Positions 1 to 64,000 of a DNA stretch of 64,000 nucleotides are shown here, piece by piece. Where the stretch lies: positions 678,662 through 742,661 of the forward strand of contig NZ_JAMCCO010000001.1 in NCBI RefSeq assembly GCF_023371205.1, read 5' to 3'. The position numbers and the translations under genes were made by a program. The DNA is from Parvivirga hydrogeniphila. GTDB lineage: Bacteria; Actinomycetota; Coriobacteriia; Anaerosomatales; Anaerosomataceae. Under the pieces are notes generated by a model that made no database searches, was not told where the DNA came from, and saw only the letters and a list, made by a program, of their open reading frames with translations. Within the stretch, counting starts at the first letter, position 1; each line of letters opens with the position of its first letter.

Positions 1-78
1 GTCGTCCCGGAACCGAGCGAGGAAGTCGTGGAAGTCGCGGCCTGCGGCGCCCATGATGACCGTGCGCGTGCGCTTCAT
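1..78 (-). CDS. Cyclic 2,3-diphosphoglycerate synthetase-like GTPase (N-terminal 26 residues only)
   Basis: This is the first 26 codons of a minus-strand gene that runs off the left edge. The translation begins MKRTRTVIMGAAGRDFHDF, and the MGAAGRDFH signature is the start of the P-loop region of the cyclic 2,3-diphosphoglycerate synthetase-like GTPase family. The ATG is at 78 and is preceded on the minus strand by a good GGAGGT ribosome binding site (about 86-91). A perfect palindrome lies about 25 bases upstream of the start (101-119). The family assignment rests on this short signature only; the reaction in this organism cannot be judged from the fragment. Confidence 0.7.
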   Translation of the reverse strand, partial: MKRTRTVIMGAAGRDFHDFLARFRDD

Positions 79-100
79 GCAACGCACCTCCGTTTGTATG

Positions 101-119
101 CAGTCGCACCGTGCGACTG
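101..119. promoter_or_regulatory. Perfect palindrome, candidate operator
   Basis: CAGTCGCAC-C-GTGCGACTG: nine-base arms around one central base, 23-41 bases upstream of the minus-strand start at 78 and about 65 bases past the stop of the methyltransferase gene. The one-base centre makes a stable RNA hairpin unlikely and favours a dimeric repressor site. The regulator is unknown. Confidence 0.5.
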
Positions 120-183
120 TGCGGTGTCCTACAGTGAGAGCATACCCCGATATGCGATTCAGGTGTATCCCAATCGCGTGCGT

Positions 184-768
184 TCAGCCGAGCGGCCGTA
201 GGGCCACCACGATGTCGTGGTAGCGCAGCACCGGCACGGCGCGCACGTCGGCGAACCCTGCGCGCTCGAGGTCGCGGGCGATCGTCTCGGCTCCAGCACG
301 GTGCTCCACCGGCGGGCCTTTCGGCGTCGGCTCGCGCTTCCAGTCGACGACGCCGATCGTGCCGCCCGGCCGGAGGACCCGCATCGCCTCCGAAAGGGCG
401 GCGTCCACGTCGTCCAGCTCGTGGTGGAGGTTGATCATGTAGAGGAGGTCCGCCACGCTCTTTCCGAACGGGAGCTCCTCTGCGCGCGCGTCCACGACCT
501 CGATGCGAGCGCCGCCGGTCTCGATGAGGTGCTCGCGCATCCACGCCGTCATCGCCGGCTCCGCGTCGACGGCGTACACGACGCTCTCGGGCGCCATCCG
601 CGCCGCGAACTCGCGCGCGAACATGCCGGTGCCCGCGCCGACCTCGATCGCCACGCGGGCATCGGGGACACCGAAGGCGTCCCAGATCGCGTCCGGGACG
701 AGGTCCTCGAGGCGAGCCACGTCATTCAGGGACGGAAGCTTCTTCGGGTCGAACCTGTGCGCAGCCAT
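184..768 (-). CDS. Class I SAM-dependent methyltransferase
   Basis: 194-residue soluble methyltransferase of the Methyltransf_11/UbiE-like fold. The SAM-binding motif I (IEVGAGTG) is at residues 41-48, the acidic residue that would hold the ribose hydroxyls is D68 (YAVDAE), and the post-I motif VLRPGG is at 131-136. The length is short for UbiE/MenG and there is no quinone gene nearby, so the substrate is unknown. The ATG at 768 has an AGGAG site just upstream. The gene stands alone, divergent from the secreted protein at 892. Confidence 0.85.
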   Translation of the reverse strand: MAAHRFDPKKLPSLNDVARLEDLVPDAIWDAFGVPDARVAIEVGAGTGMFAREFAARMAPESVVYAVDAEPAMTAWMREHLIETGGARIEVVDARAEELPFGKSVADLLYMINLHHELDDVDAALSEAMRVLRPGGTIGVVDWKREPTPKGPPVEHRAGAETIARDLERAGFADVRAVPVLRYHDIVVALRPLG

Positions 769-845
769 CGTCGCTCCTATCCGGCTTCACGGCATGGGCG
801 CGCCGTGTTCACGCCGTCTTCACGAGCAGCGGACACAATCGGAAG

Positions 846-867
846 TGCGAGGCGAGAAGACCTCGCA
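846..867 (+). promoter_or_regulatory. Hairpin in the leader of the secreted protein gene
   Basis: TGCGAGG (846-852) and CCTCGCA (861-867) form a perfect seven-base stem with an eight-base loop, 24 bases before the start at 892 and just upstream of its AGGAGGTG ribosome binding site. Role unknown; it may protect the 5' end or be the tail of a regulatory site. Confidence 0.3.
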
Positions 868-891
868 GATCCGACACAGGAGGTGTCAGCA

Positions 892-1446
892 ATGAAGCAT
901 AGCAAGTCCATCGCGCTCATCGCCGCCGGCCTGGTGGCCGGCATCGTGCTCGGGAGCGTCGGCCTGGCGGCGGCAGCCCCGGCAACGACGGCCACGGGCA
1001 CCCCGGCGCCGCAGGCGTCCGGCGTCCTCGGCGCGTGCATCGGCCTCGGCCAGGCGATCCGTGGCGCCGGCGGACGTCTGATCGACGTGCTCGCCGACCT
1101 CACCGGCCTGAGCGCCGCCGACATCCAGGCGAAGCGGGCCGCAGGCGAGTCCATCGCGGACATCGCGAAGGCCGAAGGCGTGGATCCTGATGACGTCGTC
1201 GCCAAGGCGCTCGAAGCGCGCAAGGCGCTGCTCGACCAGAAGGTCGCTGACGGCACGATCACGCAGGAGCAGGCAGACGCCGCGTACGCGCAGATGAAAG
1301 AGCGCCTGACCGAGCGCGTCACCACCACCGCGACCGGCCGCCCCTCGTGGGCCGGTCAGGGCCAGGGCGCTGGTCGCGGCGCTGGCCGCGGCGGCAACGG
1401 CGCCGGGTTCTGCGGGGCGTGCACGGGCACGACCGCGACGCAGTAG
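892..1446 (+). CDS. Small secreted helical protein
   Basis: 184 residues starting MKHSKSIALI, with a Sec signal peptide to about residue 29 (two lysines, a hydrophobic core, AAAA before P). The mature part holds a helical stretch (about 65-140) with short motifs such as LTGLSAADIQ, ESIADIAKAEGV and KVADGTITQEQAD. These resemble the helix-turn repeats seen in DUF2680-like secreted proteins of Gram-positives. The tail is Gly/Gln/Arg-rich with a CGAC pair close to the end. The ATG at 892 was chosen because of the strong AGGAGGTG just before it and because the signal peptide begins there; an upstream in-frame extension has no such support. Function unknown. Confidence 0.75.
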   Translation: MKHSKSIALIAAGLVAGIVLGSVGLAAAAPATTATGTPAPQASGVLGACIGLGQAIRGAGGRLIDVLADLTGLSAADIQAKRAAGESIADIAKAEGVDPDDVVAKALEARKALLDQKVADGTITQEQADAAYAQMKERLTERVTTTATGRPSWAGQGQGAGRGAGRGGNGAGFCGACTGTTATQ

Positions 1447-1478
1447 CAGCCATACCTCATCTCCCCTCCCTCGCATCG

Positions 1479-1504
1479 CGGGCGGTCGCACCAGCGGCCG
1501 CCCG
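1479..1504 (+). terminator. GC-rich hairpin after the secreted protein gene
   Basis: CGGGCGG (1479-1485) pairs with CCGCCCG (1498-1504) across a twelve-base loop, about 33 bases past the stop at 1446. No T-run follows, so it may only be a processing or Rho-associated structure. Confidence 0.35.
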
Positions 1505-1582
1505 TGGTGTCATGTGCGCCGAGTACCCAGCCTCGGCCGCGTGTGGCATGATGTGCAGGGGGCCACGGGAAGGAAGGCCGAC

Positions 1583-2368
1583 ATGTCAGAAGAAGCGCAC
1601 TCGCTTGCGGTGCTCATCGACTTCGAGAACCTCGCGCTCGGATTCGAGCGCAGCGGGCAAGGAGGTCGCGGGAAGGGCGCGCCGGGCACGTTCGACATCA
1701 AGGCCGTGCTCGAGCGGCTCGTCGAGAAGGGCAAGCTCATCGTCAAGCGCGCGTACGCGGACTGGGGGCGGTTCGCGCAGTACCGCGAGGTCATGCACGA
1801 CGCCGGGATCCAGATGATGGAGATCCCGGAGCGGGGCATGACCGGCAAGAACTACGCCGACATCCAGCTCGCCGTCGACGCGCTCGACTTGTGCTACTCG
1901 AAGGAGCACATCGACACCTTCGTGATCGTCTCGGGCGACAGCGACTTCACGCCGCTCGTGAGCAAACTCAAGGAGAACGGCAAGGCCGTCATCGGTCTGG
2001 GCATGAAGGACTCGACGAGCGACCTGCTCGCGGCGAACTGCGACGAGTTCATCTACTACGAGGACATCGTGCACGCGCCGAGCGGCCCGGCGGTGCCGCT
2101 CACGTCGATCCCGAAGGCCAAGCGTCCGGCGATCAAGCTGCTCATCGAGGCGGTCGAGGCGCTGCAGCGCGAGAACAAGGACGTGATGTACTCGTCCATG
2201 GTCAAGGACACCATGAAGCGCAAGCAGCCGCAGTTCTCGGAATCGTCGTTCGGGTACCGGTCGTTCTCCGAGCTGCTGCAAGACGCCCAGAAGATGGGCG
2301 TGATCACGCTTCGGACCGACCAGCGTTCGGGCACCTGGGTCGTCGAGGGCTTCGCGAACGGGAAGTAG
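1583..2368 (+). CDS. NYN-domain ribonuclease-like protein with C-terminal LOTUS/OST-HTH domain
   Basis: 261 residues. The N-terminal half (about 7-160) is a NYN (PIN-like, LabA/DUF88) domain with the acidic metal-site residues in place: LIDFEN (D13), YADIQLAVD (D93, D99) and VSGDSDF (D119, D121). Residues about 180-255 match a LOTUS/OST-HTH winged helix (SSFGYRSFSELLQDAQKMGVITL), an RNA-binding module. Known members of the NYN family are metal-dependent RNases or RNA-binding proteins; the target here is unknown. The ATG at 1583 has AGGAAGG seven bases upstream. It is followed after four bases by a glycosyltransferase gene, so the two are probably co-transcribed. Confidence 0.88.
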   Translation: MSEEAHSLAVLIDFENLALGFERSGQGGRGKGAPGTFDIKAVLERLVEKGKLIVKRAYADWGRFAQYREVMHDAGIQMMEIPERGMTGKNYADIQLAVDALDLCYSKEHIDTFVIVSGDSDFTPLVSKLKENGKAVIGLGMKDSTSDLLAANCDEFIYYEDIVHAPSGPAVPLTSIPKAKRPAIKLLIEAVEALQRENKDVMYSSMVKDTMKRKQPQFSESSFGYRSFSELLQDAQKMGVITLRTDQRSGTWVVEGFANGK

Positions 2369-2372
2369 CGCC

Positions 2373-3701
2373 GTGCGCATCGTCATCGTCACCGACACCT
2401 ACGTGCCGGAGGTCAACGGCGTCGTCACCGCCATCGCGACGCACACGCGTCTGCTTGCGGAGCGCGGCCACGAGATCCTCATCATCGCGCCGCGCTACGG
2501 GGAGCACGTCGACGAACCGCAGCGGGGCGTCCGGATCGAGCGGTACCCCGCGTTCAGCTTCGTGACGAACAAGGCGACGCGCGTGGCGCTGCCCGCCATC
2601 GCGTCGGTCACGCGCAAGATCAAGGCGTTCGATCCCGACCTCGTGCACGTGCACACGCCGCTCTCGCTCGGCGTGGTGGGGCTGCTTGCCGCGAAGGCGC
2701 TCAGGCTGCCGATCGTGCAGACCTACCACACCTACATCCCCGACTTCATGCAGTACCTCGAGATCTCGCGGCTGCTCGGCATCGACACGCTCCAGGAGCG
2801 CGTGGTGAACTCGCTCGTGTTCGAGCGCGTGCTGGAGTCCGGTCTGTGGCAGCGGATCGTGAAGTCGCGCGCGCTCATCGAAACGGGCCTCGATGACTTC
2901 GCCGAGGCGTGGCTCGGCATCACGGCCGACGTGAATCAGAGCACCCCGGAGCTCACGGCGCGATTGGCGTGGCGGTACACGCGGTTGCTGTACAACCGTT
3001 CCGACCTCGTTCTCACCCCATCGGTCACCCTCAAGCGCGAGCTGATGCGCCACGGCGTGACCGCGCCCGTGGACCACCTGAGCAACGGCATCGACCTTGC
3101 GCTCGTGCGCGTGAAGGAGTCGTACGCCAGGAGCGGTCGGCTCGTGCACGCAGGGCGGCTCGGCTACGAGAAGAACGTCGACGTCGTCGTGAAGGCGTTC
3201 GCCCGCGCGCTCGCGCACGGCGTCGACGCGACGCTGGATGTCGTGGGCGACGGCCCGGCGCGGGACTCGCTGGAACGGCTCGCGTCCCGGTTGGGCATCG
3301 AGGGCCGCGTGCGGTTCCTCGGCTTCGTGGCACGCGACGAGCTCGTGCAGCGTTACTGGGAGTACGACGCGTTCGTCACGGCGAGCACCATCGAGACGCA
3401 AGGCATCGTGCTGCTCGAAGCGATGGCGTCGGGCCTGCCGGTGATAGGCGTCCGCGCGCTCGCCATACCCGAGATCGTGCGCACCGGAAGGAGCGGCATC
3501 GTCGTGGCTCCTGGCGACGTCCAGTCGCTCGCTCGCGCCATCGAGCGCCTCGAGAGCGACGATGCGCTGCGGGAGCGCATGGGCCGCGCCGCACGGGGCG
3601 ACGTGCAGCGGCACGAGATCGGGCTCGTGGTGAGCGAACTCGAGGAGCTGTACCGCCAGACGGCGGCAGCGGCGGGAGCGGGCCTGCCTGTCGAGGCGTA
3701 A
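2373..3701 (+). CDS. GT4 glycosyltransferase, diacylglycerol-glucosyltransferase-like
   Basis: 442 residues with the two Rossmann-like halves of GT-B enzymes. The N-terminal signature is MRIVIVTDTYVPEVNGV, and PEVNGV with a following TAI is typical of the 1,2-diacylglycerol 3-glucosyltransferase/mannosyltransferase branch of GT4. The nucleotide-sugar half begins near HAGRLGYEKNVD and ends with the EX7E motif ETQGIVLLE followed by AMASGLPVIG. A charged helical insert between the halves (roughly residues 120-200) could contact the membrane surface, as in monotopic glycolipid synthases. The start is GTG at 2373, four bases after the NYN gene. The lipid acceptor is inferred from family resemblance only. 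Confidence 0.82.
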   Translation: MRIVIVTDTYVPEVNGVVTAIATHTRLLAERGHEILIIAPRYGEHVDEPQRGVRIERYPAFSFVTNKATRVALPAIASVTRKIKAFDPDLVHVHTPLSLGVVGLLAAKALRLPIVQTYHTYIPDFMQYLEISRLLGIDTLQERVVNSLVFERVLESGLWQRIVKSRALIETGLDDFAEAWLGITADVNQSTPELTARLAWRYTRLLYNRSDLVLTPSVTLKRELMRHGVTAPVDHLSNGIDLALVRVKESYARSGRLVHAGRLGYEKNVDVVVKAFARALAHGVDATLDVVGDGPARDSLERLASRLGIEGRVRFLGFVARDELVQRYWEYDAFVTASTIETQGIVLLEAMASGLPVIGVRALAIPEIVRTGRSGIVVAPGDVQSLARAIERLESDDALRERMGRAARGDVQRHEIGLVVSELEELYRQTAAAAGAGLPVEA

Positions 3702-3706
3702 GGCGC

Positions 3707-3901
3707 TCAGACGGCCTGGATGCTGATGGCGTTCGTCGGGCAGATCTCGGCGGCCGCCTTGACATCTCCGTACAGCTCGTGCGGTGGGTCGCTCCGCAAC
3801 ACGTACGCAAGCCCGCCCTCATCGATGCGGAACACGTCCGGGCAGGTGTCTTCGCACAGCCTGCACCCGATGCACAGCGCGCGGTCGACTGTCGGTTTCA
3901 T
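3707..3901 (-). CDS. 4Fe-4S ferredoxin
   Basis: 64-residue soluble electron carrier. The cluster ligands are C10, C13 and C16 (CIGCRLC) with C54 (ICPTNAI); C20 is an extra cysteine, the same pattern as in the single-cluster Thermotoga-type ferredoxins. It is monocistronic and convergent with the glycosyltransferase gene (five bases between the stops). A GGAGGA-like ribosome binding site lies just upstream on the minus strand. Partners cannot be told from the context. Confidence 0.93.
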   Translation of the reverse strand: MKPTVDRALCIGCRLCEDTCPDVFRIDEGGLAYVLRSDPPHELYGDVKAAAEICPTNAISIQAV

Positions 3902-4094
3902 GGCAGTCCTCCTGTCCGTCGGCGGCTCGTACTGAGCGTACCCAATCCGACGGCCAGTGTCTCACCGTGACGGCCATCACGGCCACGACCAGCGCGCGTG
4001 CAGGTGCCGCGCCGCTCGTCAGTTCGGTGTCGAGGATCGCGCCTGCGTGCCGATGAGAGGGTATCGAGAGCGTAGTCGTCCAAGGAGGTGCACG

Positions 4095-4670
4095 GTGAAA
4101 CGGCTCATCGCTGCCGTGCTTGTCGCGGTGCTGATCGTAGCGCTTGCGCTTCCGGGCGTCGCGTTCGCGAAGAAGGGCGGCGTGCCTGCATCATCGCGAG
4201 GTCGCGGCCACGGCGTCGTCGCGGCACCCGACACCGAGGCGACGGACGCCGCGCAGCATGGAAAGGGCGCTGGGACCGCCAAGGCCGGCAAGAGCGGTCG
4301 GGCGGCCGCCTCCGAAGACACTGCCGACGCGTCCGAAGACGCTGACGAAGGCGACGGCGATCAGGCGCCGGCCCCCGAGCAGAAGCGCACGGGCATCGCG
4401 AACGCGCTCGAACGTCTGCAGCGCAACCTCGCGCGCATGCAAGCGCAGCTCGACGCCGGCCAGCGCACGTCGCTTCCTCTCGGGCTTCAGCAGGTCATCG
4501 CCAAGTTCATGGCGTGGCTGGGAATCGGCGGCGACGGCTCCGGGACGCTGCCGGACGATGACGGCGGCGCGAGCGAGGAGCCCACGGGGACCGTCGAGCC
4601 GACGAGCACTGTCGAGCCCACGAGCACGGTGGAGCCCACAGAGACGGTCGAGCCGCAGCCTGCGCCCTGA
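4095..4670 (+). CDS. Secreted protein with Pro-Thr repeat tail
   Basis: 191 residues from a GTG at 4095, chosen because AAGGAGGTG lies seven bases upstream and the translation opens with a clean signal peptide ending near AFA (residue 25). The mature protein is low in complexity: a Gly/Ala/Lys-rich segment, an acidic stretch (ASEDADEGDGD), a short helical region (about 95-135), then a C-terminal tail of four EPTxTV repeats. No cell-wall sorting signal is visible. It is probably a surface or wall-associated protein; function unknown. Confidence 0.7.
   Translation: MKRLIAAVLVAVLIVALALPGVAFAKKGGVPASSRGRGHGVVAAPDTEATDAAQHGKGAGTAKAGKSGRAAASEDTADASEDADEGDGDQAPAPEQKRTGIANALERLQRNLARMQAQLDAGQRTSLPLGLQQVIAKFMAWLGIGGDGSGTLPDDDGGASEEPTGTVEPTSTVEPTSTVEPTETVEPQPAP
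4578..4649 (+). repeat. Four tandem 18-bp coding repeats (EPTxTV)
   Basis: Four adjacent 18-base units of the form GAGCCnACn(3)ACnGTn encode EPTGTV, EPTSTV, EPTSTV and EPTETV, followed by a partial EPQP. This is a length-variable low-complexity stalk typical of wall-spanning or surface proteins. Confidence 0.85.
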
Positions 4671-4673
4671 TCC

Positions 4674-5162
4674 TCAGTCCAGCAGGAGCTCGTAGACGGC
4701 GACGTCAAGCCAGCGGTCGAACTTCCGGCCGACCTCGCGCTGGACGCCGCACGGCTCGAATCCGAGCTTCTCGACCATCGCGAGGCTGGGCGCATTCTCC
4801 GTGCAGATGCGTGCCAGTATCGCGTGCACGCCCAAGGACGGCGCGACGCCGATCAGGTGCTCGGCGAGCGCACGGCCGATGCCGCGCCGGTGGTGCTGCG
4901 GGTCGACGTAGACCGACATCTCCACGCTCGAGCGGTACGCGCACCTGTCCGACCACGGCGAGAGCGCCGCCCACCCGACCACCGCCTCGCCGTCCTCGGC
5001 GACCACGACGGGGTGTTCGGGACCGCGCGCCGCAAGCCACGTCTTCCTGCTCTCGGCAGTCACCGGCTCCGTGTCGAAGGTGGCGGTCGTGTTCTCGACG
5101 GCGTGGTTGTAGATGGCCGCGATGGCCGCGGCGTCGTCAGGCGTGGCGGGTCTGATGCGCAT
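4674..5162 (-). CDS. GNAT N-acetyltransferase, phosphinothricin/methionine-sulfoximine acetyltransferase type
   Basis: 162 residues. The GNAT acetyl-CoA loop is QHHRRGIGRA (residues 89-98), preceded by the beta-4 strand VEMSVYVD. IRPATPDDAAAIAAIYNHAVENTTATF at the N-terminus and GFEPCGVQREVGRKFDRWLDVAVYEL at the C-terminus match the phosphinothricin N-acetyltransferase (Pat/MnaT) subfamily, which acetylates glutamate-like or methionine-derived amines. The natural substrate in a non-producer is usually a metabolic by-product rather than the herbicide. Single gene, convergent with the secreted protein at 4095 (three bases between the stops). Confidence 0.88.
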   Translation of the reverse strand: MRIRPATPDDAAAIAAIYNHAVENTTATFDTEPVTAESRKTWLAARGPEHPVVVAEDGEAVVGWAALSPWSDRCAYRSSVEMSVYVDPQHHRRGIGRALAEHLIGVAPSLGVHAILARICTENAPSLAMVEKLGFEPCGVQREVGRKFDRWLDVAVYELLLD

Positions 5163-5192
5163 CGCACCTCCGCTTCGTCGGCGTGGTCGCGT

Positions 5193-5221
5193 TTGTCCGG
5201 TCCGGGTGGCTAGCGTACACT
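5193..5221 (+). promoter_or_regulatory. Promoter for leuC1-leuD1
   Basis: -35 TTGTCC (5193-5198), 17-base spacer, -10 TACACT (5216-5221), then about 50 bases to the first aconitase-family gene. Spacing and hexamers fit a sigma-70-type promoter. Confidence 0.6.
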
Positions 5222-5273
5222 ATCATCTCCCCGTGGAGGCGCGCTGAAGCGCGATCGCGTTCGAGCAAGGAAG

Positions 5274-6542
5274 GTGATTGCGATTCCTGGAAAGACCATC
5301 GCCGAGAAGATCTTGTCGGCCCACTCGGGAACGGACGCCAGGGCAGGAGACATCGTCGTCGCTGACATCGACTTCGTGATGGGGCAGGACGGCACCTCGC
5401 CGCTCGCCATCCGCGCGCTCGAACGTATGGGCGTCGAGGGCGTGTTCGACCCTACGAAGGTCGCGCTGGTGATCGACCACTCCGCACCGAGCCCGCTCGA
5501 GGGCGTAAGCGCGCTCCACACCGTGATGCGGGAGTTCGGCAAGCGCACGGGCGCGAAGGTGTACGACATCGGCTGCGGCGTGTGCCACCAGCTCATCCCC
5601 GAGAACGGGCACGTGGTGCCGGGCGACCTCATGGTCGGGTGCGACAGCCACACCTGCACGTACGGCGCGCTCAACGTCTTCTCCACCGGCGTCGGCTCCA
5701 CGGACGGCGCCGCGGCGATGGCGTCAGGCAAGCTTTGGTTCAAAGTGCCCGAGACGATGCGCGTGACCTACACTGGCGAGCTCAAGCCAGGCGTCTTCAG
5801 CAAGGACCTCATCTTGTACCTTGCGGGGCAGATCGGAGCTGACGGCGCGACGTACATGGCGCTGGAGTTCGACGGGCCGGTCATCGACGCGCTGTCGGTG
5901 GAGGCGCGCATGACCATCTCCAACATGGCGATCGAGGTGGGCGCGAAGGCAGGCCTCATGCGGGCCGACGCCAAGACGCTCGCCTGGTACGAGGGCCGGA
6001 GCGAGCGGACGCCCGCGCCGGTGGAGCCGGACCCGGACGCCGTGTACGCGCGCACGATCGAGATCGACGCGAGCACGGTGGGCCCGCAGATCGCCAAACC
6101 TCACTCGGTCGACAACGTCTCGCCCGTCGAGGAGGTCGAGGGGACGCCGATCCAGCAAGGCTACCTCGGCACCTGCACGAACGGTCGCCTGGAGGACCTC
6201 GCGATCGCTGCGAGCATCCTTGCGGGTCGCCGCGTGCACCCGGACGTGCGGTTCATCGTCGCGCCGGCGTCTCGCAGGATCCTGCTCGACGCCATCGAGG
6301 CAGGCTACATCCAGACGCTCGTGGAGGCAGGGGCCGCGCTCGTCACGCCCGGGTGCGGGCCGTGCGTCGGCACGCACAACGGCGTCCCGTCGGACGGGGA
6401 GAACGTGATCTCCACGGCAAACCGCAACTTCAAGGGCCGCATGGGCAACTCCAACGCGTTCATCTACCTCGGAAGCCCCGCCACGGTGGCGGCTTCGGTC
6501 ATCGAGGGGAAGATCACCGACCCGCGCAGGTACCTGGGCTAG
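5274..6542 (+). CDS. Aconitase-family hydro-lyase, large subunit (LeuC/homoaconitase-like, set 1)
   Basis: About 420 residues of the LeuC/HacA/DmdA branch of the aconitase superfamily. These enzymes isomerise hydroxy-acids with a 4Fe-4S cluster and pair with a small swivelling subunit, encoded next. The cluster cysteines are in GTCTNGR and PGCGPCVG; the FVMGQDGTSPLAI and [21 protein letters not shown] motifs are intact. It differs from the second copy at 35806 (GQDGTSPL against ANDVTAPI), so the two sets probably have different substrates. Set 1 lies near an isocitrate-dehydrogenase-like gene, which suggests aconitase or a related role. The GTG at 5274 lies inside the ribosome binding site; an ATT at 5283 sits at proper spacing and is the more likely start. 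Confidence 0.88.
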   Translation: MIAIPGKTIAEKILSAHSGTDARAGDIVVADIDFVMGQDGTSPLAIRALERMGVEGVFDPTKVALVIDHSAPSPLEGVSALHTVMREFGKRTGAKVYDIGCGVCHQLIPENGHVVPGDLMVGCDSHTCTYGALNVFSTGVGSTDGAAAMASGKLWFKVPETMRVTYTGELKPGVFSKDLILYLAGQIGADGATYMALEFDGPVIDALSVEARMTISNMAIEVGAKAGLMRADAKTLAWYEGRSERTPAPVEPDPDAVYARTIEIDASTVGPQIAKPHSVDNVSPVEEVEGTPIQQGYLGTCTNGRLEDLAIAASILAGRRVHPDVRFIVAPASRRILLDAIEAGYIQTLVEAGAALVTPGCGPCVGTHNGVPSDGENVISTANRNFKGRMGNSNAFIYLGSPATVAASVIEGKITDPRRYLG

Positions 6543-6550
6543 GAGGACGA

Positions 6551-7054
6551 ATGTCGACCATCCGCGCACGCGCGTTCAAGTACGGCGACGACATCAACAC
6601 CGACTACATCATCTCCGGCAAGTACAAGTTCAAGTCCGCCGACATGGAGGCCATGGCCGTCCACGCGATGGAGGACCTCGACCCCGACTACTACGCCAAA
6701 GTGAAGCCCGAAGGCGGCATCCTGGTGGCGGGCAAGAACTTCGGCATGGGCTCAAGCCGCGAGCAGGCGCCGCTCGTGCTCATCCACAGCAACACGAAGG
6801 CCGTGCTCGCCAAGAGCTTCGCGCGCATCTTCTTCCGCAACGCCATCAACACCGGGCTGCCGGTCGTGGAGTGCGACACCGACCTCATCGACGACGGCGA
6901 CGAGCTCGAGATCGACCTCGAGGGCGGCATCGTGCGCGACCTCACCAAAGGCGTCGAGGTCCCGTTCTCGCCGCTGCCGCCGGTGATGGCGCAGCTTCTC
7001 GCCGACGGCGGGCTCGTCGAGCACTTCAAGAAGCACGGCGGGTTCGCGGTCTAG
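6551..7054 (+). CDS. Aconitase-family hydro-lyase, small subunit (LeuD-like, set 1)
   Basis: 167 residues forming the swivel domain that completes the active site of the preceding large subunit. The key loop is NFGMGSSREQAP (LeuD normally has [10 protein letters not shown]), followed by [18 protein letters not shown]. The M in place of C and the Q in place of H separate this copy from the LeuD at 44557, and GMGSSREQAP is common in the homoaconitase/aconitase-like branch. An AGGAGGA site overlaps the stop of the large subunit, so the two are translated together. Its TAG stop overlaps the stop of the opposing gene (7051-7054). Confidence 0.88.
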   Translation: MSTIRARAFKYGDDINTDYIISGKYKFKSADMEAMAVHAMEDLDPDYYAKVKPEGGILVAGKNFGMGSSREQAPLVLIHSNTKAVLAKSFARIFFRNAINTGLPVVECDTDLIDDGDELEIDLEGGIVRDLTKGVEVPFSPLPPVMAQLLADGGLVEHFKKHGGFAV

Positions 7055-9288
7055 CGTATCGCAGCGAGCGCCGCTGCAGCCGTCGAACTGCTGACGGCGC
7101 CGGTGCCTCCTATCACGATGACCCGGTGCGCCCAGGTGCCGAGCGCGTCGAGGTAGTCGTGCGTGTACGGGGGCAGTGACGTCGTGCGCGTGAGCAGCAA
7201 CGGCGAGCTCAGCGCCCCGAGCGCAGCGCCGCCAGAAAGCCCGTCAGGGAAGTTCTGGCCCGTGGCGATGCCTGGTCGTTGGGCGAAGGTGGCGCCCCAC
7301 CGCAGGCTGTCGTCGGCGACGAGTTTTGCCGTCTCGTAGCGATCGGTGCCGCTGAAACGCTGCGCGTCGTACCCGACGATGGCCTCGATGTCGAGCTCCA
7401 CCGCGTTGCTCACCGCTCCGGTTCCGCCGAGGATCGCCACGTGCTCTGGCGCGAGGTCGGCGAGCACCGACCGCGTCTGATCCGGCAGGGCAGTCGTTCG
7501 CGTCAAGACGATGGGGTACCGCATCGTGTACGCCATCGGCGCGGCCGCGAGCGCGTCAGGGAACGAGTCTCCGCGCGCCACCATCACCTTCGAGGCGTTC
7601 GTGTCAGGAAACGCCAAGCGCTTGACTTCGCGTGCCACGTTGGCGGCGGTCGCGTACCGGTCCGCGCCGCTGATGCGCGTGACTGCGTCCACGTGCGTCA
7701 GAAGCTCGGTTTGAACCGCTGAGCTGACGGCGCCGGTGCCGCCGACGATGTAGACGCCTCGGATCTGGTGGTCCTCCAGAAACGCCGTGACCGACGCCGG
7801 CAACGAATCGCGTCTGGTCAGAAGCAGCGGACCTTCGATCGCGCCTGCGAGCGCGCTGGCCGACAATGCGTCGGGGAAATTCTCACCGGTGGCAAGCACC
7901 GCCCAGCGGAACCGAGGCCAGGCCGGGTCTTCGAGGGTCTCCCACGCCGCACACGCCGTCTTGTACCGGTCGGCGCCGGACCACCGCTCGACCTCGTAGC
8001 TCGCGATTTCGAACGCGCCCATGTCCGCCAACTCGGGAGCCGTGCTCACGGACTTCTGGAATCGGGGGTTCCCGTCGAAATCGACAGGCGGCGAATCGGA
8101 CGTCCGCTCGACGGTGTCCTTGCACGGCGAATCCGCCGCGAGGCGCCAGCCGTGCATCGCCCCGTCCCAGTAGAACTTCGGATCCGTGTGCATCACCCCA
8201 GTGTCCGAGATGGCGGTGTCTTCGATGCACGAGTAGGTCGCCGAGCACCCCGACAGGTCCTTGGACTGGTGACCCCACACGATCGACCCGTGCACCTGCC
8301 CGGTGCTTCCGGCGACGCTGATCGCAGCATTCGGCGAGCCCGAGGGCCCGTTCATGGCCACGGTCGAGAGCTCGATCACGTACTCGGGGACCGCGTTGAT
8401 GGCGATGGCGCGGGGACCGGAGTCGGCCCAGTTGTTGGTGATGATGCAGTCGCCGATCATGAGGCGAGCGTTGCTGGACGCGGAGATGCCTCCCACGGTG
8501 GTCGCGTGATTGTAGGCGATGTACGTCTGGAAGACGGTCAGCTCCACGCCGCCGATGGACGCGACGCCACCAGCGCCTCCGGACGTGTTGCGCACGATGG
8601 AGCACTTCGCGACGCCGACGCTCGCTCCGCTGTCGCCAGTAGCATACACGCCGCCGCCCGATCCCGCGCTCTGGTTCTGCTCTATGCGGCAGCGGTACAG
8701 CAGCACGGTCAGAAGGTCGGTGCCTGTCAGTCCGAACATCGCGATGCCGCCGGCGCCGATGCCGCTCGTGGATCGGAAGTCGTGTATCCAGCAGTCGAAG
8801 ATCCGCGGCCCGCCTGTGCTCGCGTTGCCCCAGATGGTCACGCCTGCGTACGGCGTGGATGCTGTCAACCCGTCGCCGTCCATCTCCAGGAAGTCCAGGA
8901 TGGTGTCCTCATTGCAGTCGAGGAGCGTGAAGGTGGGGTTGGCGCCATCGCCGACGACCCTCGGCCGCGTGGGTCCGAACCCTTTGATGCTGGTGCCTGA
9001 CTTCGGGAAGAGCGGGAAGACCTCGCCTGTGGCGGTGCTGTAATCGCCCGGCATCACCCACACCGTGTCGCCGGTTGCTGATACAGCGATCCCTTTCGTG
9101 ATGCTGCGGAACGGCTTCGCACGCGTGCCGTCGCCGGTCGCGTCATCGCCTTCGGGTGAGACCCAGATCTCTCGTGCGGCCGTCGCGTGCAGGGCGCGTG
9201 CTGGGCTGGAGAAGCCCGTGACAGCTGCGAGCAGCGACAACGTCAAGATGAGCCTCAACAAAAGGGAACCCCGCGTGAACATCGACAT
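7051..9288 (-). CDS. Secreted beta-helix protein with three CWB2 cell-wall-binding repeats
   Basis: 745 residues. A signal peptide covers about residues 1-32 (ending near ARA), then a DUF1565/parallel beta-helix region (about 38-430; motifs WVSPEGDDATGDGT, GTRAKPFRSI, many PbH1-like turns). After it come three CWB2 repeats (about 445-745), each with a SGxDRYxTA opening, a ATGxNFPDxL core and an IGGTGAVS end. CWB2 triplets bind the wall-anchored polymer non-covalently, so this is a surface-displayed protein, perhaps a polysaccharide lyase-like or adhesive one; no catalytic residues could be identified. The ATG at 9288 is preceded by a G-rich ribosome binding site; another in-frame ATG lies six bases on. 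It ends tail to tail with leuD1. Confidence 0.9.
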   Translation of the reverse strand: MSMFTRGSLLLRLILTLSLLAAVTGFSSPARALHATAAREIWVSPEGDDATGDGTRAKPFRSITKGIAVSATGDTVWVMPGDYSTATGEVFPLFPKSGTSIKGFGPTRPRVVGDGANPTFTLLDCNEDTILDFLEMDGDGLTASTPYAGVTIWGNASTGGPRIFDCWIHDFRSTSGIGAGGIAMFGLTGTDLLTVLLYRCRIEQNQSAGSGGGVYATGDSGASVGVAKCSIVRNTSGGAGGVASIGGVELTVFQTYIAYNHATTVGGISASSNARLMIGDCIITNNWADSGPRAIAINAVPEYVIELSTVAMNGPSGSPNAAISVAGSTGQVHGSIVWGHQSKDLSGCSATYSCIEDTAISDTGVMHTDPKFYWDGAMHGWRLAADSPCKDTVERTSDSPPVDFDGNPRFQKSVSTAPELADMGAFEIASYEVERWSGADRYKTACAAWETLEDPAWPRFRWAVLATGENFPDALSASALAGAIEGPLLLTRRDSLPASVTAFLEDHQIRGVYIVGGTGAVSSAVQTELLTHVDAVTRISGADRYATAANVAREVKRLAFPDTNASKVMVARGDSFPDALAAAPMAYTMRYPIVLTRTTALPDQTRSVLADLAPEHVAILGGTGAVSNAVELDIEAIVGYDAQRFSGTDRYETAKLVADDSLRWGATFAQRPGIATGQNFPDGLSGGAALGALSSPLLLTRTTSLPPYTHDYLDALGTWAHRVIVIGGTGAVSSSTAAAALAAIR

Positions 9289-9410
9289 CGTGACCGCCCC
9301 CTAGCCCCAAGACCCGTACCAGACGTCTGTCTGCGGGGGCACGCGATGCCCGGGCCGGCAGGCGCCACAGGTTGGCTATTACCGTTCTCCGCGCGTTTGA
9401 AACACGCGGG
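9289..9410 (-). other. GC-rich leader of the CWB2 gene with several inverted repeats
   Basis: This 120-base leader on the minus strand holds the palindrome CAGACGTCTG (9320-9329), a GGGCA/TGCCC stem (9337-9341 with 9347-9351) and a ten-base-arm inverted repeat with one mismatch centred on 9399 (9389-9409). The density of pairing suggests a structured 5' leader or operators, but it matches no riboswitch consensus I know. The consensus parts of c-di-GMP-I (GACGCAAAGCCAC type) are absent. Confidence 0.3.
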
Positions 9411-9428
9411 GAGCGCGCCGTCTGTGTG

Positions 9429-9457
9429 TTGACTTGGGTGACGTTAGTGTACACAAT
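9429..9457 (+). promoter_or_regulatory. Promoter and operator-like site of the Phd/PIN module
   Basis: -35 TTGACT (9429-9434), 17-base spacer, -10 CACAAT (9452-9457), 24 bases before the antitoxin ATG. The eight-base palindrome GTGTACAC (9447-9454) overlaps the -10, and flanking GTGAC/GTCAC (9438-9442 and 9460-9464) extend the symmetry. This is the usual place for antitoxin autoregulation. Confidence 0.6.
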
Positions 9458-9480
9458 AGTGTCACGATTGGAGGCGCAGA

Positions 9481-9768
9481 ATGAAGTTCGTGAGCGTGCG
9501 TGACCTGCGCAGCAAGTCTGCGGACATCTGGCGAGATCTCCGCGACGAGCGAGAGATGGTCGTCACCAGCAACGGCCGCCCGGTGGCTGTCCTTGCAGCA
9601 GTCAACGAGTCGAACCTGGAGGAGACCCTCGCGGCCTTCCGTCGCGCACGTGCGATCGATGCGGTGGCCGCGCTGCAGCGCGCATCGGTCGCTCGTGGGC
9701 TTGATGCTCTCTCCGCTGATGACGTCGAGGCCGAGATCGCTGCCGTCCGTAAGGCGCGCACTCGTTGA
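9481..9768 (+). CDS. Type II antitoxin, Phd/YefM family
   Basis: 95 residues. The N-terminal half (KFVSVRDLRSKSADIWRDL, then EMVVTSNGRPVAVLAAV) is the Phd/YefM DNA-binding and dimerisation fold. The C-terminal half (helical, EETLAAFRRARAIDAV and onwards) would wrap and block the toxin. The ATG at 9481 has GGAGG eight bases upstream. The stop TGA overlaps the TTG start of the PIN toxin by two bases, so translation is coupled. It probably represses its own promoter at 9429-9457. Confidence 0.88.
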   Translation: MKFVSVRDLRSKSADIWRDLRDEREMVVTSNGRPVAVLAAVNESNLEETLAAFRRARAIDAVAALQRASVARGLDALSADDVEAEIAAVRKARTR

Positions 9769-10184
9769 GGATCGTCCTTGACACCAACGTGCTGGTCGCG
9801 GGCCTGCTGTCGCCTTACGGACCGCCTGGCGAGATCGTACGGCTGGTGTCATCCGGTGAGGTGACGCTGTGCTTCGACGCGCGCATTCTCGCTGAGTACA
9901 GCGAGGTCCTCGCTCGCCCACGCTTCGAGTTCGATCCCGACGACGTGGCCGCTTTGCTCGATTATGTGGAATTCTCGGGCGAGATCGTCGCGCCTCGGCC
10001 TCTCGCAGCGCTCCTGCCAGATCCTGATGACGAGCCGTTTCTGGAGGTCGCGTCCGCCTGCGGCGCGGACTGTCTGATCACCGGGAACCTCGCGCACTTT
10101 CCTCCCGAGTTGCGCGCAGGCGTGCGGGTGGTGTCGCCTGCGGAGTTCGTGGCCTTGATGCGCTCCGAAGGTTCGGAGCGTTAG
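9765..10184 (+). CDS. PIN-domain toxin (COG1569-type)
   Basis: 139-residue PIN-domain endoribonuclease, the toxin of the pair. Acidic site residues: D6 (VLDTNVLVAGLL), the glutamate in ILAEYSEVL, and the aspartates in LPDPDDEPFLEVA, followed by DCLITGN. It resembles the putative toxin-antitoxin PIN family rather than classical short VapC. It starts with TTG at 9765, inside the antitoxin stop. A second PIN protein of exactly the same length is encoded at 35026-35445 but with a ribbon-helix-helix partner. The RNA target is unknown. Confidence 0.87.
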   Translation: MRIVLDTNVLVAGLLSPYGPPGEIVRLVSSGEVTLCFDARILAEYSEVLARPRFEFDPDDVAALLDYVEFSGEIVAPRPLAALLPDPDDEPFLEVASACGADCLITGNLAHFPPELRAGVRVVSPAEFVALMRSEGSER

Positions 10185-10236
10185 GCGTTCGCGGCGAACT
10201 CGCCCCCTTCGCCTCGCCTGTCGCGGGCGCGTCGCG

Positions 10237-10275
10237 TACAATCGCACCTGCGCTCGGCGGGCGCTGTGACCCGCC
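10237..10275 (+). promoter_or_regulatory. -10 element and leader hairpin before the dehydrogenase gene
   Basis: A -10-like TACAAT lies at 10237-10242 with no convincing -35. It is followed by a leader with GGCGGG (10256-10261) pairing with CCCGCC (10270-10275), then AAGGAGGAGA before the GTG at 10298. Confidence 0.45.
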
Positions 10276-10297
10276 CTGACACGAAGGAGGAGACGCA

Positions 10298-11392
10298 GTG
10301 GCGAAGCATACGGTGACGCTCATCCCTGGCGATGGCATCGGCCCGGAGATCACGCACGCGATGACGCGAGTGGTCGAGGCGGCCGGCGTGGACATCGAGT
10401 GGGAGCGCGTCGACGCGGGCGCCGAGGTGATGGACAGGTACGGCACGCCGCTTCCCGACCACGTGCTCGAGTCGATCCGCCGCAATAAGGTCGCCATCAA
10501 AGGCCCCATCACGACGCCGGTGGGCACCGGTTTCCGCAGCGTGAACGTCGCGCTGCGCAAGGAGCTCGACCTGTACGCGTGCCTGCGCCCGTCGTTCACC
10601 ATCCCGGGCACCGGCGCCCGCTACGACGACGTGGACCTCGTGATCGTGCGCGAGAACACCGAGGACCTGTACGCGGGCATCGAGTTCGAGGAGGGGAGCG
10701 AGGGCGCCAAGCGCCTCATCGAGCTTATCGCGGCCGACGGCGCAGGCACGATCCGGCCGGACTCCGGCATCTCCGTGAAGCCGATCTCCGTGAGCGCCAC
10801 GCAGCGCATCGTGCGCTTCGCGTTCGACTACGCGATCGCCAACGGCAGGAAGAAAGTCACGGCCGTCCACAAGGCCAACATCATGAAGCACACCGACGGG
10901 CTGTTCTTGCGGGTGGCGCGCGAGGTGGCCGAGGAGTACGCCGGTTCCGGCATCGAGTTCGAGGACTACATCGTGGACGCCACCTGCATGCAGCTCGTGC
11001 TGCATCCGGAGCAGTGGGACGTGCTCGTGCTGCCGAACCTGTACGGCGACATCGTGAGCGACCTCGCGGCCGGCCTCATCGGCGGCCTCGGCATCGCGCC
11101 CGGTGCGAACATCGGCGACGAGTGCGCGGTGTTCGAGCCGGTGCACGGCAGCGCGCCGAAGTACGCCGGCAAGGACATGGCGAACCCGACGGCGGAGATC
11201 CTCTCGGCGGTGCTCATGCTCAAGCACATCGGCGAGCGCGAAGCGGCGGAGCGGGTGCTTGCAGCCGTGCGCACGGTGCTGGCCGAGGACGTCCGCGTCA
11301 CGTACGACATCATGCGCACGCGCACCGGCTCGACAGAGGGGTGCGTGGGCACGCAGGCGTACGCCGACGCGATCATCGAGGCGATGGCGTAA
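10298..11392 (+). CDS. NAD-dependent isocitrate dehydrogenase-like beta-decarboxylating dehydrogenase
   Basis: 364 residues of the isocitrate/isopropylmalate dehydrogenase family. [53 protein letters not shown] and [13 protein letters not shown] are all present. The [10 protein letters not shown] substrate loop and the [16 protein letters not shown] segment match the NAD-type isocitrate dehydrogenases and homoisocitrate dehydrogenases. True LeuB, encoded separately at 45051, has ELTGGLYFG instead. With the set-1 aconitase pair upstream it could supply 2-oxoglutarate. The start is GTG at 10298 with AAGGAGGAGA. Substrate assignment is inference from motif and context. Confidence 0.85.
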
Positions 11393-11405
11393 GCGGCGGT
11401 CCTGG

Positions 11406-11430
11406 GAGGGGCGCTCACGAGGCGCCCCTC
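11406..11430. terminator. Bidirectional hairpin between the dehydrogenase gene and acuC
   Basis: GAGGGGCGC (11406-11414) and GCGCCCCTC (11422-11430) form a perfect nine-base stem with a seven-base loop in the 51-base gap between two convergent genes. There is no long T-run on either side, but the place and strength suit a shared terminator. Confidence 0.65.
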
Positions 11431-11443
11431 GTCGCACCCGGGC

Positions 11444-12441
11444 TCAGTGCTCCGCGAGAAGCTCGCGGGGCGGCTCGCGGTCGAGAAGCGAGTAGGCGAG
11501 CAGCGCCCACGCGCGCGGAACGGCGCTGCCCCAGTCGTACCCGCCGCCGCCGAACGCGACCATCCGCCCATCGCAGAGCTCGTGGCTGAGCGCGGCGAGC
11601 CGCTCGACGAGCGCGTGGTAGCCGCGAAGCGTGAGGGCGAGGTGGGTGAGCGGGTCGGTGGCGAGCGCGTCAGCGCCGTTCTGCGTCACGAGCAGGTCGG
11701 GCCCGAACGAGCGCACGGCGGGAGCGACGACGTCGTCGAAGGCGTTCAGGTAGTCGAGGTCGCTCGCGTACGGCTCGAACGGCACGTTGACGGCCGTTCT
11801 CAGCGCGTCGGGCCCGCCGTCTCGCGCTCCCAGCCGGTGCCGGGGAACAGGAAGCGACCCGACTCGTGCATCGAGACGGTGAGCACGCGGCGGTCGTTCC
11901 AGAACGCCTCCTGCACGCCGTCGCCGTGGTGGGCGTCGATGTCGACGTAGGCGATGCGCAGCGCCGGTTCGCGCGCGAGCGCCCAGGCGATGCCGACGGC
12001 CACGTCGTTGTAGACGCAGAAGCCCGCGGCGCGGTCGCGGTGCGCGTGGTGCAGGCCGCCCGCGAGGGACAGCGCGCGGTCGGCGCGAGCGGCGAGCACC
12101 TCGTCGAAGGCGACGACGGCGGCGCCAGCGACGAGCGCCGAGGCCTCGTGCATGTGCGGGAACGCCGGCGTGTCGCCAGGGCCGATGCCGCGTCTGGGGG
12201 CGAAGCGGTCGGGGTCGGCGCCGGCGGCCTTGACGGTGGCGAGATAGGCGGCGTCGTGCACGCGCAGGAGGTCATCGTCGGAGGCGGGCCGCGGCGGGAC
12301 GATCCGGATGGCGCCTTCGTCGAGCAGGTGGAGCTGCCGCATGAGGTCGACGGAGCGCGTGAAGCGCTCGGGCCGCAGGGGGTGGTTCACTCCCAGGTCG
12401 TACGACGCCAACTCATCCGAGTGCACGAGCGAGACCCGCAC
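11444..12441 (-). pseudogene. acuC: AcuC-like class II-type histone deacetylase family protein, frameshifted
   Basis: The reading frame opens with VRVSLVHSDELASYDLGVNHPLRPERF at a GTG (12441) and keeps the deacetylase hallmarks: LAGGLHHAHRDRAAGF and the zinc-site motif YVDIDAHHGDGV. At FPGTGWERET (about 11815-11825) the frame runs into a stop seven codons later. The rest of the protein (NVPFEPYASDLDYL, VTQNGADALATDPLTHLALT, VAFGGGGYDWG) continues in another minus-strand frame to the TGA at 11444. Restoring one G in the run around 11815-11823 joins both halves into a normal AcuC of about 332 residues. This is either a recent one-base deletion or a sequencing error; the intact motifs favour something recent. 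Confidence 0.85.
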
Positions 12442-12475
12442 GGCGACCCCCCAGCGTATGGATGTCAGCGCTACC

Positions 12476-12483
12476 AGTATAGT
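12476..12483. promoter_or_regulatory. Divergent -10 elements between acuC and the coiled-coil gene
   Basis: AGTATAGT reads as TATAGT on the plus strand (12478-12483) and TATACT on the minus strand (12481-12476). One sequence may thus serve both directions: acuC 35 bases away on the minus strand, and the small coiled-coil gene and polysaccharide cluster on the plus strand. The -35 boxes are weak. Nothing else is seen in the 172-base gap. Confidence 0.4.
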
Positions 12484-12613
12484 GAGTACCCGAACGAAGG
12501 TGCAGCAGTGCGTCGCGGGCGGGTGGTTCGCGCGCAGCCGTCGCGCGCGTGCGCCCGAAACGGTACGATGTGCGCTGTGCGCGAGCGGTGCGCACGGGCG
12601 GCGGGAGGCGGCC

Positions 12614-12817
12614 ATGGAAGACGACCGAGCGGCCGAAGCGCTCGCGTTCATCGAGTCCTTGCGGCTGATGTCGCGTGGCAAGCCCGGGTTCCGCTGGCTG
12701 GACGAGAAGCTCGAGCGGCTGGGCGCGCTCGTGCGAGAGATGGCTGAGGAGAACGAACGGATGCGAGCGTTCATCGGATCGCACGGCCTGGAGAAGGAGC
12801 TCGAGGAGTGGGAGTGA
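12614..12817 (+). CDS. Small coiled-coil protein of unknown function
   Basis: 67 residues, MEDDRAAEALAFIESLRL to a GLEKELEEWE tail, almost entirely predicted helix. The heptad-like segment (WLDEKLERLGALVREMAEENERMRAFI, about 28-54) is probably a coiled coil. A GGGAGG site lies upstream of the ATG at 12614, and the last ten bases overlap the flippase gene start at 12808, which suggests coupled translation. No family was recognised. It could be an accessory or regulatory subunit of the polysaccharide machinery, but that is only position-based. Confidence 0.6.
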   Translation: MEDDRAAEALAFIESLRLMSRGKPGFRWLDEKLERLGALVREMAEENERMRAFIGSHGLEKELEEWE

Positions 12818-14361
12818 GGGGAGAGGGGGGACGTCCAGAGGAAGTGGAAGGGCTGACCAGAAAGACCCTTGAGTCAGCGAAATGGACGTACCTTTCGACC
12901 TTCATCACGGCAGCACTGCAAATCATCGTGACAGCCGCTCTGGCACGACTTGTCGCGCCGAGCGCTTTCGGTCTTGTCGCGATGGCAGGACTTGTTCTGC
13001 GCTTCGGTCAATACTTCGCTCAGATGGGTATTGGACAGGCGCTGGTACAGCGCCAGGATCTCTCGCGAGACCACGTCGCCGCTGGGTTCTGGGCGTCTGT
13101 GCTGATTGGCTCGCTGTTCACGCTTCTTGTTTGGTCGGTGTCGCCCTTAGCGGCCAAGGCTTTCAATAATCCGGCGCTCTCACCAGTCCTGAAGTGGATG
13201 AGCCTTTCATTTCTAATATCTGGGACATCCACGGCGTCTAACGCGGTGCTTCGCAGGGAGATGCGCTTCAAAGCAATCGCATTCACCGAGACGGTGGCCT
13301 ACGTGGTGGGCTATGGAGGTGCGGTACTGCTGGCATTTCTTGGCCTGGGCGTGTGGTCGCTTGTTTTTGCCGGTCTGTGCCAGAGTGCCGTAGCGAGCGT
13401 CGCCTACAATGCGATTCGCAGAACAGTCTCTATGCCGGTCATTCGGCTCGCGCCTTACCGTGATCTTCTCGCGTTCGGCTCGTTGGTCTCCGTGATTTCG
13501 TTCTTCGAATTCCTGAATCAGAATCTGGACACGTTGACGGTCGGCAGATTTCTTGGCGCAACCAGCCTCGGATACTACAACCGCGCGTTGTCCGTGACGG
13601 GCATTCCTGTGTATTACCTCAGCACCAGTCTCTCGAAGGTAGTCATGCCATCGCTCAGCCGCCTTCAACACGATCTCAAGCGAGTCGGTCGTGCCTATTT
13701 GAGAATTATCGAGTTGTTCTCTGGAGTGGGGCTGCCGCTGGTTCTGGGTATGTCCGGGGCGGCTCGAGAAATCGTGGTCGTAGTCTTGGGGCCTCGCTGG
13801 GGGCCGACCATTCTGCCGATGCGGATTGTCGCAGTCGCTGCTGGTGCCTCCATGCTGTCGCACTTCGGCGGGATTCTCATGGAGGCTATTGCAAGGCTCC
13901 GTGTCAAGCTAGCTCTGAACATCTTCCAGATATGCGTTTTTGCCCTGCTGCTGCTCTTCCTTTCCAGACACGGACTTGCCGGTTACGCGGTCGCGTTCGC
14001 CTCTGCGCAAGTGCTACTCCTTGTCGTGCAGACTTGTGATGTTGTCAAGATCACGCACTTGGACTGGAGTGACTTGTTGAGGGTGTACAGGCCCGGCATG
14101 CTGGCTGGCGTGGCGAGCTGGGCGCTGCTCTATGCCGAGTCGGGGGCAGGGCGTGCCATTGGAGCTCCTGCCGGTCTTGTTCTGGCTTTACAAGTACTGT
14201 CCGGCTGTGCCGTGCTGTGTCTAGGAGGTCTGCTCGTGGACGGAGGCCGTTTGTACGGGGCTATGCGCCCACTCCTGCTCGAGTCCAAGTCTTCGATACT
14301 GTTGCGAGTGGTTGGCGTTGCTGACAGCGTTGCCATGAAGCAAAGACCACGTTCAAGCTGA
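12808..14361 (+). CDS. Polysaccharide flippase (Wzx/TuaB-like, MATE superfamily)
   Basis: Up to 517 residues with about 12-14 membrane segments. It has the Polysacc_synt_3 features: GLTRKTLESAKWTYLSTF at the start, LARLVAPSAFGLVAMAGLVLRFGQYFAQMGIGQALVQR, then FLNQNLDTLTVGRFLGATSLGYYNRA in the middle. Such proteins move undecaprenyl-linked repeat units across the membrane. The GTG at 12808 overlaps the previous gene; a GTG at 12844 would remove an uncharacteristic Gly-rich extension and is a reasonable alternative. It is the first gene of the polysaccharide cluster. Codon use is less GC-rich than in the flanks. Confidence 0.9.
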   Translation: MGVRGEGGRPEEVEGLTRKTLESAKWTYLSTFITAALQIIVTAALARLVAPSAFGLVAMAGLVLRFGQYFAQMGIGQALVQRQDLSRDHVAAGFWASVLIGSLFTLLVWSVSPLAAKAFNNPALSPVLKWMSLSFLISGTSTASNAVLRREMRFKAIAFTETVAYVVGYGGAVLLAFLGLGVWSLVFAGLCQSAVASVAYNAIRRTVSMPVIRLAPYRDLLAFGSLVSVISFFEFLNQNLDTLTVGRFLGATSLGYYNRALSVTGIPVYYLSTSLSKVVMPSLSRLQHDLKRVGRAYLRIIELFSGVGLPLVLGMSGAAREIVVVVLGPRWGPTILPMRIVAVAAGASMLSHFGGILMEAIARLRVKLALNIFQICVFALLLLFLSRHGLAGYAVAFASAQVLLLVVQTCDVVKITHLDWSDLLRVYRPGMLAGVASWALLYAESGAGRAIGAPAGLVLALQVLSGCAVLCLGGLLVDGGRLYGAMRPLLLESKSSILLRVVGVADSVAMKQRPRSS

Positions 14362-14397
14362 CGGAGAGGTAGCAGATTGCGGAGCGGGTCACGAAGC

Positions 14398-15588
14398 ATG
14401 CACATCGCAGTGTTGGGGCCGATGAGCCTGGACTTATTGCCCCTAGATGGAGCGTCTGATGCACTGCCGGAAGGCTATCCCGCTCCGATTGTCTCCGGCA
14501 TCGTGCGCGGACTGCTCGAAAAAGGCTTTCGCGTTACGGCTATCACCACCTCATTCGGGATCAGCGAACCGCAGACCTTCGCGGAAGATGGGCTTACGCT
14601 TGTCGTTGTGCCTCGTTATGGCCCCAGGTCTGCTTTGGATTTCTTCAAGAGAGAAAGGGAGCAGCTCCTTCACGCCATCAGGCAGTCGAGCCCGGACGTC
14701 CTCCATGCCCACTGGTCGTATGAGTTTGCGGGGGCTGCTCTCGATTCTGGACTGCCGACGCTAGTCACCGTACATGACAGCGCGCCGAGGGTCTTGCTCG
14801 AGACACTACGTAGCGGAGAGAGTCTGGTGCCGAAAGCCAAGCAGACTATCTACAGGGGCCTTCGGATGCTTATGAGTGCTTCGGTCCTGAATCGTGCGTG
14901 CTACCTCTCCTGCCCGTCGCAGTATCTCGTGGGCACGCTGCCGCCAAGGCATCGGGCAAAGGCTCGAATCATACCGGACTTCATCGAGACCGAAACTCTG
15001 CCTGAATACAAGCCCGTGCATGCGCGAAAACGCTCTATTGTTGTCGTCTCGAATGGATTTCACGGATGGAAGAACGTGGACACAGCGCTGGAGGCATTCA
15101 ATCGCTCTCAGTCAAGACAGGCGGGATGGGCCTTGGAACTTGTAGGACAGGACATGGAGCCCGACGGGTCGGCTGCCCGGTGGGCGCGCGCCCACGGATT
15201 AGAAGAAGGCGTCGTTTTCAATGGTCCCTTGCCGTATCTTCGGACGCTCGAACTGATTTCGAGCTCTAGTGTCATGGTGCACCCATCACGCGAAGAGTCA
15301 TTTGGAATGAGCGTATTGGAGTCCATGGCGATGGGCACCCCGGTGATCGGTGGCGAAAGGGCCGGAAACGTGCCTTACCTTTTGTCGGATGGCGCAGGCA
15401 TCTTGTGCGATGTTGAGTCAGTCGACAGTCTGGCAGCTGCAATTGATTTGATGACTGCGAATGTGGGTCTTCGCGAATGTGTTGGAGAGGCAGCCAGGCA
15501 GCGAGCAATCGAGTCTTACCACAGGGACGTCGTCATGAATCTATACGTGGAATATCTAGTGGACATAGCTCACGGAGGCTCGGAGTGA
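14398..15588 (+). CDS. GT4 glycosyltransferase
   Basis: 396 residues of the GT-B fold starting MHIAVLGPMSLDLL. The acceptor half contains SPDVLHAHWSYEFAGAAL and TLVTVHDSAP. The donor half contains VVVSNGFHGWKNVDTALEAF and the EX7E region REESFGMSVLESMAMGTPVIGG. It adds a sugar to the lipid-linked repeat unit; the sugar is unknown. The ATG at 14398 was taken because it begins the first beta strand; a TTG at 14377 has a better placed GGAGAGG and would add seven residues. The stop overlaps the next start by one base (TGATG). Confidence 0.88.
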   Translation: MHIAVLGPMSLDLLPLDGASDALPEGYPAPIVSGIVRGLLEKGFRVTAITTSFGISEPQTFAEDGLTLVVVPRYGPRSALDFFKREREQLLHAIRQSSPDVLHAHWSYEFAGAALDSGLPTLVTVHDSAPRVLLETLRSGESLVPKAKQTIYRGLRMLMSASVLNRACYLSCPSQYLVGTLPPRHRAKARIIPDFIETETLPEYKPVHARKRSIVVVSNGFHGWKNVDTALEAFNRSQSRQAGWALELVGQDMEPDGSAARWARAHGLEEGVVFNGPLPYLRTLELISSSSVMVHPSREESFGMSVLESMAMGTPVIGGERAGNVPYLLSDGAGILCDVESVDSLAAAIDLMTANVGLRECVGEAARQRAIESYHRDVVMNLYVEYLVDIAHGGSE

Positions 15589-16202
15589 TGGCGCTGACGA
15601 GCCTCTTGTACGCAGTGCCACGCGTTCGTGGCTTGGTGGTGCGCTTGCAAAGCCTTGCTTTCGGAGTGCTCTATCGGCGCAATGTGGGTGCGGGGGCGAG
15701 AGTATTTGGATGGCCGCTCGTCCGTCTCGCGCCCGGTTCAAGGCTGCGTGCGGGCAAGCGTCTTGTTCTTATCTCCGCGAGTCAGTTCTCAGAATGGGCG
15801 CTCAATCATCGGTGCCACATCAGTCTGTCGAGCGACGCTACGCTTGAGAATGGGGATGATGTGGGGATGTCGGGTGCCACAATCGTTTGCAGACAGAGTA
15901 TCAGGATTGGTAACAGAGTCCTCGTGGGTGCGAATGTGACAATCACTGACACCGATTCTCATGCGGTTGACAGAATTCCGAGGCGCTACCTTCGTGAAGG
16001 TGTGCGAAGCGCTCCTGTTGTGATTGGAGACGATGTCTTCATCGGTGGCAACAGTATCGTACTGAAGGGATCGACTATAGGAGACGGCTCTGTAATTGGC
16101 GCCGGGAGTGTCGTTACAGGCAGTATTCCGGCCGGCGTTCTTGCCGCTGGCAATCCTGCACGAGTCTTGCGGCAGTTGCCTCGTGAGGGTTCTCAGCTGT
16201 AG
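15588..16202 (+). CDS. Left-handed beta-helix acyltransferase (WbbJ/LacA-like)
   Basis: 204 residues. Hexapeptide repeats run from about residue 70 to the end (IRIGNRVLVGANVTITDTDSHAV, VVIGDDVFIGGNSIVLKGSTIGDGSVIGAGSVVTGSIPAGVLAAGNPARVLR). The TDTDSH motif carries the histidine used for catalysis in the xenobiotic/sugar acetyltransferase group. It probably O-acetylates a sugar of the polysaccharide. The ATG at 15588 overlaps the upstream stop; GGAGGC lies just before it. Codon use is less GC-rich than in the rest of the window. Confidence 0.9.
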   Translation: MALTSLLYAVPRVRGLVVRLQSLAFGVLYRRNVGAGARVFGWPLVRLAPGSRLRAGKRLVLISASQFSEWALNHRCHISLSSDATLENGDDVGMSGATIVCRQSIRIGNRVLVGANVTITDTDSHAVDRIPRRYLREGVRSAPVVIGDDVFIGGNSIVLKGSTIGDGSVIGAGSVVTGSIPAGVLAAGNPARVLRQLPREGSQL

Positions 16203-16272
16203 GCACGACGCCAAATCGGCCTGTGGCGAGGTGCCCTTTTCGACCAAGGGTTCGCGTGGGAAGGCGTGTCTT

Positions 16273-17652
16273 GTGGGTTCACGAACTTATGGGGGCATTT
16301 CAGTCTTACAGCACCTTCTACTGCTGGCTACACTGGCGGTGGCTGTGTACTGGGCAGGCATTGTTTTGCTTGCCGCAGTGGCCGGCATCATCGTCATTTC
16401 GTGGGCCGCTCACCGTTTTCCAATCCTCGCCGCATTCGCCTTACTAGTAGTCGTGTTGATCTCGCAGCTGTCCTTGATGATGAATCTACTGCCGGAGGGA
16501 TGGGATGTCCTGCCCGGCGGGGTGCGCATCAGTGATCTCATACTCGTCGGCATGTGGGGCGCAAGCGTTGCGACTCTGTTTCGCAGAATCGACCGGTCGC
16601 CTGAGGCGAAGCGGCTCCTCGCCGCTTCTGCCCTGCTCTCAGCACTCCTTTTGGTGGCGATACTGCGCAACTGGACGACCTATGGGCTTAGCGCTCCAGG
16701 AGAGTTCAGATTCAGGTATCTGATACTCGGTCTTCCTATCTTTCTTGCCATCCATCTGACTGACGAGAAGATGCGCGAGAGTCTTGCATCATTACTCAGC
16801 TGGTCTCCGGTAATCGGAGCACTGGCGGTACTGCCCATTGCGGTTGCGAAGCAGGGGATTCAATTAAGCGCGTCTTCGCGTTGGTATCCCGCCTCGATCT
16901 CTCTCGGTCTCTTACTGGCCGCAACATGGCTGTTTGTATCGAGTAGGGTTGCAAGCCGGAGCGTTTCGCAGGCTCTTCGATATCTCACGCTGCTCTTCGT
17001 TGCATTCATCGTACTCAAAGATGCTCACAGGTCGGTTTGGCTTGTGGCGGCTGTGATTCTGCTGATTTTGATGCGGCTACGCGTAGTCGAGGTTGGGCGG
17101 CTTGCGCCGTGGCTCTTGGTCATAGTTGTCAGTGGAGCGGCGATTCTTTCCACTGTTGGGCTGACCGTGCCGCAATTGATTGCCTACATCACGTCACGCG
17201 GCTCTGCGTTCATTCGACCCACAAGCGATCCAACCTCGTATTGGCGGCTCGTTACGTGGAAGTCCTACCTCAACGTTTTCATGGAGCATCCTTGGCTGGG
17301 TGAGGGATTCGGTGGCTATTGGGATGTCTATGTCCCCGAGTTTGATGCGCGGATTACGGTGATGCCGCACAGCCTGTACGTTCAGACGCTGGTGAAGCTA
17401 GGTGTTACGGGAATGATGGCTCTATTGGCTTGGTTTGGTGCTGCGGCGAGTGCTTTGGTTGCTCAGATCAAACGGGCCGCCAGTGAGTCGACGAGTGCCC
17501 GGGCACTGGCTTTGATGGGGTTGTTGGGAGTGGCGGCGTCGCTGACTTTCGGTACCGCATACTCACTCGATTTCTGGCCGCTCGCATGGATTGGAATTGG
17601 TCTGGCGGCCGTTTTCAGCCCCGAGAGCGAGATCAGTCCCAATGAACGCTGA
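16273..17652 (+). CDS. O-antigen polymerase/ligase family membrane protein (Wzy/WaaL type)
   Basis: About 459 residues with ten or more membrane helices and the Wzy_C signature region: EHPWLGEGFGGYWDVYVPEF followed by MPHSLYVQTLVKLGVTGMM, where the PHS..QTL..LG motif marks the large periplasmic loop. It either polymerises repeat units or ligates finished chains. The GTG at 16273 was chosen for the GGGAAGG eight bases upstream; longer versions lack such a site and would run antisense-like through the previous gene's end. It overlaps the GT2 start by eleven bases. Confidence 0.85.
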   Translation: MGSRTYGGISVLQHLLLLATLAVAVYWAGIVLLAAVAGIIVISWAAHRFPILAAFALLVVVLISQLSLMMNLLPEGWDVLPGGVRISDLILVGMWGASVATLFRRIDRSPEAKRLLAASALLSALLLVAILRNWTTYGLSAPGEFRFRYLILGLPIFLAIHLTDEKMRESLASLLSWSPVIGALAVLPIAVAKQGIQLSASSRWYPASISLGLLLAATWLFVSSRVASRSVSQALRYLTLLFVAFIVLKDAHRSVWLVAAVILLILMRLRVVEVGRLAPWLLVIVVSGAAILSTVGLTVPQLIAYITSRGSAFIRPTSDPTSYWRLVTWKSYLNVFMEHPWLGEGFGGYWDVYVPEFDARITVMPHSLYVQTLVKLGVTGMMALLAWFGAAASALVAQIKRAASESTSARALALMGLLGVAASLTFGTAYSLDFWPLAWIGIGLAAVFSPESEISPNER

Positions 17653-18550
17653 CCTGAAAGTACCTGTGGTGCATGTCATCATCCCCGTGCACAACCGCCG
17701 AGACTTCACCGCTGCCTGTCTGCGATCTCTGCAAGATCAGACCTACACCAATCTCAGGGTGATCGTTGTCGACGACGGGTCTACGGACGGCACGGCTGAG
17801 ATGATTGCGAGGGAGTTCCCGAGTGTCACCGTCTTGAAGGGAGACGGCAGCCTCTGGTGGGCAGGCGCAACTGCGCTGGGAGTCGAGTGGGTCTTGGAGC
17901 ACTGCCGCGAGGATGATTTGATTCTCACCTTGAACAACGACACGTCGGTCGGTCCGGGCTACATTGACACTCTTGTGGATGCGTGGAGCAGGGCTGGGGG
18001 ACGCGCAGTAGTCGGTTCTGTTTCAGTCGATGTCAGAGATGGCGATACGATCGTTGACGGTGGGCCCTACGTTGAATGGCTTACCGCCAAGGGCGGATCC
18101 TACAACATCGGTCGCTCATTGCGAGAAGTCGTCGACGACGGTGCCACAGCCACCCACCCCACGTTCCTCCCTGGGCGAGGCACGCTCATACCTGTCGCGT
18201 GCATACGGGATGTTGGCAACTTCGATGCCCGTCGCTTGCCGCACTATGCGGCCGACTACGAGTTCTCTGCCCGCGCAGCACGCGCCGGGTATTCGCTCAT
18301 CATGTCGTACGAGGCTCCCGTGTTCAGTCGTGTTGATGCGACGGGTATATCAACGACTCGCGGTCGTCTACCGTGGCGCGCGTTCCTCGGGATGTATTTC
18401 TCCCGCCGGTCCCCGGCCTGCCTGCTCTACCGCTGGCGCTTCGCGTTGATGGCGCCGCCACTCCCCACGAGGCCGTTCTTCCTTTTGGCCGATACTGTCC
18501 GTGTGGTTGGTGGCGGCCTTCGCGATCAGCTCCGGATGGCAAAGCGATGA
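17642..18550 (+). CDS. GT2 family glycosyltransferase
   Basis: 302 residues with the GT-A fold. VHVIIPVHNRRDFTAACLRSLQDQTY and VIVVDDGSTDGTAEM form the nucleotide site. LILTLNNDTSVGPGYI carries the metal-binding acidic pair (the DXD-equivalent NND). LPHYAADYEFSARAARAGY contains the E/D-xx-R-like catalytic region of rhamnosyltransferase-like GT2 enzymes. A rhamnosyl or related transfer is plausible but unproven. The ATG at 17642 lies inside the end of the polymerase gene; the stop overlaps the next ATG (ATGA). Confidence 0.9.
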   Translation: MNADLKVPVVHVIIPVHNRRDFTAACLRSLQDQTYTNLRVIVVDDGSTDGTAEMIAREFPSVTVLKGDGSLWWAGATALGVEWVLEHCREDDLILTLNNDTSVGPGYIDTLVDAWSRAGGRAVVGSVSVDVRDGDTIVDGGPYVEWLTAKGGSYNIGRSLREVVDDGATATHPTFLPGRGTLIPVACIRDVGNFDARRLPHYAADYEFSARAARAGYSLIMSYEAPVFSRVDATGISTTRGRLPWRAFLGMYFSRRSPACLLYRWRFALMAPPLPTRPFFLLADTVRVVGGGLRDQLRMAKR

Positions 18551-19698
18551 GCGCACCTCGCCTTCTGGTCGTGACGAACTTCGCGAGCCACTATCGCGCA
18601 CCGCTCTTCGAGCGATTGCATGAGCGGCTTGGGGCCGAGTTCATCTTCTTCTCTAGGGGTGGAGAGGGGTACTGGCAGCCGCACCTGGGGACAACTCGAG
18701 GTGCTTTCCCGGCGAAAACCGTTGCAGATGGTCCGCATCTCGGCAAGCTCAGATTCAACACTCAGCTGTGGCAGGAACTGAACGCCAGGCCGTATGACGT
18801 CGTTGTCAAGTGCATGAACGGTCGTCTTGAGTTGCCTATGGCCTACGCGGCAGCGCGACGCAAGGGCGCGGCGTTTGTCTTGTGGACCGGCATGTGGATG
18901 CACCCGAGAAGCGCCTTCCATACCGTATCGAGACCCTTCACCAGATGGATCTACCGCCACTCAGACGCCATCGTGACCTACGGTTCGCATGTCTCGCGGT
19001 TCGTGGTCGGTGAAGGCGCGAACGCGAGGAAGGTCTTTGAGGCCGACAACGCCACCAACAACCAAGCGTTCGGGCGGCAAGTGAGCGGGGATGAGATTGG
19101 GCGCGTCCGCAGCGAATGCGGCGTCGGTTCAGGCGGAATGGTTCTTGCGGTGTCGCGTTTGGTCCCGGAGAAGGGGCTTGATGTGCTACTCGACGCCGTA
19201 GGGGCTCTGCCTGGTGCGCGACCGACTATTGTTGTCGTAGGCACGGGCCCACTGGAGAATCACCTGAAGCATCGGGCACAGGAGCTTGGAGTGTCAATCG
19301 TGATTGTATCGGGCCTCCAGCCTGCGGAGATGCCTCCCTACTATGCAGCGGCCGACGTGTTCGTGATGCCGTCGGTAACGACTCGGACCTTCAAGGAACC
19401 ATGGGGTCTCGCCTGTAACGAGGCTATGCTGCAGGGTGTGCCGGTGATCGCTACCGATGCAGTGGGTGCGGCAGCTGGTGGTCTTGTGGAGAACGGCGTC
19501 ACAGGGTTGGTTGTGCCAGAGAGAGATTCGATGGCGCTGGGCACGGCTTTGGCCACGGTCTTGCGCGACCGTGCGCTGGCTCGGCGTCTTGGAGATGAAG
19601 GCAAAGCCCGCGTAGCTAAAGTGGATTACGACAACATGGTGCGAGCGTTTGAGGATGCAATAGCCTATGCGGTGGAGCACCGGGCAGGACGCCGATGA
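18547..19698 (+). CDS. GT4 glycosyltransferase
   Basis: 383 residues starting MSAPRLLVVTNFASHYRAPLFERLHERL, a layout common in GT4 enzymes of capsule and O-antigen clusters. The donor half has VLAVSRLVPEKGLDVLLDAV and VVVGTGPLENHLK. The EX7E motif is KEPWGLACNEAMLQGVPVIATDAVG. The start is the ATG of the ATGA overlap with the preceding gene, and its own stop overlaps the next start in the same way, so the block is tightly coupled. The sugar is unknown. Confidence 0.9.
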   Translation: MSAPRLLVVTNFASHYRAPLFERLHERLGAEFIFFSRGGEGYWQPHLGTTRGAFPAKTVADGPHLGKLRFNTQLWQELNARPYDVVVKCMNGRLELPMAYAAARRKGAAFVLWTGMWMHPRSAFHTVSRPFTRWIYRHSDAIVTYGSHVSRFVVGEGANARKVFEADNATNNQAFGRQVSGDEIGRVRSECGVGSGGMVLAVSRLVPEKGLDVLLDAVGALPGARPTIVVVGTGPLENHLKHRAQELGVSIVIVSGLQPAEMPPYYAAADVFVMPSVTTRTFKEPWGLACNEAMLQGVPVIATDAVGAAAGGLVENGVTGLVVPERDSMALGTALATVLRDRALARRLGDEGKARVAKVDYDNMVRAFEDAIAYAVEHRAGRR

Positions 19699-20873
19699 GA
19701 GTCCTTGTTGCTCATGTCGCGTACCAATACCGCGGCGGCGAAGAAGTCGTTGTTGAGATGGAGGCCCGGCTGCTGCGTGAGGCCGGGCATGCAGTCTCGA
19801 CGCTCGTGGTGCCCAGCTCGGACTTCTACGGTCTACCGAGGCTTGAGCAAGTACGCATCGGTCTCAACATGGGCGATCACCCGTACGGCCGTGCGCTGAT
19901 TCGCGCTGCCGTGAAGGAGCATCACCCTGATGTGGTGCATTTTCACAACCTCTACCCTCTGCTCGGGGTTGGTGCCATGGCTGAAGCGGCGGCGCTGGGG
20001 TGTGCCGTGGTGCGGACACTCCACAACTTCCGCCTTTCGTGCATCGCCGGCACGCACTTCAGGAATGGTCAAACCTGCAACCTGTGTACGGCTGCACGCC
20101 ACACCAGCGGGGTCTTGCGCGCCTGCTATCGAGGATCCAGGATCCAGTCGGCCGCAATGGCTCGTGCTTGCGTCACGGAATGGCGCTTCGCGAGTCAGGA
20201 AGCAATCCCCCATGTGACGATCTGCGTATCGGATTTCTTGCTCCGCCACATGACCGAGCGTGGGTATCCCGCTGCTCGCTTGCACCTGAAGCCGAACTCG
20301 GTGGAGCGCGGGCGGCCATATGCGCACCGAGAACGACGAGGGGCGTGCTTTGTCGGCCGGCTTTCTGTGGAGAAAGGCGTGCTGCCACTGGTCGAGTCGT
20401 GGCCGGTCGAAGCGCCGCCTCTCACGATTGTCGGAGACGGCCCGCTGCGTGGAGAAGTGGAACAAGCGAGTGCAGCGAAGAAGAACGTGGTCTTCGCCGG
20501 GCCCAGGTCGGCGGAAGATGTTAGGCAGCTCATCCGATCGTCTCGGGTGGCGATTGTGTCATCGCTGTGTTACGAGACCTCCCACCTAGTGACGATCGAA
20601 GCGTTCTCGGAGGGGACGCCCGTGGCCTCGTTCTCGCGAGGCGCTCTTCAGGAGCACATGCGGAGCCAGGGTTTCGAGGACATCGCCCTCGGCGACTTCG
20701 CAGGGCTGGTGTCTCAAGCGGCAGCCCTGTGCGAGGCCGATGAGCAGACGTGGAGCGAGTGCTCTTCCCGAGCTCTGGGGATTCATAGGGCGAAGTACTC
20801 GCACGAGAAGAATCTTGCCGCACTGACCGAGGTCTACGAGGCGGCGCTCGCCACGGCAAGGGAAAGACGATGA
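19695..20873 (+). CDS. GT4 glycosyltransferase with a cysteine-rich insert
   Basis: 392 residues. MRVLVAHVAYQYRGGEEVVVEMEARLL and HHPDVVHFHNLYPLLG define a known GT4 branch from capsule clusters. This branch has a conserved cysteine cluster (LSCIAGTHF..TCNLCTAARH..RACYRGSR, about residues 115-150) which may bind metal or form a structural knot. The donor half is CFVGRLSVEKGVLPL, then IVGDGPLRGEVE, and finally CYETSHLVTIEAFSEGTPV. The ATG at 19695 overlaps the previous stop and the TGA overlaps the next ATG. Confidence 0.9.
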   Translation: MRVLVAHVAYQYRGGEEVVVEMEARLLREAGHAVSTLVVPSSDFYGLPRLEQVRIGLNMGDHPYGRALIRAAVKEHHPDVVHFHNLYPLLGVGAMAEAAALGCAVVRTLHNFRLSCIAGTHFRNGQTCNLCTAARHTSGVLRACYRGSRIQSAAMARACVTEWRFASQEAIPHVTICVSDFLLRHMTERGYPAARLHLKPNSVERGRPYAHRERRGACFVGRLSVEKGVLPLVESWPVEAPPLTIVGDGPLRGEVEQASAAKKNVVFAGPRSAEDVRQLIRSSRVAIVSSLCYETSHLVTIEAFSEGTPVASFSRGALQEHMRSQGFEDIALGDFAGLVSQAAALCEADEQTWSECSSRALGIHRAKYSHEKNLAALTEVYEAALATARERR

Positions 20874-21643
20874 CGAGCGTCTTTCCAGAGGTGCTCGTTG
20901 CGGGTGCGGCGGTGGCCCGTGCAGCGCTCGATGAAGCGGCGAAGGCGGTTATCGAAGACGGCACTCTTCGCCAGCGGCGCGTCTACGTCCTCTTCAACGC
21001 TCATTCCGCGAAGCTGCGGCGAGAGAGCGCCGAGTACGCACGGCTTCTTGCGGACACCGATCGCGTCGTGTGCCTTCCTGATGGCGCGTCGGTGACCTAT
21101 GCTGCTCGGCTGCTCGGTTACGGCGACATCGGGCGCTGCCCCGGGCCGGATCTGCTCGAAGCCGGGTGCGCTTTGGCGGCGCAACGGGGCGTGCCGGTCT
21201 TCCTCTTAGGGGGCGCGGAAGGCGTGGCAGAAACGCTGGCCGAGACGCTCGCCGCTCGTCACCGGGGGCTGGTGGTGGCGGGCACGGCGACTCCGCCGTT
21301 CGGCGAGTGGTCGAGAGAGGACAACCGGCGACTCGTCGAAGCGGTCAGGTCGTCCGGCGCTCGGATCCTCTGGCTCGGCGTGTCGGCCCCCAAGCAGGAG
21401 ATCTGGGCGTACCGGCACGTTGACGAGCTTGGCATCCCCATCGTGTGCGTTGGCGCTGCATTCGACTTCAACTCCGGACGCAAGCCGCGCGCTCCGATGT
21501 GGATGCGCAAGGCGGGTCTGGAGTGGGTGCATCGGCTGCTGTCCGAACCACGCCGGATGTGGAAGCGGTACCTCGTGGGAAACGCCCTGTTCGTGTGGGA
21601 CGTCCTGCGATACCGCCGGAAGCCCGCTCCTTCACCGCGCTGA
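20870..21643 (+). CDS. WecG/TagA/CpsF family (GT26) glycosyltransferase
   Basis: 257 residues. GT26 hallmarks are [31 protein letters not shown] (the catalytic-type aspartate), [31 protein letters not shown], and [41 protein letters not shown]. Characterised members add the second sugar (ManNAc or ManNAcA) to undecaprenyl-diphospho-GlcNAc, so this enzyme probably acts near the start of the repeat unit. The C-terminal Arg-rich helices would hold it at the membrane. No initiating phosphoglycosyltransferase gene is in the window. Confidence 0.93.
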
Positions 21644-21690
21644 ACCTACTGGTACCATGGTGTCGGCTGCAACCTCCTAAGGAGACACCC

Positions 21691-22737
21691 ATGACGACCG
21701 CTCTCATCACCGGCATCACCGGCCAGGACGGCTCGTACCTCGCGGAGCTGCTGCTGTCCAAGGGCTACGAGGTGCACGGCATCATCCGTCGCGCCTCCAC
21801 GTTCAACACCGACCGCATCGATCACCTCTACCGCGACCCGCACGAGCCGGGCACGCGGCTGTTCCTGCACTACGGCGACCTCACGGACGGCACCGGGCTG
21901 CGCCGCATCCTGGAGAAGGTGCACCCCGACGAGGTCTACAACCTTGGCGCCCAGTCGCACGTGAAGGTCTCGTTCGACCAGCCGGAGTACACCGCAGACG
22001 TGGTCGCCACCGGGACGCTCCGGCTGCTCGACGCGCTGCGCGACTATGCGCAGAACTCCGGCGCGCACGTGCGCATGTACCAGGCCGGGTCGTCGGAGAT
22101 GTTCGGCGCGGCGCCGCCCCCGCAGTCGCTCGCCACGCCGTTCTACCCGCGCAGCCCGTACGCGGCCGCGAAGGTGGCGGCGCACTGGTACTGCGTCAAC
22201 TACCGCGAGGCGTACGGGATGTTCATCTGCAACGGCATCCTGTTCAACCACGAGTCCGAGCGGCGCGGCGAGACGTTCGTGACGCGCAAGATCACCCGCG
22301 CGGTCGGCCGCATCAAGCACGGGCTGCAAGACAAGCTCTACCTCGGCAACCTGGACGCGAAGCGCGACTGGGGCTACGCGCCGGACTACGTCGAGGCGAT
22401 GTGGCTGATGCTGCAGCAAGACGAGCCGGGCGACTACGTGGTGGCCACCGGCGAGGCGCACTCGGTGCGCGAGTTCTGCGAGGCGGCGTTCGCGGAGGCG
22501 GGTCTCGATTGGGAGGACCACGTCGAGATCGACCCGCGCTACTTCCGACCCACCGAGGTGGACTACCTGCTCGGCGACGCCTCGGCGACGCGCGAGAAGC
22601 TCGGCTGGGCGCCCAAGGTGAGCTTCGCCGAGCTCGTCACGCGCATGGTCGCGCACGACATGGAGCTTGCGGCGCAGGAGAAGACGCTCCGCGACGCCGG
22701 CCACGACGTGGCGCTGAGGGGCATTTCGCATGGATAG
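21691..22737 (+). CDS. gmd: GDP-mannose 4,6-dehydratase
   Basis: 348-residue extended short-chain dehydrogenase that converts GDP-mannose to GDP-4-keto-6-deoxymannose. The NADP site is [16 protein letters not shown]. The catalytic Ser/Glu are in AGSSEMFG and the YxxxK is YAAAK in [32 protein letters not shown] is typical of Gmd. The ATG at 21691 has AAGGAG upstream. The stop overlaps the start of fcl by eight bases, and together they make GDP-L-fucose for the polysaccharide. GC-rich codon use resumes here. Confidence 0.96.
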
Positions 22738-23662
22738 GTCCAGCCGCATCTACGTTGCCGGTCATCGCGGGCTCGTCGGGGGCGCCATCCTCCGGCGGCT
22801 GCAGCGCGAGGGCTTCGAGCGCATCATCGCCCGCACGCACGCGGAGCTCGACCTCACCTCCCAAGACGCGGTGCGGCGCTTCTTCGACGAGGAGCGCCCC
22901 GAGTACGTCTTCCTGGCCGCAGCGAAGGTCGGCGGGATCCTCGCCAACGCCACCTATCCGGCGGACTTCATCCGCGAGAACCTGCTCATCCAGACGAACG
23001 TCATCGACGCGGCCTATCGCGCCGGCGCGCGTAAGCTGCTGTTCTTGGGGTCGAGCTGCATCTACCCGAAGCACGCGCCGCAACCGATGAAGGAAGAGCA
23101 CCTGCTCACAGGCCCGCTCGAACCCACCAACGAGGCGTACGCAGTAGCGAAAATCGCCGGCATCACGATGGTCAAGTCCTACCGGCGCCAGTACGGCTTC
23201 AACGGCATCTCCCTCATGCCGACGAACCTCTACGGCCCTGGCGACAACTTCGACCTGGAGACCTCGCACGTGCTGCCGGCGCTCATCCGCAAGTTCCACG
23301 AGGCGAAGGTCGCGGGTGCGCCGAGCGTCACGATCTGGGGCACCGGGCGGCCACGGCGCGAGTTCCTGCACGTGGACGACCTGGCCGACGCGTGCCTCTT
23401 CTTGATGCAGAACTACGACGACGAGGAGATCGTCAACGTCGGCGTCGGCGAAGACGTGAGCATCGCCGAGCTCGCTGCGCTCATCGCGCGGATCGTCGGG
23501 TACGAAGGCGAGATCGTCTACGACACCTCCAAGCCCGACGGCACCCCGCGCAAGCTCCTCGACGTGTCCCGCTTGAGCGCGCTCGGGTGGCGCGCCCGCA
23601 TCGGGCTCGAAGAAGGCATCGCCTCGACCTACGAGTGGTACCTCGCCAACGTGGCGCAGTAG
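22730..23662 (+). CDS. fcl: GDP-L-fucose synthase
   Basis: 310 residues. This epimerase/reductase turns the Gmd product into GDP-L-fucose using NADPH. Motifs: [12 protein letters not shown] at the NADP site, [60 protein letters not shown] (YxxxK = YAVAK), and [10 protein letters not shown]. The active-site C and H of the family are in the SSCIYPKHA segment. It is the last gene of the polysaccharide cluster. Confidence 0.96.
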
Positions 23663-23681
23663 CGGCAGGGGGGCATTTCGT

Positions 23682-23715
23682 AGCAGCAAGTTACCAAACG
23701 TGGTAACTTGTTGCT
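23682..23715. promoter_or_regulatory. 15-bp-arm inverted repeat abutting the AbiEi start codon
   Basis: Arm one (23682-23696, AGCAGCAAGTTACCA) and arm two (23701-23715, TGGTAACTTGTTGCT) are complementary with one mismatch across a four-base spacer. The second arm ends on the base before the ATG at 23716. A -10-like TAACTT (23704-23709) sits inside arm two, which would place the transcription start at or next to the A of the ATG. AbiEi proteins are known to repress their own promoters through inverted repeats, so this is the probable operator. Confidence 0.75.
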
Positions 23716-24357
23716 ATGAAACGCAGCGCACTCATCGACATCGTCTCGCGCGAGCCCTTGTTCACGACGGGCATGCTCCTGACGCCTGGGGCCGATCCGA
23801 AAGACGTCAGGAAGCAGCTCTCCCGGTGGACCCGCGACGGCACCGTCGTCCAGCTGCGTCGGGGGCTGTACGCGCTCGGTCCGCGGTACCGCCTCCGCGA
23901 GCCGCACCCGTACGAGGTCTCGAACGCGCTCGTCCCAGCGTCGTACGTGAGCCTGGAGACGGTCCTTGCCGCCCACGGCCTCATCCCGGAGGCGGTCTTC
24001 TCGACGACGGCCGTCACCACCGGTCGGCAAGGTTCTCGACAGACGCCGTTCGGGTTCTTCGTGTATCAACACATCAAGCCGGACCTCTTCTGGGGCTACA
24101 GGTCAGAGCCGATCGGTGACGGGAGGAGCGCGCTTGTCGCCACGCCAGAGAAGGCGCTCCTGGACCTCGCGTACCTGCGCACGCATTCCGACGAGATGGC
24201 GTTCGCTCGCGAATTGCGCTTGCAGAATCTCGAGACGATCGATCCGGAGCGCCTCGGTGCTTTCGCAGAGCGGTTCGGCGTGAAGAAGGTCGTGCGTTTT
24301 GCGCGCAACGTGATCGCGCTGCGCGACGAAGAGCGGGAGGAGTATCGGGGCGGATGA
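23716..24357 (+). CDS. AbiEi-family antitoxin/transcriptional repressor
   Basis: 213 residues. The N-terminal winged helix (about 1-60: MKRSALIDIVSREPLFTTGML, then QLSRWTRDGTVVQLRRGLYAL) and the following AbiEi domain (HPYEVSNALVPASYVSLETVLAAHGLIPE, then ATPEKALLDLAYLR) define the antitoxin of the AbiE abortive-infection system. It neutralises the nucleotidyltransferase encoded next and represses the operon. There is no Shine-Dalgarno sequence between the operator arm and the ATG, so the transcript is likely leaderless. The stop overlaps the AbiEii start (ATGA). Confidence 0.9.
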   Translation: MKRSALIDIVSREPLFTTGMLLTPGADPKDVRKQLSRWTRDGTVVQLRRGLYALGPRYRLREPHPYEVSNALVPASYVSLETVLAAHGLIPEAVFSTTAVTTGRQGSRQTPFGFFVYQHIKPDLFWGYRSEPIGDGRSALVATPEKALLDLAYLRTHSDEMAFARELRLQNLETIDPERLGAFAERFGVKKVVRFARNVIALRDEEREEYRGG

Positions 24358-25175
24358 AAGAACGTATCGCGGAGCTCCTCGCTGACGCGACGCCGAGAAA
24401 CGCCACGAACGTCATGCGCGAGTACCTCCAGGCGCGCATCCTGGAGACCCTGCAGACACGGGGAGCTTGGAGCTCCATCGCGTTCATGGGCGGCACGGCG
24501 CTGCGGTTCCTCTACGGCATCCCACGGTTCTCCGAGGACCTGGATTTCGCTCTGGAGGGCAGGGCCTCGGAGTACGACTTCGCCGGCCTGATCGATGCCG
24601 TGCGTCATCAGTTCCAGCGAGAGGGGTACACGGTCGAGGCGAAGGTCAACGCGAGAGCCACGGTCAACAAGGCGTTCGTCCGGTTCCCGGGCCTCGAGCA
24701 CGAGTTCGGCCTCAGTCCTGACGCGAACCGCGTCTTCTCGGTGAAGATCGAGGTCGATACCGACCCTCCCGCGGGAGCGGGTCTTGCGGTGACGACCGTT
24801 CGCCGATTCGTCACGCTGCGGCTGCCGCACCACGACAAGCCGTCGTTGCTGGCGGGCAAGACGGCCGCGCTCCTGCTCAGGGACTGGGTCAAGGGCAGGG
24901 ACGTGTACGACCTCGTCTGGTATCTCAGCGACCCGGCGTGGCCCGAGCCGAACGAAGCGCTGCTCGTGGATACTGTGCGCCGGGCCGGCCGAACCGACCT
25001 GGCCCGCGATGCGCGCGCGTGGCGCCAGGCGCTCGTGTCGCGGCTCCGCGAAGCGCCGTGGGACCACGTCCTCTCTGACGCGCAGCGGTTCCTGGAGCGT
25101 CCCGAAGACGCATGGATGCTCGAACGCGAAGCGGTGCTGTCGGTGCTCGAGCAGCGGGGCTGGGCGTCGGAGTGA
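24354..25175 (+). CDS. AbiEii/AbiGii-family nucleotidyltransferase toxin
   Basis: 273 residues. The nucleotidyltransferase core is FMGGTALRFLYGIPRFSEDLDFAL (GG/S motif then DxD, about residues 43-64). A conserved C-terminal motif HDKPSLLAGKTAALLLRDWVKGRDVYDLVWYLS (about 159-191) is typical of AbiEii/MenT toxins. Members of this family modify tRNA or other RNA acceptors to stop growth on phage infection. The pair is intact and follows fcl directly, beside the polysaccharide cluster. GC content is like the host average, so recent transfer is not obvious. Confidence 0.92.
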   Translation: MKERIAELLADATPRNATNVMREYLQARILETLQTRGAWSSIAFMGGTALRFLYGIPRFSEDLDFALEGRASEYDFAGLIDAVRHQFQREGYTVEAKVNARATVNKAFVRFPGLEHEFGLSPDANRVFSVKIEVDTDPPAGAGLAVTTVRRFVTLRLPHHDKPSLLAGKTAALLLRDWVKGRDVYDLVWYLSDPAWPEPNEALLVDTVRRAGRTDLARDARAWRQALVSRLREAPWDHVLSDAQRFLERPEDAWMLEREAVLSVLEQRGWASE

Positions 25176-25178
25176 GCG

Positions 25179-25207
25179 TTGCCCGCGGGCACCGCCCGCG
25201 CTATACT
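25179..25207 (+). promoter_or_regulatory. Promoter of the ilvD operon with a palindrome in the spacer
   Basis: -35 TTGCCC (25179-25184), 17-base spacer, -10 TATACT (25202-25207). The spacer holds CGCGGGC (25184-25190) facing GCCCGCG (25194-25200). This could be a repressor site or the terminator stem of the AbiE operon, whose stop is only four bases upstream. Confidence 0.7.
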
Positions 25208-25213
25208 CGCCGT

Positions 25214-25512
25214 CAACCCAATACGGGAATGGCTGTGACGGGGACGAGTAGAGGCCAATCCTCGCTCCAGAGAGCCGGGGACGCTGGAATCCCGGTGCAG
25301 GACGTCTCGAACCTGGCCCCTGAGCCGCCTGGAAGAACGCCTCGACGCTGCGCGGACGACCTCCGCTCGGCGAGGGGCAAGTAGACCGGGTCGGTGGCAT
25401 CCGTTATCTGCCGTATGAGCGGGCGCGCGAGACATCGCGCGTCAATCAGGGTGGTACCGCGGGAGCACGCTCTCGTCCCTGGATGTGGGCGGCGCGTGCT
25501 GCGCGGTCTTTC
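25214..25512 (+). promoter_or_regulatory. T-box riboswitch (leucine-type specifier) controlling the ilv operon
   Basis: This fills the 404-base gap before ilvD. Stem I has the GACGAGTAGAGG left loop, the AGAGAGCC AG-bulge region (25270-25277) and the right loop GAAC-CTG-GCCCCTGAG, where the specifier codon reads CTG (25313-25315), leucine. The conserved AGTAGACCGGG and TATGAGCGGGC elements follow. The T-box motif AGGGTGGTACCGCGG lies at 25448-25462; its TGGT bulge suits a tRNA with discriminator A. A terminator is formed by CCGCG-GG-AGCACGC (25457-25470) with GCGTGCT-G-CGCGG (25494-25506) followed by TCTTTC. It excludes the antiterminator, so uncharged tRNA-Leu should switch transcription on. 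Confidence 0.93.
25457..25512 (+). terminator. T-box attenuator terminator
   Basis: The stem CCGCG..AGCACGC with GCGTGCT..CGCGG uses the 3' half of the T-box sequence itself and is followed by TCTTTC. It competes with the T-box antiterminator. Confidence 0.75.
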
Positions 25513-25579
25513 ATCACACCCTGTCTTTCGGCCTTGCTCATGCGGCGGTGCGGCGCCGGCCCACGAGAGAGGTGGGAGC

Positions 25580-27244
25580 ATGCAGCTGCGCAGCGATCGC
25601 ATGAAGCGAGGCGTCACACGGGCCCCCCACAGGAGCCTGCTCAAGGCCGACGGCCTCACCGACGAGGAGATCTCCCGGCCGATCGTCGCCGTCGTCAACT
25701 CCGCCAACGAGGTCATTCCCGGGCACCTGCAGCTCGACGCCATCGCAGACGCCGTCAAAGCGGGCATCCGCATGGCGGGCGGCACGCCGCTCGAGTTCTC
25801 GACGATCGGCATCTGCGACGGCATCGCGATGGGACACCCCGGCATGCGGTACTCGCTGGCGTCCCGCGAGGTCATCGCCGACTCGGTCGAACTCGTGATG
25901 CAGGCGCACGCCTTCGACGCGATGGTGCTCATCCCGAACTGCGACAAGATCATCCCCGGGATGCTCATGGCGGCCGCTCGGCTGGACATCCCGACGATCG
26001 TGGTGTCGGGCGGCCCGATGCTCGCCGGCCGGCTCCGCGGCAAACCGGTCGACCTCGACACCGTGTTCACCTCCGTGGGCGCGGTGGCCACGGGCGAGAT
26101 GAGCGAGGACGACCTGTGCGCTCTCGAAGACGCCGCCTGCCCGACGTGCGGGTCGTGCGCCGGGCTGTTCACCGCGAACTCGATGAACTGCCTCACGGAG
26201 GCCATCGGCATGGGGCTTCCGGGCAACGGCACGGTGCCGGCGGTGTACTCCGAGCGGCTGCGGCTGGCGAAGAAGGCCGGCATGCAGATCATGGAGCTGC
26301 TGCGTCACGGCATCACGGCCCGCGATGTCATCACGCGCGAGGCCGTGCGCAACGCGATGACGCTCGACATGGCCTTCGGCGGCTCCTCGAACACGGTGCT
26401 GCACCTCACCGCGATCGCGCACGAGGCCGGGGTCCCCATCACGCTGGACGACTGGGCCGAGGTCTCCGCGCGCACGCCCAACCTCGTGCGCATCTCGCCG
26501 GCAAGCGAGTACCGCATCGAGGACCTGTACTACGCAGGCGGTGTGACGGCCATCTTGGCGGAGCTCGACAAGGCGGGGCTCATCGAACGCAAGGCGCTCA
26601 CCGTCACCGGCGAGAAGATGGGCGAGGTCGTCAAGCGGTCACGCGGCGCGGACGGGCAGGTCATCCGCCCGATCGACGACCCGTACTACCCGGAAGGCGG
26701 CCTGCGCGTGCTCAAGGGCAACCTCGCTCCGCGCGGGGCCGTCGTCAAGCAGTCCGCCGTCGCGCCGGAGATGCGCAAGCACACGGGCCCGGCGCGCGTC
26801 TTCGACTCCGAGGAGGCCGCCGTCGATGCGATCCTCCACGGGCGGATCAAGCCGGGCGACGTGGTCGTCATCCGCTACGAGGGGCCGAAGGGCGGTCCGG
26901 GCATGCGCGAGATGCTGCAGCCCACCTCGGCGATCTCCGGGATGGGGCTTTCCACCTCGGTCGCGCTCATCACCGACGGGCGCTTCTCCGGGGCGACGAA
27001 GGGCCCGTGCATCGGCCACGTCTCGCCGGAGGCCGCAGAAGGCGGTCCGATCGCGCTCGTCGAGGAAGGCGACGCCATCGAGATCGACATCGACGCGGGC
27101 CTAATCACCCTGGCGGTCACCGACGAGCGGCTCGCGATGCGGCGGCGCGCGTGGACGCCGCCCGAGCCGAAGGTGACGAGCGGGTACCTCGCGCGGTACG
27201 CGCGGTTCGTGGGCAGCGCCGACACGGGCGCGGTGCTCGAATGA
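25580..27244 (+). CDS. ilvD: Dihydroxy-acid dehydratase
   Basis: 554 residues. This Fe-S dehydratase converts 2,3-dihydroxy-isovalerate and -methylvalerate to the keto acids of valine and isoleucine. The cluster cysteines are in PNCDKIIPG and in [19 protein letters not shown]. The C-terminal [33 protein letters not shown] is diagnostic. The ATG at 25580 was taken because [21 protein letters not shown] is the family N-terminus and a GGTGGGAG site precedes it; the apparent upstream extension is T-box sequence. First gene of the ilv operon. Confidence 0.97.
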
Positions 27245-27275
27245 GGGCGCGGGCGCGCCAGGAGGAGGTGGTCGC

Positions 27276-29024
27276 GTGAAGCTGACAGGTGCACAAGCGC
27301 TCGTCAAGACGCTTCAGGCGGTCGGTATCGACACGGTGTTCGGCTACCCAGGCGGCGTTGTGCTGCCGATCTTCGACGCCCTGTACGATGCAGACGACCT
27401 GCGGACGATCCTCGTGCGGCACGAACAGGGCGCGGCGCACGCGGCGGACGGGTACGCGCGCGCGACGGGGCGCGCCGCGGCCGTCATCGTGACGAGCGGC
27501 CCGGGCGCCACGAACACGGTCACCGGCATCGCGAACGCGTACATGGACTCGATCCCGATGGTGGTCATCACCGGCCAGGTGGCCACGCACGTCATCGGGA
27601 CGGACGCGTTCCAAGAGTCGGACATCACGGGCATCACGCTGCCGATCACGAAGCACAACTACCTCGTGACGGACGCGAACGACCTCCCGGAGATCATCAA
27701 GGAGGCGCACCACATCGCGACGACGGGCAGGCCCGGCCCGGTGCTCGTCGACATACCGGTGGACGTGAGCAAGGCCGAGATCTCCTACCGGCTGCCAGAG
27801 ACCGTCAACCTGCCGGGCTACAAGCCCACCTACCGCGGGCACGCCAAGCAGGTGAAGCAGGCCGCGAGCATGATCGCCAAGGCGCGCAAGCCGCTCCTGT
27901 ACGTCGGCGGCGGCGTCATCTCCTCGGGCGCCTGGAAGGAGCTCAAGGAGCTCGCAGAGCTCATGCAGCTTCCCGTCGTGACGACGCTCATGGGCAAGGG
28001 GGCCTTCCCGGAAGACCACTACCTGTTCGTGGGGATGCCCGGCATGCACGGCGGCAAGTACACCAACTACGCGATCACCGAGACCGACCTGCTCATCGGC
28101 GTGGGCGTCCGGTTCGACGACCGCGTTACCGGAAAGCTCGCGGCGTTCGCGACGAAGGCGAAGGTCATCCACGTCGACATCGACCCGGCCGAGATCGGCA
28201 AGAACCGCACGGTGGACGTCCCCATCGTCGGCGACGCCAAACAGGTGCTGTCGGCGATCACAGCCGAGCTCCGCAAGATGGCGGCGGAGCCGCGCACGAC
28301 GGCCTGGATGCGGCTCATCGACGACTGGCGCTCGCGGTATCCGTTCCACTACCACCCGAGCGATGAGAGCGTCATGCCGGAGTTCGTCGTCGAGCGCGTC
28401 CGCGAGCTCACCAAGGACCGGCCGACCGTCTACTGCACGGAAGTCGGGCAGAACCAGATGTGGGCCGCCCAGTACCTGCGCATCCGCGAGCCGCGGACCT
28501 GGGTGTCCTCGGGGGGCCTCGGCACGATGGGCTTCGGGCTGCCTGCCGCAATCGGCGCGCAGGTCGGGCGACCTGACTACCTCGTGGTGGACATCGCCGG
28601 CGACGGCAGCATCCAGATGAACAGCCAGGAGCTCGCGACGGCGGCCATCAACAAGCTGCCGGTGAAGGTGATCGTCTTGAACAACGGCTACCTCGGGATG
28701 GTCCGGCAGTGGCAGGAGCTGTTCTACGACCGGCGGTACGCGTCCAGCACGCTGCCGCAGGACTGTCCGGACTTCGTCAAGCTCGCCGAGGCGTACGGGT
28801 GCCTGGGGCTTCGGGTCACGCGCCCGGACGAGCTCGACGCTGCGCTCGTGCGGGCGTTCGAGCACGACGGCCCGGCCGTGGTGGACGTCCGGGTGGAGCG
28901 CGAGGAGAACGTGTTCCCGATGGTGGCGCCCGGCGGCTCGATCGACGAGATGCTCGGCGGGATCCCGGGAGGTCCGGTCTCCGACATGCTGGACGAGGAG
29001 CTGCTCGAGGAGGTGTGGGAGTGA
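27276..29024 (+). CDS. ilvB: Acetolactate synthase, large (catalytic) subunit
   Basis: 582 residues. This ThDP/FAD enzyme makes acetolactate and acetohydroxybutyrate. The catalytic glutamate is in VRHEQGAAHAADGYARA. The ThDP motif is GDGSIQMNSQELATA followed by NNGYLGMVRQWQELFY. The middle FAD-binding domain begins near KPLLYVGGGVISSGAW. The GTG at 27276 has GGAGGAGG upstream. The stop TGA overlaps the ilvN ATG (TGATG), coupling the two subunits. Confidence 0.97.
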   Translation: MKLTGAQALVKTLQAVGIDTVFGYPGGVVLPIFDALYDADDLRTILVRHEQGAAHAADGYARATGRAAAVIVTSGPGATNTVTGIANAYMDSIPMVVITGQVATHVIGTDAFQESDITGITLPITKHNYLVTDANDLPEIIKEAHHIATTGRPGPVLVDIPVDVSKAEISYRLPETVNLPGYKPTYRGHAKQVKQAASMIAKARKPLLYVGGGVISSGAWKELKELAELMQLPVVTTLMGKGAFPEDHYLFVGMPGMHGGKYTNYAITETDLLIGVGVRFDDRVTGKLAAFATKAKVIHVDIDPAEIGKNRTVDVPIVGDAKQVLSAITAELRKMAAEPRTTAWMRLIDDWRSRYPFHYHPSDESVMPEFVVERVRELTKDRPTVYCTEVGQNQMWAAQYLRIREPRTWVSSGGLGTMGFGLPAAIGAQVGRPDYLVVDIAGDGSIQMNSQELATAAINKLPVKVIVLNNGYLGMVRQWQELFYDRRYASSTLPQDCPDFVKLAEAYGCLGLRVTRPDELDAALVRAFEHDGPAVVDVRVEREENVFPMVAPGGSIDEMLGGIPGGPVSDMLDEELLEEVWE

Positions 29025-29512
29025 TGCGCCACACGATCTCTGTGCTCGTGGAGAACAAGCCGGGCGTGCTCACGCGCGTGGCGGGGCTGTTCGCTAGGCG
29101 CGGCTTCAACATCGAGTCGCTTGCGGTCGGCACCACCGAAGATCCCACGCTCTCGCGCATGACGATCGTCGTGAACGCCGAGGACACGCCGCTCGAGCAG
29201 GTCACCAAGCAGCTCCACAAGCTCATCAACGTCATCAAGATCCAAGACCTCGACCCGGAGGAGATGGTCGACCGCGAGCTCGTGCTGTTCAAAGTGAACG
29301 CGCCACCGGAGCGGCGCCACGAGATCATCGAGATCGCGAACGTCTTCCGCGCCAAGGTCGTGGACGTCGGCCGCAACACGCTCACCATCGAGGCCACGGG
29401 CGCGAGCGACAAGCTCGAGGCCATGGAGGACCTGCTCCGGGCGTACGGCATCAAGGAGCTCGCGCGCACCGGGCGCATCGCGCTCTCGCGCGGGGCGAGG
29501 GACCAGGGCTAG
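29024..29512 (+). CDS. ilvN: Acetolactate synthase, small (regulatory) subunit
   Basis: 162 residues with an N-terminal ACT domain (HTISVLVENKPGVLTRVAGLFARRGFNIESLAVG) that senses valine, and the ALS_ss_C domain (DRELVLFKVNAPPERRHEIIEIANVFRAKVVDV). The start was set at the ATG overlapping the ilvB stop. It tunes the catalytic subunit by feedback inhibition. Confidence 0.96.
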   Translation: MRHTISVLVENKPGVLTRVAGLFARRGFNIESLAVGTTEDPTLSRMTIVVNAEDTPLEQVTKQLHKLINVIKIQDLDPEEMVDRELVLFKVNAPPERRHEIIEIANVFRAKVVDVGRNTLTIEATGASDKLEAMEDLLRAYGIKELARTGRIALSRGARDQG

Positions 29513-30562
<1,050 letters not shown>

Positions 30563-30570
30563 GGTGGCGG

Positions 30571-30587
30571 GGCCGCGCCGTGCGGCC
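30571..30587 (+). promoter_or_regulatory. Intercistronic hairpin after ilvC
   Basis: GGCCGC (30571-30576) pairs with GCGGCC (30582-30587) over a five-base loop, between ilvC and the aminotransferase gene. No T-run follows. Confidence 0.35.
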
Positions 30588-30613
30588 GACGAGACGATAG
30601 GGGAGAGGACGCC

Positions 30614-31762
30614 ATGCAGAAGAAGTACCTGATGACGCCGGGGCCGACGCCGGTGCCCGCGGAGGTCCTGCTCACGCAGGCCGCGCCCATGATCCACCAC
30701 CGGACGCCGGACTTCTCCGCGGCGTTCATGGAAGCGATCGACGGGCTGAAGTACGTGTTCCAGACCGAGGCGAGCGACGTGCTCATCTTCGCGTCCTCGG
30801 GCACGGGCGCGATGGAGTCCTCGATCGCGAACTGCTTCTGCGCGGGAGACTCCGTCATCGTGTGCCGCAACGGCAAGTTCGGCGACCGGATGAAGCAGAT
30901 CGCCGAGGTCTACGGCCTGAACGTCATCGACCTCAACTACGAGTGGACGCAGGTGGTCGATCCCGCCGACGTCGCCACGGCGCTCGAGGAGAACCCTGGC
31001 GTGCGCGGCGTCATCGTCACGCAGTCCGAGACGTCCTCGGGCGTGCTGAACGACGTCGAGCGGATCGGCGCCATCGTGCGCGAGTATCCGGACGTCGTGC
31101 TGATCGTCGACAGCATCACGGGCATCGGGGCCGTCGAGTGCAAGACCGACGAGTGGGGCCTGGACGTGGTGATGACGGGCTCGCAGAAGGGCCTCATGCT
31201 GCCGCCAGGGCTTGCGGCCATCACGGTCTCCGAGAAGGCGTGGCGCGCCTACGAGCGCTCCACCCTCCCGAAGTTCTACTTCGACTGGAAGAAGTACAAG
31301 AAGAACCTTGAGAAGCAGACGACGCCGTTCACGCCGGCGGTCTCGCTCGTGCTCGGGCTCAATGAGGCGCTCAAGATGATCCGCGCGGAGGGCATCGAGA
31401 ACGTCATCGCGCGGCACGCGCGGCTCGCGGAGGCCACGCGAAAGGGCTGCGAGGCGCTCGGGCTGCAGCTGTTCGCGCCGCCTGAAGGCCGCGGGAATGC
31501 GGTCACGCCGGTGTGGGTGCCGGACGGCGTCGACGGCAAGGCGATCGTGAAGATCATGAAGGACAAGTACGGCGTGACGATCGCGGGCGGTCAGGACGAG
31601 TACGCGGGCCGCATCTTCCGCGTCGGGCACCTCGGGTACTTCGGCGAGTTCGACATCATCACCACGCTTGCGGCGCTGGAGATGACGCTCGCCGAGCTGG
31701 GCTACGAGTTCGAGCGCGGCGCAGGCATCAAGGCTGCCGAGGCCGTCTTCATGGGAGCGTGA
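30614..31762 (+). CDS. Class V PLP aminotransferase (serine/alanine-glyoxylate type, candidate phosphoserine aminotransferase)
   Basis: 382 residues of the PucG/SerC-like class V fold. The N-terminus KKYLMTPGPTPVPAEVL is typical. The PLP lysine is in VMTGSQKGLMLPPGLA, and LIVDSITGIGAVE holds the aspartate that pairs with the pyridine nitrogen. It lies four bases before serA, and no other serC is in the window. In several anaerobes this subgroup stands in for SerC, transaminating 3-phosphohydroxypyruvate. That role is inferred from the adjacency; alanine-glyoxylate or purine-related transamination cannot be excluded. Confidence 0.88.
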   Translation: MQKKYLMTPGPTPVPAEVLLTQAAPMIHHRTPDFSAAFMEAIDGLKYVFQTEASDVLIFASSGTGAMESSIANCFCAGDSVIVCRNGKFGDRMKQIAEVYGLNVIDLNYEWTQVVDPADVATALEENPGVRGVIVTQSETSSGVLNDVERIGAIVREYPDVVLIVDSITGIGAVECKTDEWGLDVVMTGSQKGLMLPPGLAAITVSEKAWRAYERSTLPKFYFDWKKYKKNLEKQTTPFTPAVSLVLGLNEALKMIRAEGIENVIARHARLAEATRKGCEALGLQLFAPPEGRGNAVTPVWVPDGVDGKAIVKIMKDKYGVTIAGGQDEYAGRIFRVGHLGYFGEFDIITTLAALEMTLAELGYEFERGAGIKAAEAVFMGA

Positions 31763-31766
31763 GACG

Positions 31767-33350
31767 ATGAAGGTCCTGGTAGCAGACAAGATCTCCGACT
31801 CAGGCATCGCCAAGATGCGCGACGCCGGCTTAGAAGTCGACGTCAAGACCGGTCTGTCCGAAGACGAGCTCGCAGCCATCATCGGCGCGTACGACGCGCT
31901 CGTCGTGCGCTCGGCGACGAAGGCCACGCGGCGGATCATCGAGGCCGCGGACAACCTCAAGATCATCGGCCGTGCGGGCGTGGGCGTCGACAACGTGGAC
32001 GTCGAGGCCGCGACCGAGCGCGGCGTGGTGGTCTGCAACGCGCCCACCTCCAACATCGTGTCGGCAGCTGAGCACACGATCGCGCTTCTGCTCGCCCAAG
32101 CGCGCAACATCCCGCAAGCCAACGCGTCGATGCATGCGTGCAAGTGGGAGCGCTCCAAGTTCACCGGCTCCGAGGTCCTCGACAAGACGCTTGCCGTCGT
32201 CGGCCTCGGCCGCATCGGGACGCTCGTGGCGGAGCGTGCGCGCGGCCTGGGGATGAGAGTCCTCGGCTTCGACCCGTACGTGTCGGAGGAGCGGGCCGCG
32301 CAGCTCGGCATCGAACTCGTGCGCTCGCTCGACGAGCTTCTGCCGCGCGCCGACTTCATCACCGTGCACCTGCCGAAGACCAAAGAGACGATCGGCATGT
32401 TCGGGCCGGCGGAGTTCGCGAAGATGAAAGACGGCGTGCGCATCGTGAACACCGCGCGCGGCGGCATCTACCAGCAAGACGCGCTCGTCGAGGCGCTGAA
32501 AAGCGGCAAGGTCGCTTCGGCGGCCATCGACGTGTTCGAGGTGGAGCCGTGCACCGAATCGCCGCTGCACGGCATGGAGAACGTCATCTTGACGCCGCAC
32601 CTCGGCGCGTCCACCGACGAGGCGCAGGACCGCGCCGGCGACCAGATCGCGGAGTACGTCATCGCGGGGCTGTCTGGCCAGATGGTGCCGACGGCCGTCA
32701 ACATCGCACCCGTGCCGCCCGAGGTCATGGAGGCGGTCGGTCCGTACATCCCGCTCGCGGAGAAGATGGGTTCGGCCGTTGCGCAGATCGCCTCAGGCGG
32801 CGTGAGCGCGCTGGACGTGCTCACCGTCGGCCAGCTCGCCGAGGTCGACACGCGCATCCTGAAGACGGCCGTGCTCAAGGGCCTGCTCGGTCAGATCTCG
32901 GCGGAGCCGGTGAACTTCGTCAACGCTGACTACTACGCGCAGCAGCGCGGGCTGCACGTCACCGAGACCAAGCGGCCCGAGACGCACGACTACACGAGCC
33001 TGCTCGTGGTGCGCGCTACGACGGCGACCGAGCCGGTGGAGATCGCGGCCGCGCTCATCGGCAAGAACGATGAGCCGAGGCTGGTCTCGCTGTTCGGGTA
33101 CGACCTCGACATGGCGCCCGGACGCTACATGGCGTTCTTCCGCTACCCCGACCGGCCGGGCATGATCGGCAAGGTCGGCACCATCCTCGGCGACCGCGGC
33201 ATCAACATCGCCTCGATGCAGGTCGGCCGCACGGCCGAGGGCGGCACCGCGCTCATGGGCCTCGTGGTGGACACCCCGATCGAGCCGGATCTGCTCGCCG
33301 AGATCAAGCAGTCGGCGGCTATGAACGACGCCTGGAGCATCGAGCTGTGA
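31767..33350 (+). CDS. serA: D-3-phosphoglycerate dehydrogenase
   Basis: 527 residues, the long type I form. The substrate/Rossmann part (about 1-310) has AVVGLGRIGTLVAERARGLGMRVLGFDP and the catalytic LTPHLGAST histidine. Then comes an intervening ASB domain and a C-terminal ACT domain (YMAFFRYPDRPGMIGKVGTILGDRGINIASMQVG) for serine feedback. It converts 3-phosphoglycerate to 3-phosphohydroxypyruvate. The last bases double as the start of the leuA leader peptide: the stop TGA lies within GTGAGC. Confidence 0.96.
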   Translation: MKVLVADKISDSGIAKMRDAGLEVDVKTGLSEDELAAIIGAYDALVVRSATKATRRIIEAADNLKIIGRAGVGVDNVDVEAATERGVVVCNAPTSNIVSAAEHTIALLLAQARNIPQANASMHACKWERSKFTGSEVLDKTLAVVGLGRIGTLVAERARGLGMRVLGFDPYVSEERAAQLGIELVRSLDELLPRADFITVHLPKTKETIGMFGPAEFAKMKDGVRIVNTARGGIYQQDALVEALKSGKVASAAIDVFEVEPCTESPLHGMENVILTPHLGASTDEAQDRAGDQIAEYVIAGLSGQMVPTAVNIAPVPPEVMEAVGPYIPLAEKMGSAVAQIASGGVSALDVLTVGQLAEVDTRILKTAVLKGLLGQISAEPVNFVNADYYAQQRGLHVTETKRPETHDYTSLLVVRATTATEPVEIAAALIGKNDEPRLVSLFGYDLDMAPGRYMAFFRYPDRPGMIGKVGTILGDRGINIASMQVGRTAEGGTALMGLVVDTPIEPDLLAEIKQSAAMNDAWSIEL

Positions 33351-33397
33351 GCATCGCTGTCGCACACCCTGCCACGCTTCTCCGTCGACTTAGGTAG
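33347..33397 (+). CDS. leuA leader peptide (16 residues)
   Basis: The reading frame GTG AGC ATC ... TAG encodes [16 protein letters not shown]. It starts on a GTG that overlaps the serA stop, has GGAG (33334-33337) nine bases upstream, and carries three leucine codons close to its end (CTT CTC at 33377-33382 and CTT at 33389). CTT is uncommon in this GC-rich genome. The TAG stop overlaps the first base pairs of a strong hairpin. Leucine-rich leader peptides with a downstream fold are a known leuA control in actinobacteria. Slow leucine decoding would hold the ribosome here and change folding in front of leuA. Confidence 0.8.
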
Positions 33398-33429
33398 CCG
33401 GCGGGCCGCCGCGTGCGGTCTCGCCGGCT
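33396..33429 (+). promoter_or_regulatory. leuA attenuator hairpin
   Basis: AGCCGGCG (33396-33403) pairs with CGCCGGCT (33422-33429), with an inner CCGC/GCGG stem. It starts on the leader peptide stop codon and ends 42 bases before the leuA ATG. No T-run follows, so control may be translational or Rho-linked rather than by an intrinsic terminator. Confidence 0.7.
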
Positions 33430-33471
33430 CGACGGACGACGGGAATCCGCATGGACAGGAGCGTGAGAACG

Positions 33472-35019
33472 ATGGCTGACAGGGTCTACATTTTCGACAC
33501 CACGCTGCGCGACGGGGAGCAGTCCCCCGGCGCGAGCATGAACACGGAAGAGAAGCTGGAGATCGCGCGCCAGCTGGTGCGCCTGGGCGTGGACGTCATC
33601 GAGGCGGGCTTCCCGATCTCGAGCCCCGGCGACTTCGAGAGCGTGCGGCGCATCGGCGCCGAGGTCGGCGACGCCGTGGTGGTGTGCGGGCTTTCGCGCG
33701 CGATCGCGAAAGACATCGAGGTCGCGGCAGAGGCGCTGGCGACCGCCAAGCGACCTCGCATCCACACGGGCATCGGCGTGAGCGAAAGCCACCTGCGCGA
33801 CAAGCTCCGCATCACGCGCGAAGAAGCGCTCGAGCGTGCCGTAGCGGCGGTCAAGCTCGCGAGAAGCTTCGTCGACGACGTCGAGTTCTACGCCGAGGAC
33901 GCCGGCAGGGCGGAGCCGGAGTTCCTGTACCGGATGGTGGAGGCGGCCATCAAGGCCGGCGCGACCGTCGTGAATATCCCCGACACCACGGGCTACGCCT
34001 ACCCGGAGGTCTTCGGCGAGCTCATCCGGGGGCTCATGGAGCACGTCGAGGGCATCGAGGACGTCATCGTCTCGGTGCACTGCCACAACGATCTCGGCAT
34101 GGCGACGGCCAATGCTCTCGCGGGCGTGCGCGCGGGCGCCAGGCAGGTCGAGTGCACCATCAACGGCATCGGCGAGCGGGCGGGCAACACCGCGCTCGAA
34201 GAGGTCGTGATGGCGCTCAAGCAGCGTCGCGACGTCTTCGGCGTGGAGACCGGTATCAACACGCGCGAGATCATGCGCACCTCGCGCCTGGTGTCCTCAA
34301 TCACCGGCATCCGCGTCCAGCCGAACAAGGCCATCGTGGGCGCTAACGCCTTCGCACACTCGTCCGGCATCCATCAAGACGGCGTGCTCAAGGAGCGCAC
34401 GACCTACGAGATCATCGATCCTGCCGAGGTGGGCGCTGGCGCTTCCCGCATCGTGCTCACGGCGCGCTCGGGCCGCCACGCGCTCAGGCACCGGCTGGAG
34501 GAGCTCGGCTTCGAGCTCAGAGACGACGAGTTCGAGCGGGTCTACCAGGCGTTTCTCGAGGTGGCGGACAAGAAGAAGGAGGTCTACGACGAGGACCTCG
34601 AAGCGATCGTCGGCGAGAGCGAGCGCACGCTCGACGAGACCTACCACCTGCAGCAGGTGCACGTGAGCTGCGGCGAGCCGGGCATCCCGACCGCCACCGT
34701 CGAGCTCGTCGCGCGCGACGGGCGCCACCTCATCGACTCCAGCCACGGCAACGGTCCGGTGGACGCCGTCTACAACGCGATCAGCCGCATCGTGCAGGTG
34801 CCGAACGACCTCACGGAGTTCTCGGTGCAGTCGGTCACGCGCGGCATCGACGCGATCGGCGAGGTCACGATCCGCGTGCGGGCCGAAGACGGCCAGGTGT
34901 TCACCGGCCGCGGTGCGCACCCGGACATCATCGTGGCGTCGGCCAAGGCGTACACCAACGCGCTCAACCGGCTGCTGGCCGCGCAGTCGCAGAAGAGGAC
35001 CGTCGAAGAGGAGCTGTAA
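33472..35019 (+). CDS. leuA: 2-isopropylmalate synthase
   Basis: 515 residues. The DRE-TIM barrel begins [16 protein letters not shown] and contains [23 protein letters not shown]; metal ligands are in [13 protein letters not shown]. After an accessory domain ([14 protein letters not shown]) comes the LeuA allosteric dimer domain ([16 protein letters not shown] and onwards). It condenses acetyl-CoA with 2-oxoisovalerate. The ATG at 33472 fits the family N-terminus and has AGGAG upstream; an ATG at 33451 would add seven residues. It is controlled by the leader at 33347-33429. Confidence 0.96.
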
Positions 35020-35025
35020 GCGCGC

Positions 35026-35445
35026 TCACGGCAGCTTCTGGACGACCTCCAGGAACGCTGCAGGCGGAAGGACGCGCACCAGGGCTCCGGCAAGGTCGAT
35101 GAGGTGGTGGTCGCCGCTGACGAGCACGTGGGCGGCGGCCGCTTCGGCCAGCGCGATGAGGTAGTCGTCATCGGGGTCCGGGGAGACGTGCGCGACGCGC
35201 TCGGGGTCCGGGAAGAGCACGCAGATCCGGCGCAGCCAGTCGACGTAGGCGGCGGCGGTCCCGGGCTCGACGCGGCACGCGATGCGCGGCCTGGCGGGCA
35301 CCCGGGCAAGCTCGTCCAGCAGGGCCGGGCACGCGACGAAGTCGAAGCGTCCGTCGTGCAAGGCGCGCACGATCGCGGCAGGGGCGCCGTCGCGCGCGAG
35401 CAGCGCGGCGACGAGCACGTTCGTGTCGAGAACGGCGCGGATCAC
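35026..35445 (-). CDS. PIN-domain toxin (COG1569-type), second copy
   Basis: 139 residues. Motifs: MIRAVLDTNVLVAALLARDG, the glutamate in LLDELARV, and the aspartates in SPDPDDDYLIALAEAAAAHVLVSGD. It matches the PIN toxin at 9765 in length and layout but is paired with a different antitoxin type. Its start overlaps the antitoxin stop by four bases (minus strand), so the two are co-translated. It lies between leuA and leuC, on the opposite strand. RNA target unknown. Confidence 0.88.
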   Translation of the reverse strand: MIRAVLDTNVLVAALLARDGAPAAIVRALHDGRFDFVACPALLDELARVPARPRIACRVEPGTAAAYVDWLRRICVLFPDPERVAHVSPDPDDDYLIALAEAAAAHVLVSGDHHLIDLAGALVRVLPPAAFLEVVQKLP

Positions 35446-35672
35446 CGCTTCGCGCGGCGCTCTGCGTGCGTCTCGGCGACCGCAAGCGCGAGCGCTTCAT
35501 CGGGGGCCATGTCGGCCGAGCGCCATGCGTTCTCGAGCGCCGACACGCCCAGGTACTCGCGGAGCGCTTCTTCGACGACTTCGTAGTCGCGTTTCCCAAG
35601 GCGAGCGGCGTAGATGCGGGCGCTGCGCAGCACGTCCTCGTCGAGGTAGATGGTTGTCTTGGTCTTTGCCAC
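35442..35672 (-). CDS. Ribbon-helix-helix antitoxin
   Basis: 76 residues. TKTTIYLDEDVLRSARIYAARLGKRDYEVVEEALREYL is a ribbon-helix-helix DNA-binding domain (CopG/VapB-like); the rest is an acidic helical tail that should bind the PIN toxin. It begins with GTG at 35672. The -10 element ends seven bases before that codon on the minus strand, so the mRNA is probably leaderless. Confidence 0.87.
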   Translation of the reverse strand: MAKTKTTIYLDEDVLRSARIYAARLGKRDYEVVEEALREYLGVSALENAWRSADMAPDEALALAVAETHAERRAKR

Positions 35673-35678
35673 GCGTGC

Positions 35679-35707
35679 AGAATACCATCATGACGGCAAG
35701 ATGGCAA
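35679..35707 (-). promoter_or_regulatory. Promoter and operator of the RHH/PIN pair
   Basis: On the minus strand: -35 TTGCCA (35707-35702), 17-base spacer, -10 TATTCT (35684-35679). The inverted repeat CCATC/GATGG (35685-35689 and 35700-35704) fills the spacer. The predicted transcription start coincides with the GTG start codon at 35672. Confidence 0.65.
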
Positions 35708-35726
35708 GACGCGACCGCCTGCGCCG

Positions 35727-35755
35727 TTCCGGAGCGGGTCCGAATCGCGTACAAT
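35727..35755 (+). promoter_or_regulatory. Promoter of leuC
   Basis: -35 TTCCGG (35727-35732, weak), 17-base spacer, -10 TACAAT (35750-35755), about 45 bases of leader, then AGGAGAG before the ATG at 35806. Confidence 0.5.
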
Positions 35756-35805
35756 ACGCAGACCTCCATCCGGACCGTTTCGACGCGCGATAGGAGAGTC
35801 CGCCG

Positions 35806-37074
<1,269 letters not shown>

Positions 37075-37097
37075 GAAGCGGAGGGGGCGAGGGGCGC

Positions 37098-38864
37098 ATG
37101 GCGAGCTACAAGCGCGCGGGCGGAGCCGCCGCTCGGAGAGGGTCGCCTGACCCTCGCGCGCTCGCGCTCGTCGGGGCGTGCCTCGCGGGGCTGGCGCTCT
37201 CGGTTGTGGGGCGCTCTGCAGCCTCTGCCGTCGATGCCGCCGCGATCGCTACCGGCGTCGCTGGAGCCATTGGGGCGCTCGTGCTTGTGGCGCGGACCGA
37301 AGCGGAGCCGCGACTGCCACTGGGCGTCGTCGCTCCGCTGCTCGCATTCCTCGGCTGGTCGTTCGCGTGCGCTGTCGCATCCGGTCGCGGTCTGTCTGCG
37401 TTCATGGGCGAGCCGACCAACCTTCTCGGCTGGCTCGCGCTCGCCGCGCTTCTGTCTGTCGCTCTTGCGGCCGCCGCGTTGTCCGACGAGGTCGCGCGCT
37501 TGCTCGGCGTCGTCGCTCCTGCCGTCCTTGCGCTCGAGCTGGCCTTCGCCTTCTCGCAGGTGCTGACCCGGCAGCCCGTCCGAGGCACGCTTCCGAACTC
37601 GACCTACCTCGGCGAGCTCGTGGTGCTGCTGCTCCCCTTCGTGGCGCTGAGGCCGGAGGTGGTGCCGCCGCGGGCAGCGGACCTCCTCGCCCTCGGCGGC
37701 GTGGCGGTGCTCGCTGCAGGCGGGTCGCGCGTTGCTGCGCTCGCCGCAGGCGTGTGGCTTATCGTCGAGCACGTGCCGCGGCTCGCGAGGTCTGTTCGCG
37801 AGCGGGTGCTGTACGCTCTCGGCGCTGTCGCTTCAGCCGTTGCGGGCGCGCTTCTGTTCGCGCGCGAGGAGGTCTTCGGCTCGTTCTCGCCCGAAGCGTG
37901 GGGCGAGCGGCCGCTCATGTGGAGCGACGCGTGGCGCGCGACGCTCGCGCGCCCCGTGCTCGGCTTCGGTCCGGACGGGTTCGTGGCAGGCGGCGCGTCC
38001 GTCTCGACGGTCGAGCGGATGCAGCACGGGCCGGTGCTCGTCTACCGGCTGTACGGCGCGGTCGACCCGCACAGCGCGATCGCGTGGATCGCCGTCTCGA
38101 CGGGGCTCGTCGGCCTTGCGCTGACGGTGTGGTCGGGCGTGGAAGTCGTGCGTGCGTGGCGCGCCGCACCGCTTCCCGCGCACCGCCGCGCCGCCGTCTG
38201 GGCCGTGTGCATGGTGGCGGCCGTTCTGCTCACGGCTCCGCTGGTCATGCAGGTCGCGCCCGTGCTCGCGCTCGTCGCGGGCGTGTCGCTTCCACGGCCA
38301 CCTGCATCGCGCGCGGGCCTCGGACGTCGGGCGTGGGCGTCGCTGCTCGCGGCCCTGTGCCTGGCCTCGGCAGCGTTCGCGGCCGGTGCTCTGGTGCGGC
38401 TGCCGTTCGAGGCGCCGGATCAGGTACGGTCTCCGCGCGTCGCAGCCGCAGCGGCACGGGCCGCCGCGCTCGTGCGCGCAGACCCGTACCTGTGGTACCT
38501 CGCCTCGCAGCACCTCGGGTGGGGGATGCGCGCGGGCACGGTATCTGCCGCCGAGAGACCCGACCTTGCCGCAGCCATGCGGGCGAGCGAGCTCGACCGC
38601 AGAAGCCCCTTCTACGCGCTCGAAGCGGCGCGGACGCTCGTCTTCTACGACGCGCCGGCGTCTGACGTCGACGCAGCGTACGCGGAGGTCTTCCGGCGCT
38701 GGCCCGCGTTCCCGCTCGCGCACGCCGAGCGCGCGCGCTACCTCGCGAGCACGGGGCGCGTCCAGGAGGCGGTGCGCGAGGCGGCCGTCGCGCGCGCATT
38801 CGAAGGCGATGACCCGGAAGTGGCCGCTGCGCTCCGCGCAGTTGAAGAAATCTTAAAGAACTGA
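37098..38864 (+). CDS. O-antigen-ligase-like membrane protein with C-terminal TPR-like region
   Basis: 588 residues. About ten membrane helices fill residues 20-430. The Wzy_C/O-antigen-ligase loop is ARPVLGFGPDGFVAGG, then VYRLYGAVDPHSAIAWIAVSTGLVGLA, where the PHS-type motif is kept. The C-terminal part (about 450-588) is soluble, Ala/Arg-rich and helical with TPR-like pairs (AERARYLASTGRVQEAVREAAVAR). Such proteins are known as O-antigen ligases or protein O-oligosaccharyltransferases. Placed before cell-surface cytochrome genes, it may attach glycans to exported proteins, but this is inference. The ATG at 37098 has GGGGCGAGGGG upstream. Confidence 0.82.
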   Translation: MASYKRAGGAAARRGSPDPRALALVGACLAGLALSVVGRSAASAVDAAAIATGVAGAIGALVLVARTEAEPRLPLGVVAPLLAFLGWSFACAVASGRGLSAFMGEPTNLLGWLALAALLSVALAAAALSDEVARLLGVVAPAVLALELAFAFSQVLTRQPVRGTLPNSTYLGELVVLLLPFVALRPEVVPPRAADLLALGGVAVLAAGGSRVAALAAGVWLIVEHVPRLARSVRERVLYALGAVASAVAGALLFAREEVFGSFSPEAWGERPLMWSDAWRATLARPVLGFGPDGFVAGGASVSTVERMQHGPVLVYRLYGAVDPHSAIAWIAVSTGLVGLALTVWSGVEVVRAWRAAPLPAHRRAAVWAVCMVAAVLLTAPLVMQVAPVLALVAGVSLPRPPASRAGLGRRAWASLLAALCLASAAFAAGALVRLPFEAPDQVRSPRVAAAAARAAALVRADPYLWYLASQHLGWGMRAGTVSAAERPDLAAAMRASELDRRSPFYALEAARTLVFYDAPASDVDAAYAEVFRRWPAFPLAHAERARYLASTGRVQEAVREAAVARAFEGDDPEVAAALRAVEEILKN

Positions 38865-38896
38865 CCTTCCCGGCTGGATTCCGGTACGCGGTTTGC

Positions 38897-38902
38897 TACA
38901 CT
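38897..38902 (+). promoter_or_regulatory. -10 element before the TPR/NHL genes
   Basis: TACACT in TTTGCTACACTTG, 28 bases before the ATG at 38931, which has GAAAGGAG. No clear -35 is seen. Confidence 0.4.
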
Positions 38903-38930
38903 TGCGGTCGCTTGCCCGAAAGGAGACCGG

Positions 38931-39677
38931 ATGGCTCGATCGCGTCGCGCTGGCATCGACAGCCTCGAACGTTTGAAGCGAACGAACAGGCGGCTCGTGG
39001 TGGCGATGCTCATCACCGTCATCGGCGTGCTGCTCGTCATCGCGTGGGTGCTCGCCACGAACTTCCCGGGCCGGCAGACCCCGCGGACGTTCGAGGAGCG
39101 GCAGATCGCCATGCTCGAGACGGTCGTCAAGCAGAAACCGCAGTCCGAAAAGGCATGGGCCGACTACGTCCTCGCGCTCGTTGCCGCCAAGCAGTACTCG
39201 AAAGCCGATCAGGTCATCCGCCAAGCAGAGAAGGCCGTCGGCCCGAACGTGGTCGACATCTTGTACGTCAAGGCGCGGCTCGCGGCCGCTCGCGGTGACG
39301 CGGACGAGGCGCTCGCGCTTGTGGACAAGGCCATCAAGGCCGGCCTCGAGTTCCGGAAGAAGGAGCTCGAACGGTTGGCGGAACAGGGCACTTTCCCCGA
39401 TCCGAGGGTCATCAAAGGCCCGATCCTCGCCTCCGCGTACTACTTCCAGGCGCAACTGTACGCAGACGAGAAGAAGTGGCCAGAGGCCGCTGAGGCGCTC
39501 AGCAAGGCGCTCGACGAGGAGCCGACGTCCGCAGACGCTCTCGTGCTGCGCGGGACCGTGTACCTGAAGATGAGCGAGGTGGAGTCTGCGACCGCCGACT
39601 TCAAGCAGGCGTTGAAGTTCATCCCTGGCTACCAGCCGGCCCTCGATGGGTTGAAGGAAGCGGAGGCTGCCAAGTGA
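38931..39677 (+). CDS. Membrane-anchored TPR protein
   Basis: 248 residues with one N-terminal membrane helix (about 22-43, VVAMLITVIGVLLVIAWVLA) after a basic segment, so the body faces outward. TPR-type helix pairs run from about 60 to the end (SEKAWADYVLALVAAKQYSKADQVIRQAEKAV, VVDILYVKARLAAARGDADEALALVDKAI, ASAYYFQAQLYADEKKWPEAAEALSKALDEEPTSADALVLRGTVYLKMSEVESATADFKQAL). It probably scaffolds an extracytoplasmic complex. Its stop overlaps the start of the NHL gene (39674), so the two products are likely partners. Confidence 0.85.
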   Translation: MARSRRAGIDSLERLKRTNRRLVVAMLITVIGVLLVIAWVLATNFPGRQTPRTFEERQIAMLETVVKQKPQSEKAWADYVLALVAAKQYSKADQVIRQAEKAVGPNVVDILYVKARLAAARGDADEALALVDKAIKAGLEFRKKELERLAEQGTFPDPRVIKGPILASAYYFQAQLYADEKKWPEAAEALSKALDEEPTSADALVLRGTVYLKMSEVESATADFKQALKFIPGYQPALDGLKEAEAAK

Positions 39678-40912
39678 CGACACCTGAGTTCGACGGATCC
39701 GACGAGCAGGCGCCCGGGCTCACGGACGCTGAACGCGACGAGCGCGAGTACGAGCGCGCACGGCGGACGCGGCTGCTCTTGTCGGTCGGACTCGTTGTGC
39801 TGTTCGTGCTCCTGCTGACGGTCCTGGCGTTCGTCGCTCGGATCGTGACGCCCGTGGGCAAGCCGAATGCAGACGAGCTCCCGGAGGGCCTCACCTGGGT
39901 GCGGTCGATCTACGGCTGGGGAAACACCGAGGACACGCAGCTGTACGGCCCGTCGGACGTGGGCGTCGGCCCTGACGGTACCATCTGGGTGTCCGACTCG
40001 TCCCGGTTCCAGATCGTGGGGTTCACGCCGACCGGTGCGCTCAAGGCGATTCTCTCCCAGGGCAACGGGGCGATGTTCCCACAGTCGTTCGACGTCGCCG
40101 AGAACGGCGAGCTGTACGTCTGCGACTTCGCGCACGACCGCATCGTCGTGCTCACGCCGGACAACAAGGTGGTCCGCCAGTGGAAGGTCCAGTTGCCGAT
40201 GGAGATCGCCGTTCGCGGCGACCGGGTCGTCGTCGGCTCGCGGGCGGGCATCGCCGTGTACGACCGCCAGGGCAACGTCATCTCCTACTGGGGCCAGCGC
40301 GGCAGCGGACCTGATGACTTCGACGTGGTGCGCGGCATCGCCATCGGACCGGACGGGACGATCTACCTCTCGGACACGCAGAACGCGCGTCTGAAGGCGT
40401 ACTCGGAGAAAGGCGAGCTCAAGTGGGTCTACCCGAGCCCCGAGGAGATGAAGCGTTTCAAGAAGAACGCCAGTCTCGAGGAAACCGAGGCGGCGAAGGC
40501 GCCGTTCCAGATACCGGCGGGGATGACTTTCGATGGAGCGGGCCGGCTGCTCGTCGTCGACCCGTTCGAGTTCGCGATCATGAGCATCGACACCGCGAAC
40601 GGGCACGTCCTCGCGCGCTGGGGCGAGTTCGGCGAGCGTGACGGGTACTTCGGGTATCCGACCTCGATCGACTACGACCCAGCGCGGGACTGGTTCGTGG
40701 TCGCCGACACCGCGAACAACAGGGTGCAGATCGTCCGGTTGCCCGGAAGCGGCGGCGGAGTGGCCGCGGCCGTGCGCAGAGCGTGGGGCGGCCCGCTGTG
40801 GGCCTGCTACGGACCGCTCGTCCTGCTGCTGCTCGCCATCATCGTCGCTGCGACCAGCAGGCGGCGCACTCGGCGCGCCGCGTCGGGATCAGAGGCAGGC
40901 GAGGCAGAATGA
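39674..40912 (+). CDS. Membrane-anchored NHL-repeat beta-propeller protein
   Basis: 412 residues. An N-terminal cytoplasmic segment rich in charge, a membrane helix (about 33-57), then NHL/six-bladed propeller repeats (LYGPSDVGVGPDGTIWVSDSSRFQIVGF, FPQSFDVAENGELYVCDFAHDRIVVL, FDVVRGIAIGPDGTIYLSDTQNARLKAY, YPTSIDYDPARDWFVVADTANNRVQIV). A second membrane helix (about 377-395) leaves a basic tail. The propeller is therefore held outside between two anchors. NHL proteins commonly accompany multihaem cytochromes in anaerobes. The GTG at 39674 overlaps the TPR gene stop. Confidence 0.86.
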   Translation: MTTPEFDGSDEQAPGLTDAERDEREYERARRTRLLLSVGLVVLFVLLLTVLAFVARIVTPVGKPNADELPEGLTWVRSIYGWGNTEDTQLYGPSDVGVGPDGTIWVSDSSRFQIVGFTPTGALKAILSQGNGAMFPQSFDVAENGELYVCDFAHDRIVVLTPDNKVVRQWKVQLPMEIAVRGDRVVVGSRAGIAVYDRQGNVISYWGQRGSGPDDFDVVRGIAIGPDGTIYLSDTQNARLKAYSEKGELKWVYPSPEEMKRFKKNASLEETEAAKAPFQIPAGMTFDGAGRLLVVDPFEFAIMSIDTANGHVLARWGEFGERDGYFGYPTSIDYDPARDWFVVADTANNRVQIVRLPGSGGGVAAAVRRAWGGPLWACYGPLVLLLLAIIVAATSRRRTRRAASGSEAGEAE

Positions 40913-40936
40913 ACGCGCAAGAGAGCAGATTCCCTC

Positions 40937-40965
40937 TTGTGCTCAATCGAACAAGCGCCGATAAT
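40937..40965 (+). promoter_or_regulatory. Promoter of the cytochrome genes
   Basis: -35 TTGTGC (40937-40942), 17-base spacer, -10 GATAAT (40960-40965), then a leader of about 65 bases with AAGGAGGTGG (41017-41026). One of the better sigma-70-type promoters in the window, consistent with high expression of a secreted cytochrome. Confidence 0.65.
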
Positions 40966-41036
40966 GTGAGCATGGATGCTCCGCGTTGTTAAGACGCGTG
41001 CAGGATTCTTAAGCGAAAGGAGGTGGAACGGTACCC

Positions 41037-42176
41037 ATGAAAACCAATGCTACGGAGAGGGGAAATGCTATGGCTCGCAAATCGCTCTTCATCACGGCAA
41101 TCGTTGCGGTGATGGTGCTCGGCTTCGCCGTGTCGGCGTACGCTATCGGCCCCGTGTACATTACCTGGAACGCCGGTGGCGCCAACGCCGGTACGGGCGG
41201 CCCGCACCAGGACTATCGGCTCACCACCGAGAAGTGTGCGGTGTGCCACTCGGTGCACGCTGCGGCGGTCTCCAACGCGGCGGCTGGTGAATTCGGTCCA
41301 GATCCGATTGGCGCCGCTGAGACCCAGCTGTTGCTGCGTTCGTCTGTCGCTGATGCGTGCACCTACTGCCACATCACCACGAACGTCTCGGGCCTGCAGA
41401 TCTACAACGGCGTCGCGTCGAACTACACGACCGACGATCAGTACGGCCACAACGGCTCGACGTCGGCCGAGTGCGCTGACTGCCACGCCGTGCACGGCGC
41501 TGACACCTTCAAGGGCTTCATCGCCGGCAAGATCCTGAAGGCGCAAGGCAACCTCGTCAGCAACGTCAGCGGCGGTGTCCAGACCGAGGCTGCTGCGACG
41601 CTGAACACGCTCGTCAGTGGTGGCACCGTCTTCACGGCGCCGGCTGCGAGCGACGGCGACTACCAGGTCACCGCGTTCTGCACGCGCTGCCACAAGACGT
41701 TCTCGGACGCCTCCGAGACCACGATCACGGCCGGGGGGTACTTCGAGGAGTGGGACGGCAGCGTCACGTTCGGTTCGCGCTCCTACAAGAACCACCCGCT
41801 GAAGGCTGCCGAGGCCACGTTCGTCGCCAGCGGTGCGAACTACAGCGGCCGGGTGGCCTGGGCTGATGCGTACACCTGCCGCTCGTGCCACGCGGCCGGT
41901 AACAACCGCGTGTCGACCTCCTATGGCGGACCGGGCGGTCTCGTGTCCTGGTCGTTCCCGCACTGGACGAACGGCAACGCGCAGTTCCTGGTGTCCGGCT
42001 GGGGCGTCAGCGACGCCAACATCGGCCTTGGCACGTCCGGTGCCAACACGGGCAAGCCTTCCGGCTCTCACACCGTCATGGACGGCGCCGAGGACGGCGT
42101 GTGCCTGCGCTGCCACACCAACGGCTCGAGCGGCCCGCCGAACAACGCGACGGCCGGCGTGAACGTGACCTTCTAG
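41037..42176 (+). CDS. Secreted six-haem c-type cytochrome
   Basis: 379 residues (368 if started at the ATG at 41070). A signal peptide ends near SAYA (residue 36). Six CXXCH sites lie at 67-71, 108-112, 146-150, 215-219, 281-285 and 356-360. The first and third read CAVCHSVH and CADCHAVH. Seven further histidines (57, 74, 138, 153, 253, 309, 345) are enough to give every haem a distal His ligand. The rest is rich in Gly, Asn, Ser, Thr and Ala with no anchor or sorting motif, so it is probably released or assembled outside. The haem number equals that of filament-forming OmcS, but homology was not testable here. Both starts have good ribosome binding sites; 41037 has AGGAGGTGG. Confidence 0.9.
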   Translation: MKTNATERGNAMARKSLFITAIVAVMVLGFAVSAYAIGPVYITWNAGGANAGTGGPHQDYRLTTEKCAVCHSVHAAAVSNAAAGEFGPDPIGAAETQLLLRSSVADACTYCHITTNVSGLQIYNGVASNYTTDDQYGHNGSTSAECADCHAVHGADTFKGFIAGKILKAQGNLVSNVSGGVQTEAAATLNTLVSGGTVFTAPAASDGDYQVTAFCTRCHKTFSDASETTITAGGYFEEWDGSVTFGSRSYKNHPLKAAEATFVASGANYSGRVAWADAYTCRSCHAAGNNRVSTSYGGPGGLVSWSFPHWTNGNAQFLVSGWGVSDANIGLGTSGANTGKPSGSHTVMDGAEDGVCLRCHTNGSSGPPNNATAGVNVTF

Positions 42177-42291
42177 TCGCGTGACACGCATCCGTCCGTA
42201 GACGGATCGGAACGGACGGGCGGGACCTGGGGTATCCTGGGTCTCGCCCGCCGCTCATGTCTCGGCGTTCTTTCCACGAGGTGCTGACACA

Positions 42292-43305
42292 GTGCGTTCC
42301 TCTCTGTCCGACATCGCGCACGACTCGCGGGGCCCCCACGCGCGCAGGCGCGTGCAGGTGGCAGGCGCCCTCGTTGCCGTGGTCGCTGCGGTCCTCGTCA
42401 TCATCGGCGCTGGCTCGACGAACGCGGCGTGCCGCACCTGCCACGGCACGACGAGCGCAGCGGACGTCCCTGAGGCCCACGCCCGCGCCTCGTGCTACGC
42501 CTGTCACCTGCGCGACGGGGTCTGGAGCTGGCCGGGATCCAAGGTCCGCGAGATCTTCGTGATGTATCCGAAGGCCATCGCTGGCAAGCGGCCGTCGTCG
42601 GCGGGCGATCCCGTTTCGCGTGGCGCGTGCCTGCGCTGCCACGAGCAGGTCATGCGCCGCACGTCAGAGTCGAAGGGGCTCCGCATCTCGCACGCCGATT
42701 GCGCGCAGGGGCGCACCTGCGGTGCGTGCCACGCACGCGCCGCGCACGGCGAGAAGGTGCGGTGGGCGGGGCAGCCGGTGATGGAGGAGTGCGTCTCCTG
42801 CCACAAGCAGGCGGGCGCTCCGGCGGCGTGCGACGCCTGCCACTCCGAGAGAAGCGAGCGCGAACGGCTCGCGCGAGGGCCCTGGCAGGTGACCCACGGC
42901 CCTGGCTGGGAGCGCACGCACGGGATGGGGACGCTCGAGTGGTGCTCGACGTGCCATCCGGCCGGGTACTGCGCCCGGTGCCACGGTGTCGACCTGCCGC
43001 ACCCCGCAGACTTCGGTCGCACGCACGGCGCCTTCGCGAAACGGCCGGACGCGAAGTGCCTCACCTGCCACGACGCGACGACGCTCTGCGACTCGTGCCA
43101 CGGCGTCGAGATGCCGCACCCGAAGGGGTTCTTGGCCTCGCACTCGAAGGTGGCCGCATCCGCGAGCGACCCGAAGTGCTTGTCGTGCCACTTCCAGAAG
43201 GACTGCACCGCGTGTCACACGCTGCACATCCACCCCGGCTCCACCAACGGCACGGCCCGACTGCCCCGGCCCGGTGAGATCGGACTGGAGGGGGGCACGC
43301 CGTGA
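42292..43305 (+). CDS. Twelve-haem c-type cytochrome with N-terminal anchor
   Basis: 337 residues. An uncleaved or cleaved signal helix is at about 20-45, then twelve CXXCH sites (47, 68, 113, 143, 167, 180, 218, 227, 256, 266, 296 and 305 are the first cysteines). Two copies of a C..CHGVxxPHPxxFxxxH module are seen (CARCHGVDLPHPADFGRTH at 227 and CDSCHGVEMPHPKGFLASH at 266). The opening CRTCH..CYACH resembles NapC/NirT-type electron input. It probably passes electrons between the membrane and the outside. The GTG at 42292 has GAGGTG upstream; its stop overlaps the next start (GTGA). Confidence 0.9.
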   Translation: MRSSLSDIAHDSRGPHARRRVQVAGALVAVVAAVLVIIGAGSTNAACRTCHGTTSAADVPEAHARASCYACHLRDGVWSWPGSKVREIFVMYPKAIAGKRPSSAGDPVSRGACLRCHEQVMRRTSESKGLRISHADCAQGRTCGACHARAAHGEKVRWAGQPVMEECVSCHKQAGAPAACDACHSERSERERLARGPWQVTHGPGWERTHGMGTLEWCSTCHPAGYCARCHGVDLPHPADFGRTHGAFAKRPDAKCLTCHDATTLCDSCHGVEMPHPKGFLASHSKVAASASDPKCLSCHFQKDCTACHTLHIHPGSTNGTARLPRPGEIGLEGGTP

Positions 43306-44465
43306 GCGGGCCTGCAGAGACGCTTCACCGCGCGCTTCAGGCGATCCAAGAGGTCATCGCGGCGCCGATGGCGAACCTCGGCGCTGCCATGCTCTTGCTC
43401 GCAGCGCTCGCGCTGCTCTTGCTGATCGTCGTGACTGTGCTCGCGCTGCTGGTCCTGCCGTCGCCCAAGCCGCCGCGCGCCACGCGCTCGCGCACGACGG
43501 CGGCACGAACGGCGCGCGGCCCACAGAAGCGCGTGGTCTCTGGCGCTGGCATCATCGTCGCGCTTTTGGTTCTGGCGGCGCTGGTGGGCGGGTACGTCGG
43601 GACCTCGACGGACGACTACTGCGTGTCGTGCCACGCCGAGCAGTCGCTCACGCAAGCGCAGCCGGCGACCGGCTCGGCAGACGCGACGGCGAGCGCCGGT
43701 CTTGTCCACGCAGGCGTGCGGTGCGTCGCGTGTCACGAGGACCGTCTGCCGCTCGGGCTCGTCGACAACGTCTCTCAGCGGCTCCGGTGGGCGATCAAGG
43801 GCTTCGCGGGCGGGGATCCGAAGTCCGCCGATGCGAGCGTTCCGACTCGACGGTGCCTCGCGTGCCACCGCGCGATCCTTGCGCGGACAACGGAGTCCAC
43901 CGCCACCGGCGTGGCGATGTCCCACAAGGAGCCGGTGGCCGCCGGTGCCCCGTGCACGGACTGCCACAAGAACGCGGGCCACTCGGCAGGAGCGCAAGGC
44001 GTGTCGATGAACACGTGCCTCGCGTGCCACGATGGAACGACGGCCTCAGCCGACTGCGCCGTCTGCCACAAGAAGGACACCGCGTTCGCGGCACGCCAGC
44101 GTCGCACCTTCGCGCTCGTCCACCTGCCGCCGGTCACAGACTGCGGCGGCTGCCACGACCAGAAGGTCTGCGACGCGTGCCATGGGCTCAGGATGCCGCA
44201 CCCGCAGGCGTTCGTGGACGGCGGGCACGCGCGGTACGCCGGCTTCGAGAAGAAGATCCTGTGCTGGCGCTGCCACCAGTACACCGAGTGCGGCAAGTGC
44301 CACCAGGTCAAGCCGCCTGGCACGGGCGCGTGGGGGCACGGCACCGGTACCTGGTGGCGGTACGAACACGGCAGGGTGACGCCCAAGGGCGCGCAGGCCG
44401 GCTGCGGCTGCCACGTGAGAAGCCCGTACGCGCGAGCAGGGAACTACTGCAAGGCGTGCCACTGA
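43302..44465 (+). CDS. Membrane-bound eleven-haem NapC-like cytochrome
   Basis: 387 residues. Two membrane helices (about 25-53 and 82-100) flank a basic cytoplasmic loop. Eleven CXXCH sites follow, with first cysteines at 107, 141, 185, 218, 239, 252, 281, 290, 321, 330 and 383, the last forming the C-terminus CKACH. One shortened site CGCH lies at 368-371. The module CDACHGLRMPHPQAFVDGGH (290) is shared with the upstream cytochrome. The membrane anchor and the CVSCH..CVACHEDRLP start suit quinol oxidation. The GTG at 43302 overlaps the previous stop. It and the twelve-haem protein are likely a unit. Confidence 0.9.
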   Translation: MSGPAETLHRALQAIQEVIAAPMANLGAAMLLLAALALLLLIVVTVLALLVLPSPKPPRATRSRTTAARTARGPQKRVVSGAGIIVALLVLAALVGGYVGTSTDDYCVSCHAEQSLTQAQPATGSADATASAGLVHAGVRCVACHEDRLPLGLVDNVSQRLRWAIKGFAGGDPKSADASVPTRRCLACHRAILARTTESTATGVAMSHKEPVAAGAPCTDCHKNAGHSAGAQGVSMNTCLACHDGTTASADCAVCHKKDTAFAARQRRTFALVHLPPVTDCGGCHDQKVCDACHGLRMPHPQAFVDGGHARYAGFEKKILCWRCHQYTECGKCHQVKPPGTGAWGHGTGTWWRYEHGRVTPKGAQAGCGCHVRSPYARAGNYCKACH

Positions 44466-44500
44466 GGCGCCCGAGGGGGGGCCGCGCCGCTGCGCTGTGG

Positions 44501-44506
44501 TAGAAT
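44501..44506 (+). promoter_or_regulatory. -10 element before leuD
   Basis: TAGAAT, 51 bases before the leuD ATG and 36 bases after the cytochrome stop. No clear -35. It would allow leuD-leuB to be expressed apart from the cytochromes. Confidence 0.4.
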
Positions 44507-44556
44507 CCGTGCACCGCTTGCGCGTCTGCCCGGCGCCGTGCACCCAGGAGGACCTC

Positions 44557-45054
44557 ATGCGATTCGAAGGCATCGCTCACCGCTACGGCCGCGACATCGA
44601 CACCGACGTCATCATCCCGGCCCGGTACCTCAACACGAGCGACCCGGACGAACTGGCGGCGCACTGCATGGAAGACCTCGACCCGTCGTTCGTCTCGAAG
44701 GTGCAGCCAGGCGACATCCTCGTGGCGGAGGAGAACTTCGGCTGCGGTTCGTCGCGCGAGCACGCGCCGATCGCGATCAAGCACGCAGGCGTGGCGGCGG
44801 TCATCGCCAAGAGCTTCGCGCGCATCTTCTACCGCAACGCCATCAACACCGGGCTGCCCATCCTCGAGTCGCCTGAAGCGGTCGACGGCATCCGCTCAGG
44901 GGACCGCGTCGCCATCGACGCGGACGCCGGCGTCATCACGAACCTCACCACCGGCCAGTCCTGGCAGGCGCAGCCATTCCCGCCGTTCATCCGCGAGATC
45001 ATCGAGCGCGGCGGGCTCGTCGCGTACGCGCGCGAGAAGGTGAGCGGGCGATGA
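44557..45054 (+). CDS. leuD: 3-isopropylmalate dehydratase, small subunit (set 2)
   Basis: 165 residues. [45 protein letters not shown] and [18 protein letters not shown] are the swivel-domain signatures of true LeuD ([10 protein letters not shown] against GMGSSREQAP in set 1). It partners LeuC at 35806. The ATG at 44557 has CAGGAGG. The stop overlaps the leuB start (ATGA). Confidence 0.95.
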
Positions 45055-46166
45055 CCCCCACTTACCGCATCTGCCTGCTCCCGGGCGACGGCATCGGGCC
45101 GGAGATCACGGTTGAGGCCGTCAAGGCGCTCGAAGCGATCGGGCGGCGGTTCGGCGCGCGGTTCGAGTTCCGCGAAGCGCTGCTCGGCGGCGCTGCCATC
45201 GACGCCACCGGCACGGCGCTTCCCGACGAGACGCTCGCGGCTGCGCGTGCGGCAGACGCGGTGCTCCTCGCGGCGATCGGCGGGCCGAAGTGGGACTCCA
45301 CCGACCCTGACGCGCCCCGGCCCGAGCAGGGGCTTCTCGGCATCCGCAAAGGGCTCGGGCTGTACGCGAACCTGCGTCCGGTGCGCATCTTCGACGCGCT
45401 CGTCGGCGCGAGCACGCTCAAGCCCGAAGCGCTTGCCGGCGTCGACATGCTCATCGTGCGCGAGCTCACCGGCGGGCTGTACTTCGGCCCGCGGGCGCGC
45501 GAGCGGGACGTGGAGGGCGCGGGCGCAGGCGGCGTGCGCGGCATGCGGGCGTACGACACCTGCGTGTACACGGAGTTCGAGGTCGAGCGCATCGCGCGCA
45601 AAGCGTTCGAGGCGGCGCGCGCCCGGCGAGGACGGGTGCACTCCGTGGACAAGGCGAACGTGCTCGAGTCGAGCCGCCTGTGGCGCGAGGTCGTGCACCG
45701 CGTGCACGACGCTGAGTACCCGGACGTCGAGCTCATCGACCAGCTGGTCGACAACACCGCCATGCAGCTCGTCCGCTACCCGGCGCAGTTCGACGTCGTC
45801 CTCACGGAGAACATGTTCGGCGACATCCTCTCGGACGAGGCGAGCATGCTCACCGGCTCGCTCGGGATGCTCGCGAGCGCGTCGTTAGGCGACGGCACGG
45901 CGCTCTATGAGCCGAGCCACGGAAGCGCACCGGACATCGCCGGCCAGGGCGTGGCGAATCCGCTCGCGATGCTGCTTTCGGTGGAGCTGATGCTCCGGTA
46001 CTCGTTCGCGATGCACGAGGCCGCCGACGCGCTCGCCGGCGCGATCGAGGCAGTGCTCGCGGACGGCTGGCGCACCCGCGACATCGCAGGCCCTGACACG
46101 CTGCCGCAGCGCACGGTTGGCACGAGCGCGATGGGCGATCTTGTGGTCGAACGGCTGGAAGGGTAG
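45051..46166 (+). CDS. leuB: 3-isopropylmalate dehydrogenase
   Basis: 371 residues. [34 protein letters not shown] (the IPMDH substrate loop), [46 protein letters not shown] and [20 protein letters not shown] identify LeuB. It oxidises and decarboxylates 3-isopropylmalate and, with CimA, probably 3-methylmalate on the way to isoleucine. The ATG overlaps the leuD stop. Confidence 0.97.
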
Positions 46167-46251
46167 CCGCGCCGTCTCGCGCGAGGGACGCCGTCGTTTC
46201 CGGTTCGCTGCGATGTCGAGGGCACACAGGTGCAAACTCGTGTGCAGTCGC

Positions 46252-46279
46252 TTACACGTGCGTGCAGAAGCGGTAGTAT
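46252..46279 (+). promoter_or_regulatory. Promoter of ilvE-cimA
   Basis: -35 TTACAC (46252-46257), 16-base spacer, -10 TAGTAT (46274-46279), about 46 bases of leader and GGAAGGGGAG before the ATG at 46333. An overlapping TATAAG (46277-46282) is an alternative -10. Confidence 0.5.
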
Positions 46280-46332
46280 AAGCACTCACACGGAGCGCTG
46301 CTTCATGAGGCCGAAGAAGGAAGGGGAGCGCC

Positions 46333-47250
46333 ATGGCCGGTCTGCCGAAAGTCGACTACATCTGGATGGACGGCGAGCTCGTCGAGTGGGACAAGGCCAC
46401 CGTACACGTCCTCACGCATGCCCTTCACTACGGCTCCGGCGTCTTCGAGGGCATCCGCTGCTACGCGACAGCAGACGGTCCCGCCATCTTCCGCCTGCGT
46501 GACCACATGGAGCGCTTCGAGCGCTCGGCGCGCATGATCATGATGGACCTCGCGGTGAGCGTCGATGACCTCTGCGAGGCCGTGAAAGAGACCGTCCGCG
46601 CGAACAACCTGCCCGAGTGCTACATCCGCCCGATCGCGTTCCGCGGGTACGGCGTGATGGGGCTCGACCCGATCCCCGCGCCCGTGCAGATCGTCATCGC
46701 TGCGTGGCCGTGGGCGACGTACATGGGCGAAGAGGCGCTCACGCGCGGCGTGGACGTCGGCATCTCGTCGTGGCGCCAGCGCGGCATCAACTCGCTTCCG
46801 CCCGCTGTCAAAGCCACCGGCAACTACCTCAACTCGTCGCTCGCGCGCATCGAGGCGAACCGGCACGGGTACAACGAGGCCATCCTGCTCAACGAGGAGG
46901 GCAAGGTCTGCGAGGGAACGGGCGAGAACATCTTCATCGTGCGAGACGGCGTCATCTCGACCCCGCCCGTCTCGGACGGCATCCTCGAGGGCATCACGCG
47001 CGACTCCATCATGGTCATCGCGGACGAGCTGGGCTACCCGGTCATCGAGGAGTCGCTCGTGCGCACCGACCTGTATGCGGCCGACGAGGTCTTCATGACC
47101 GGGACGGCGGCCGAAGTGGTGCCGGTGCGCTCGGTGGACGGCAGGCTGATCGGCGATGCCGGCCCTGTGACCCTCGAGCTCCAGAAGACGTTCTTCCGCG
47201 TCGTGCACGGTGAGGAGCCGGCGTACGAGGAGTGGCTGGACCGGGTCTGA
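46333..47250 (+). CDS. ilvE: Branched-chain amino acid aminotransferase
   Basis: 305 residues of the class IV PLP fold. HALHYGSGVFEGIRCY, the PLP lysine in LPPAVKATGNYLNSSLARIEA, EAILLNEEGKVCEGTGENIFIV and DGILEGITRDSIM mark IlvE. It makes valine, leucine and isoleucine from the keto acids with glutamate. The stop TGA overlaps the cimA ATG (TGATG), linking the last step to the citramalate route. Confidence 0.96.
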   Translation: MAGLPKVDYIWMDGELVEWDKATVHVLTHALHYGSGVFEGIRCYATADGPAIFRLRDHMERFERSARMIMMDLAVSVDDLCEAVKETVRANNLPECYIRPIAFRGYGVMGLDPIPAPVQIVIAAWPWATYMGEEALTRGVDVGISSWRQRGINSLPPAVKATGNYLNSSLARIEANRHGYNEAILLNEEGKVCEGTGENIFIVRDGVISTPPVSDGILEGITRDSIMVIADELGYPVIEESLVRTDLYAADEVFMTGTAAEVVPVRSVDGRLIGDAGPVTLELQKTFFRVVHGEEPAYEEWLDRV

Positions 47251-48833
47251 TGGTCGTCCTGTACGACACGACGCTCCGTGACGGGACGCAGCGCGAAGGC
47301 ATGTCGCTGTCGGTCGAGGACAAGCTGCGCATCGCGCAGCGGCTCGACGACCTCGGCATCCGCTACATCGAAGGCGGCTTTCCTGGCAGCAACCCGAAGG
47401 ACATGGAGTTCTTCGAGCGCGCACGGAACCTGACGCTCGAGAACGCGACGATCGTGGCGTTCGGCGCCACGTGCCGCAAGGACCTCGCGCCGGAGCGGGA
47501 CGCCGGCCTGCAGGCCCTGCTCGAGACGGGCTGCGACGCCGTGTGCATCTTCGGCAAGGCCTGGGACGTGCACGTCACCGAGACGCTCAAGGCCACGCTC
47601 GAAGAGAACGTGCGGATGGTGCGGGACAGCGTCGCGTTCCTCAAGTCGCACGGCAAGACGGTGTTCTTCGACGCGGAGCACTTCTTCGACGGATACCGGC
47701 ACAATGCCGGCTACGCGATCGAGGTGTGCCGTGCCGCCGCCGAGGCCGGCGCCGACGCGGTGGTGCTGTGCGACACCAACGGAGGGACGCTGCCCCAGGC
47801 CGTGCATCGCATCGTGCTCACGGTGGCGGGAGAGGTCGACGTCCCGCTCGGCATCCACGCACACAACGACGGCGGGTGCGCCGTGGCGAACTCGCTTCTC
47901 GCCGTCGATGCCGGCTGCACGCACGTGCAGGGCACCATGAACGGCTACGGCGAGCGCGCCGGCAACGCCGACCTGACGGCCATCATACCGGCGCTCAAGC
48001 TCAAGATGGGCATCGACTGCGTCACCGACGAGCAGCTGCGTCTGCTCACCGAGGTCTCGCACTTCGTCGCGGAGACCGCCAACATCTCGCCGAACCCGCA
48101 CCAACCGTACGTCGGGTCGAGCGCGTTCGCGCACAAAGGCGGCGTGCACGCGTCTGCGGCGGCGCGCCTGCCGGAGGCGTACGAGCACGTCGATCCTGCG
48201 CTCGTCGGCAACATGGCCCGCGTGGTGGTGAGCGAGCTCGCCGGCCGTGCCTCGCTCGTGCTCAAAGCGCACGAGATGGGCATCACGCTTTCTGTGGACG
48301 ACCCTGCCACGAGCGAGATGCTCGAGCAGATAAAACGCCTCGAGCACAAGGGCTACACCTTCGAGGCCGCCGATGCGTCGCTGGAGATCATGCTGCGCAA
48401 GGCGCTCGGGACCTACGAGCCGTTCTTCCGGCTGGAGTCGTTCCGCGTGATCATGGAGAAGCGCGAGGACGGCAGGGTGATGACCGAGGCGACCATCAAG
48501 ATCCACGTCGGCGGCCACCGCTTCATCGCCACCGCGGAAGGCAACGGCCCGGTGAACGCGCTCGACAAGGCGTTGCGCATCGCCATCGGCCGGTTCTATC
48601 CAGCGCTTCAGGCCATCGAGCTCACGGACTTCAAGGTGCGCGTGCTCGACGAGAAGAAGGGCACGGCGGCGGTCACGCGCGTGCTCATCGAGTCCAGCGA
48701 CGGCGAGAAGAGCTGGGGCACGGTGGGCGTCTCGGAGAACATCATCGAGGCGTCGTGGGAAGCGCTCGTCGCCGCCGTGGACTACGGTCTCTCGCACCCC
48801 AGGCAGGAAAGCGAGCCTCCTGAGCGAACGTGA
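47250..48833 (+). CDS. cimA: (R)-citramalate synthase
   Basis: 527 residues. YDTTLRDGTQREGMSLSVEDKLRIAQRLDDLGIRYIEGGFPGSNPKDMEFF is the CimA form of the DRE-TIM signature (GTQREG and EGGxPGSNPKD, against GEQSPG in LeuA). HAHNDGGCAVANSLLAVDAGC holds the metal ligands, and a LeuA-type regulatory domain ends the protein. It condenses acetyl-CoA and pyruvate to citramalate, which gives 2-oxobutyrate for isoleucine without threonine. No ilvA is in the window. The start is the ATG overlapping the ilvE stop. Confidence 0.95.
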   Translation: MVVLYDTTLRDGTQREGMSLSVEDKLRIAQRLDDLGIRYIEGGFPGSNPKDMEFFERARNLTLENATIVAFGATCRKDLAPERDAGLQALLETGCDAVCIFGKAWDVHVTETLKATLEENVRMVRDSVAFLKSHGKTVFFDAEHFFDGYRHNAGYAIEVCRAAAEAGADAVVLCDTNGGTLPQAVHRIVLTVAGEVDVPLGIHAHNDGGCAVANSLLAVDAGCTHVQGTMNGYGERAGNADLTAIIPALKLKMGIDCVTDEQLRLLTEVSHFVAETANISPNPHQPYVGSSAFAHKGGVHASAAARLPEAYEHVDPALVGNMARVVVSELAGRASLVLKAHEMGITLSVDDPATSEMLEQIKRLEHKGYTFEAADASLEIMLRKALGTYEPFFRLESFRVIMEKREDGRVMTEATIKIHVGGHRFIATAEGNGPVNALDKALRIAIGRFYPALQAIELTDFKVRVLDEKKGTAAVTRVLIESSDGEKSWGTVGVSENIIEASWEALVAAVDYGLSHPRQESEPPERT

Positions 48834-48876
48834 ATACGACGGGGAGCCGCACGTTTACCAGCGAACGGGGTCGCTC

Positions 48877-49626
48877 ATGAGGGTCGTTCGCGTGTTTTAC
48901 GATGAGGACGTTCGGTACGGCCTGGCGGACGAGGGGAGCGTCACGCTCATATCGGACGAGCCGTTCGCGGCGTGGGAGCCCGAAGGGGTGGTTCCGCTCG
49001 GCCACGCCCAGCTCCTACCGCCGACCATCCCGACGAAGATCGTGTGCGTGGGCGTCAACTACCGCGAGCACGCGCGTGAGATGGGGCACACGCTTCCCGA
49101 CGAGCCCATCATCTTCTTGAAGCCGCCGACGGCGGTCGTCGGTCCGCACGGGCAGATCCGCGTCCCGGACGGGCTCGAGGCGGTAGACTACGAAGCCGAG
49201 CTCGCTGCGGTGATCGGGCGTCGCACCCACCGGGTGTCGCCGCTCGAGGCGCGGCGGAGCATCCTCGGATTCACGTGCGCCAACGACGTCACCTCGCGCG
49301 ATCTGCAACGCAAGGACGGACAGTGGGCGCGCGCGAAGGGCTTCGACACGTTCTGCCCGCTCGGTCCGTGGATCGAGACCGACGTCGACCCGCTCGACCT
49401 GCTCGTCGAGTCCTACGTCAACGGCGAGCTGAGGCAGCAGTCGCGCACGAGCGACATGCTCTTCGACGTGTACGCGCTCGTGAGCTTCATCAGCCACGTG
49501 ATGACGCTCCTGCCAGGCGACATCGTGCTCACCGGAACGCCCTCGGGCGTCGGGCCGATGCGGCGAGGCGACACGGTCGAGGTGCGGATCGAGGGCGTCG
49601 GCAGCCTGATCAACCACGTCGTGTGA
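48877..49626 (+). CDS. Fumarylacetoacetate hydrolase (FAH) family protein
   Basis: 249 residues. IPTKIVCVGVNYREHAREMG, EPIIFLKPPTAVVGP, VDYEAELAAVIGRRTHRV (metal ligands E/E) and CANDVTSRDLQRKDGQWARAKGFDTFCPLGPWIET are FAH-family signatures. LTGTPSGVGPMRRGDTVEVRIEGVGSL closes the domain. Related enzymes hydrolyse acylpyruvates, decarboxylate oxaloacetate or tautomerise it. With nearby keto-acid genes an oxaloacetate or acylpyruvate role is possible. Start ATG at 48877, 43 bases after cimA. Confidence 0.93.
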   Translation: MRVVRVFYDEDVRYGLADEGSVTLISDEPFAAWEPEGVVPLGHAQLLPPTIPTKIVCVGVNYREHAREMGHTLPDEPIIFLKPPTAVVGPHGQIRVPDGLEAVDYEAELAAVIGRRTHRVSPLEARRSILGFTCANDVTSRDLQRKDGQWARAKGFDTFCPLGPWIETDVDPLDLLVESYVNGELRQQSRTSDMLFDVYALVSFISHVMTLLPGDIVLTGTPSGVGPMRRGDTVEVRIEGVGSLINHVV

Positions 49627-49647
49627 GTGCATGTCAGCCGCCCGTGC

Positions 49648-49653
49648 TACAAT
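49648..49653 (+). promoter_or_regulatory. -10 element before the second CWB2 gene
   Basis: TACAAT, 37 bases before the GTG at 49691 and just past the FAH gene stop. The -35 region is weak. Confidence 0.4.
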
Positions 49654-49690
49654 CGCCCGCGTCGTCCCAAGACCCAGGAGGTGGCCGTTC

Positions 49691-52003
49691 GTGAAGCGTC
49701 TGCGCGCGCTGCTCGCTGCCGTCGTCGTGCTCTGGCTCGTGACGCCGGATGCCGCTCACGCGATTCCGCGGGACTTCTTCGACTTCCGCGCTGCGGGCCA
49801 GGCGGTGTACGAGGAGTTCGTCATCAGGCCTGAGCTGCACTACGAGGACGCCAACGGCACGCTCGTGGCGGTGTACCAAGGGTACGGTTTCGATCCGTAC
49901 GCGGCCGTCTACGACGTGGGCACAGGCGAGTGGCGGGGTCCGTGGCGCATCGCGGACAACCCGCTCGTCGGCGACGAGCACGGCGGTCCTGCGCTGATAG
50001 AAGACGCGCAGGGCTACTACCACGTGTTCTACGGCGCGCACAATTCGGTCATCCTGCACGCCCGGAGCGCAAGCCCGCACGACGCACGCCGGTGGATCGC
50101 GCTCGGGCCCGTCCTGCTCGGGAGCGCGGAGTCCTCGGCCGCGCCAGCAGCGGCGAAGGGCACGTACCCGCAGCCGTCGATCGACGCCAGCGGCACGGTG
50201 CGGCTGTTCTTTCGCAACAACGGCGGGCTTTTCAGCGACTGGGTGGTGGCCGAGAGCTCGGACGGGTGCACGACGTGGTCGGCTCCCGAGCAGGTGCTCG
50301 ACGGCGTTTCCGGGGAGTACGGGTGGTACGCGAGCTCCTGGGCCGAACCTGACGGCGACCTTCACGTCGTCGCCACGCGCCTCGACTATGATGCCTGGAA
50401 AGCCGACGCGTTCGCTCGCCAGGACCTCTACTACGTGAAGCGAGATGCCGAGACCGGCGCCTGGGAAAGTGCGGCAGGCGCACCGGTAGCGACGCCGCAC
50501 GACCGTTCCGCCCTCGACGCGACGTGCCTCGCGTACGCTTCAGAGGGCCGCTACCTCAACCAGCCGGTCGTTCGCGTGCGCGACGACGGGACGCCCGTCA
50601 TCGTGTTCGTCTCTGCTGATGCGACAGACCTCGACTCCTGCCGCTGGGAATCGGTGCGCTGGACGCCGGAAGAGGGCTCGTTCAGCCGGCCGGCGACGGT
50701 CGCAGACACGGACAACCTCTTCGATGCCGGCACGCTCCTCACCAACGGCGGAGGACTCGAGGCGTACCTCATCGTCGGGGGATACCCTGACGAGATGACT
50801 CCGGCCTGGTCGACCTCGCTCGCGACGCGCGGCGGCGACCTCGTCCGATTCACGTCCGACGACGGCGTCGCATGGCGTCGAGGCGATACCGTCCGGGCCG
50901 CGTCGGGGCCGTGGGAGCGCTTCAACAATCCGCAAGCACTTGCTTTGCCTGACGGCAGGCGAGCCGTCCTGTTCTGCGAGGGCGACAACGACTACACGTC
51001 GAGCGACTCGAAGGTCTTCCTGCAGATCGGCGAAGCGCCCGCATCGAGGGACTTCCGTGCGCGCGGCACGCGCCTGTCGGGAGACGACCGCTACGAGACC
51101 GCAGTCCAGGTGTCGCGCGAGGCGTTCCCGTCCTGCGCAACCACGGTGGTGGTCGCCACAGGCGAGGGGTTCGCAGACGCCGTCGCGGCAGCCCCGCTCG
51201 CGGCATCGCTCCGCGCGCCGCTGCTCCTCGTGCGCTCGAACCGGCTCGACGACGTCGTCGCAGCGGAGATCCGGCGGCTCGGCGCGCGGTACGCGATCAT
51301 CGTCGGAGGCCCGGGAGCGGTATCGGAAGACGTCGCACGGGCCGTCCGCGCACAGCTCACCAAGGAGCGCGGCGTGGAGCGGGTCGCCGGTGACGACAGG
51401 TACGGCACGTCGGCCGCGGTGGCGCGGCACATGACGGCCGTGCGCGGGGCCCCTCGTGGCCTCATGCTCGCCACCGGTGCGAACTTCCCGGACGCGCTTG
51501 CAGGCGGGGTGCTTGCGGCCCGCAAGAACATGCCGGTGCTTTTGACGCGCCCGAGCGAGATCCCGACGTCGGTTGCCGAGGTCGTGGCTGAGACAGCTCC
51601 AGAGGAGCTGGTCGTGCTCGGTGAAGAGACGGCCGTGAGCGGTGCGGTGGTGGCGCACGCGCTGGAACTCGCTCCGGGCGCTGCATCGACGCGTCTGGGC
51701 GGAGCGACGCGATACGATACGGCCGCTGCCGTCGTCGAGCACGCGCTGGCGCGCGGCATCACGATGGAGCGCTTCGTCGTGTGCACGGGAGAGGACTTCC
51801 CGGACGCGCTCACGGCGAGCGTGCTCGCTGCTAGGCGGAACAGCGCCGTCATCTTCACCCGACGCTACGAGCTTCCCGGCCCCAGTGCGACGATCGTCCG
51901 CGAGCACCGTCGCGACGTGCTCGTATGGAACGTCGTCGGCGGGACGGGCGCGGTCGGCACGAGCGTGTCGAGTGCGCTTGCTGCCATCGTCGCGGAACCG
52001 TAA
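49691..52003 (+). CDS. Secreted BNR/sialidase-like propeller protein with three CWB2 repeats
   Basis: 770 residues from a GTG at 49691, chosen for the AGGAGGTGG upstream and the signal peptide (MKRLRALLAAVVVLWLVTPDAAHA). Residues about 30-455 have beta-propeller/BNR-like repeats (VYQGYGFDPYAAVYDVGTGEW, SSDGCTTWSAPEQV, TSDDGVAWRRGDTV). Three CWB2 repeats fill about 460-770, opening with LSGDDRYETAVQVS, VAGDDRYGTSAAVA and LGGATRYDTAAAVV. It should sit non-covalently on the wall and may bind or cut surface glycans. No sialidase catalytic set could be confirmed. It shares its anchoring module with the protein at 7051. Confidence 0.9.
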   Translation: MKRLRALLAAVVVLWLVTPDAAHAIPRDFFDFRAAGQAVYEEFVIRPELHYEDANGTLVAVYQGYGFDPYAAVYDVGTGEWRGPWRIADNPLVGDEHGGPALIEDAQGYYHVFYGAHNSVILHARSASPHDARRWIALGPVLLGSAESSAAPAAAKGTYPQPSIDASGTVRLFFRNNGGLFSDWVVAESSDGCTTWSAPEQVLDGVSGEYGWYASSWAEPDGDLHVVATRLDYDAWKADAFARQDLYYVKRDAETGAWESAAGAPVATPHDRSALDATCLAYASEGRYLNQPVVRVRDDGTPVIVFVSADATDLDSCRWESVRWTPEEGSFSRPATVADTDNLFDAGTLLTNGGGLEAYLIVGGYPDEMTPAWSTSLATRGGDLVRFTSDDGVAWRRGDTVRAASGPWERFNNPQALALPDGRRAVLFCEGDNDYTSSDSKVFLQIGEAPASRDFRARGTRLSGDDRYETAVQVSREAFPSCATTVVVATGEGFADAVAAAPLAASLRAPLLLVRSNRLDDVVAAEIRRLGARYAIIVGGPGAVSEDVARAVRAQLTKERGVERVAGDDRYGTSAAVARHMTAVRGAPRGLMLATGANFPDALAGGVLAARKNMPVLLTRPSEIPTSVAEVVAETAPEELVVLGEETAVSGAVVAHALELAPGAASTRLGGATRYDTAAAVVEHALARGITMERFVVCTGEDFPDALTASVLAARRNSAVIFTRRYELPGPSATIVREHRRDVLVWNVVGGTGAVGTSVSSALAAIVAEP

Positions 52004-52076
52004 CGCTCGGTCGGCCGCCTGTCGGAACGCGCCTCCCGCTCGCCGCGACGAGCCCCAAGATGTCGTCGTGGGGTGG

Positions 52077-52082
52077 TAGCAT
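52077..52082 (+). promoter_or_regulatory. -10 element before the TrpR-family regulator
   Basis: TAGCAT within GGTGGTAGCATACACC, 45 bases before the ATG at 52127. No convincing -35. A loose CGACGA/TCGTCG stem lies just upstream and may end the CWB2 transcript. Confidence 0.35.
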
Positions 52083-52126
52083 ACACCCGTCATCGTGTGG
52101 TCGCGAGTGCTCGCAGGGAGCCCACC

Positions 52127-52441
52127 ATGCCTTCTGAACCGCTTCGGACGCCCGAGGTCGAGTCGCTGCTTGCGGCGTTCGCATCGCTCGACAGCGCCGA
52201 CGACGTGTACGCGTTTCTGCTCGACGTCTGCACGATCCGCGAGATCCAGGAGATGGCGCAGCGCCTCGCGGTGGCGCGCATGCTCGCTGGCGGCGTGCAC
52301 TACCCGGAGATCCAGCGCGCGACCGGCGCCTCCCCAACGACGATCAGCCGGGTGAGCCGCTGCGTGAACTACGGGGCAGGCGGCTATCGCAGGGTGATCG
52401 AGCGTCTTGGCACCATCGAGGGAACCGGTGAGCCGTCGTGA
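52127..52441 (+). CDS. TrpR/YerC-family transcriptional regulator (candidate HisR)
   Basis: 104 residues of the TrpR/YerC helical fold. LLDVCTIREIQEMAQRLAVARMLAGGVHYPEIQRATGASPTTISRVSRCVNYGAGGYRRVIERL carries the helix-turn-helix (EIQRATGASPTTISRVSR, about residues 62-79). YerC-type proteins are predicted histidine-responsive repressors (HisR) in several Gram-positive groups. Here the his operon 3.5 kb downstream has a perfect palindrome over its promoter. The ATG at 52127 has AGGGAG upstream. Its stop overlaps the dnaE GTG, so the regulator and the replicative polymerase share a transcript. Confidence 0.88.
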   Translation: MPSEPLRTPEVESLLAAFASLDSADDVYAFLLDVCTIREIQEMAQRLAVARMLAGGVHYPEIQRATGASPTTISRVSRCVNYGAGGYRRVIERLGTIEGTGEPS

Positions 52442-55400
52442 CGGAGCGCTTCGTCCACCTGCACACGCACTCCGAGTACTCCGTGCTCGACGGGCACGCG
52501 AAGGTCTCGCGGCTCTTGGACAAGGCCGCCCAGCTCGGGCAGCAGGCGCTCGCGCTCACCGACCACGGCGTGATGTTCGGCGCGGTGGAGTTCTACAAGC
52601 AGGCCGTGCGCGGAGACGAGAAGACCGGACGGCCGCCCATCAAGCCGATCATCGGGTGCGAGGTGTACTTCACGCCGCACTCGCGCACGAAGCGCGACGG
52701 GAAGCCTGAACTGTACCACCTGCTGCTCCTCGCGGAGGACAACACGGGCTACAAGAACCTCATGGCGCTGGTGTCGCAGTCGTGGACGACGGGCTTCTAC
52801 TACAAGCCGCAGGTCGACCTCGAGCTTCTCGAGCAGTTCAGCGATGGGCTCATCGCAACGTCTGCCTGCATGAGCGGCATCGTCCCGAAGAGCATCGAGC
52901 GGGGCGACGAGGCAGCCGCGCGCGCGTGGGCGGAGCGGTACGCGCGCATCTTCGGCGAAGGGCGCTTCTTCCTCGAGATCCAGCAGCAAGGCATCATGGC
53001 GGACAGCGGCGTCACGCAGTCAGACATCAACCGCGCGCTCGCGGACCTGGGGCGAGAGCTCGGGCTGCCGCTCGTCGCGACCAACGACATCCACTACGTG
53101 GAGGCCGGCGACGCGAAGGCGCAAGACATCCTCGTGTGCATCCAGACCGGCCGCACCCTTGACGACACCGATCGCCTGCGCTTCTCGTCTGACCAGTTCT
53201 ACCTCAAGTCGGCAGAGCAGATGGCAGAAGTCCTGCCTGAGTACCCCGAGGCGCTGGCGATGACCGCGGAGGTCGCGGAGCGGTGCACCGTGGAGCTCGA
53301 GTTCGGAAAGATCATCCTCCCCGTGTTCGACGTTCCTGGCGGGAAGACCGAGGACGAGCACCTGCGCGAAGCGTGCATGAAGGGCCTCGCGCGCCGCTAC
53401 GGCGAGCCGATCCCGGAAGACGCGCTCGCTCGCCTCGAAAGCGAGCTTGCGGTCATCACCTCGAAAGGGCTCTCGGCGTACTTCCTCATCGTCGCCGACT
53501 TCGTGCAGTGGGCGAAGCGCAACGGCATCGGCGTCGGGCCGGGCCGGGGGAGCGCGGCCGGGTCGATCATCTCCTACGCGCTCGGCATCACCAACCTCGA
53601 TCCGCTCGCACATGGGCTCATCTTCGAGCGGTTCTTGAACCCCGAGCGAACCGAGATGCCCGACATCGACATCGACTTCGACGACGAGCGTCGAGGCGAG
53701 GTCATCGACTACGTGCGCAAGAAGTACGGCGAGGACCGCGTGGCGCAGGTGGTCACGTACAGCACGATGAAGGCGCGCCAGGCGATCCGCGACGCCGCGC
53801 GCGTTCTGGGCTACCCGTACGCGATCGGCGACCGCATCGCCAAGCTCGTCCCGGAAGGGCCGGACGCGACCATCGCCGACGCGCTCGAGACGAACCCCGA
53901 CCTTCGGGAGGAGTACGACGCTGGCGGCGACGTGAAGGCGATCATCGACGCCGCGCGGGCGCTCGAAGGGAACGTGCGCGGCGAGGGCGTGCACGCCGCT
54001 GCGGTCGTGATCTGCCGCGACCCGCTGCACGAGCACGCGCCGGTGAAGCTCGACACCAAGGGCGGCTCTGTCATCACGCAGTACGAAGGCACCGTGATCG
54101 CCGAGCTCGGGCTGCTCAAGATGGACTTCCTGGGCCTGCGGACGCTCACCGTCATCGCCAAGGCCGTTCAGGCCATCGAGGAGAACCACGGCGTCGGGAT
54201 CGACATCGACAGCATCCCGCTCGACGACCCCGAGACCTTCGCGATGCTCAAGCGGGGCGACGTGGACGGCGTCTTCCAACTCGGTGAGTCTTCGGGGATG
54301 CGGCAGCTCGTGAAGGACTTGCAGCCGGAGTCGTTCGCCGAGATCGTCGCGTGCCTCGCCCTGTACCGGCCGGGGCCGCTGCAGTCGGGCATGGTGCGCG
54401 ACTTCGTGAACCGCAAGCACGGGCGCGCGCCCGTCGAGTACTACGACGAGCGCATCAAGCACATCCTGGAGGAGACCTACGGCACGATGGTCTACCAGGA
54501 GCAGGTGATGCGCCTGTCGATGGAGATGGCGGGCTTCAGCGCCGCGAAGGCCGACAAGCTCCGCAAGGCCATGGGCAAGAAGATCCCCGAGGAGATGGCG
54601 AAGTGGCGCTCGGACTTCGTGGAGGGGGCCGTGGCGAACGGCTACGGCCGGGCCCTCGCCGAGCGCGTGTACGACGACATCGAGAAGTTCGCCGGCTACG
54701 GCTTCAACAAGAGCCACTCGGCGGCATATGGCCTGCTCGCGTACCAGACCGCGTACCTCAAGGCGCACTACCCGCTCGAGTTCATGGCTGCGCAGCTCAC
54801 CAGCTACAACGGCAAGACCGAGCAGATCGTGCGCTACATCGCAGCGTGCAACGCGGCCGGCATCACGGTGCTTCCGCCGGACGTGAACTCCTCGGGCAAG
54901 GACTTCACCGCGACGGGCGGCGCGATCAGGTTCGGTCTGGAGGGCATCCGCGGGGTCGGCGGGCCGGTGGTGGAGGCGATCGTGGCGGCCCGCAAAGAGG
55001 GCGGTCCGTTCACGTCGCTGCACGACTTTCTCGCGCGGGTGGATGTGCGCAGCCTCAACAAGAAGACGGTCGAAGCGCTCATCAAGGCAGGCGCCTTCGA
55101 CTCGACCGGCTACACGCGCAAGCAGCTCATGGAGCTCATGGACCACGCGATGGAGCTGGCAGCCAAGCGGCAGCGCGACAAAGAAAGCGGCCAGGTGTCG
55201 ATGTTCGACCTGTTCGCGCCGGAAGAGCACGGGCTCGGCGAGGAGGCGCCGCCCCCGGACGGCGTCGAGTGGGACAAAGCGACGAAGCTGTCCTTCGAGA
55301 AGGAGATGCTCGGCATCTACGTGTCGGACCACCCGCTGTCGGACAAGCGCGAGATCATCGAGGCGGCACGCACGCACTCGCTCGGCCAAACCGAGGAGCT

Positions 55401-55914
55401 CAAAGACGGCGTCGTCGGCTGGTTCGCAGGCCAGATCCGCGACGTCGAGCGCATCGCGACGAAGGCCGGGAAGCTCATGTGCGCATTCGTGCTGGAGGAC
55501 CTCGAGAGCTCGGCAGACGCGCTGATGTTCCCGCAGACCTACGAGCGCTGCCGCGACGTCGTGGCCGAAGACGCCGTCGTGCGCGTGCGCGCCAAAGTGG
55601 AGGACTCCGACCGCGGCAGGCGGCTGCTCGTCCAGGAGGTGCACACGCTTGCCGATGACGGCACCTTCGTCCGCCCGCCGAAGGTGCTCCACGTGCGCGC
55701 TCCGGTGAGCGAGCTCGGGAACGGCGGGTACGACCGCTTCCGCGAGATACTCGCGCACTACCCGGGGCGGGACAGCGTCGTCGTGGAGCTCCAGTACCCG
55801 GACCGCATCAAGCGGATGCGTCTCGGCGAGGAGTGCCGTGTGGACGCTGCTGCTGTGGGTCTGCACGCAGAGCTCAAGGCGCTGCTCGGCGCGGAGGCGG
55901 TGTGGGAGGAGTAG
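52438..55914 (+). CDS. dnaE: DNA polymerase III alpha subunit
   Basis: 1158 residues, full DnaE1 length. The PHP domain opens [40 protein letters not shown]. The polymerase core has [23 protein letters not shown] and the catalytic aspartates in [12 protein letters not shown] (about 408-419). Then come [25 protein letters not shown], the helix-hairpin-helix region ([15 protein letters not shown], about 880), and an OB domain near 985-1070 ([25 protein letters not shown]). It is the replicative polymerase. The GTG start overlaps the regulator gene by four bases. Confidence 0.97.
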   Translation: [1158 protein letters not shown]

Positions 55915-55918
55915 GGTG

Positions 55919-55946
55919 TTGCTATAGCACTATATTGTGCTATAGT
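55919..55946 (+). promoter_or_regulatory. his operon promoter with palindromic operator
   Basis: -35 TTGCTA (55919-55924), 16-base spacer, -10 TATAGT (55941-55946). Exactly over it lies CTATAGCAC (55922-55930) - TATATT - GTGCTATAG (55937-55945), a perfect nine-base-arm palindrome that covers the -35 to -10 region. Bound repressor would block polymerase. The TrpR-family protein at 52127 is the obvious candidate. It is AT-rich, in sharp contrast to its surroundings. Confidence 0.82.
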
Positions 55947-55994
55947 GACCGAGCGCCTGCCACGGGAGGGGCGCAGCGAGAGGAAGGACCGACT

Positions 55995-57260
55995 GTGCGA
56001 CCGGCGACTCCCCGCGGGTTCCGCGACGTGCTCCGTGACGAGGCCGCCGAGCGCGAGGCCGTGGCTGCCGCGCTCGTCGCGGTCTTCGACGCCTGGGGCT
56101 ACGCGCCCGTGGAGACGCCCGTCGTCGAGTCGTACGAGGTCGTCTCGGCGGCGGGGCCGGAAAGCGGCGAGGCCGAGCCGTTCCGGCTGCTCGACTCCGA
56201 CGGGGAGCTTCTCGCGCTCCGTCCCGACATGACGCTGCCGATCGCGCGGGTCGCGGCCACTCGGCTCGCTGACGACCCGGAGCCGCTGCGGGTGCGCTAC
56301 CTCGCTCCCGTCTTCCGCGAGCACGCGTCGTTCCGGGGACAGGCGCGTCAGTTCACGCAGGCCGGCGTCGAGCTGATCGGCGCGACGGGGCCTGCTGCCG
56401 ACGCCGAGATCGTCGCGCTCGCCGCAGAGGCGCTGCGCGCAGCGGGGCTTGCCGGCTTCACGATCGCCATCGGCAGCGTCGAGGTGCTGCGAGCGCTGGT
56501 GGACGCGGCCGGCATGCCGGATCCGTGGGGGACGGCGGTCCTGCGGGCCGCGCACGCTCGGAACCTCCCCGAGGTGCAGCGCCTGGCCTCCGAGCCGGGC
56601 GTGCCGGCAGAGGTCGGCGACGCGTTCGTGCGCGTGCTTCGGACGCGCGGCGCCTCGGCGGCGATCGAGGAGTGCCGCGATGCGCTCGCCGTCTGCGGGC
56701 GGCCGGAGGCGGCAGACGGCGTGCGGGAGACGTACGGGATACTCGACGAGCTGGGGTACTCGGACGAGGTCGTCGTCGACTTCGGGACCGTGCGCTCGTT
56801 CGGCTACTACACCGGGATGGTCATGCAGGTGTACGCACCGGGGCTCGGGCTGCCGGTAGGCGGCGGCGGCAGGTACGACCGGCTGCTCGCGTCGTTCGAC
56901 CGCCCGGCGCCAGCCGCTGGATTCGCCATCGGTCTGGAGCGCCTGACGATCGCGCTGTCCGAAGCCGGCGCGACGCCGAAGGCACGCCGGGTCGACGCGG
57001 TGGTGGGCGGGGCAGACGCCACGGCGTGCTTCGCAGGCGCTGCGGCGCTGCGAGAGGCGGGCTGGCGGGTGCGGCTCGCGTGCGGCATCTCCGGGCTCGA
57101 TCTCGTACGGGCCGCCGAGCGGACCGACGCCTTCGAGGCCATCGAGGCGTCGGGCGGTGCGCTGTACCGGCTCGACCGGGCAGGCGGCCGCGCGGACGCG
57201 CTGCCCGAACCGCCCGGTCCGCCGCCGTCTGAGCGGTTCTCGGGAAGGAGACGGCCGTGA
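55995..57260 (+). CDS. hisZ: ATP phosphoribosyltransferase regulatory subunit
   Basis: 421 residues, a HisRS-like catalytic-domain paralogue without the tRNA-binding part. RPATPRGFRDVLRDEAAEREAVAAALVAVFDAWGYAPVETPVVES, LRPDMTLPIARVAATRL, RYLAPVFREHASFRGQARQFTQAGVELIG and FGYYTGMVMQVYAPGLGLPVGGGGRYD are typical. It is needed for activity and feedback control of the short HisG that follows. The GTG at 55995 has AGGAAGG upstream. First gene of the his operon. Confidence 0.93.
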   Translation: MRPATPRGFRDVLRDEAAEREAVAAALVAVFDAWGYAPVETPVVESYEVVSAAGPESGEAEPFRLLDSDGELLALRPDMTLPIARVAATRLADDPEPLRVRYLAPVFREHASFRGQARQFTQAGVELIGATGPAADAEIVALAAEALRAAGLAGFTIAIGSVEVLRALVDAAGMPDPWGTAVLRAAHARNLPEVQRLASEPGVPAEVGDAFVRVLRTRGASAAIEECRDALAVCGRPEAADGVRETYGILDELGYSDEVVVDFGTVRSFGYYTGMVMQVYAPGLGLPVGGGGRYDRLLASFDRPAPAAGFAIGLERLTIALSEAGATPKARRVDAVVGGADATACFAGAAALREAGWRVRLACGISGLDLVRAAERTDAFEAIEASGGALYRLDRAGGRADALPEPPGPPPSERFSGRRRP

Positions 57261-57934
57261 TGGTGCGGACGGCCAGCGCGGGCGACCTCTTGCGCGTCGC
57301 GGTCCCGAAAGGCGCGCTGTTCGATGACAGCGTCGCAGCGCTCGCGCGCGCGGGATACGACGTGGAGGGGCTGCGCGATCCGGGCAGGACGCTCATCGTC
57401 CGTGGCCGCGATGCAAAGTTCGTGATCGCCAAGCCCACCGACGTGCCGGTGTACGTGGCGTACGGCGCCGTGGACGTCGCCATCGCGGGCCGTGACGTGC
57501 TGGAGGAGGCGGCGCTCGAGGTCGTCGAGCTCGTCGACTTGCGGTTCGGCGCGTGCCGGTTCGTCGTGGCCGAGCCGATGTCGGCGACGCGCGGCGCCGA
57601 GGAGCTCTACCGCCACCTCGGGCAGATCCGCGTCGCGACGAAGTACCCGCGCATCACCGAGCGGCACTTCGCGAAGCGCGGGCTGCAGGTGGAGATCATC
57701 AGACTCGCCGGCAACATCGAGATCGCGCCGCTCATCGGCATCGCGGACTGGATCGTCGACATCACCGCGACGGGCACCACGCTGCGCGAGAACGACCTCC
57801 GTGTGGTAGAAGAGGTCATGGGCTCCACGGCGCGGTTCGTGGCGAACCCTGCCAGCCTGGCGACGAAGCCAGACCTGGTCACCGACATGGCGGACCGGCT
57901 ATCTCGGGCCGTTGCCGCCGGGGAAGGAGCGTGA
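57257..57934 (+). CDS. hisG: ATP phosphoribosyltransferase, short form
   Basis: 225 residues. LRVAVPKGALFDDSVAALARAGYDV, GAVDVAIAGRDVLEE, RVATKYPRITERHFAKRG and ADWIVDITATGTTLRENDL are HisG motifs. The length lacks the C-terminal ACT-like domain, so it is the short form that works only with HisZ, encoded directly before. It catalyses the first step, ATP plus PRPP. The GTG at 57257 overlaps the hisZ stop; an ATG follows at once. Confidence 0.96.
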   Translation: MMVRTASAGDLLRVAVPKGALFDDSVAALARAGYDVEGLRDPGRTLIVRGRDAKFVIAKPTDVPVYVAYGAVDVAIAGRDVLEEAALEVVELVDLRFGACRFVVAEPMSATRGAEELYRHLGQIRVATKYPRITERHFAKRGLQVEIIRLAGNIEIAPLIGIADWIVDITATGTTLRENDLRVVEEVMGSTARFVANPASLATKPDLVTDMADRLSRAVAAGEGA

Positions 57935-57937
57935 GCG

Positions 57938-59272
57938 GTGCTTCGCCGCATCGACATCGAACGGGGACGACGCGTGTCGGAAGCGGAGCTTCGGCCCGCG
58001 GGCACCGGCATCGACGCCGAGGTCATGGGCGTCGCGCAGCGCATCATCGACGAGGTGCGAGCGCGCGGTGACGCCGCGGTGCGCGAGTTCACCGAGCAGC
58101 TCGACCACGTGGTGCTCGGCGACCTTCGCGTGAGCGAGGCCGAGATCGAGCAGGCCGTCGCCTCGGTGGACGAGCGCTTCCGTCGCGCGATCTCAGAAGC
58201 CGCGTGGGCGATCGAGGACTTCCATCGCAGGCAGGTGCAGCAGTCGTGGTTCACGACCGGCGAGGACGGCATCGTGCTGGGCCAGCTGGTGAACCCGATC
58301 AGGCGCGTTGGCATCTACGTCCCTGGCGGCCGGGCGCGCTACCCGTCCAGCGTGCTCATGAACGCGATACCGGCCGTCGTGGCGGGCGTCGAGGAGATCG
58401 CGATGGTGGTTCCGCCCGCGCCGGACGGCAGCGTCGACGCGTACACGCTCGCCGCCGCCGCCGAGGCCGGCATCACGGAGATCTACAAGATCGGTGGCGC
58501 GCAGGCCATCGCAGCGCTCGCATACGGAACCGAGAGCGTGCCGCGCGTCGACAAGATCACCGGCCCGGGCAACGCGTACGTCACGGCAGCGAAGAAGCTC
58601 GTGATGGGCGAGGTCGGGATCGACATGCTCGCGGGACCGAGCGAGGTGCTCATCGTCGCGGACGAGACGGCCGAGCCGTTGCTGGTGGCGATCGACCTCA
58701 TGGCGCAGGCCGAGCACGATCCGCGCGCCGCGACGTTCCTGGTGACGACCGATCCGGATCTGCCCGATGCCGTGGAGGAGGCGATCCGGGAGCTGCTGAG
58801 CGACTCGCCGCGCGCGGAGGTGATCGTCCGAGCGCTTCAGGACAACGGCGTGGCGGTCGTTTGCCCGGACATCGACGTGGCGCTCGACGTCGCGAACGAG
58901 ATCGCTCCGGAGCACCTCGAGCTGCAGGTGGAGTCGCCGTTCGAGCTGCTCGGCCGCATCCGCAACGCAGGCGCGGTCTTCTTGGGGCCGTGGACGCCGG
59001 AAAGCGTCGGCGACTACGTCGCCGGTCCGAACCACGTGCTTCCGACGGGCGGCACGGCGCGCTTCTCGAGCCCGCTTTCGGTCGACGACTTCATCAAGAA
59101 GACGTCGGTGATCTCCTACACGCTCGAAGGGCTGTACGCGGACGGCGCCACGGTCATGGAGATCGCCTCTGCTGAAGGGCTCGCCGCACACGCAGGGGCG
59201 GTCGGGCTCAGGCTCGCGCTTGCCGAGCACTTCTTCGAGCAGGAGGAAGACGGCGACGAGGAGGACGCGTGA
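57938..59272 (+). CDS. hisD: Histidinol dehydrogenase
   Basis: 444 residues. GQLVNPIRRVGIYVPGGRARYPSSVLMNAIPA, KIGGAQAIAALAYGTESVPRVDKITGPGNAYVTAAKKLV, GPSEVLIVADETAEP, MAQAEHDPRAATFLVT and GPNHVLPTGGTARFSSPLSVDDFIK are the zinc and NAD site motifs. It does the last two steps, histidinol to histidine. GTG start three bases after hisG. Confidence 0.97.
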   Translation: MLRRIDIERGRRVSEAELRPAGTGIDAEVMGVAQRIIDEVRARGDAAVREFTEQLDHVVLGDLRVSEAEIEQAVASVDERFRRAISEAAWAIEDFHRRQVQQSWFTTGEDGIVLGQLVNPIRRVGIYVPGGRARYPSSVLMNAIPAVVAGVEEIAMVVPPAPDGSVDAYTLAAAAEAGITEIYKIGGAQAIAALAYGTESVPRVDKITGPGNAYVTAAKKLVMGEVGIDMLAGPSEVLIVADETAEPLLVAIDLMAQAEHDPRAATFLVTTDPDLPDAVEEAIRELLSDSPRAEVIVRALQDNGVAVVCPDIDVALDVANEIAPEHLELQVESPFELLGRIRNAGAVFLGPWTPESVGDYVAGPNHVLPTGGTARFSSPLSVDDFIKKTSVISYTLEGLYADGATVMEIASAEGLAAHAGAVGLRLALAEHFFEQEEDGDEEDA

Positions 59273-60396
59273 TGGACCGTGTCCGCCCACCTCGCGAGGC
59301 GCTGCGAGACCTTTCCCCGTACGACGCCAAGCACCTCGAGGCCGAGGTGATGCTTGCGAGCAACGAGAACCCGCTCAATCTGCCGGGCGAGCTTCTCGAG
59401 CGGCTCTCGGACCTCGCCCAGCGCATCCCGTACAACCGCTACCCCGATCCGATGGCCACCGGGCTGCGCGAGGAGATCGCGGCAGCCAACGGCCTGGAGC
59501 CCAGCAACGTGCTCGTCGGCAACGGCGGCGACGAGATCATCCAGGACCTCGTGCTCGCCTGGGGCGGACCGGGACGCGTCGTGCTCGACTTCCCGCCGAC
59601 GTTCGTCATGTACTCGATCGACGCGAAGGCCACCGGAAGCACGCTCGTGCAGATCCCGCGGAGACCCGACTTCTCGATCGACGAAGAGGCGCTCAAGGCC
59701 CGGCTCGCCGACGGCGACGTCGACCTCATCTTCATCGCGAACCCGAACAACCCCACGGGCACGCTCGCACCGGAGACGCTTCTCATCGACGTGCTGAACG
59801 CCACCGACGCGCTCGTGGTGGTCGACGAGGCGTACTTCGAGTTCTCCCGGCACACCATGCGCCCGCACATGTCGCGCCACGCCAACCTGGCGATACTGCG
59901 CACGTTCTCGAAGGCGTTCTCGCTCGCCGGACTGCGCGCCGGCTACCTGCTCGCCCACGAGGACGTCATCACCGAGCTGACGAAGGTGCGCCAGCCGTAT
60001 TCGGTCAATCGGTTCACCCAGGCGGCGGCGCGGCTGGTGTTCCGCGAGCGCCCGGTGTTCGAGGCGGCGATAAGCCAGCTTCTGCGCAACCGCGACGTGC
60101 TCGTTCACGGGCTGAGCGAGATACCGGGGGTGGAGGTGTTCCCCTCGGAGGCGAACTTCGTGCTCTTCCGCGTGGAGCACGCCTCCGCGGTGTGGCGCGA
60201 CCTGCTCAAGGAGCACTCCGTGCTCGTGCGGGACTTCTCCCGCACGCCAGGGCTGGAGGAGTGCCTGCGCGTGAGCGTCGGCACCGAAGACGAGGTGCGG
60301 CGCTTCCTGGCGGCGATGGAGGAGATCATGACGAGACGACGGGCCGCGGCGCACTTCGGCGTCGCCGGCGCTCACGCGGGCAGCGAGGGGGAGTGA
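59269..60396 (+). CDS. hisC: Histidinol-phosphate aminotransferase
   Basis: 375 residues of the class I PLP aminotransferase fold. VMLASNENPLNLP, NVLVGNGGDEIIQDLVLAWGG, IANPNNPTGTLAP, VVVDEAYFEFS and the PLP lysine in LRTFSKAFSLAGLRAGYLLA identify HisC. Start GTG at 59269 (ATG follows directly at 59272) overlaps the hisD stop. Confidence 0.96.
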   Translation: MMDRVRPPREALRDLSPYDAKHLEAEVMLASNENPLNLPGELLERLSDLAQRIPYNRYPDPMATGLREEIAAANGLEPSNVLVGNGGDEIIQDLVLAWGGPGRVVLDFPPTFVMYSIDAKATGSTLVQIPRRPDFSIDEEALKARLADGDVDLIFIANPNNPTGTLAPETLLIDVLNATDALVVVDEAYFEFSRHTMRPHMSRHANLAILRTFSKAFSLAGLRAGYLLAHEDVITELTKVRQPYSVNRFTQAAARLVFRERPVFEAAISQLLRNRDVLVHGLSEIPGVEVFPSEANFVLFRVEHASAVWRDLLKEHSVLVRDFSRTPGLEECLRVSVGTEDEVRRFLAAMEEIMTRRRAAAHFGVAGAHAGSEGE

Positions 60397-60401
60397 CGGG
60401 C

Positions 60402-61007
60402 ATGGGACGCGAGGCTGAGATCGTCCGCTCGACGAACGAGACGAGCGTCGAGGTCTGGCTCGACCTGGACGGATCGGGCCGCACCGAGGTCACGACCGGC
60501 GTGCCGTTCTTCGACCACATGCTCGACGCGCTCGGACGCCACGCGCTTCTCGACCTGCGTGTGCGGGCGGAAGGCGACCTCGCAGTCGACGCGCACCACA
60601 CCGTCGAGGACGTCGGCATCGTGCTGGGCCAGGCGATCGACCGCGCGCTCGCGACCCGCGAACGGATCCGGCGGTTCGGCTCTGCCGCGGTGCCGATGGA
60701 CGAGGCGCTCGTGCTCGCGGCCGTGGACATCTCCGGGCGCGGCCAGCTCCACTACGCGGTCGACCTTCCCATCGAGATCATCGGGACGTTCGACACGACG
60801 CTCGCCAAGGAGTTCTTCGTCGCGCTTGCCACCAATGCAGGCATGACGCTGCACGTGCGCTCGCTTGCCGGCGAGAACGCCCACCACATCGTCGAGGCGG
60901 CTTTCAAGGCTGTCGCGCGTGCGCTCAAAGAGGCGTGCGAGCTCGATCCGCGGGCCGTCGGCGTTCCGAGCACCAAAGGTGCGCTCGGCGACGCGTCGAA
61001 GGCGTGA
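60402..61007 (+). CDS. hisB: Imidazoleglycerol-phosphate dehydratase
   Basis: 201 residues, monofunctional. The two manganese-binding repeats are FDHMLDALGRHALLDLRVRAEGDLAVDAHHTVEDVGIVLGQA and FVALATNAGMTLHVRSLAGENAHHIVEAAFKAVARAL. The ATG at 60402 was preferred; a GTG at 60393 overlapping the hisC stop would add three residues. Confidence 0.96.
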   Translation: MGREAEIVRSTNETSVEVWLDLDGSGRTEVTTGVPFFDHMLDALGRHALLDLRVRAEGDLAVDAHHTVEDVGIVLGQAIDRALATRERIRRFGSAAVPMDEALVLAAVDISGRGQLHYAVDLPIEIIGTFDTTLAKEFFVALATNAGMTLHVRSLAGENAHHIVEAAFKAVARALKEACELDPRAVGVPSTKGALGDASKA

Positions 61008-61013
61008 GGCGCC

Positions 61014-61625
61014 GTGATCGCCATCATCGACTACGGCATGGGCAACCTGCGGAGCGTTCAGAAGGGCTTCGAGCACGCAGGGGTGCGAGACGCGGTCGTC
61101 ACGGCCGACCCGCGCGAGGTGGCGCGGGCCGACGCGCTCGTGCTGCCGGGGGTGGGCGCGTTTCGCGACGCCGCCTCGAACCTGCGCGCGGCCGGCATGT
61201 GGGACCTGGTGCGTGAGCGCGTCGCTGCAGGCGTGCCGCTGCTCGGCATCTGTCTCGGGATGCAGCTTTTCGTCGACACGAGCTTCGAGGACGGCGAGTG
61301 GGAAGGGCTCGGGCTCGTGCACGGGACGTGCGAGCGGCTTCCTGCCGGCGTGAAAGTGCCGCACATCGGGTGGAACACCGTGGAGCAGCCCCGTCCGAGC
61401 CGTCTGTTCGCAGGCGTCCCGGACGGCACGGCCTTCTACTTCGTGCATTCGTACCGCGTCGTGCCGAAAGACGAGTCGTGTATCATCGGGCGTGCCGAGC
61501 ACGGCGTTCCGTTCGCCGCTGCGGTGGAGAGCGGATCTGTGTTCGGCGTGCAGTTCCACCCCGAGAAGTCCTCCGAGATGGGGCTTCGAGTGCTGGCGAA
61601 CTTCGCAGCGTGTGCGAAAGGCTGA
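61014..61625 (+). CDS. hisH: Imidazole glycerol phosphate synthase, glutaminase subunit
   Basis: 203 residues of the class I glutamine amidotransferase fold. The nucleophile is in LLGICLGMQLF. The His-Glu of the triad are in GVQFHPEKSSEMG. VLPGVGAFRDA forms the oxyanion region. It supplies ammonia to HisF. GTG start six bases after hisB. Confidence 0.96.
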   Translation: MIAIIDYGMGNLRSVQKGFEHAGVRDAVVTADPREVARADALVLPGVGAFRDAASNLRAAGMWDLVRERVAAGVPLLGICLGMQLFVDTSFEDGEWEGLGLVHGTCERLPAGVKVPHIGWNTVEQPRPSRLFAGVPDGTAFYFVHSYRVVPKDESCIIGRAEHGVPFAAAVESGSVFGVQFHPEKSSEMGLRVLANFAACAKG

Positions 61626-61632
61626 GGGCCAC

Positions 61633-62358
61633 GTGATCATCTTCCCGGCCATCGACATCTTGGACGGCAAGGTCGTGCGACTTCGGCAGGGCAGGCTCGA
61701 CGCCGTCACCGTCTACAACGACGACCCCGTCGACCAGGCGAAACGCTGGATCGACCAGGGCGCCGAGTGGCTGCACGTCGTGGACCTGGACGGCGCGGTG
61801 CTCGGCGAGCCGGCGAACCTCGGCATCGTGGAGCGCATCGCCGCTCTCGGGGTCCCGGTGCAGTTCGGCGGCGGTCTCCGCTCGATGGAGGTCCTCGAGC
61901 GGGTCGCTGACGCGGGCGTGAAGCGCATGGTGCTCGGAACCACGCTCGTCACGAAGCCGGCGTTCGTGGCCGAGGCATGCGAGCGCTACGGTTCAGCGAT
62001 CGTCGCAGGCGTCGACGCGCGCGACGGGAGAGTCGCTATCCAGGGCTGGCGCGAGGGGACGGAGTACGGCGTCCTCGAGCTCGTCCAGGACCTCGAGCTT
62101 CTGGGCGTCAAACGGATGGCCTACACCGACATCGCGAAAGACGGCATGCAGACCGGCGTGAACTACGGAGCGTACCGCGCGCTCGTGGGTCAGACGCTCA
62201 TACCCATCACCGCATCCGGGGGCGTCACAACGCTCGACGACGTCCGCGACCTGTACGCGCTCGGCCCGCAGCTCGAAGGCGTGATCATCGGGCGCGCGCT
62301 GTACGAAGGGTCGCTCGATCTGGCCGAGGCCGTGCGAGCCGGCTACGGGGAGGCGTGA
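61633..62358 (+). CDS. hisA: ProFAR isomerase (phosphoribosylformimino-AICAR-P isomerase)
   Basis: 241-residue TIM barrel. [19 protein letters not shown] with the catalytic-type aspartate, [19 protein letters not shown] and [21 protein letters not shown] are typical. In actinobacteria this enzyme is often bifunctional (PriA, also TrpF). Whether that holds here depends on whether trpF exists elsewhere. The start is the GTG at 61633 (HVIIFPAID), six bases past the hisH stop. Confidence 0.95.
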
Positions 62359-62362
62359 TCGC

Positions 62363-63130
<768 letters not shown>

Positions 63131-63139
63131 GGAGGCAGG

Positions 63140-63622
63140 ATGCGACCGATGCGCCGCGAGGACCACCGCATGCCGCGCGAGGAGGCCGAAGCGCTCCTGC
63201 GGCGCGCTGCCGTCGTGAGGCTCGGCATCGTCGACGAGGACGGACCGTACGTGGTGCCGCTCAACTTCGGCTACGAGGCCGGACGCATCTACCTCCACGG
63301 GCCTGCGGAGGGCCGGCGCATGGACGCGATCGCACGCGATCCACGCGTGTGCTTCGAGGTGGACGAAGGCGAGGTCGTGCCGGCCGAGCGGCCGTGCGGC
63401 TACACCGCGCGGTTCTGCAGCGTCATCGGCTACGGCCGGGCACGCGTCCTCGAGACGGCCGAGGAGAAGCGCGCAGGGCTCCAGGTGCTGATGCGCCACC
63501 ACGGGGGCCCCGTGGACGGGTTCGATCCAGGGGTGCTCGACAAGACGGCGGTCGTGGAGATCGTGATTGAGTCGATGGAGGGTAAGCAGCACGACGTCGT
63601 GCGCGGGTCCGGAGGGCAGTGA
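63140..63622 (+). CDS. Pyridoxamine 5'-phosphate oxidase-like flavin protein (NimA/PNPOx-like)
   Basis: 160 residues with the split-barrel flavin-binding fold. [67 protein letters not shown] is the core of the NimA-like group, which binds FMN or related cofactors. It sits nine bases after hisF and its stop is one base before hisI, inside the his operon. It has no known role in histidine synthesis. Redox protection of the pathway is conceivable but unsupported. Confidence 0.85.
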
Positions 63623-63623
63623 G

Positions 63624-63995
63624 ATGGAGTTCGGCGAGCTTGTATTCGACGAGCGCGGCCTGATCCCCGCGGTCGTCCAGCAGCACGACACCGGCGAGGT
63701 CCTCATGGTGGCGTGGATGGACGCCGAGGCGCTCAGGCGCACGCTTGCAAGCGGCACGACCTGGTTCTGGAGCCGGTCGCGGCAGGAGCACTGGCACAAG
63801 GGCGAGACCTCGGGGAACGTGCAGCGCGTGCTCGAGGTGCGCTACGACTGCGACGGCGACACGCTGCTCGTGCTCGTCGACCAGACCGGAGCAGCGTGCC
63901 ACACCGGTGCCCGCTCGTGCTTCTTCCGGACGCTTGCGACCGTGAGCGGCACGGACGAGGCGGCCGGATCCGACGAGGGGCTGCCGCTTTCGTGA
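63624..63995 (+). CDS. hisI: Phosphoribosyl-AMP cyclohydrolase
   Basis: 123 residues, cyclohydrolase only (no fused HisE). [46 protein letters not shown] and [30 protein letters not shown] hold the zinc cysteines and magnesium aspartates. The stop TGA overlaps a GTG start at 63992, so hisE probably follows outside the window. Confidence 0.95.
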
Positions 63996-64000
63996 CGAAG
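63992..64000 (+). CDS. Start of the next his-operon gene (possibly hisE), cut by the window edge
   Basis: GTG ACG AAG begins on the last base pairs of hisI in the GTGA overlap used by most genes of this operon. Only three codons are visible. HisE is suggested because the operon lacks phosphoribosyl-ATP diphosphatase so far. Confidence 0.3.

Follow-up and report, generated by a model that had tools for sequence, protein, structure and literature searches.

A conserved gene unit of multihaem cytochromes and putative scaffold proteins in the leu operon of Parvivirga hydrogeniphila: a candidate for electron export across a monoderm cell envelope

Described multihaem systems and the present locus

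How Gram-positive metal reducers, which have no outer-membrane conduit, move electrons across their thick wall is still debated. In Dethiobacter alkaliphilus, NHL- and TPR-repeat genes occur in multihaem clusters, where a role in assembly or orientation has been suggested for them, and such clusters account for the majority of the cytochromes that increase with ferrihydrite or thiosulfate, according to the available text of that study (PMC10376724). The locus presented here is similar in its Gram-positive setting and in that NHL and TPR genes accompany multihaem genes of the secreted and CymA-like types, whereas the Dethiobacter clusters, compared by description only, are larger and include flavoproteins and ABC transporters; a fixed five-gene order, a signature of 12 histidines, a stem-loop and a leu-operon site are not described for Dethiobacter in the available portions of the paper (PMC10376724).

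The extracellular electron transfer systems of Carboxydothermus ferrireducens and Thermincola (OmhA, SmhA-C, OcwA) are likewise monoderm, with secreted multihaem cytochromes and candidate quinol-oxidising ones; however, the cytochrome genes of C. ferrireducens are mostly scattered (PMC7829351). Two Thermincola metagenome-assembled genomes (MAGs) encode a hexahaem protein in which haem motifs and histidines follow, over the C-terminal half, nearly the order seen in the secreted cytochrome of the present locus, and in one of these MAGs an NHL gene is called immediately 5' of it. The Thermincola protein differs in its 806 residues and long extra N-terminal part, and neither the TPR nor the 12-haem partner was seen at the MAG loci examined.

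Better-known families resemble single parts of the locus. The NapC/NirT/CymA quinol dehydrogenases carry 4–5 haems on a single anchor; the membrane cytochrome of the present locus matches PF03264 through its transmembrane (TM) and first haem region (residues 80–146; 35.9 bits against a gathering score of 24.1), but has two TM segments and about 12 haem sites, and its oxidation of quinol is putative. MtrCAB and other porin-cytochrome conduits likewise lead from a membrane multihaem protein through an intermediate to a terminal one, but both the outer membrane and the barrel are absent here: none of the six genes has a Pfam match to an outer-membrane barrel, and the wall is Gram-positive in the available text of the species description (PMC9686372). 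The secreted cytochrome also stays far below the cut-off of the OmcA/MtrC decahaem family TIGR03507 (38.3 against 209.3 bits). The Geobacter OmcS filament subunit has six haems, is secreted and contains CxxCHxxH motifs, as does the secreted cytochrome here, but it acts beyond an outer membrane. The expected flanking of Geobacter omcS by NHL or TPR genes was not borne out, the named neighbours not being so annotated (PMC10599522).

The present locus belongs to P. hydrogeniphila, almost certainly to strain Es71-Z0120T, a Gram-positive thermophile and obligate Fe(III) reducer of the Anaerosomatales (Actinomycetota), for which the available species description gives H2 or formate as donor and Fe(III) as the only acceptor (PMC9686372). 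In the open literature searched, with subscription papers mostly outside it, no description was found of the fixed unit, its spread through Actinomycetota, the 12-histidine signature or the conserved stem-loop.

Module layout, proteins and distribution

Inspection of open reading frames and synteny places six intact genes, all on the + strand, at positions 37098–44465 of the window, by which is meant the whole 64,000-nucleotide stretch of DNA analysed. They form an insertion in the leu operon, a branched-chain amino-acid region, bounded upstream by leuC (35806..37074, +), whose end lies 23 bases 5' of the first module gene, and downstream by leuD (44557..45054, +), whose start lies 91 bases 3' of the last. 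The three cytochromes contain 6, 12 and 11 CXXCH motifs. The original prediction of a six-gene module in one direction is thus borne out, including the recounted haem motifs, and its eleven-haem NapC-like protein does have eleven CXXCH motifs, to which an extra C-x-C-H adds a likely twelfth site; the leu-operon position and the loose linkage of the first gene had both been overlooked. The co-occurrence of these genes in other genomes, on which that prediction depended, was found on searching for the gene order in Coriobacteriia and beyond: the same genes lie together in many relatives, recurring across the order and partly in other Actinomycetota families.

Two overlapping sets of loci were compared. 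The first comprised gene calls around the NHL gene at 20 loci, of which 18 come from relatives and two from the genome that contains the window, and the second 53 Coriobacteriia loci from a scan of named genomes, many of whose contigs are common to the first. The conserved order is TPR, NHL, secreted cytochrome (6 or 4 haems), 12-haem cytochrome and NapC-like cytochrome. Across the 53 loci, a same-strand TPR gene stands immediately 5' of NHL in 47/58 cases and a multihaem gene immediately 3' of it in 47/56, some TPR-NHL pairs being followed by no cytochrome, while all 32 twelve-haem genes are in tandem with a NapC-like gene. Because the loci are related by descent, these counts are not independent events; even so, the order is not attributable to chance, since it recurs across the order Anaerosomatales and the 12-haem/NapC-like tandem is invariant (32/32). 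Genes for leu or ilv functions share the locus with 26 of 61 NHL genes, and the site is often exactly the leuC/leuD interval; from this position we infer that unit and leu genes have travelled together through much of the Anaerosomatales.

More broadly, the NHL family (E<=1e-30) is present in 75 of the 149 genomes of the class sample; at the same threshold, no member listed for family f18, f19 or f22 in the class search gave a match. A profile of the secreted cytochrome detects 22 genomes of other Actinomycetota families among 296 sampled; in the 14 cytochrome-positive genomes that were checked, the NHL family was found in every one (14/14), mostly adjoining the cytochrome. Loci from these other families show TPR-NHL-hexahaem groups and 12-haem/NapC-like pairs, with gene calling being poor in the low-GC ones.

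The first module gene (37098..38864, +) encodes an O-antigen-ligase-like polytopic membrane protein of 588 residues with about 10 TM-like segments by hydropathy, which falls in the Wzy_C/O-antigen ligase superfamily (PF04932; 40.2 bits, gathering score 31.7). Within this superfamily it is a candidate for glycan transfer to protein or polymer. As relatives occur at only 20/53 loci, on either strand and in changing positions, the gene is treated as accessory. It is followed by a TPR protein with one N-terminal TM segment (38931..39677, +; domain match), a proposed scaffold, and by an NHL beta-propeller with a TM segment at each end (39674..40912, +; PF01436, E=1.3e-21), a proposed assembly factor. 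Judged by hydropathy only, one TM segment is retained in 44/44 TPR relatives and two in 55/59 NHL relatives.

The secreted hexahaem cytochrome (41070..42176, +) has a signal peptide at residues 1–25 and may be the terminal subunit or one that forms fibres. Across 34 aligned homologues, the Thermincola protein at 20% identity among them, His reaches at least 50% in exactly 12 columns and is retained at each of these in at least 32/34 sequences: six belong to the CXXCH motifs and six lie elsewhere, including an N-terminal P-H-x-x-Y. Six bis-His haems would require just this number, a pattern that favours a role in carrying electrons over that of an enzyme whose haem is open. The protein shares with OmcS- and OmcE-type subunits both predicted export and an available second His for each haem (six proximal, six distal). 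Compact CxxCHxxH motifs occur in the family, and a short C-terminal G-V/I-G-x-x-F/Y tail is common. Matches of the hexahaem protein to YajL cover a segment containing a single haem motif and were taken as chance.

The last two genes encode a 12-haem cytochrome with 12 CXXCH motifs and one N-terminal signal anchor (42292..43305, +) and the NapC-like membrane cytochrome (43302..44465, +; PF03264). By hydropathy only, 39/39 relatives of the former have one TM segment, with 12 CXXCH motifs retained in 35/39, and 29/32 relatives of the latter have two. The C-x-C-H of the NapC-like protein (residues 368–371, 44403–44414) falls in a column that is Cys-His in all 32 aligned relatives, some with C-x-x-C-H and others with C-x-C-H; since the column is haem-like throughout, a twelfth haem site at this putative motif is likely. 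Sequence matches connect the 12-haem with the NapC-like protein, at about 24–31% identity among relatives, and the two are probably paralogues.

The stem-loop behind the hexahaem gene

A GC-rich stem-loop with a 16-bp stem (42215..42252, +) lies 3' of the hexahaem gene and is proposed to be a terminator or an mRNA-processing hairpin; the intergenic stretch of the window at this point has a fold z of -4.4. When a GC-rich stem of at least 11 pairs was sought no more than 110 nt past the hexahaem stop codon, it was present 3' of the secreted cytochrome gene at 35/43 loci and in 0/43 shuffled versions. After the other module genes, the corresponding counts are 0/48 for TPR, 1/58 for NHL, 2/37 for the 12-haem gene and 2/34 for the NapC-like gene, or 5/177 in total. 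The resulting Fisher p=1.4e-27 overstates the significance because the loci share ancestry, and the contrast is partly one of gap against no gap, since the other genes mostly abut the next coding sequence; the signal against shuffled versions stands independent of this gap effect. The stem sequences vary from locus to locus, which suggests that structure rather than sequence is the conserved feature. At some loci of other families (L154, L158) the stem is followed by a T-rich stretch, as in an intrinsic terminator, and some other-family loci have no strong stem. Scans for promoter and terminator consensus gave matches no more than chance would; the stem-loop was detected by comparison between genomes, not by consensus.

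Such a terminator or processing hairpin would permit hexahaem synthesis apart from the two membrane cytochromes, with an output probably above theirs. The codon adaptation index of the hexahaem gene (0.707) is the top of the six, beside a ribosomal mean of 0.699, and it ranks 29th of 146, with leuC and leuD above it; the bias is only moderate and lends weak support to high expression.

Proposed electron path and its alternatives

Taken together, the module reads best as a unit, conserved among monoderm Actinomycetota, that exports electrons across the cell envelope, a reading that includes the full chain and its scaffolds and to which we assign a probability of about 0.6. The NapC-like protein and its single-anchor 12-haem paralogue would be paired at the external side of the cytoplasmic membrane, receive electrons from quinol, or from a hydrogenase or formate dehydrogenase via another carrier, and pass them into the wall, at or beyond which the exported hexahaem cytochrome would take them up. 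The stem-loop would cut or stabilise the transcript, so that the hexahaem protein is made separately from its partners and probably more abundantly. The anchored TPR and NHL proteins, encoded just 5' of it, could serve as a scaffold for its assembly, export or docking, and the ligase-like protein would be an optional factor in glycosylation or cell-wall polymers. Counted for this reading were the conserved order, its partial recurrence in other families, uniform topologies, 12 His columns, stem-loop, codon adaptation of the hexahaem gene, Fe(III)-reducing host, the Dethiobacter clusters and the lack of NHL matches in f18, f19 and f22 at the threshold used; counted against it were the quinones not detected, the occurrence of the unit in the related genome L074, the other multihaem clusters, the moderate codon bias and the TPR-NHL pairs without a cytochrome. 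A recurrent unit this small, in which gene order is fixed, topologies are uniform and a likely expression boundary is marked, offers defined, testable parts in a cultured thermophile, and may be used as a search key for environmental Actinomycetota, which are known mostly through MAGs.

The same locus had been predicted to be a path from the quinone pool to a secreted cytochrome and the best candidate in the window for an undescribed system. Of the path, a co-inherited NapC-like/12-haem/hexahaem unit with anchored scaffolds in a monoderm remains, but the quinone pool is not secured as its source: respiratory quinones were not detected in Es71-Z0120T, according to the available species description (PMC9686372), though mqnE and mqnC (both over their cut-offs) and an MqnA-family gene are grouped together in the host genome. 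"Undescribed" was too strong a word, as NHL/TPR genes with multihaem genes had been noted in Dethiobacter, and the available text of the species paper reports three adjacent multihaem genes common to both strains (MCL4078710-12), two termed quinol-oxidising and one an MtrA homologue (PMC9686372), which by their content are probably the module's cytochrome trio.

NapC-like donors usually serve soluble reductases, and the unit might accordingly supply a soluble or sulfur acceptor, or store electrons, instead of serving solid acceptors. This alternative, which we consider unlikely, gains from the presence of the unit in L074, a genome of the same family that is probably Anaerosoma tenue; in the available description, that species uses thiosulfate and sulfur and reduces none of Fe(III), ferrihydrite and AQDS (PMC9686372). 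If L074 is A. tenue, as is probable, having the unit is not enough for Fe(III) reduction. The Dethiobacter clusters, too, respond to thiosulfate besides ferrihydrite in the portions of that study available (PMC10376724). Nevertheless, domain searches recognise no catalytic subunit among the unit's genes, the conserved distal His for each of the six haems leaves no obvious open catalytic haem, and P. hydrogeniphila is described, in the text available, as using Fe(III) only (PMC9686372). The part of the unit in reducing insoluble acceptors is a putative one. Whether the chain might work in the opposite direction, with Fe(II), electrodes or partner cells as electron sources, is a related matter on which we would place very little weight. 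In principle, multihaem relays can operate both ways. For Dethiobacter strains that have comparable clusters, the available text discusses Fe(II)-bearing minerals as electron donors (PMC10376724); by contrast, the available species description gives growth of P. hydrogeniphila with H2 or formate as donor and Fe(III) as acceptor, and reports no growth by uptake (PMC9686372).

In a stronger form of the export reading, the hexahaem protein would polymerise into an extracellular filament, a nanowire through the wall, nucleated and docked by NHL and TPR as dedicated assembly factors and charged directly by the 12-haem/NapC-like pair without a porin; this we regard as unlikely. Six haems as in OmcS, a stand-alone secreted subunit with its own expression signals, and the CxxCHxxH motifs with the conserved C-terminal tail are what such a filament would lead one to expect, but all six distal His could serve within one subunit. 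A profile search gives a weak match to OmcS 6ef8 (E=1.5e-4), which 6i5b and a reaction-centre cytochrome outscore. A single-sequence comparison reaches 30.9 bits against a shuffle maximum of 28.7, with an approximate OmcS query assembled from alignment text (residues 1–7, 56–114 and the last two missing), hhalign aligns 31 columns with such an approximate query, and haem motifs alone yield low E-values when the hexahaem protein is aligned by hhalign with the module's other two cytochromes; these tests being weak and not specific, homology to OmcS is not established. AlphaFold models of the window's protein (29-sequence alignment; pLDDT 46.6, pTM 0.44) and of a compact homologue (34 sequences; pLDDT 47.0, pTM 0.38) are too poor for fold comparison. 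Pili-like appendages were seen with ferrihydrite only, in the available species description (PMC9686372), which suits a filament; they are not proof of nanowires, because type IV pilus machinery genes in the host genome offer another source. Were the filament real, a nanowire system equipped with dedicated assembly proteins would extend across several Actinomycetota families, and would perhaps be shared, in reduced form, with Bacillota such as Thermincola. Conversely, the cytochromes alone could be the functional unit, with the NHL, TPR and ligase-like proteins being neighbours with general envelope roles; the ligase-like gene does shift in place and strand, and some TPR-NHL pairs adjoin no cytochrome, but TPR-NHL-cytochrome adjacency is retained across families of the phylum and NHL adjoins a hexahaem gene in a Thermincola MAG, which makes such a reduced unit improbable.

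The host genome contains other multihaem clusters, which may matter more for Fe(III) reduction in P. hydrogeniphila, and in its available text the species paper favours a different cluster for this purpose (PMC9686372). A second copy of the unit is found on host contig 2, near a cluster with 33- and 14-haem proteins. At L061, the second copy, an adjoining gene encodes a 579-aa membrane protein with a weak match to the IctB-type family TIGR00947.

Genomic setting and variant haem motifs

The electron-transfer unit, in which TPR, NHL, secreted hexahaem cytochrome, 12-haem cytochrome and NapC-like cytochrome genes follow one another in that order, is enclosed by leuC and leuD (window 37074–44557), and gene calls around the loci of many relatives likewise place it close to leu/ilv genes. 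An ordinary T-box leader is found at 25226–25483, upstream of the ilv genes.

A contracted haem motif (CXCH) would be unusual; the NapC-like cytochrome gene (43302–44465, plus strand) carries a C-x-C-H at 44403–44414, and the corresponding alignment column is Cys-His in all 32 aligned relatives, as part of a CXCH in a subset of them and of a CXXCH in others. The same alignment reveals CX3CH as the first and last haem motifs of this cytochrome in some relatives.

Uneven conservation of the secreted cytochrome

Loci L067 (genome G042) and L066 (genome G028) belong to families other than that of the window; their secreted cytochromes are 75–77% and 68–69% identical to the window's, respectively, compared with 53% and 59% for NHL, and L067 reaches only 45% for TPR and 47% for the 12-haem protein. 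The secreted cytochrome, closer to the window's than these other proteins are, may have been exchanged independently of the rest of the unit.

Second copy and Thermincola loci

A diverged second copy of the unit (12-haem, 10-haem, TPR, NHL, 4-haem and 3-haem) resides in the window's own genome at G000:C2:280000–298000 (loci L061 and L062). Close to it are genes that, by eye, resemble a Rex regulator and ResB, as well as a 33-haem cytochrome of 1318 aa and a 14-haem cytochrome. In Thermincola ferriacetica MAGs (L134 and L135), the hexahaem protein extends to 806 aa and is followed by a 31–32-haem protein of ~2,480 aa whose reading frame has not closed where the locus ends. An NHL gene is called directly 5' of the hexahaem gene in L134.

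Appendage width and an exported protein

To our knowledge, a width of 0.8–0.9 nm is below that of any known protein filament. This value, given for Parvivirga hydrogeniphila appendages in the species description (PMC9686372), is possibly a unit slip. Elsewhere in the window, 49631–52003 encodes an exported protein of 790 aa, whose repeats resemble, by eye from the sequence, cell-wall-binding repeat 2.

Follow-up and report, generated by a model that had tools for sequence, protein, structure and literature searches.

The gene at positions 41037–42176 (plus strand) of the 64,000-nucleotide stretch of Parvivirga hydrogeniphila DNA analysed here (the window) encodes a secreted six-haem cytochrome of 379 residues. 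On balance we favour reading this protein as a hexahaem of the OmcS/OmcE superfamily that forms the outward end of a three-cytochrome conduit and is probably polymeric. The two functional parts of this reading differ in strength: the conduit role is likely, and held with good confidence, and polymerisation stands at somewhat better than even.

The open reading frame is taken as real because it combines a good ribosome site (AAAGGAGGT, 41016–41024, plus strand) with a signal peptide and six CXXCH motifs, against 0.013 expected by chance from the composition of the protein. The only hydrophobic stretch, residues 16–34, is followed by AYA|IG; the protein has a signal peptide (residues 1–36; 41037–41144, plus strand) and no anchor, as the earlier note had described. 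The motifs start at residues 67, 108, 146, 215, 281 and 356, which bears out the count of exactly six, and the body is rich in Gly, Thr, Ser and Asn as had been claimed (13, 10, 9 and 6%, with Ala at 14%). Pfam gave generic haem-domain matches only, and AlphaFold models built without haem had a pLDDT of 35 for the full protein and 34 for a compact relative, too low to serve as structures. Upstream lies a candidate promoter, TTGTGC-N16-GATAAT (40938–40965, plus strand), matching the consensus at 8 of 12 positions. It had been called strong, a label that lacks support, as a consensus promoter scan of the region around the gene found none; a real promoter is nevertheless likely, since two loci of congeners (L004 and L005) have exactly the same two hexamers ahead of their six-haem gene. 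An Rfam search over the locus returned no match.

Conservation of the haem ligands was scored in an alignment of 31 non-redundant relatives from the Coriobacteriia. Every CXXCH cysteine and histidine is kept in this alignment, a few relatives (L010, L011, L040 and L054) having variant spacing at one motif. Seven histidines of the protein lie outside these motifs (57, 74, 138, 153, 253, 309 and 345), and all seven had been proposed as distal ligands. Exactly six are conserved, namely 57, 74, 138 (30 of 31), 153, 253 and 309, and the proposal stands for these; His345 is not conserved among the 31 relatives. The distal histidines alternate with the motifs in the order d-C1-d-C2-d-C3-d-C4-d-C5-d-C6, so arranged that the family would have one conserved distal histidine per haem, as expected of an all-bis-His hexahaem.

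Along the plus strand, distal His57 (41205–41207) belongs to a PHxxY motif and is invariant in all 31 relatives. It precedes the haem 1 site, CAVCH (residues 67–71), which with His74, three residues after the haem 1 proximal histidine, spans 41235–41258 and aligns with OmcS C9–H13 and H16. The haem 2 site is CTYCH (residues 108–112; 41358–41372). Distal His138 (in GHN), the haem 3 site CADCH (residues 146–150) and distal His153 together occupy 41448–41495, followed by the haem 4 site CTRCH (residues 215–219; 41679–41693) and by distal His253 (41793–41795) in an NHP motif comparable to RHP at 257 of OmcS. Between the haem 5 site, CRSCH (residues 281–285; 41877–41891), and the haem 6 site, CLRCH (residues 356–360; 42102–42116), lies distal His309 (FPH; 41961–41963), which is also invariant in the seven-haem family described below.

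The earlier note had linked the protein to OmcS through its haem number and widely spaced haems, which are weak arguments, as many unrelated cytochromes share both. Searched directly against the PDB, the six-haem protein found no filament protein, and a profile of 13 six-haem family sequences gave neither a significant match to OmcS nor any filament protein. In local tests, for which the OmcS sequence was verified against 6ef8, 48 of 150 shuffles equalled or exceeded the real inter-motif similarity in a motif-anchored profile comparison (not significant), and hhalign against OmcS alone gave a local probability of 10% and a global alignment out of register. These results, the unmatched family profile and the chance-level similarity between motifs, are those expected if the protein were an unrelated hexahaem resembling OmcS in shared CXXCH composition only.

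Because OmcS and OmcE themselves share little beyond their haem ligands (PMC9473688), a bridge family was sought. Other genomes of the same order encode a secreted seven-haem family (Coriobacteriia) that fills this place: the six-haem profile matches it from end to end, its motifs co-linear (91.7 bits, ~5e-25 at PDB size), and other multihaem ORFs at these loci, with 8–12 haems, gave less than 8 bits or no match. For a single bridge protein, from the congener EMTCatB1, the best PDB match was OmcS (6.4e-6), with haems 2, 3 and 4 aligned. With a profile of seven bridge sequences, OmcS (7.2e-6) and OmcE (0.0025) ranked first and second among 177,635 PDB sequences. When 13 six-haem and 5 seven-haem sequences were combined in one profile, OmcS again came first, at 2.4e-9, in one stretch covering OmcS residues 8–252, that is, haems 1–4. 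Within it, His74 and His153 of the six-haem protein are in register with His16 and His147 of OmcS; the GHN and HP motifs fall in corresponding segments, but their residues are not aligned one to one. Haems 5–6 were unaligned with OmcS in this match.

Other CXXCH proteins do appear lower in the combined list, led by a reaction-centre cytochrome (3.5e-5) and a 6r2q chain (1e-4), as a purely compositional likeness would allow. Against that explanation, OmcS is ahead of the next match by four orders of magnitude with four haems in register, and the bridge profile clearly matches only OmcS and OmcE despite the many multihaem proteins in the PDB. We consider an unrelated hexahaem improbable. Membership of the OmcS/OmcE superfamily, with a core of four haems in common, is supported at the level of sequence by transitive homology; of the proposed relation to OmcS, the co-linearity of haems 1–4 stands and a direct match does not. 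Orthology to OmcS was rejected, given the unaligned haems 5–6 and the lack of a direct match. Orthology to a soluble respiratory enzyme, which the earlier note had named as an outcome that would refute a filament subunit, was not found.

OmcS of Geobacter sulfurreducens (PDB 6EF8/6NEF) resembles the six-haem protein in having six haems, all expected to be bis-His, a histidine at +3 of the haem 1 proximal histidine, GHN before haem 3 and HP after haem 4; it differs in coming from a diderm host, the six-haem protein being that of a Gram-positive one. His74 stands in the place of OmcS His16, which we take to be the histidine donated to haem 5 of the adjacent subunit. Haem stacking in OmcS follows the order of the motifs; each chain supplies 11 of its 12 axial histidines, and the last, on haem 5, is contributed by a neighbour (PMC6584659). 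His74 may similarly act as a ligand across a subunit interface. OmcE (G. sulfurreducens, PDB 7TFS) has four haems, which superimpose on haems 1–4 of OmcS (PMC9473688), the part aligned here; its match is reached through the bridge family only, the combined profile giving 0.067.

The six-haem gene lies in a plus-strand series in the order Wzy_C, TPR, NHL, six-haem, 12-haem and 11-haem. The first gene encodes a Wzy_C/O-antigen-ligase-like membrane protein (37098–38864; the frame opens at 36897 inside leuC, and the start at 37098 was taken to avoid that overlap), possibly an O-glycosyl transferase, and is found next to the six-haem locus in the same genus only. It is followed by a TPR protein with an N-terminal transmembrane segment (38931–39677) and an NHL β-propeller protein with a transmembrane segment near each end (39674–40912). 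Downstream of the six-haem gene are those of a 12-haem cytochrome whose single hydrophobic segment is N-terminal (42292–43305) and, overlapping it by 4 nt, an 11-haem cytochrome (43302–44465) that has two transmembrane segments and resembles NapC/NirT in its first haem region.

In 25 of 30 surveyed loci, 29 of them from other genomes, the NHL gene is directly upstream of or adjoins the six-haem gene; the 12- and 11-haem genes adjoin it in 21 loci, at times in the other orientation. As the association persists through rearrangement, the six-haem, NHL, 12-haem and 11-haem genes are read as a working unit. No catalytic subunit was found in the conserved neighbourhood, which holds just electron-transfer cytochromes and the NHL and TPR proteins. 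Of 296 genomes sampled from the class, 77 have a match to the family profile, weaker paralogues counted, and most of these belong to the same order. The surroundings of omcS differ, with no NHL gene listed among GSU2501–2507; the idea of an NHL gene beside omcS was discarded, GSU2505 being given as hypothetical and GSU2506–2507 as regulators (PMC10599522). Within window positions 33451–46166, the cytochrome module is flanked by a plus-strand run of leucine biosynthesis genes, with leuA (33451) and leuC (35806) before it and leuD-like (44497) and leuB-like (45051) genes after it; a second LeuA-like gene lies at 47232–48833. At three loci (L012, L069 and L070) copies of the six-haem gene lie side by side, and the ORFs of L069 and L070 are far longer (541–608 aa), the extra length lying mostly in the loops that separate the same six motifs.

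In the proposed path, electrons would enter the 11-haem membrane protein at its NapC-like head and pass through the 12-haem protein to the six-haem protein, copies of which would stack end to end, their haems forming a chain that crosses the wall and probably extends past it. Assembly or anchoring is the probable role of the NHL propeller and TPR proteins. Flow could run outward, in Fe(III) reduction, or inward. In P. hydrogeniphila a cluster, MCL4078710–12, has been described as two putative quinol-oxidising multihaem proteins and an MtrA homologue (PMC9686372); it is probably the same six-, 12- and 11-haem trio, judging from the identical strain and the three adjacent multihaem genes, and its authors drew no link to OmcS or filaments (PMC9686372). 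No quinones were detected in this strain (PMC9686372), which weakens the quinol step of the path.

The protein might instead be a short-range carrier in the wall zone, supplying a soluble reductase of thiosulfate, sulfur or nitrite with no solid-surface role. The generic Pfam matches are compatible with such a carrier, as is Anaerosoma tenue, which shows neither Fe(III) reduction nor growth on it, respires thiosulfate and sulfur, and probably carries a family member beside the same neighbours (NHL and 12-haem genes, L053). The conserved neighbourhood, lacking a catalytic subunit, speaks against it, and the family's order is rich in members associated with Fe(III) or electrodes (PMC7399161, PMC7943316), so that we judge this carrier highly improbable and retain the conduit.

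The closest counterpart to the conduit by description is CwcA (Tfer_0075) of Thermincola ferriacetica. For this hexahaem, which has 18% identity to OmcS, stacking through the peptidoglycan between membrane and soluble cytochromes and the cell surface has been proposed. The arrangement found here is of the same type: in a host with a Gram-positive wall, a secreted hexahaem is encoded next to multihaem partners of the membrane and soluble kinds. CwcA is likewise a six-haem protein of a Gram-positive host, modelled on OmcS as a wall-crossing polymer, and its partners ImdcA and PdcA are membrane and soluble cytochromes, as are the 11-haem membrane protein and the 12-haem protein here. It differs in belonging to another phylum and in its partners having 10 haems each, against 11 and 12.

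Polymerisation of the six-haem protein into a filament, which the earlier note had suggested, is the less firm part of the reading. The protein could work within the same conduit, and belong to the same fold family, as a wall or surface cytochrome that does not polymerise, one or a few copies relaying electrons in the wall or serving as a terminal reductase that contacts the mineral. In L071, L073 and L013 the six-haem module is a single C-terminal domain of large propeller/Ig-like surface proteins; for these a free homopolymer is unexpected, which suggests that the module can also work outside a homopolymer. The neighbouring gene copies in L012, L069 and L070 point the same way, and P. hydrogeniphila cells are closely attached to ferrihydrite particles (PMC9686372), so reach over micrometres may be unneeded. 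The probable occurrence of a family member with its NHL and 12-haem neighbours in A. tenue, a species that does not reduce Fe(III), also counts against a wire. Weighing against a non-polymerising protein, the nearest solved relatives, OmcS and OmcE (first and second with the bridge profile), both form filaments; the invariant N-terminal PHxxY and CxxCHxxH fit a ligand donated across an interface; and a wall 20–80 nm thick requires several subunits end to end (PMC7911101). We consider the non-polymerising form somewhat unlikely and prefer the stacked one. The fused modules could possibly be wire caps or stand-alone surface cytochromes. A further locus, L072, was grouped with these fusions, as carrying a six-haem (or five-CXXCH) C-terminal module.

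P. hydrogeniphila Es71-Z0120 is a Gram-positive thermophile that depends obligately on Fe(III) and uses hydrogen or formate for growth (PMC9686372). It forms pili-like appendages only with ferrihydrite, these being absent on soluble Fe(III)-citrate, a pattern in keeping with the favoured reading; the fibres are reported to be 0.8–0.9 nm wide (PMC9686372). The genome has type IV pilus ATPases, and type IV pili could account for the fibres. OmcS-type wires are 3–4 nm wide, and the fibres are too thin for a wire of this type. It is a tentative and rather doubtful proposal that the Anaerosomatales have a distinct lineage of wall-crossing nanowires, assembled by NHL and TPR proteins, with the fused versions as caps or sockets, and that these wires are the ferrihydrite-induced Parvivirga fibres.

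In the congener EMTCatB1, transcripts of five multihaem genes, 1d0125 included, fell within the top 10% on an active biocathode (PMC7943316). Its locus tags appear to be numbered per strand: on the plus strand the V-ATPase genes (1d0031–37) lie at 29 kb, and on the minus strand the hydrogenase genes (1c0059–61) lie at 410 kb. By gene count the six-haem gene is about number 127 of the plus strand, and no multihaem ORFs other than the trio occur in the first 160 kb. Counted in this way, 1d0125 would be one of the trio and most likely the six-haem gene, which favours the proposed conduit. Electron uptake by EMTCatB1 on biocathodes might be explained by the six-, 12- and 11-haem genes.

To our knowledge, solved cytochrome wires come from the diderm Geobacter and from archaea; a Gram-positive wire has been proposed (CwcA) and not yet seen. 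With a cultured thermophile, fibres formed only on solid iron and an order-wide gene set, OmcS-type wall crossing in a monoderm becomes directly testable. From Coriobacteriales S27 of a Rifle anode biofilm, in the same class as Parvivirga, a protein with 28% identity was reported in 2020 to be a true homologue of OmcS that keeps the full set of six CXXCH motifs (PMC7399161); it may belong either to the present family or to the seven-haem bridge family. An OmcS homologue is therefore already known in this class (PMC7399161), and the six-haem gene adds a member in an unusually testable host.

Further multihaem genes were observed elsewhere in the genome. A seven-haem paralogue (L074:903–2603, minus strand; about 279.9–281.6 kb of C2), with orthologues in L077, L078 and L079, contains an in-frame TGA whose position and flanking residues (QPRH*ARQ) are shared by the four genomes. 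Just 3′ of the TGA lies a hairpin with a 7-bp stem and compensating pair changes, and the genome encodes tRNA-Sec. The paralogue is probably a selenocysteine-containing multihaem cytochrome; it had no match in the PDB and is thus not close to the solved MccSep. The selenocysteine candidate also has an NHL gene upstream, and a second pair of 12-haem and 10-haem genes lies nearby (L074:5018–7226, minus strand), making up a paralogous module. In both congeners, a NiFeSe-type hydrogenase large subunit also has one in-frame TGA (G000:C1:961896–963395, L068; G003:C1:409573–411072, L067). At L075 (G000:C2, about 119.7–127.9 kb and beyond), an open frame of 4696 aa has at least 61 CXXCH motifs in the 3791 aa covered, and C2 also encodes 33-haem (1323 aa) and 14-haem (491 aa) ORFs (L074).
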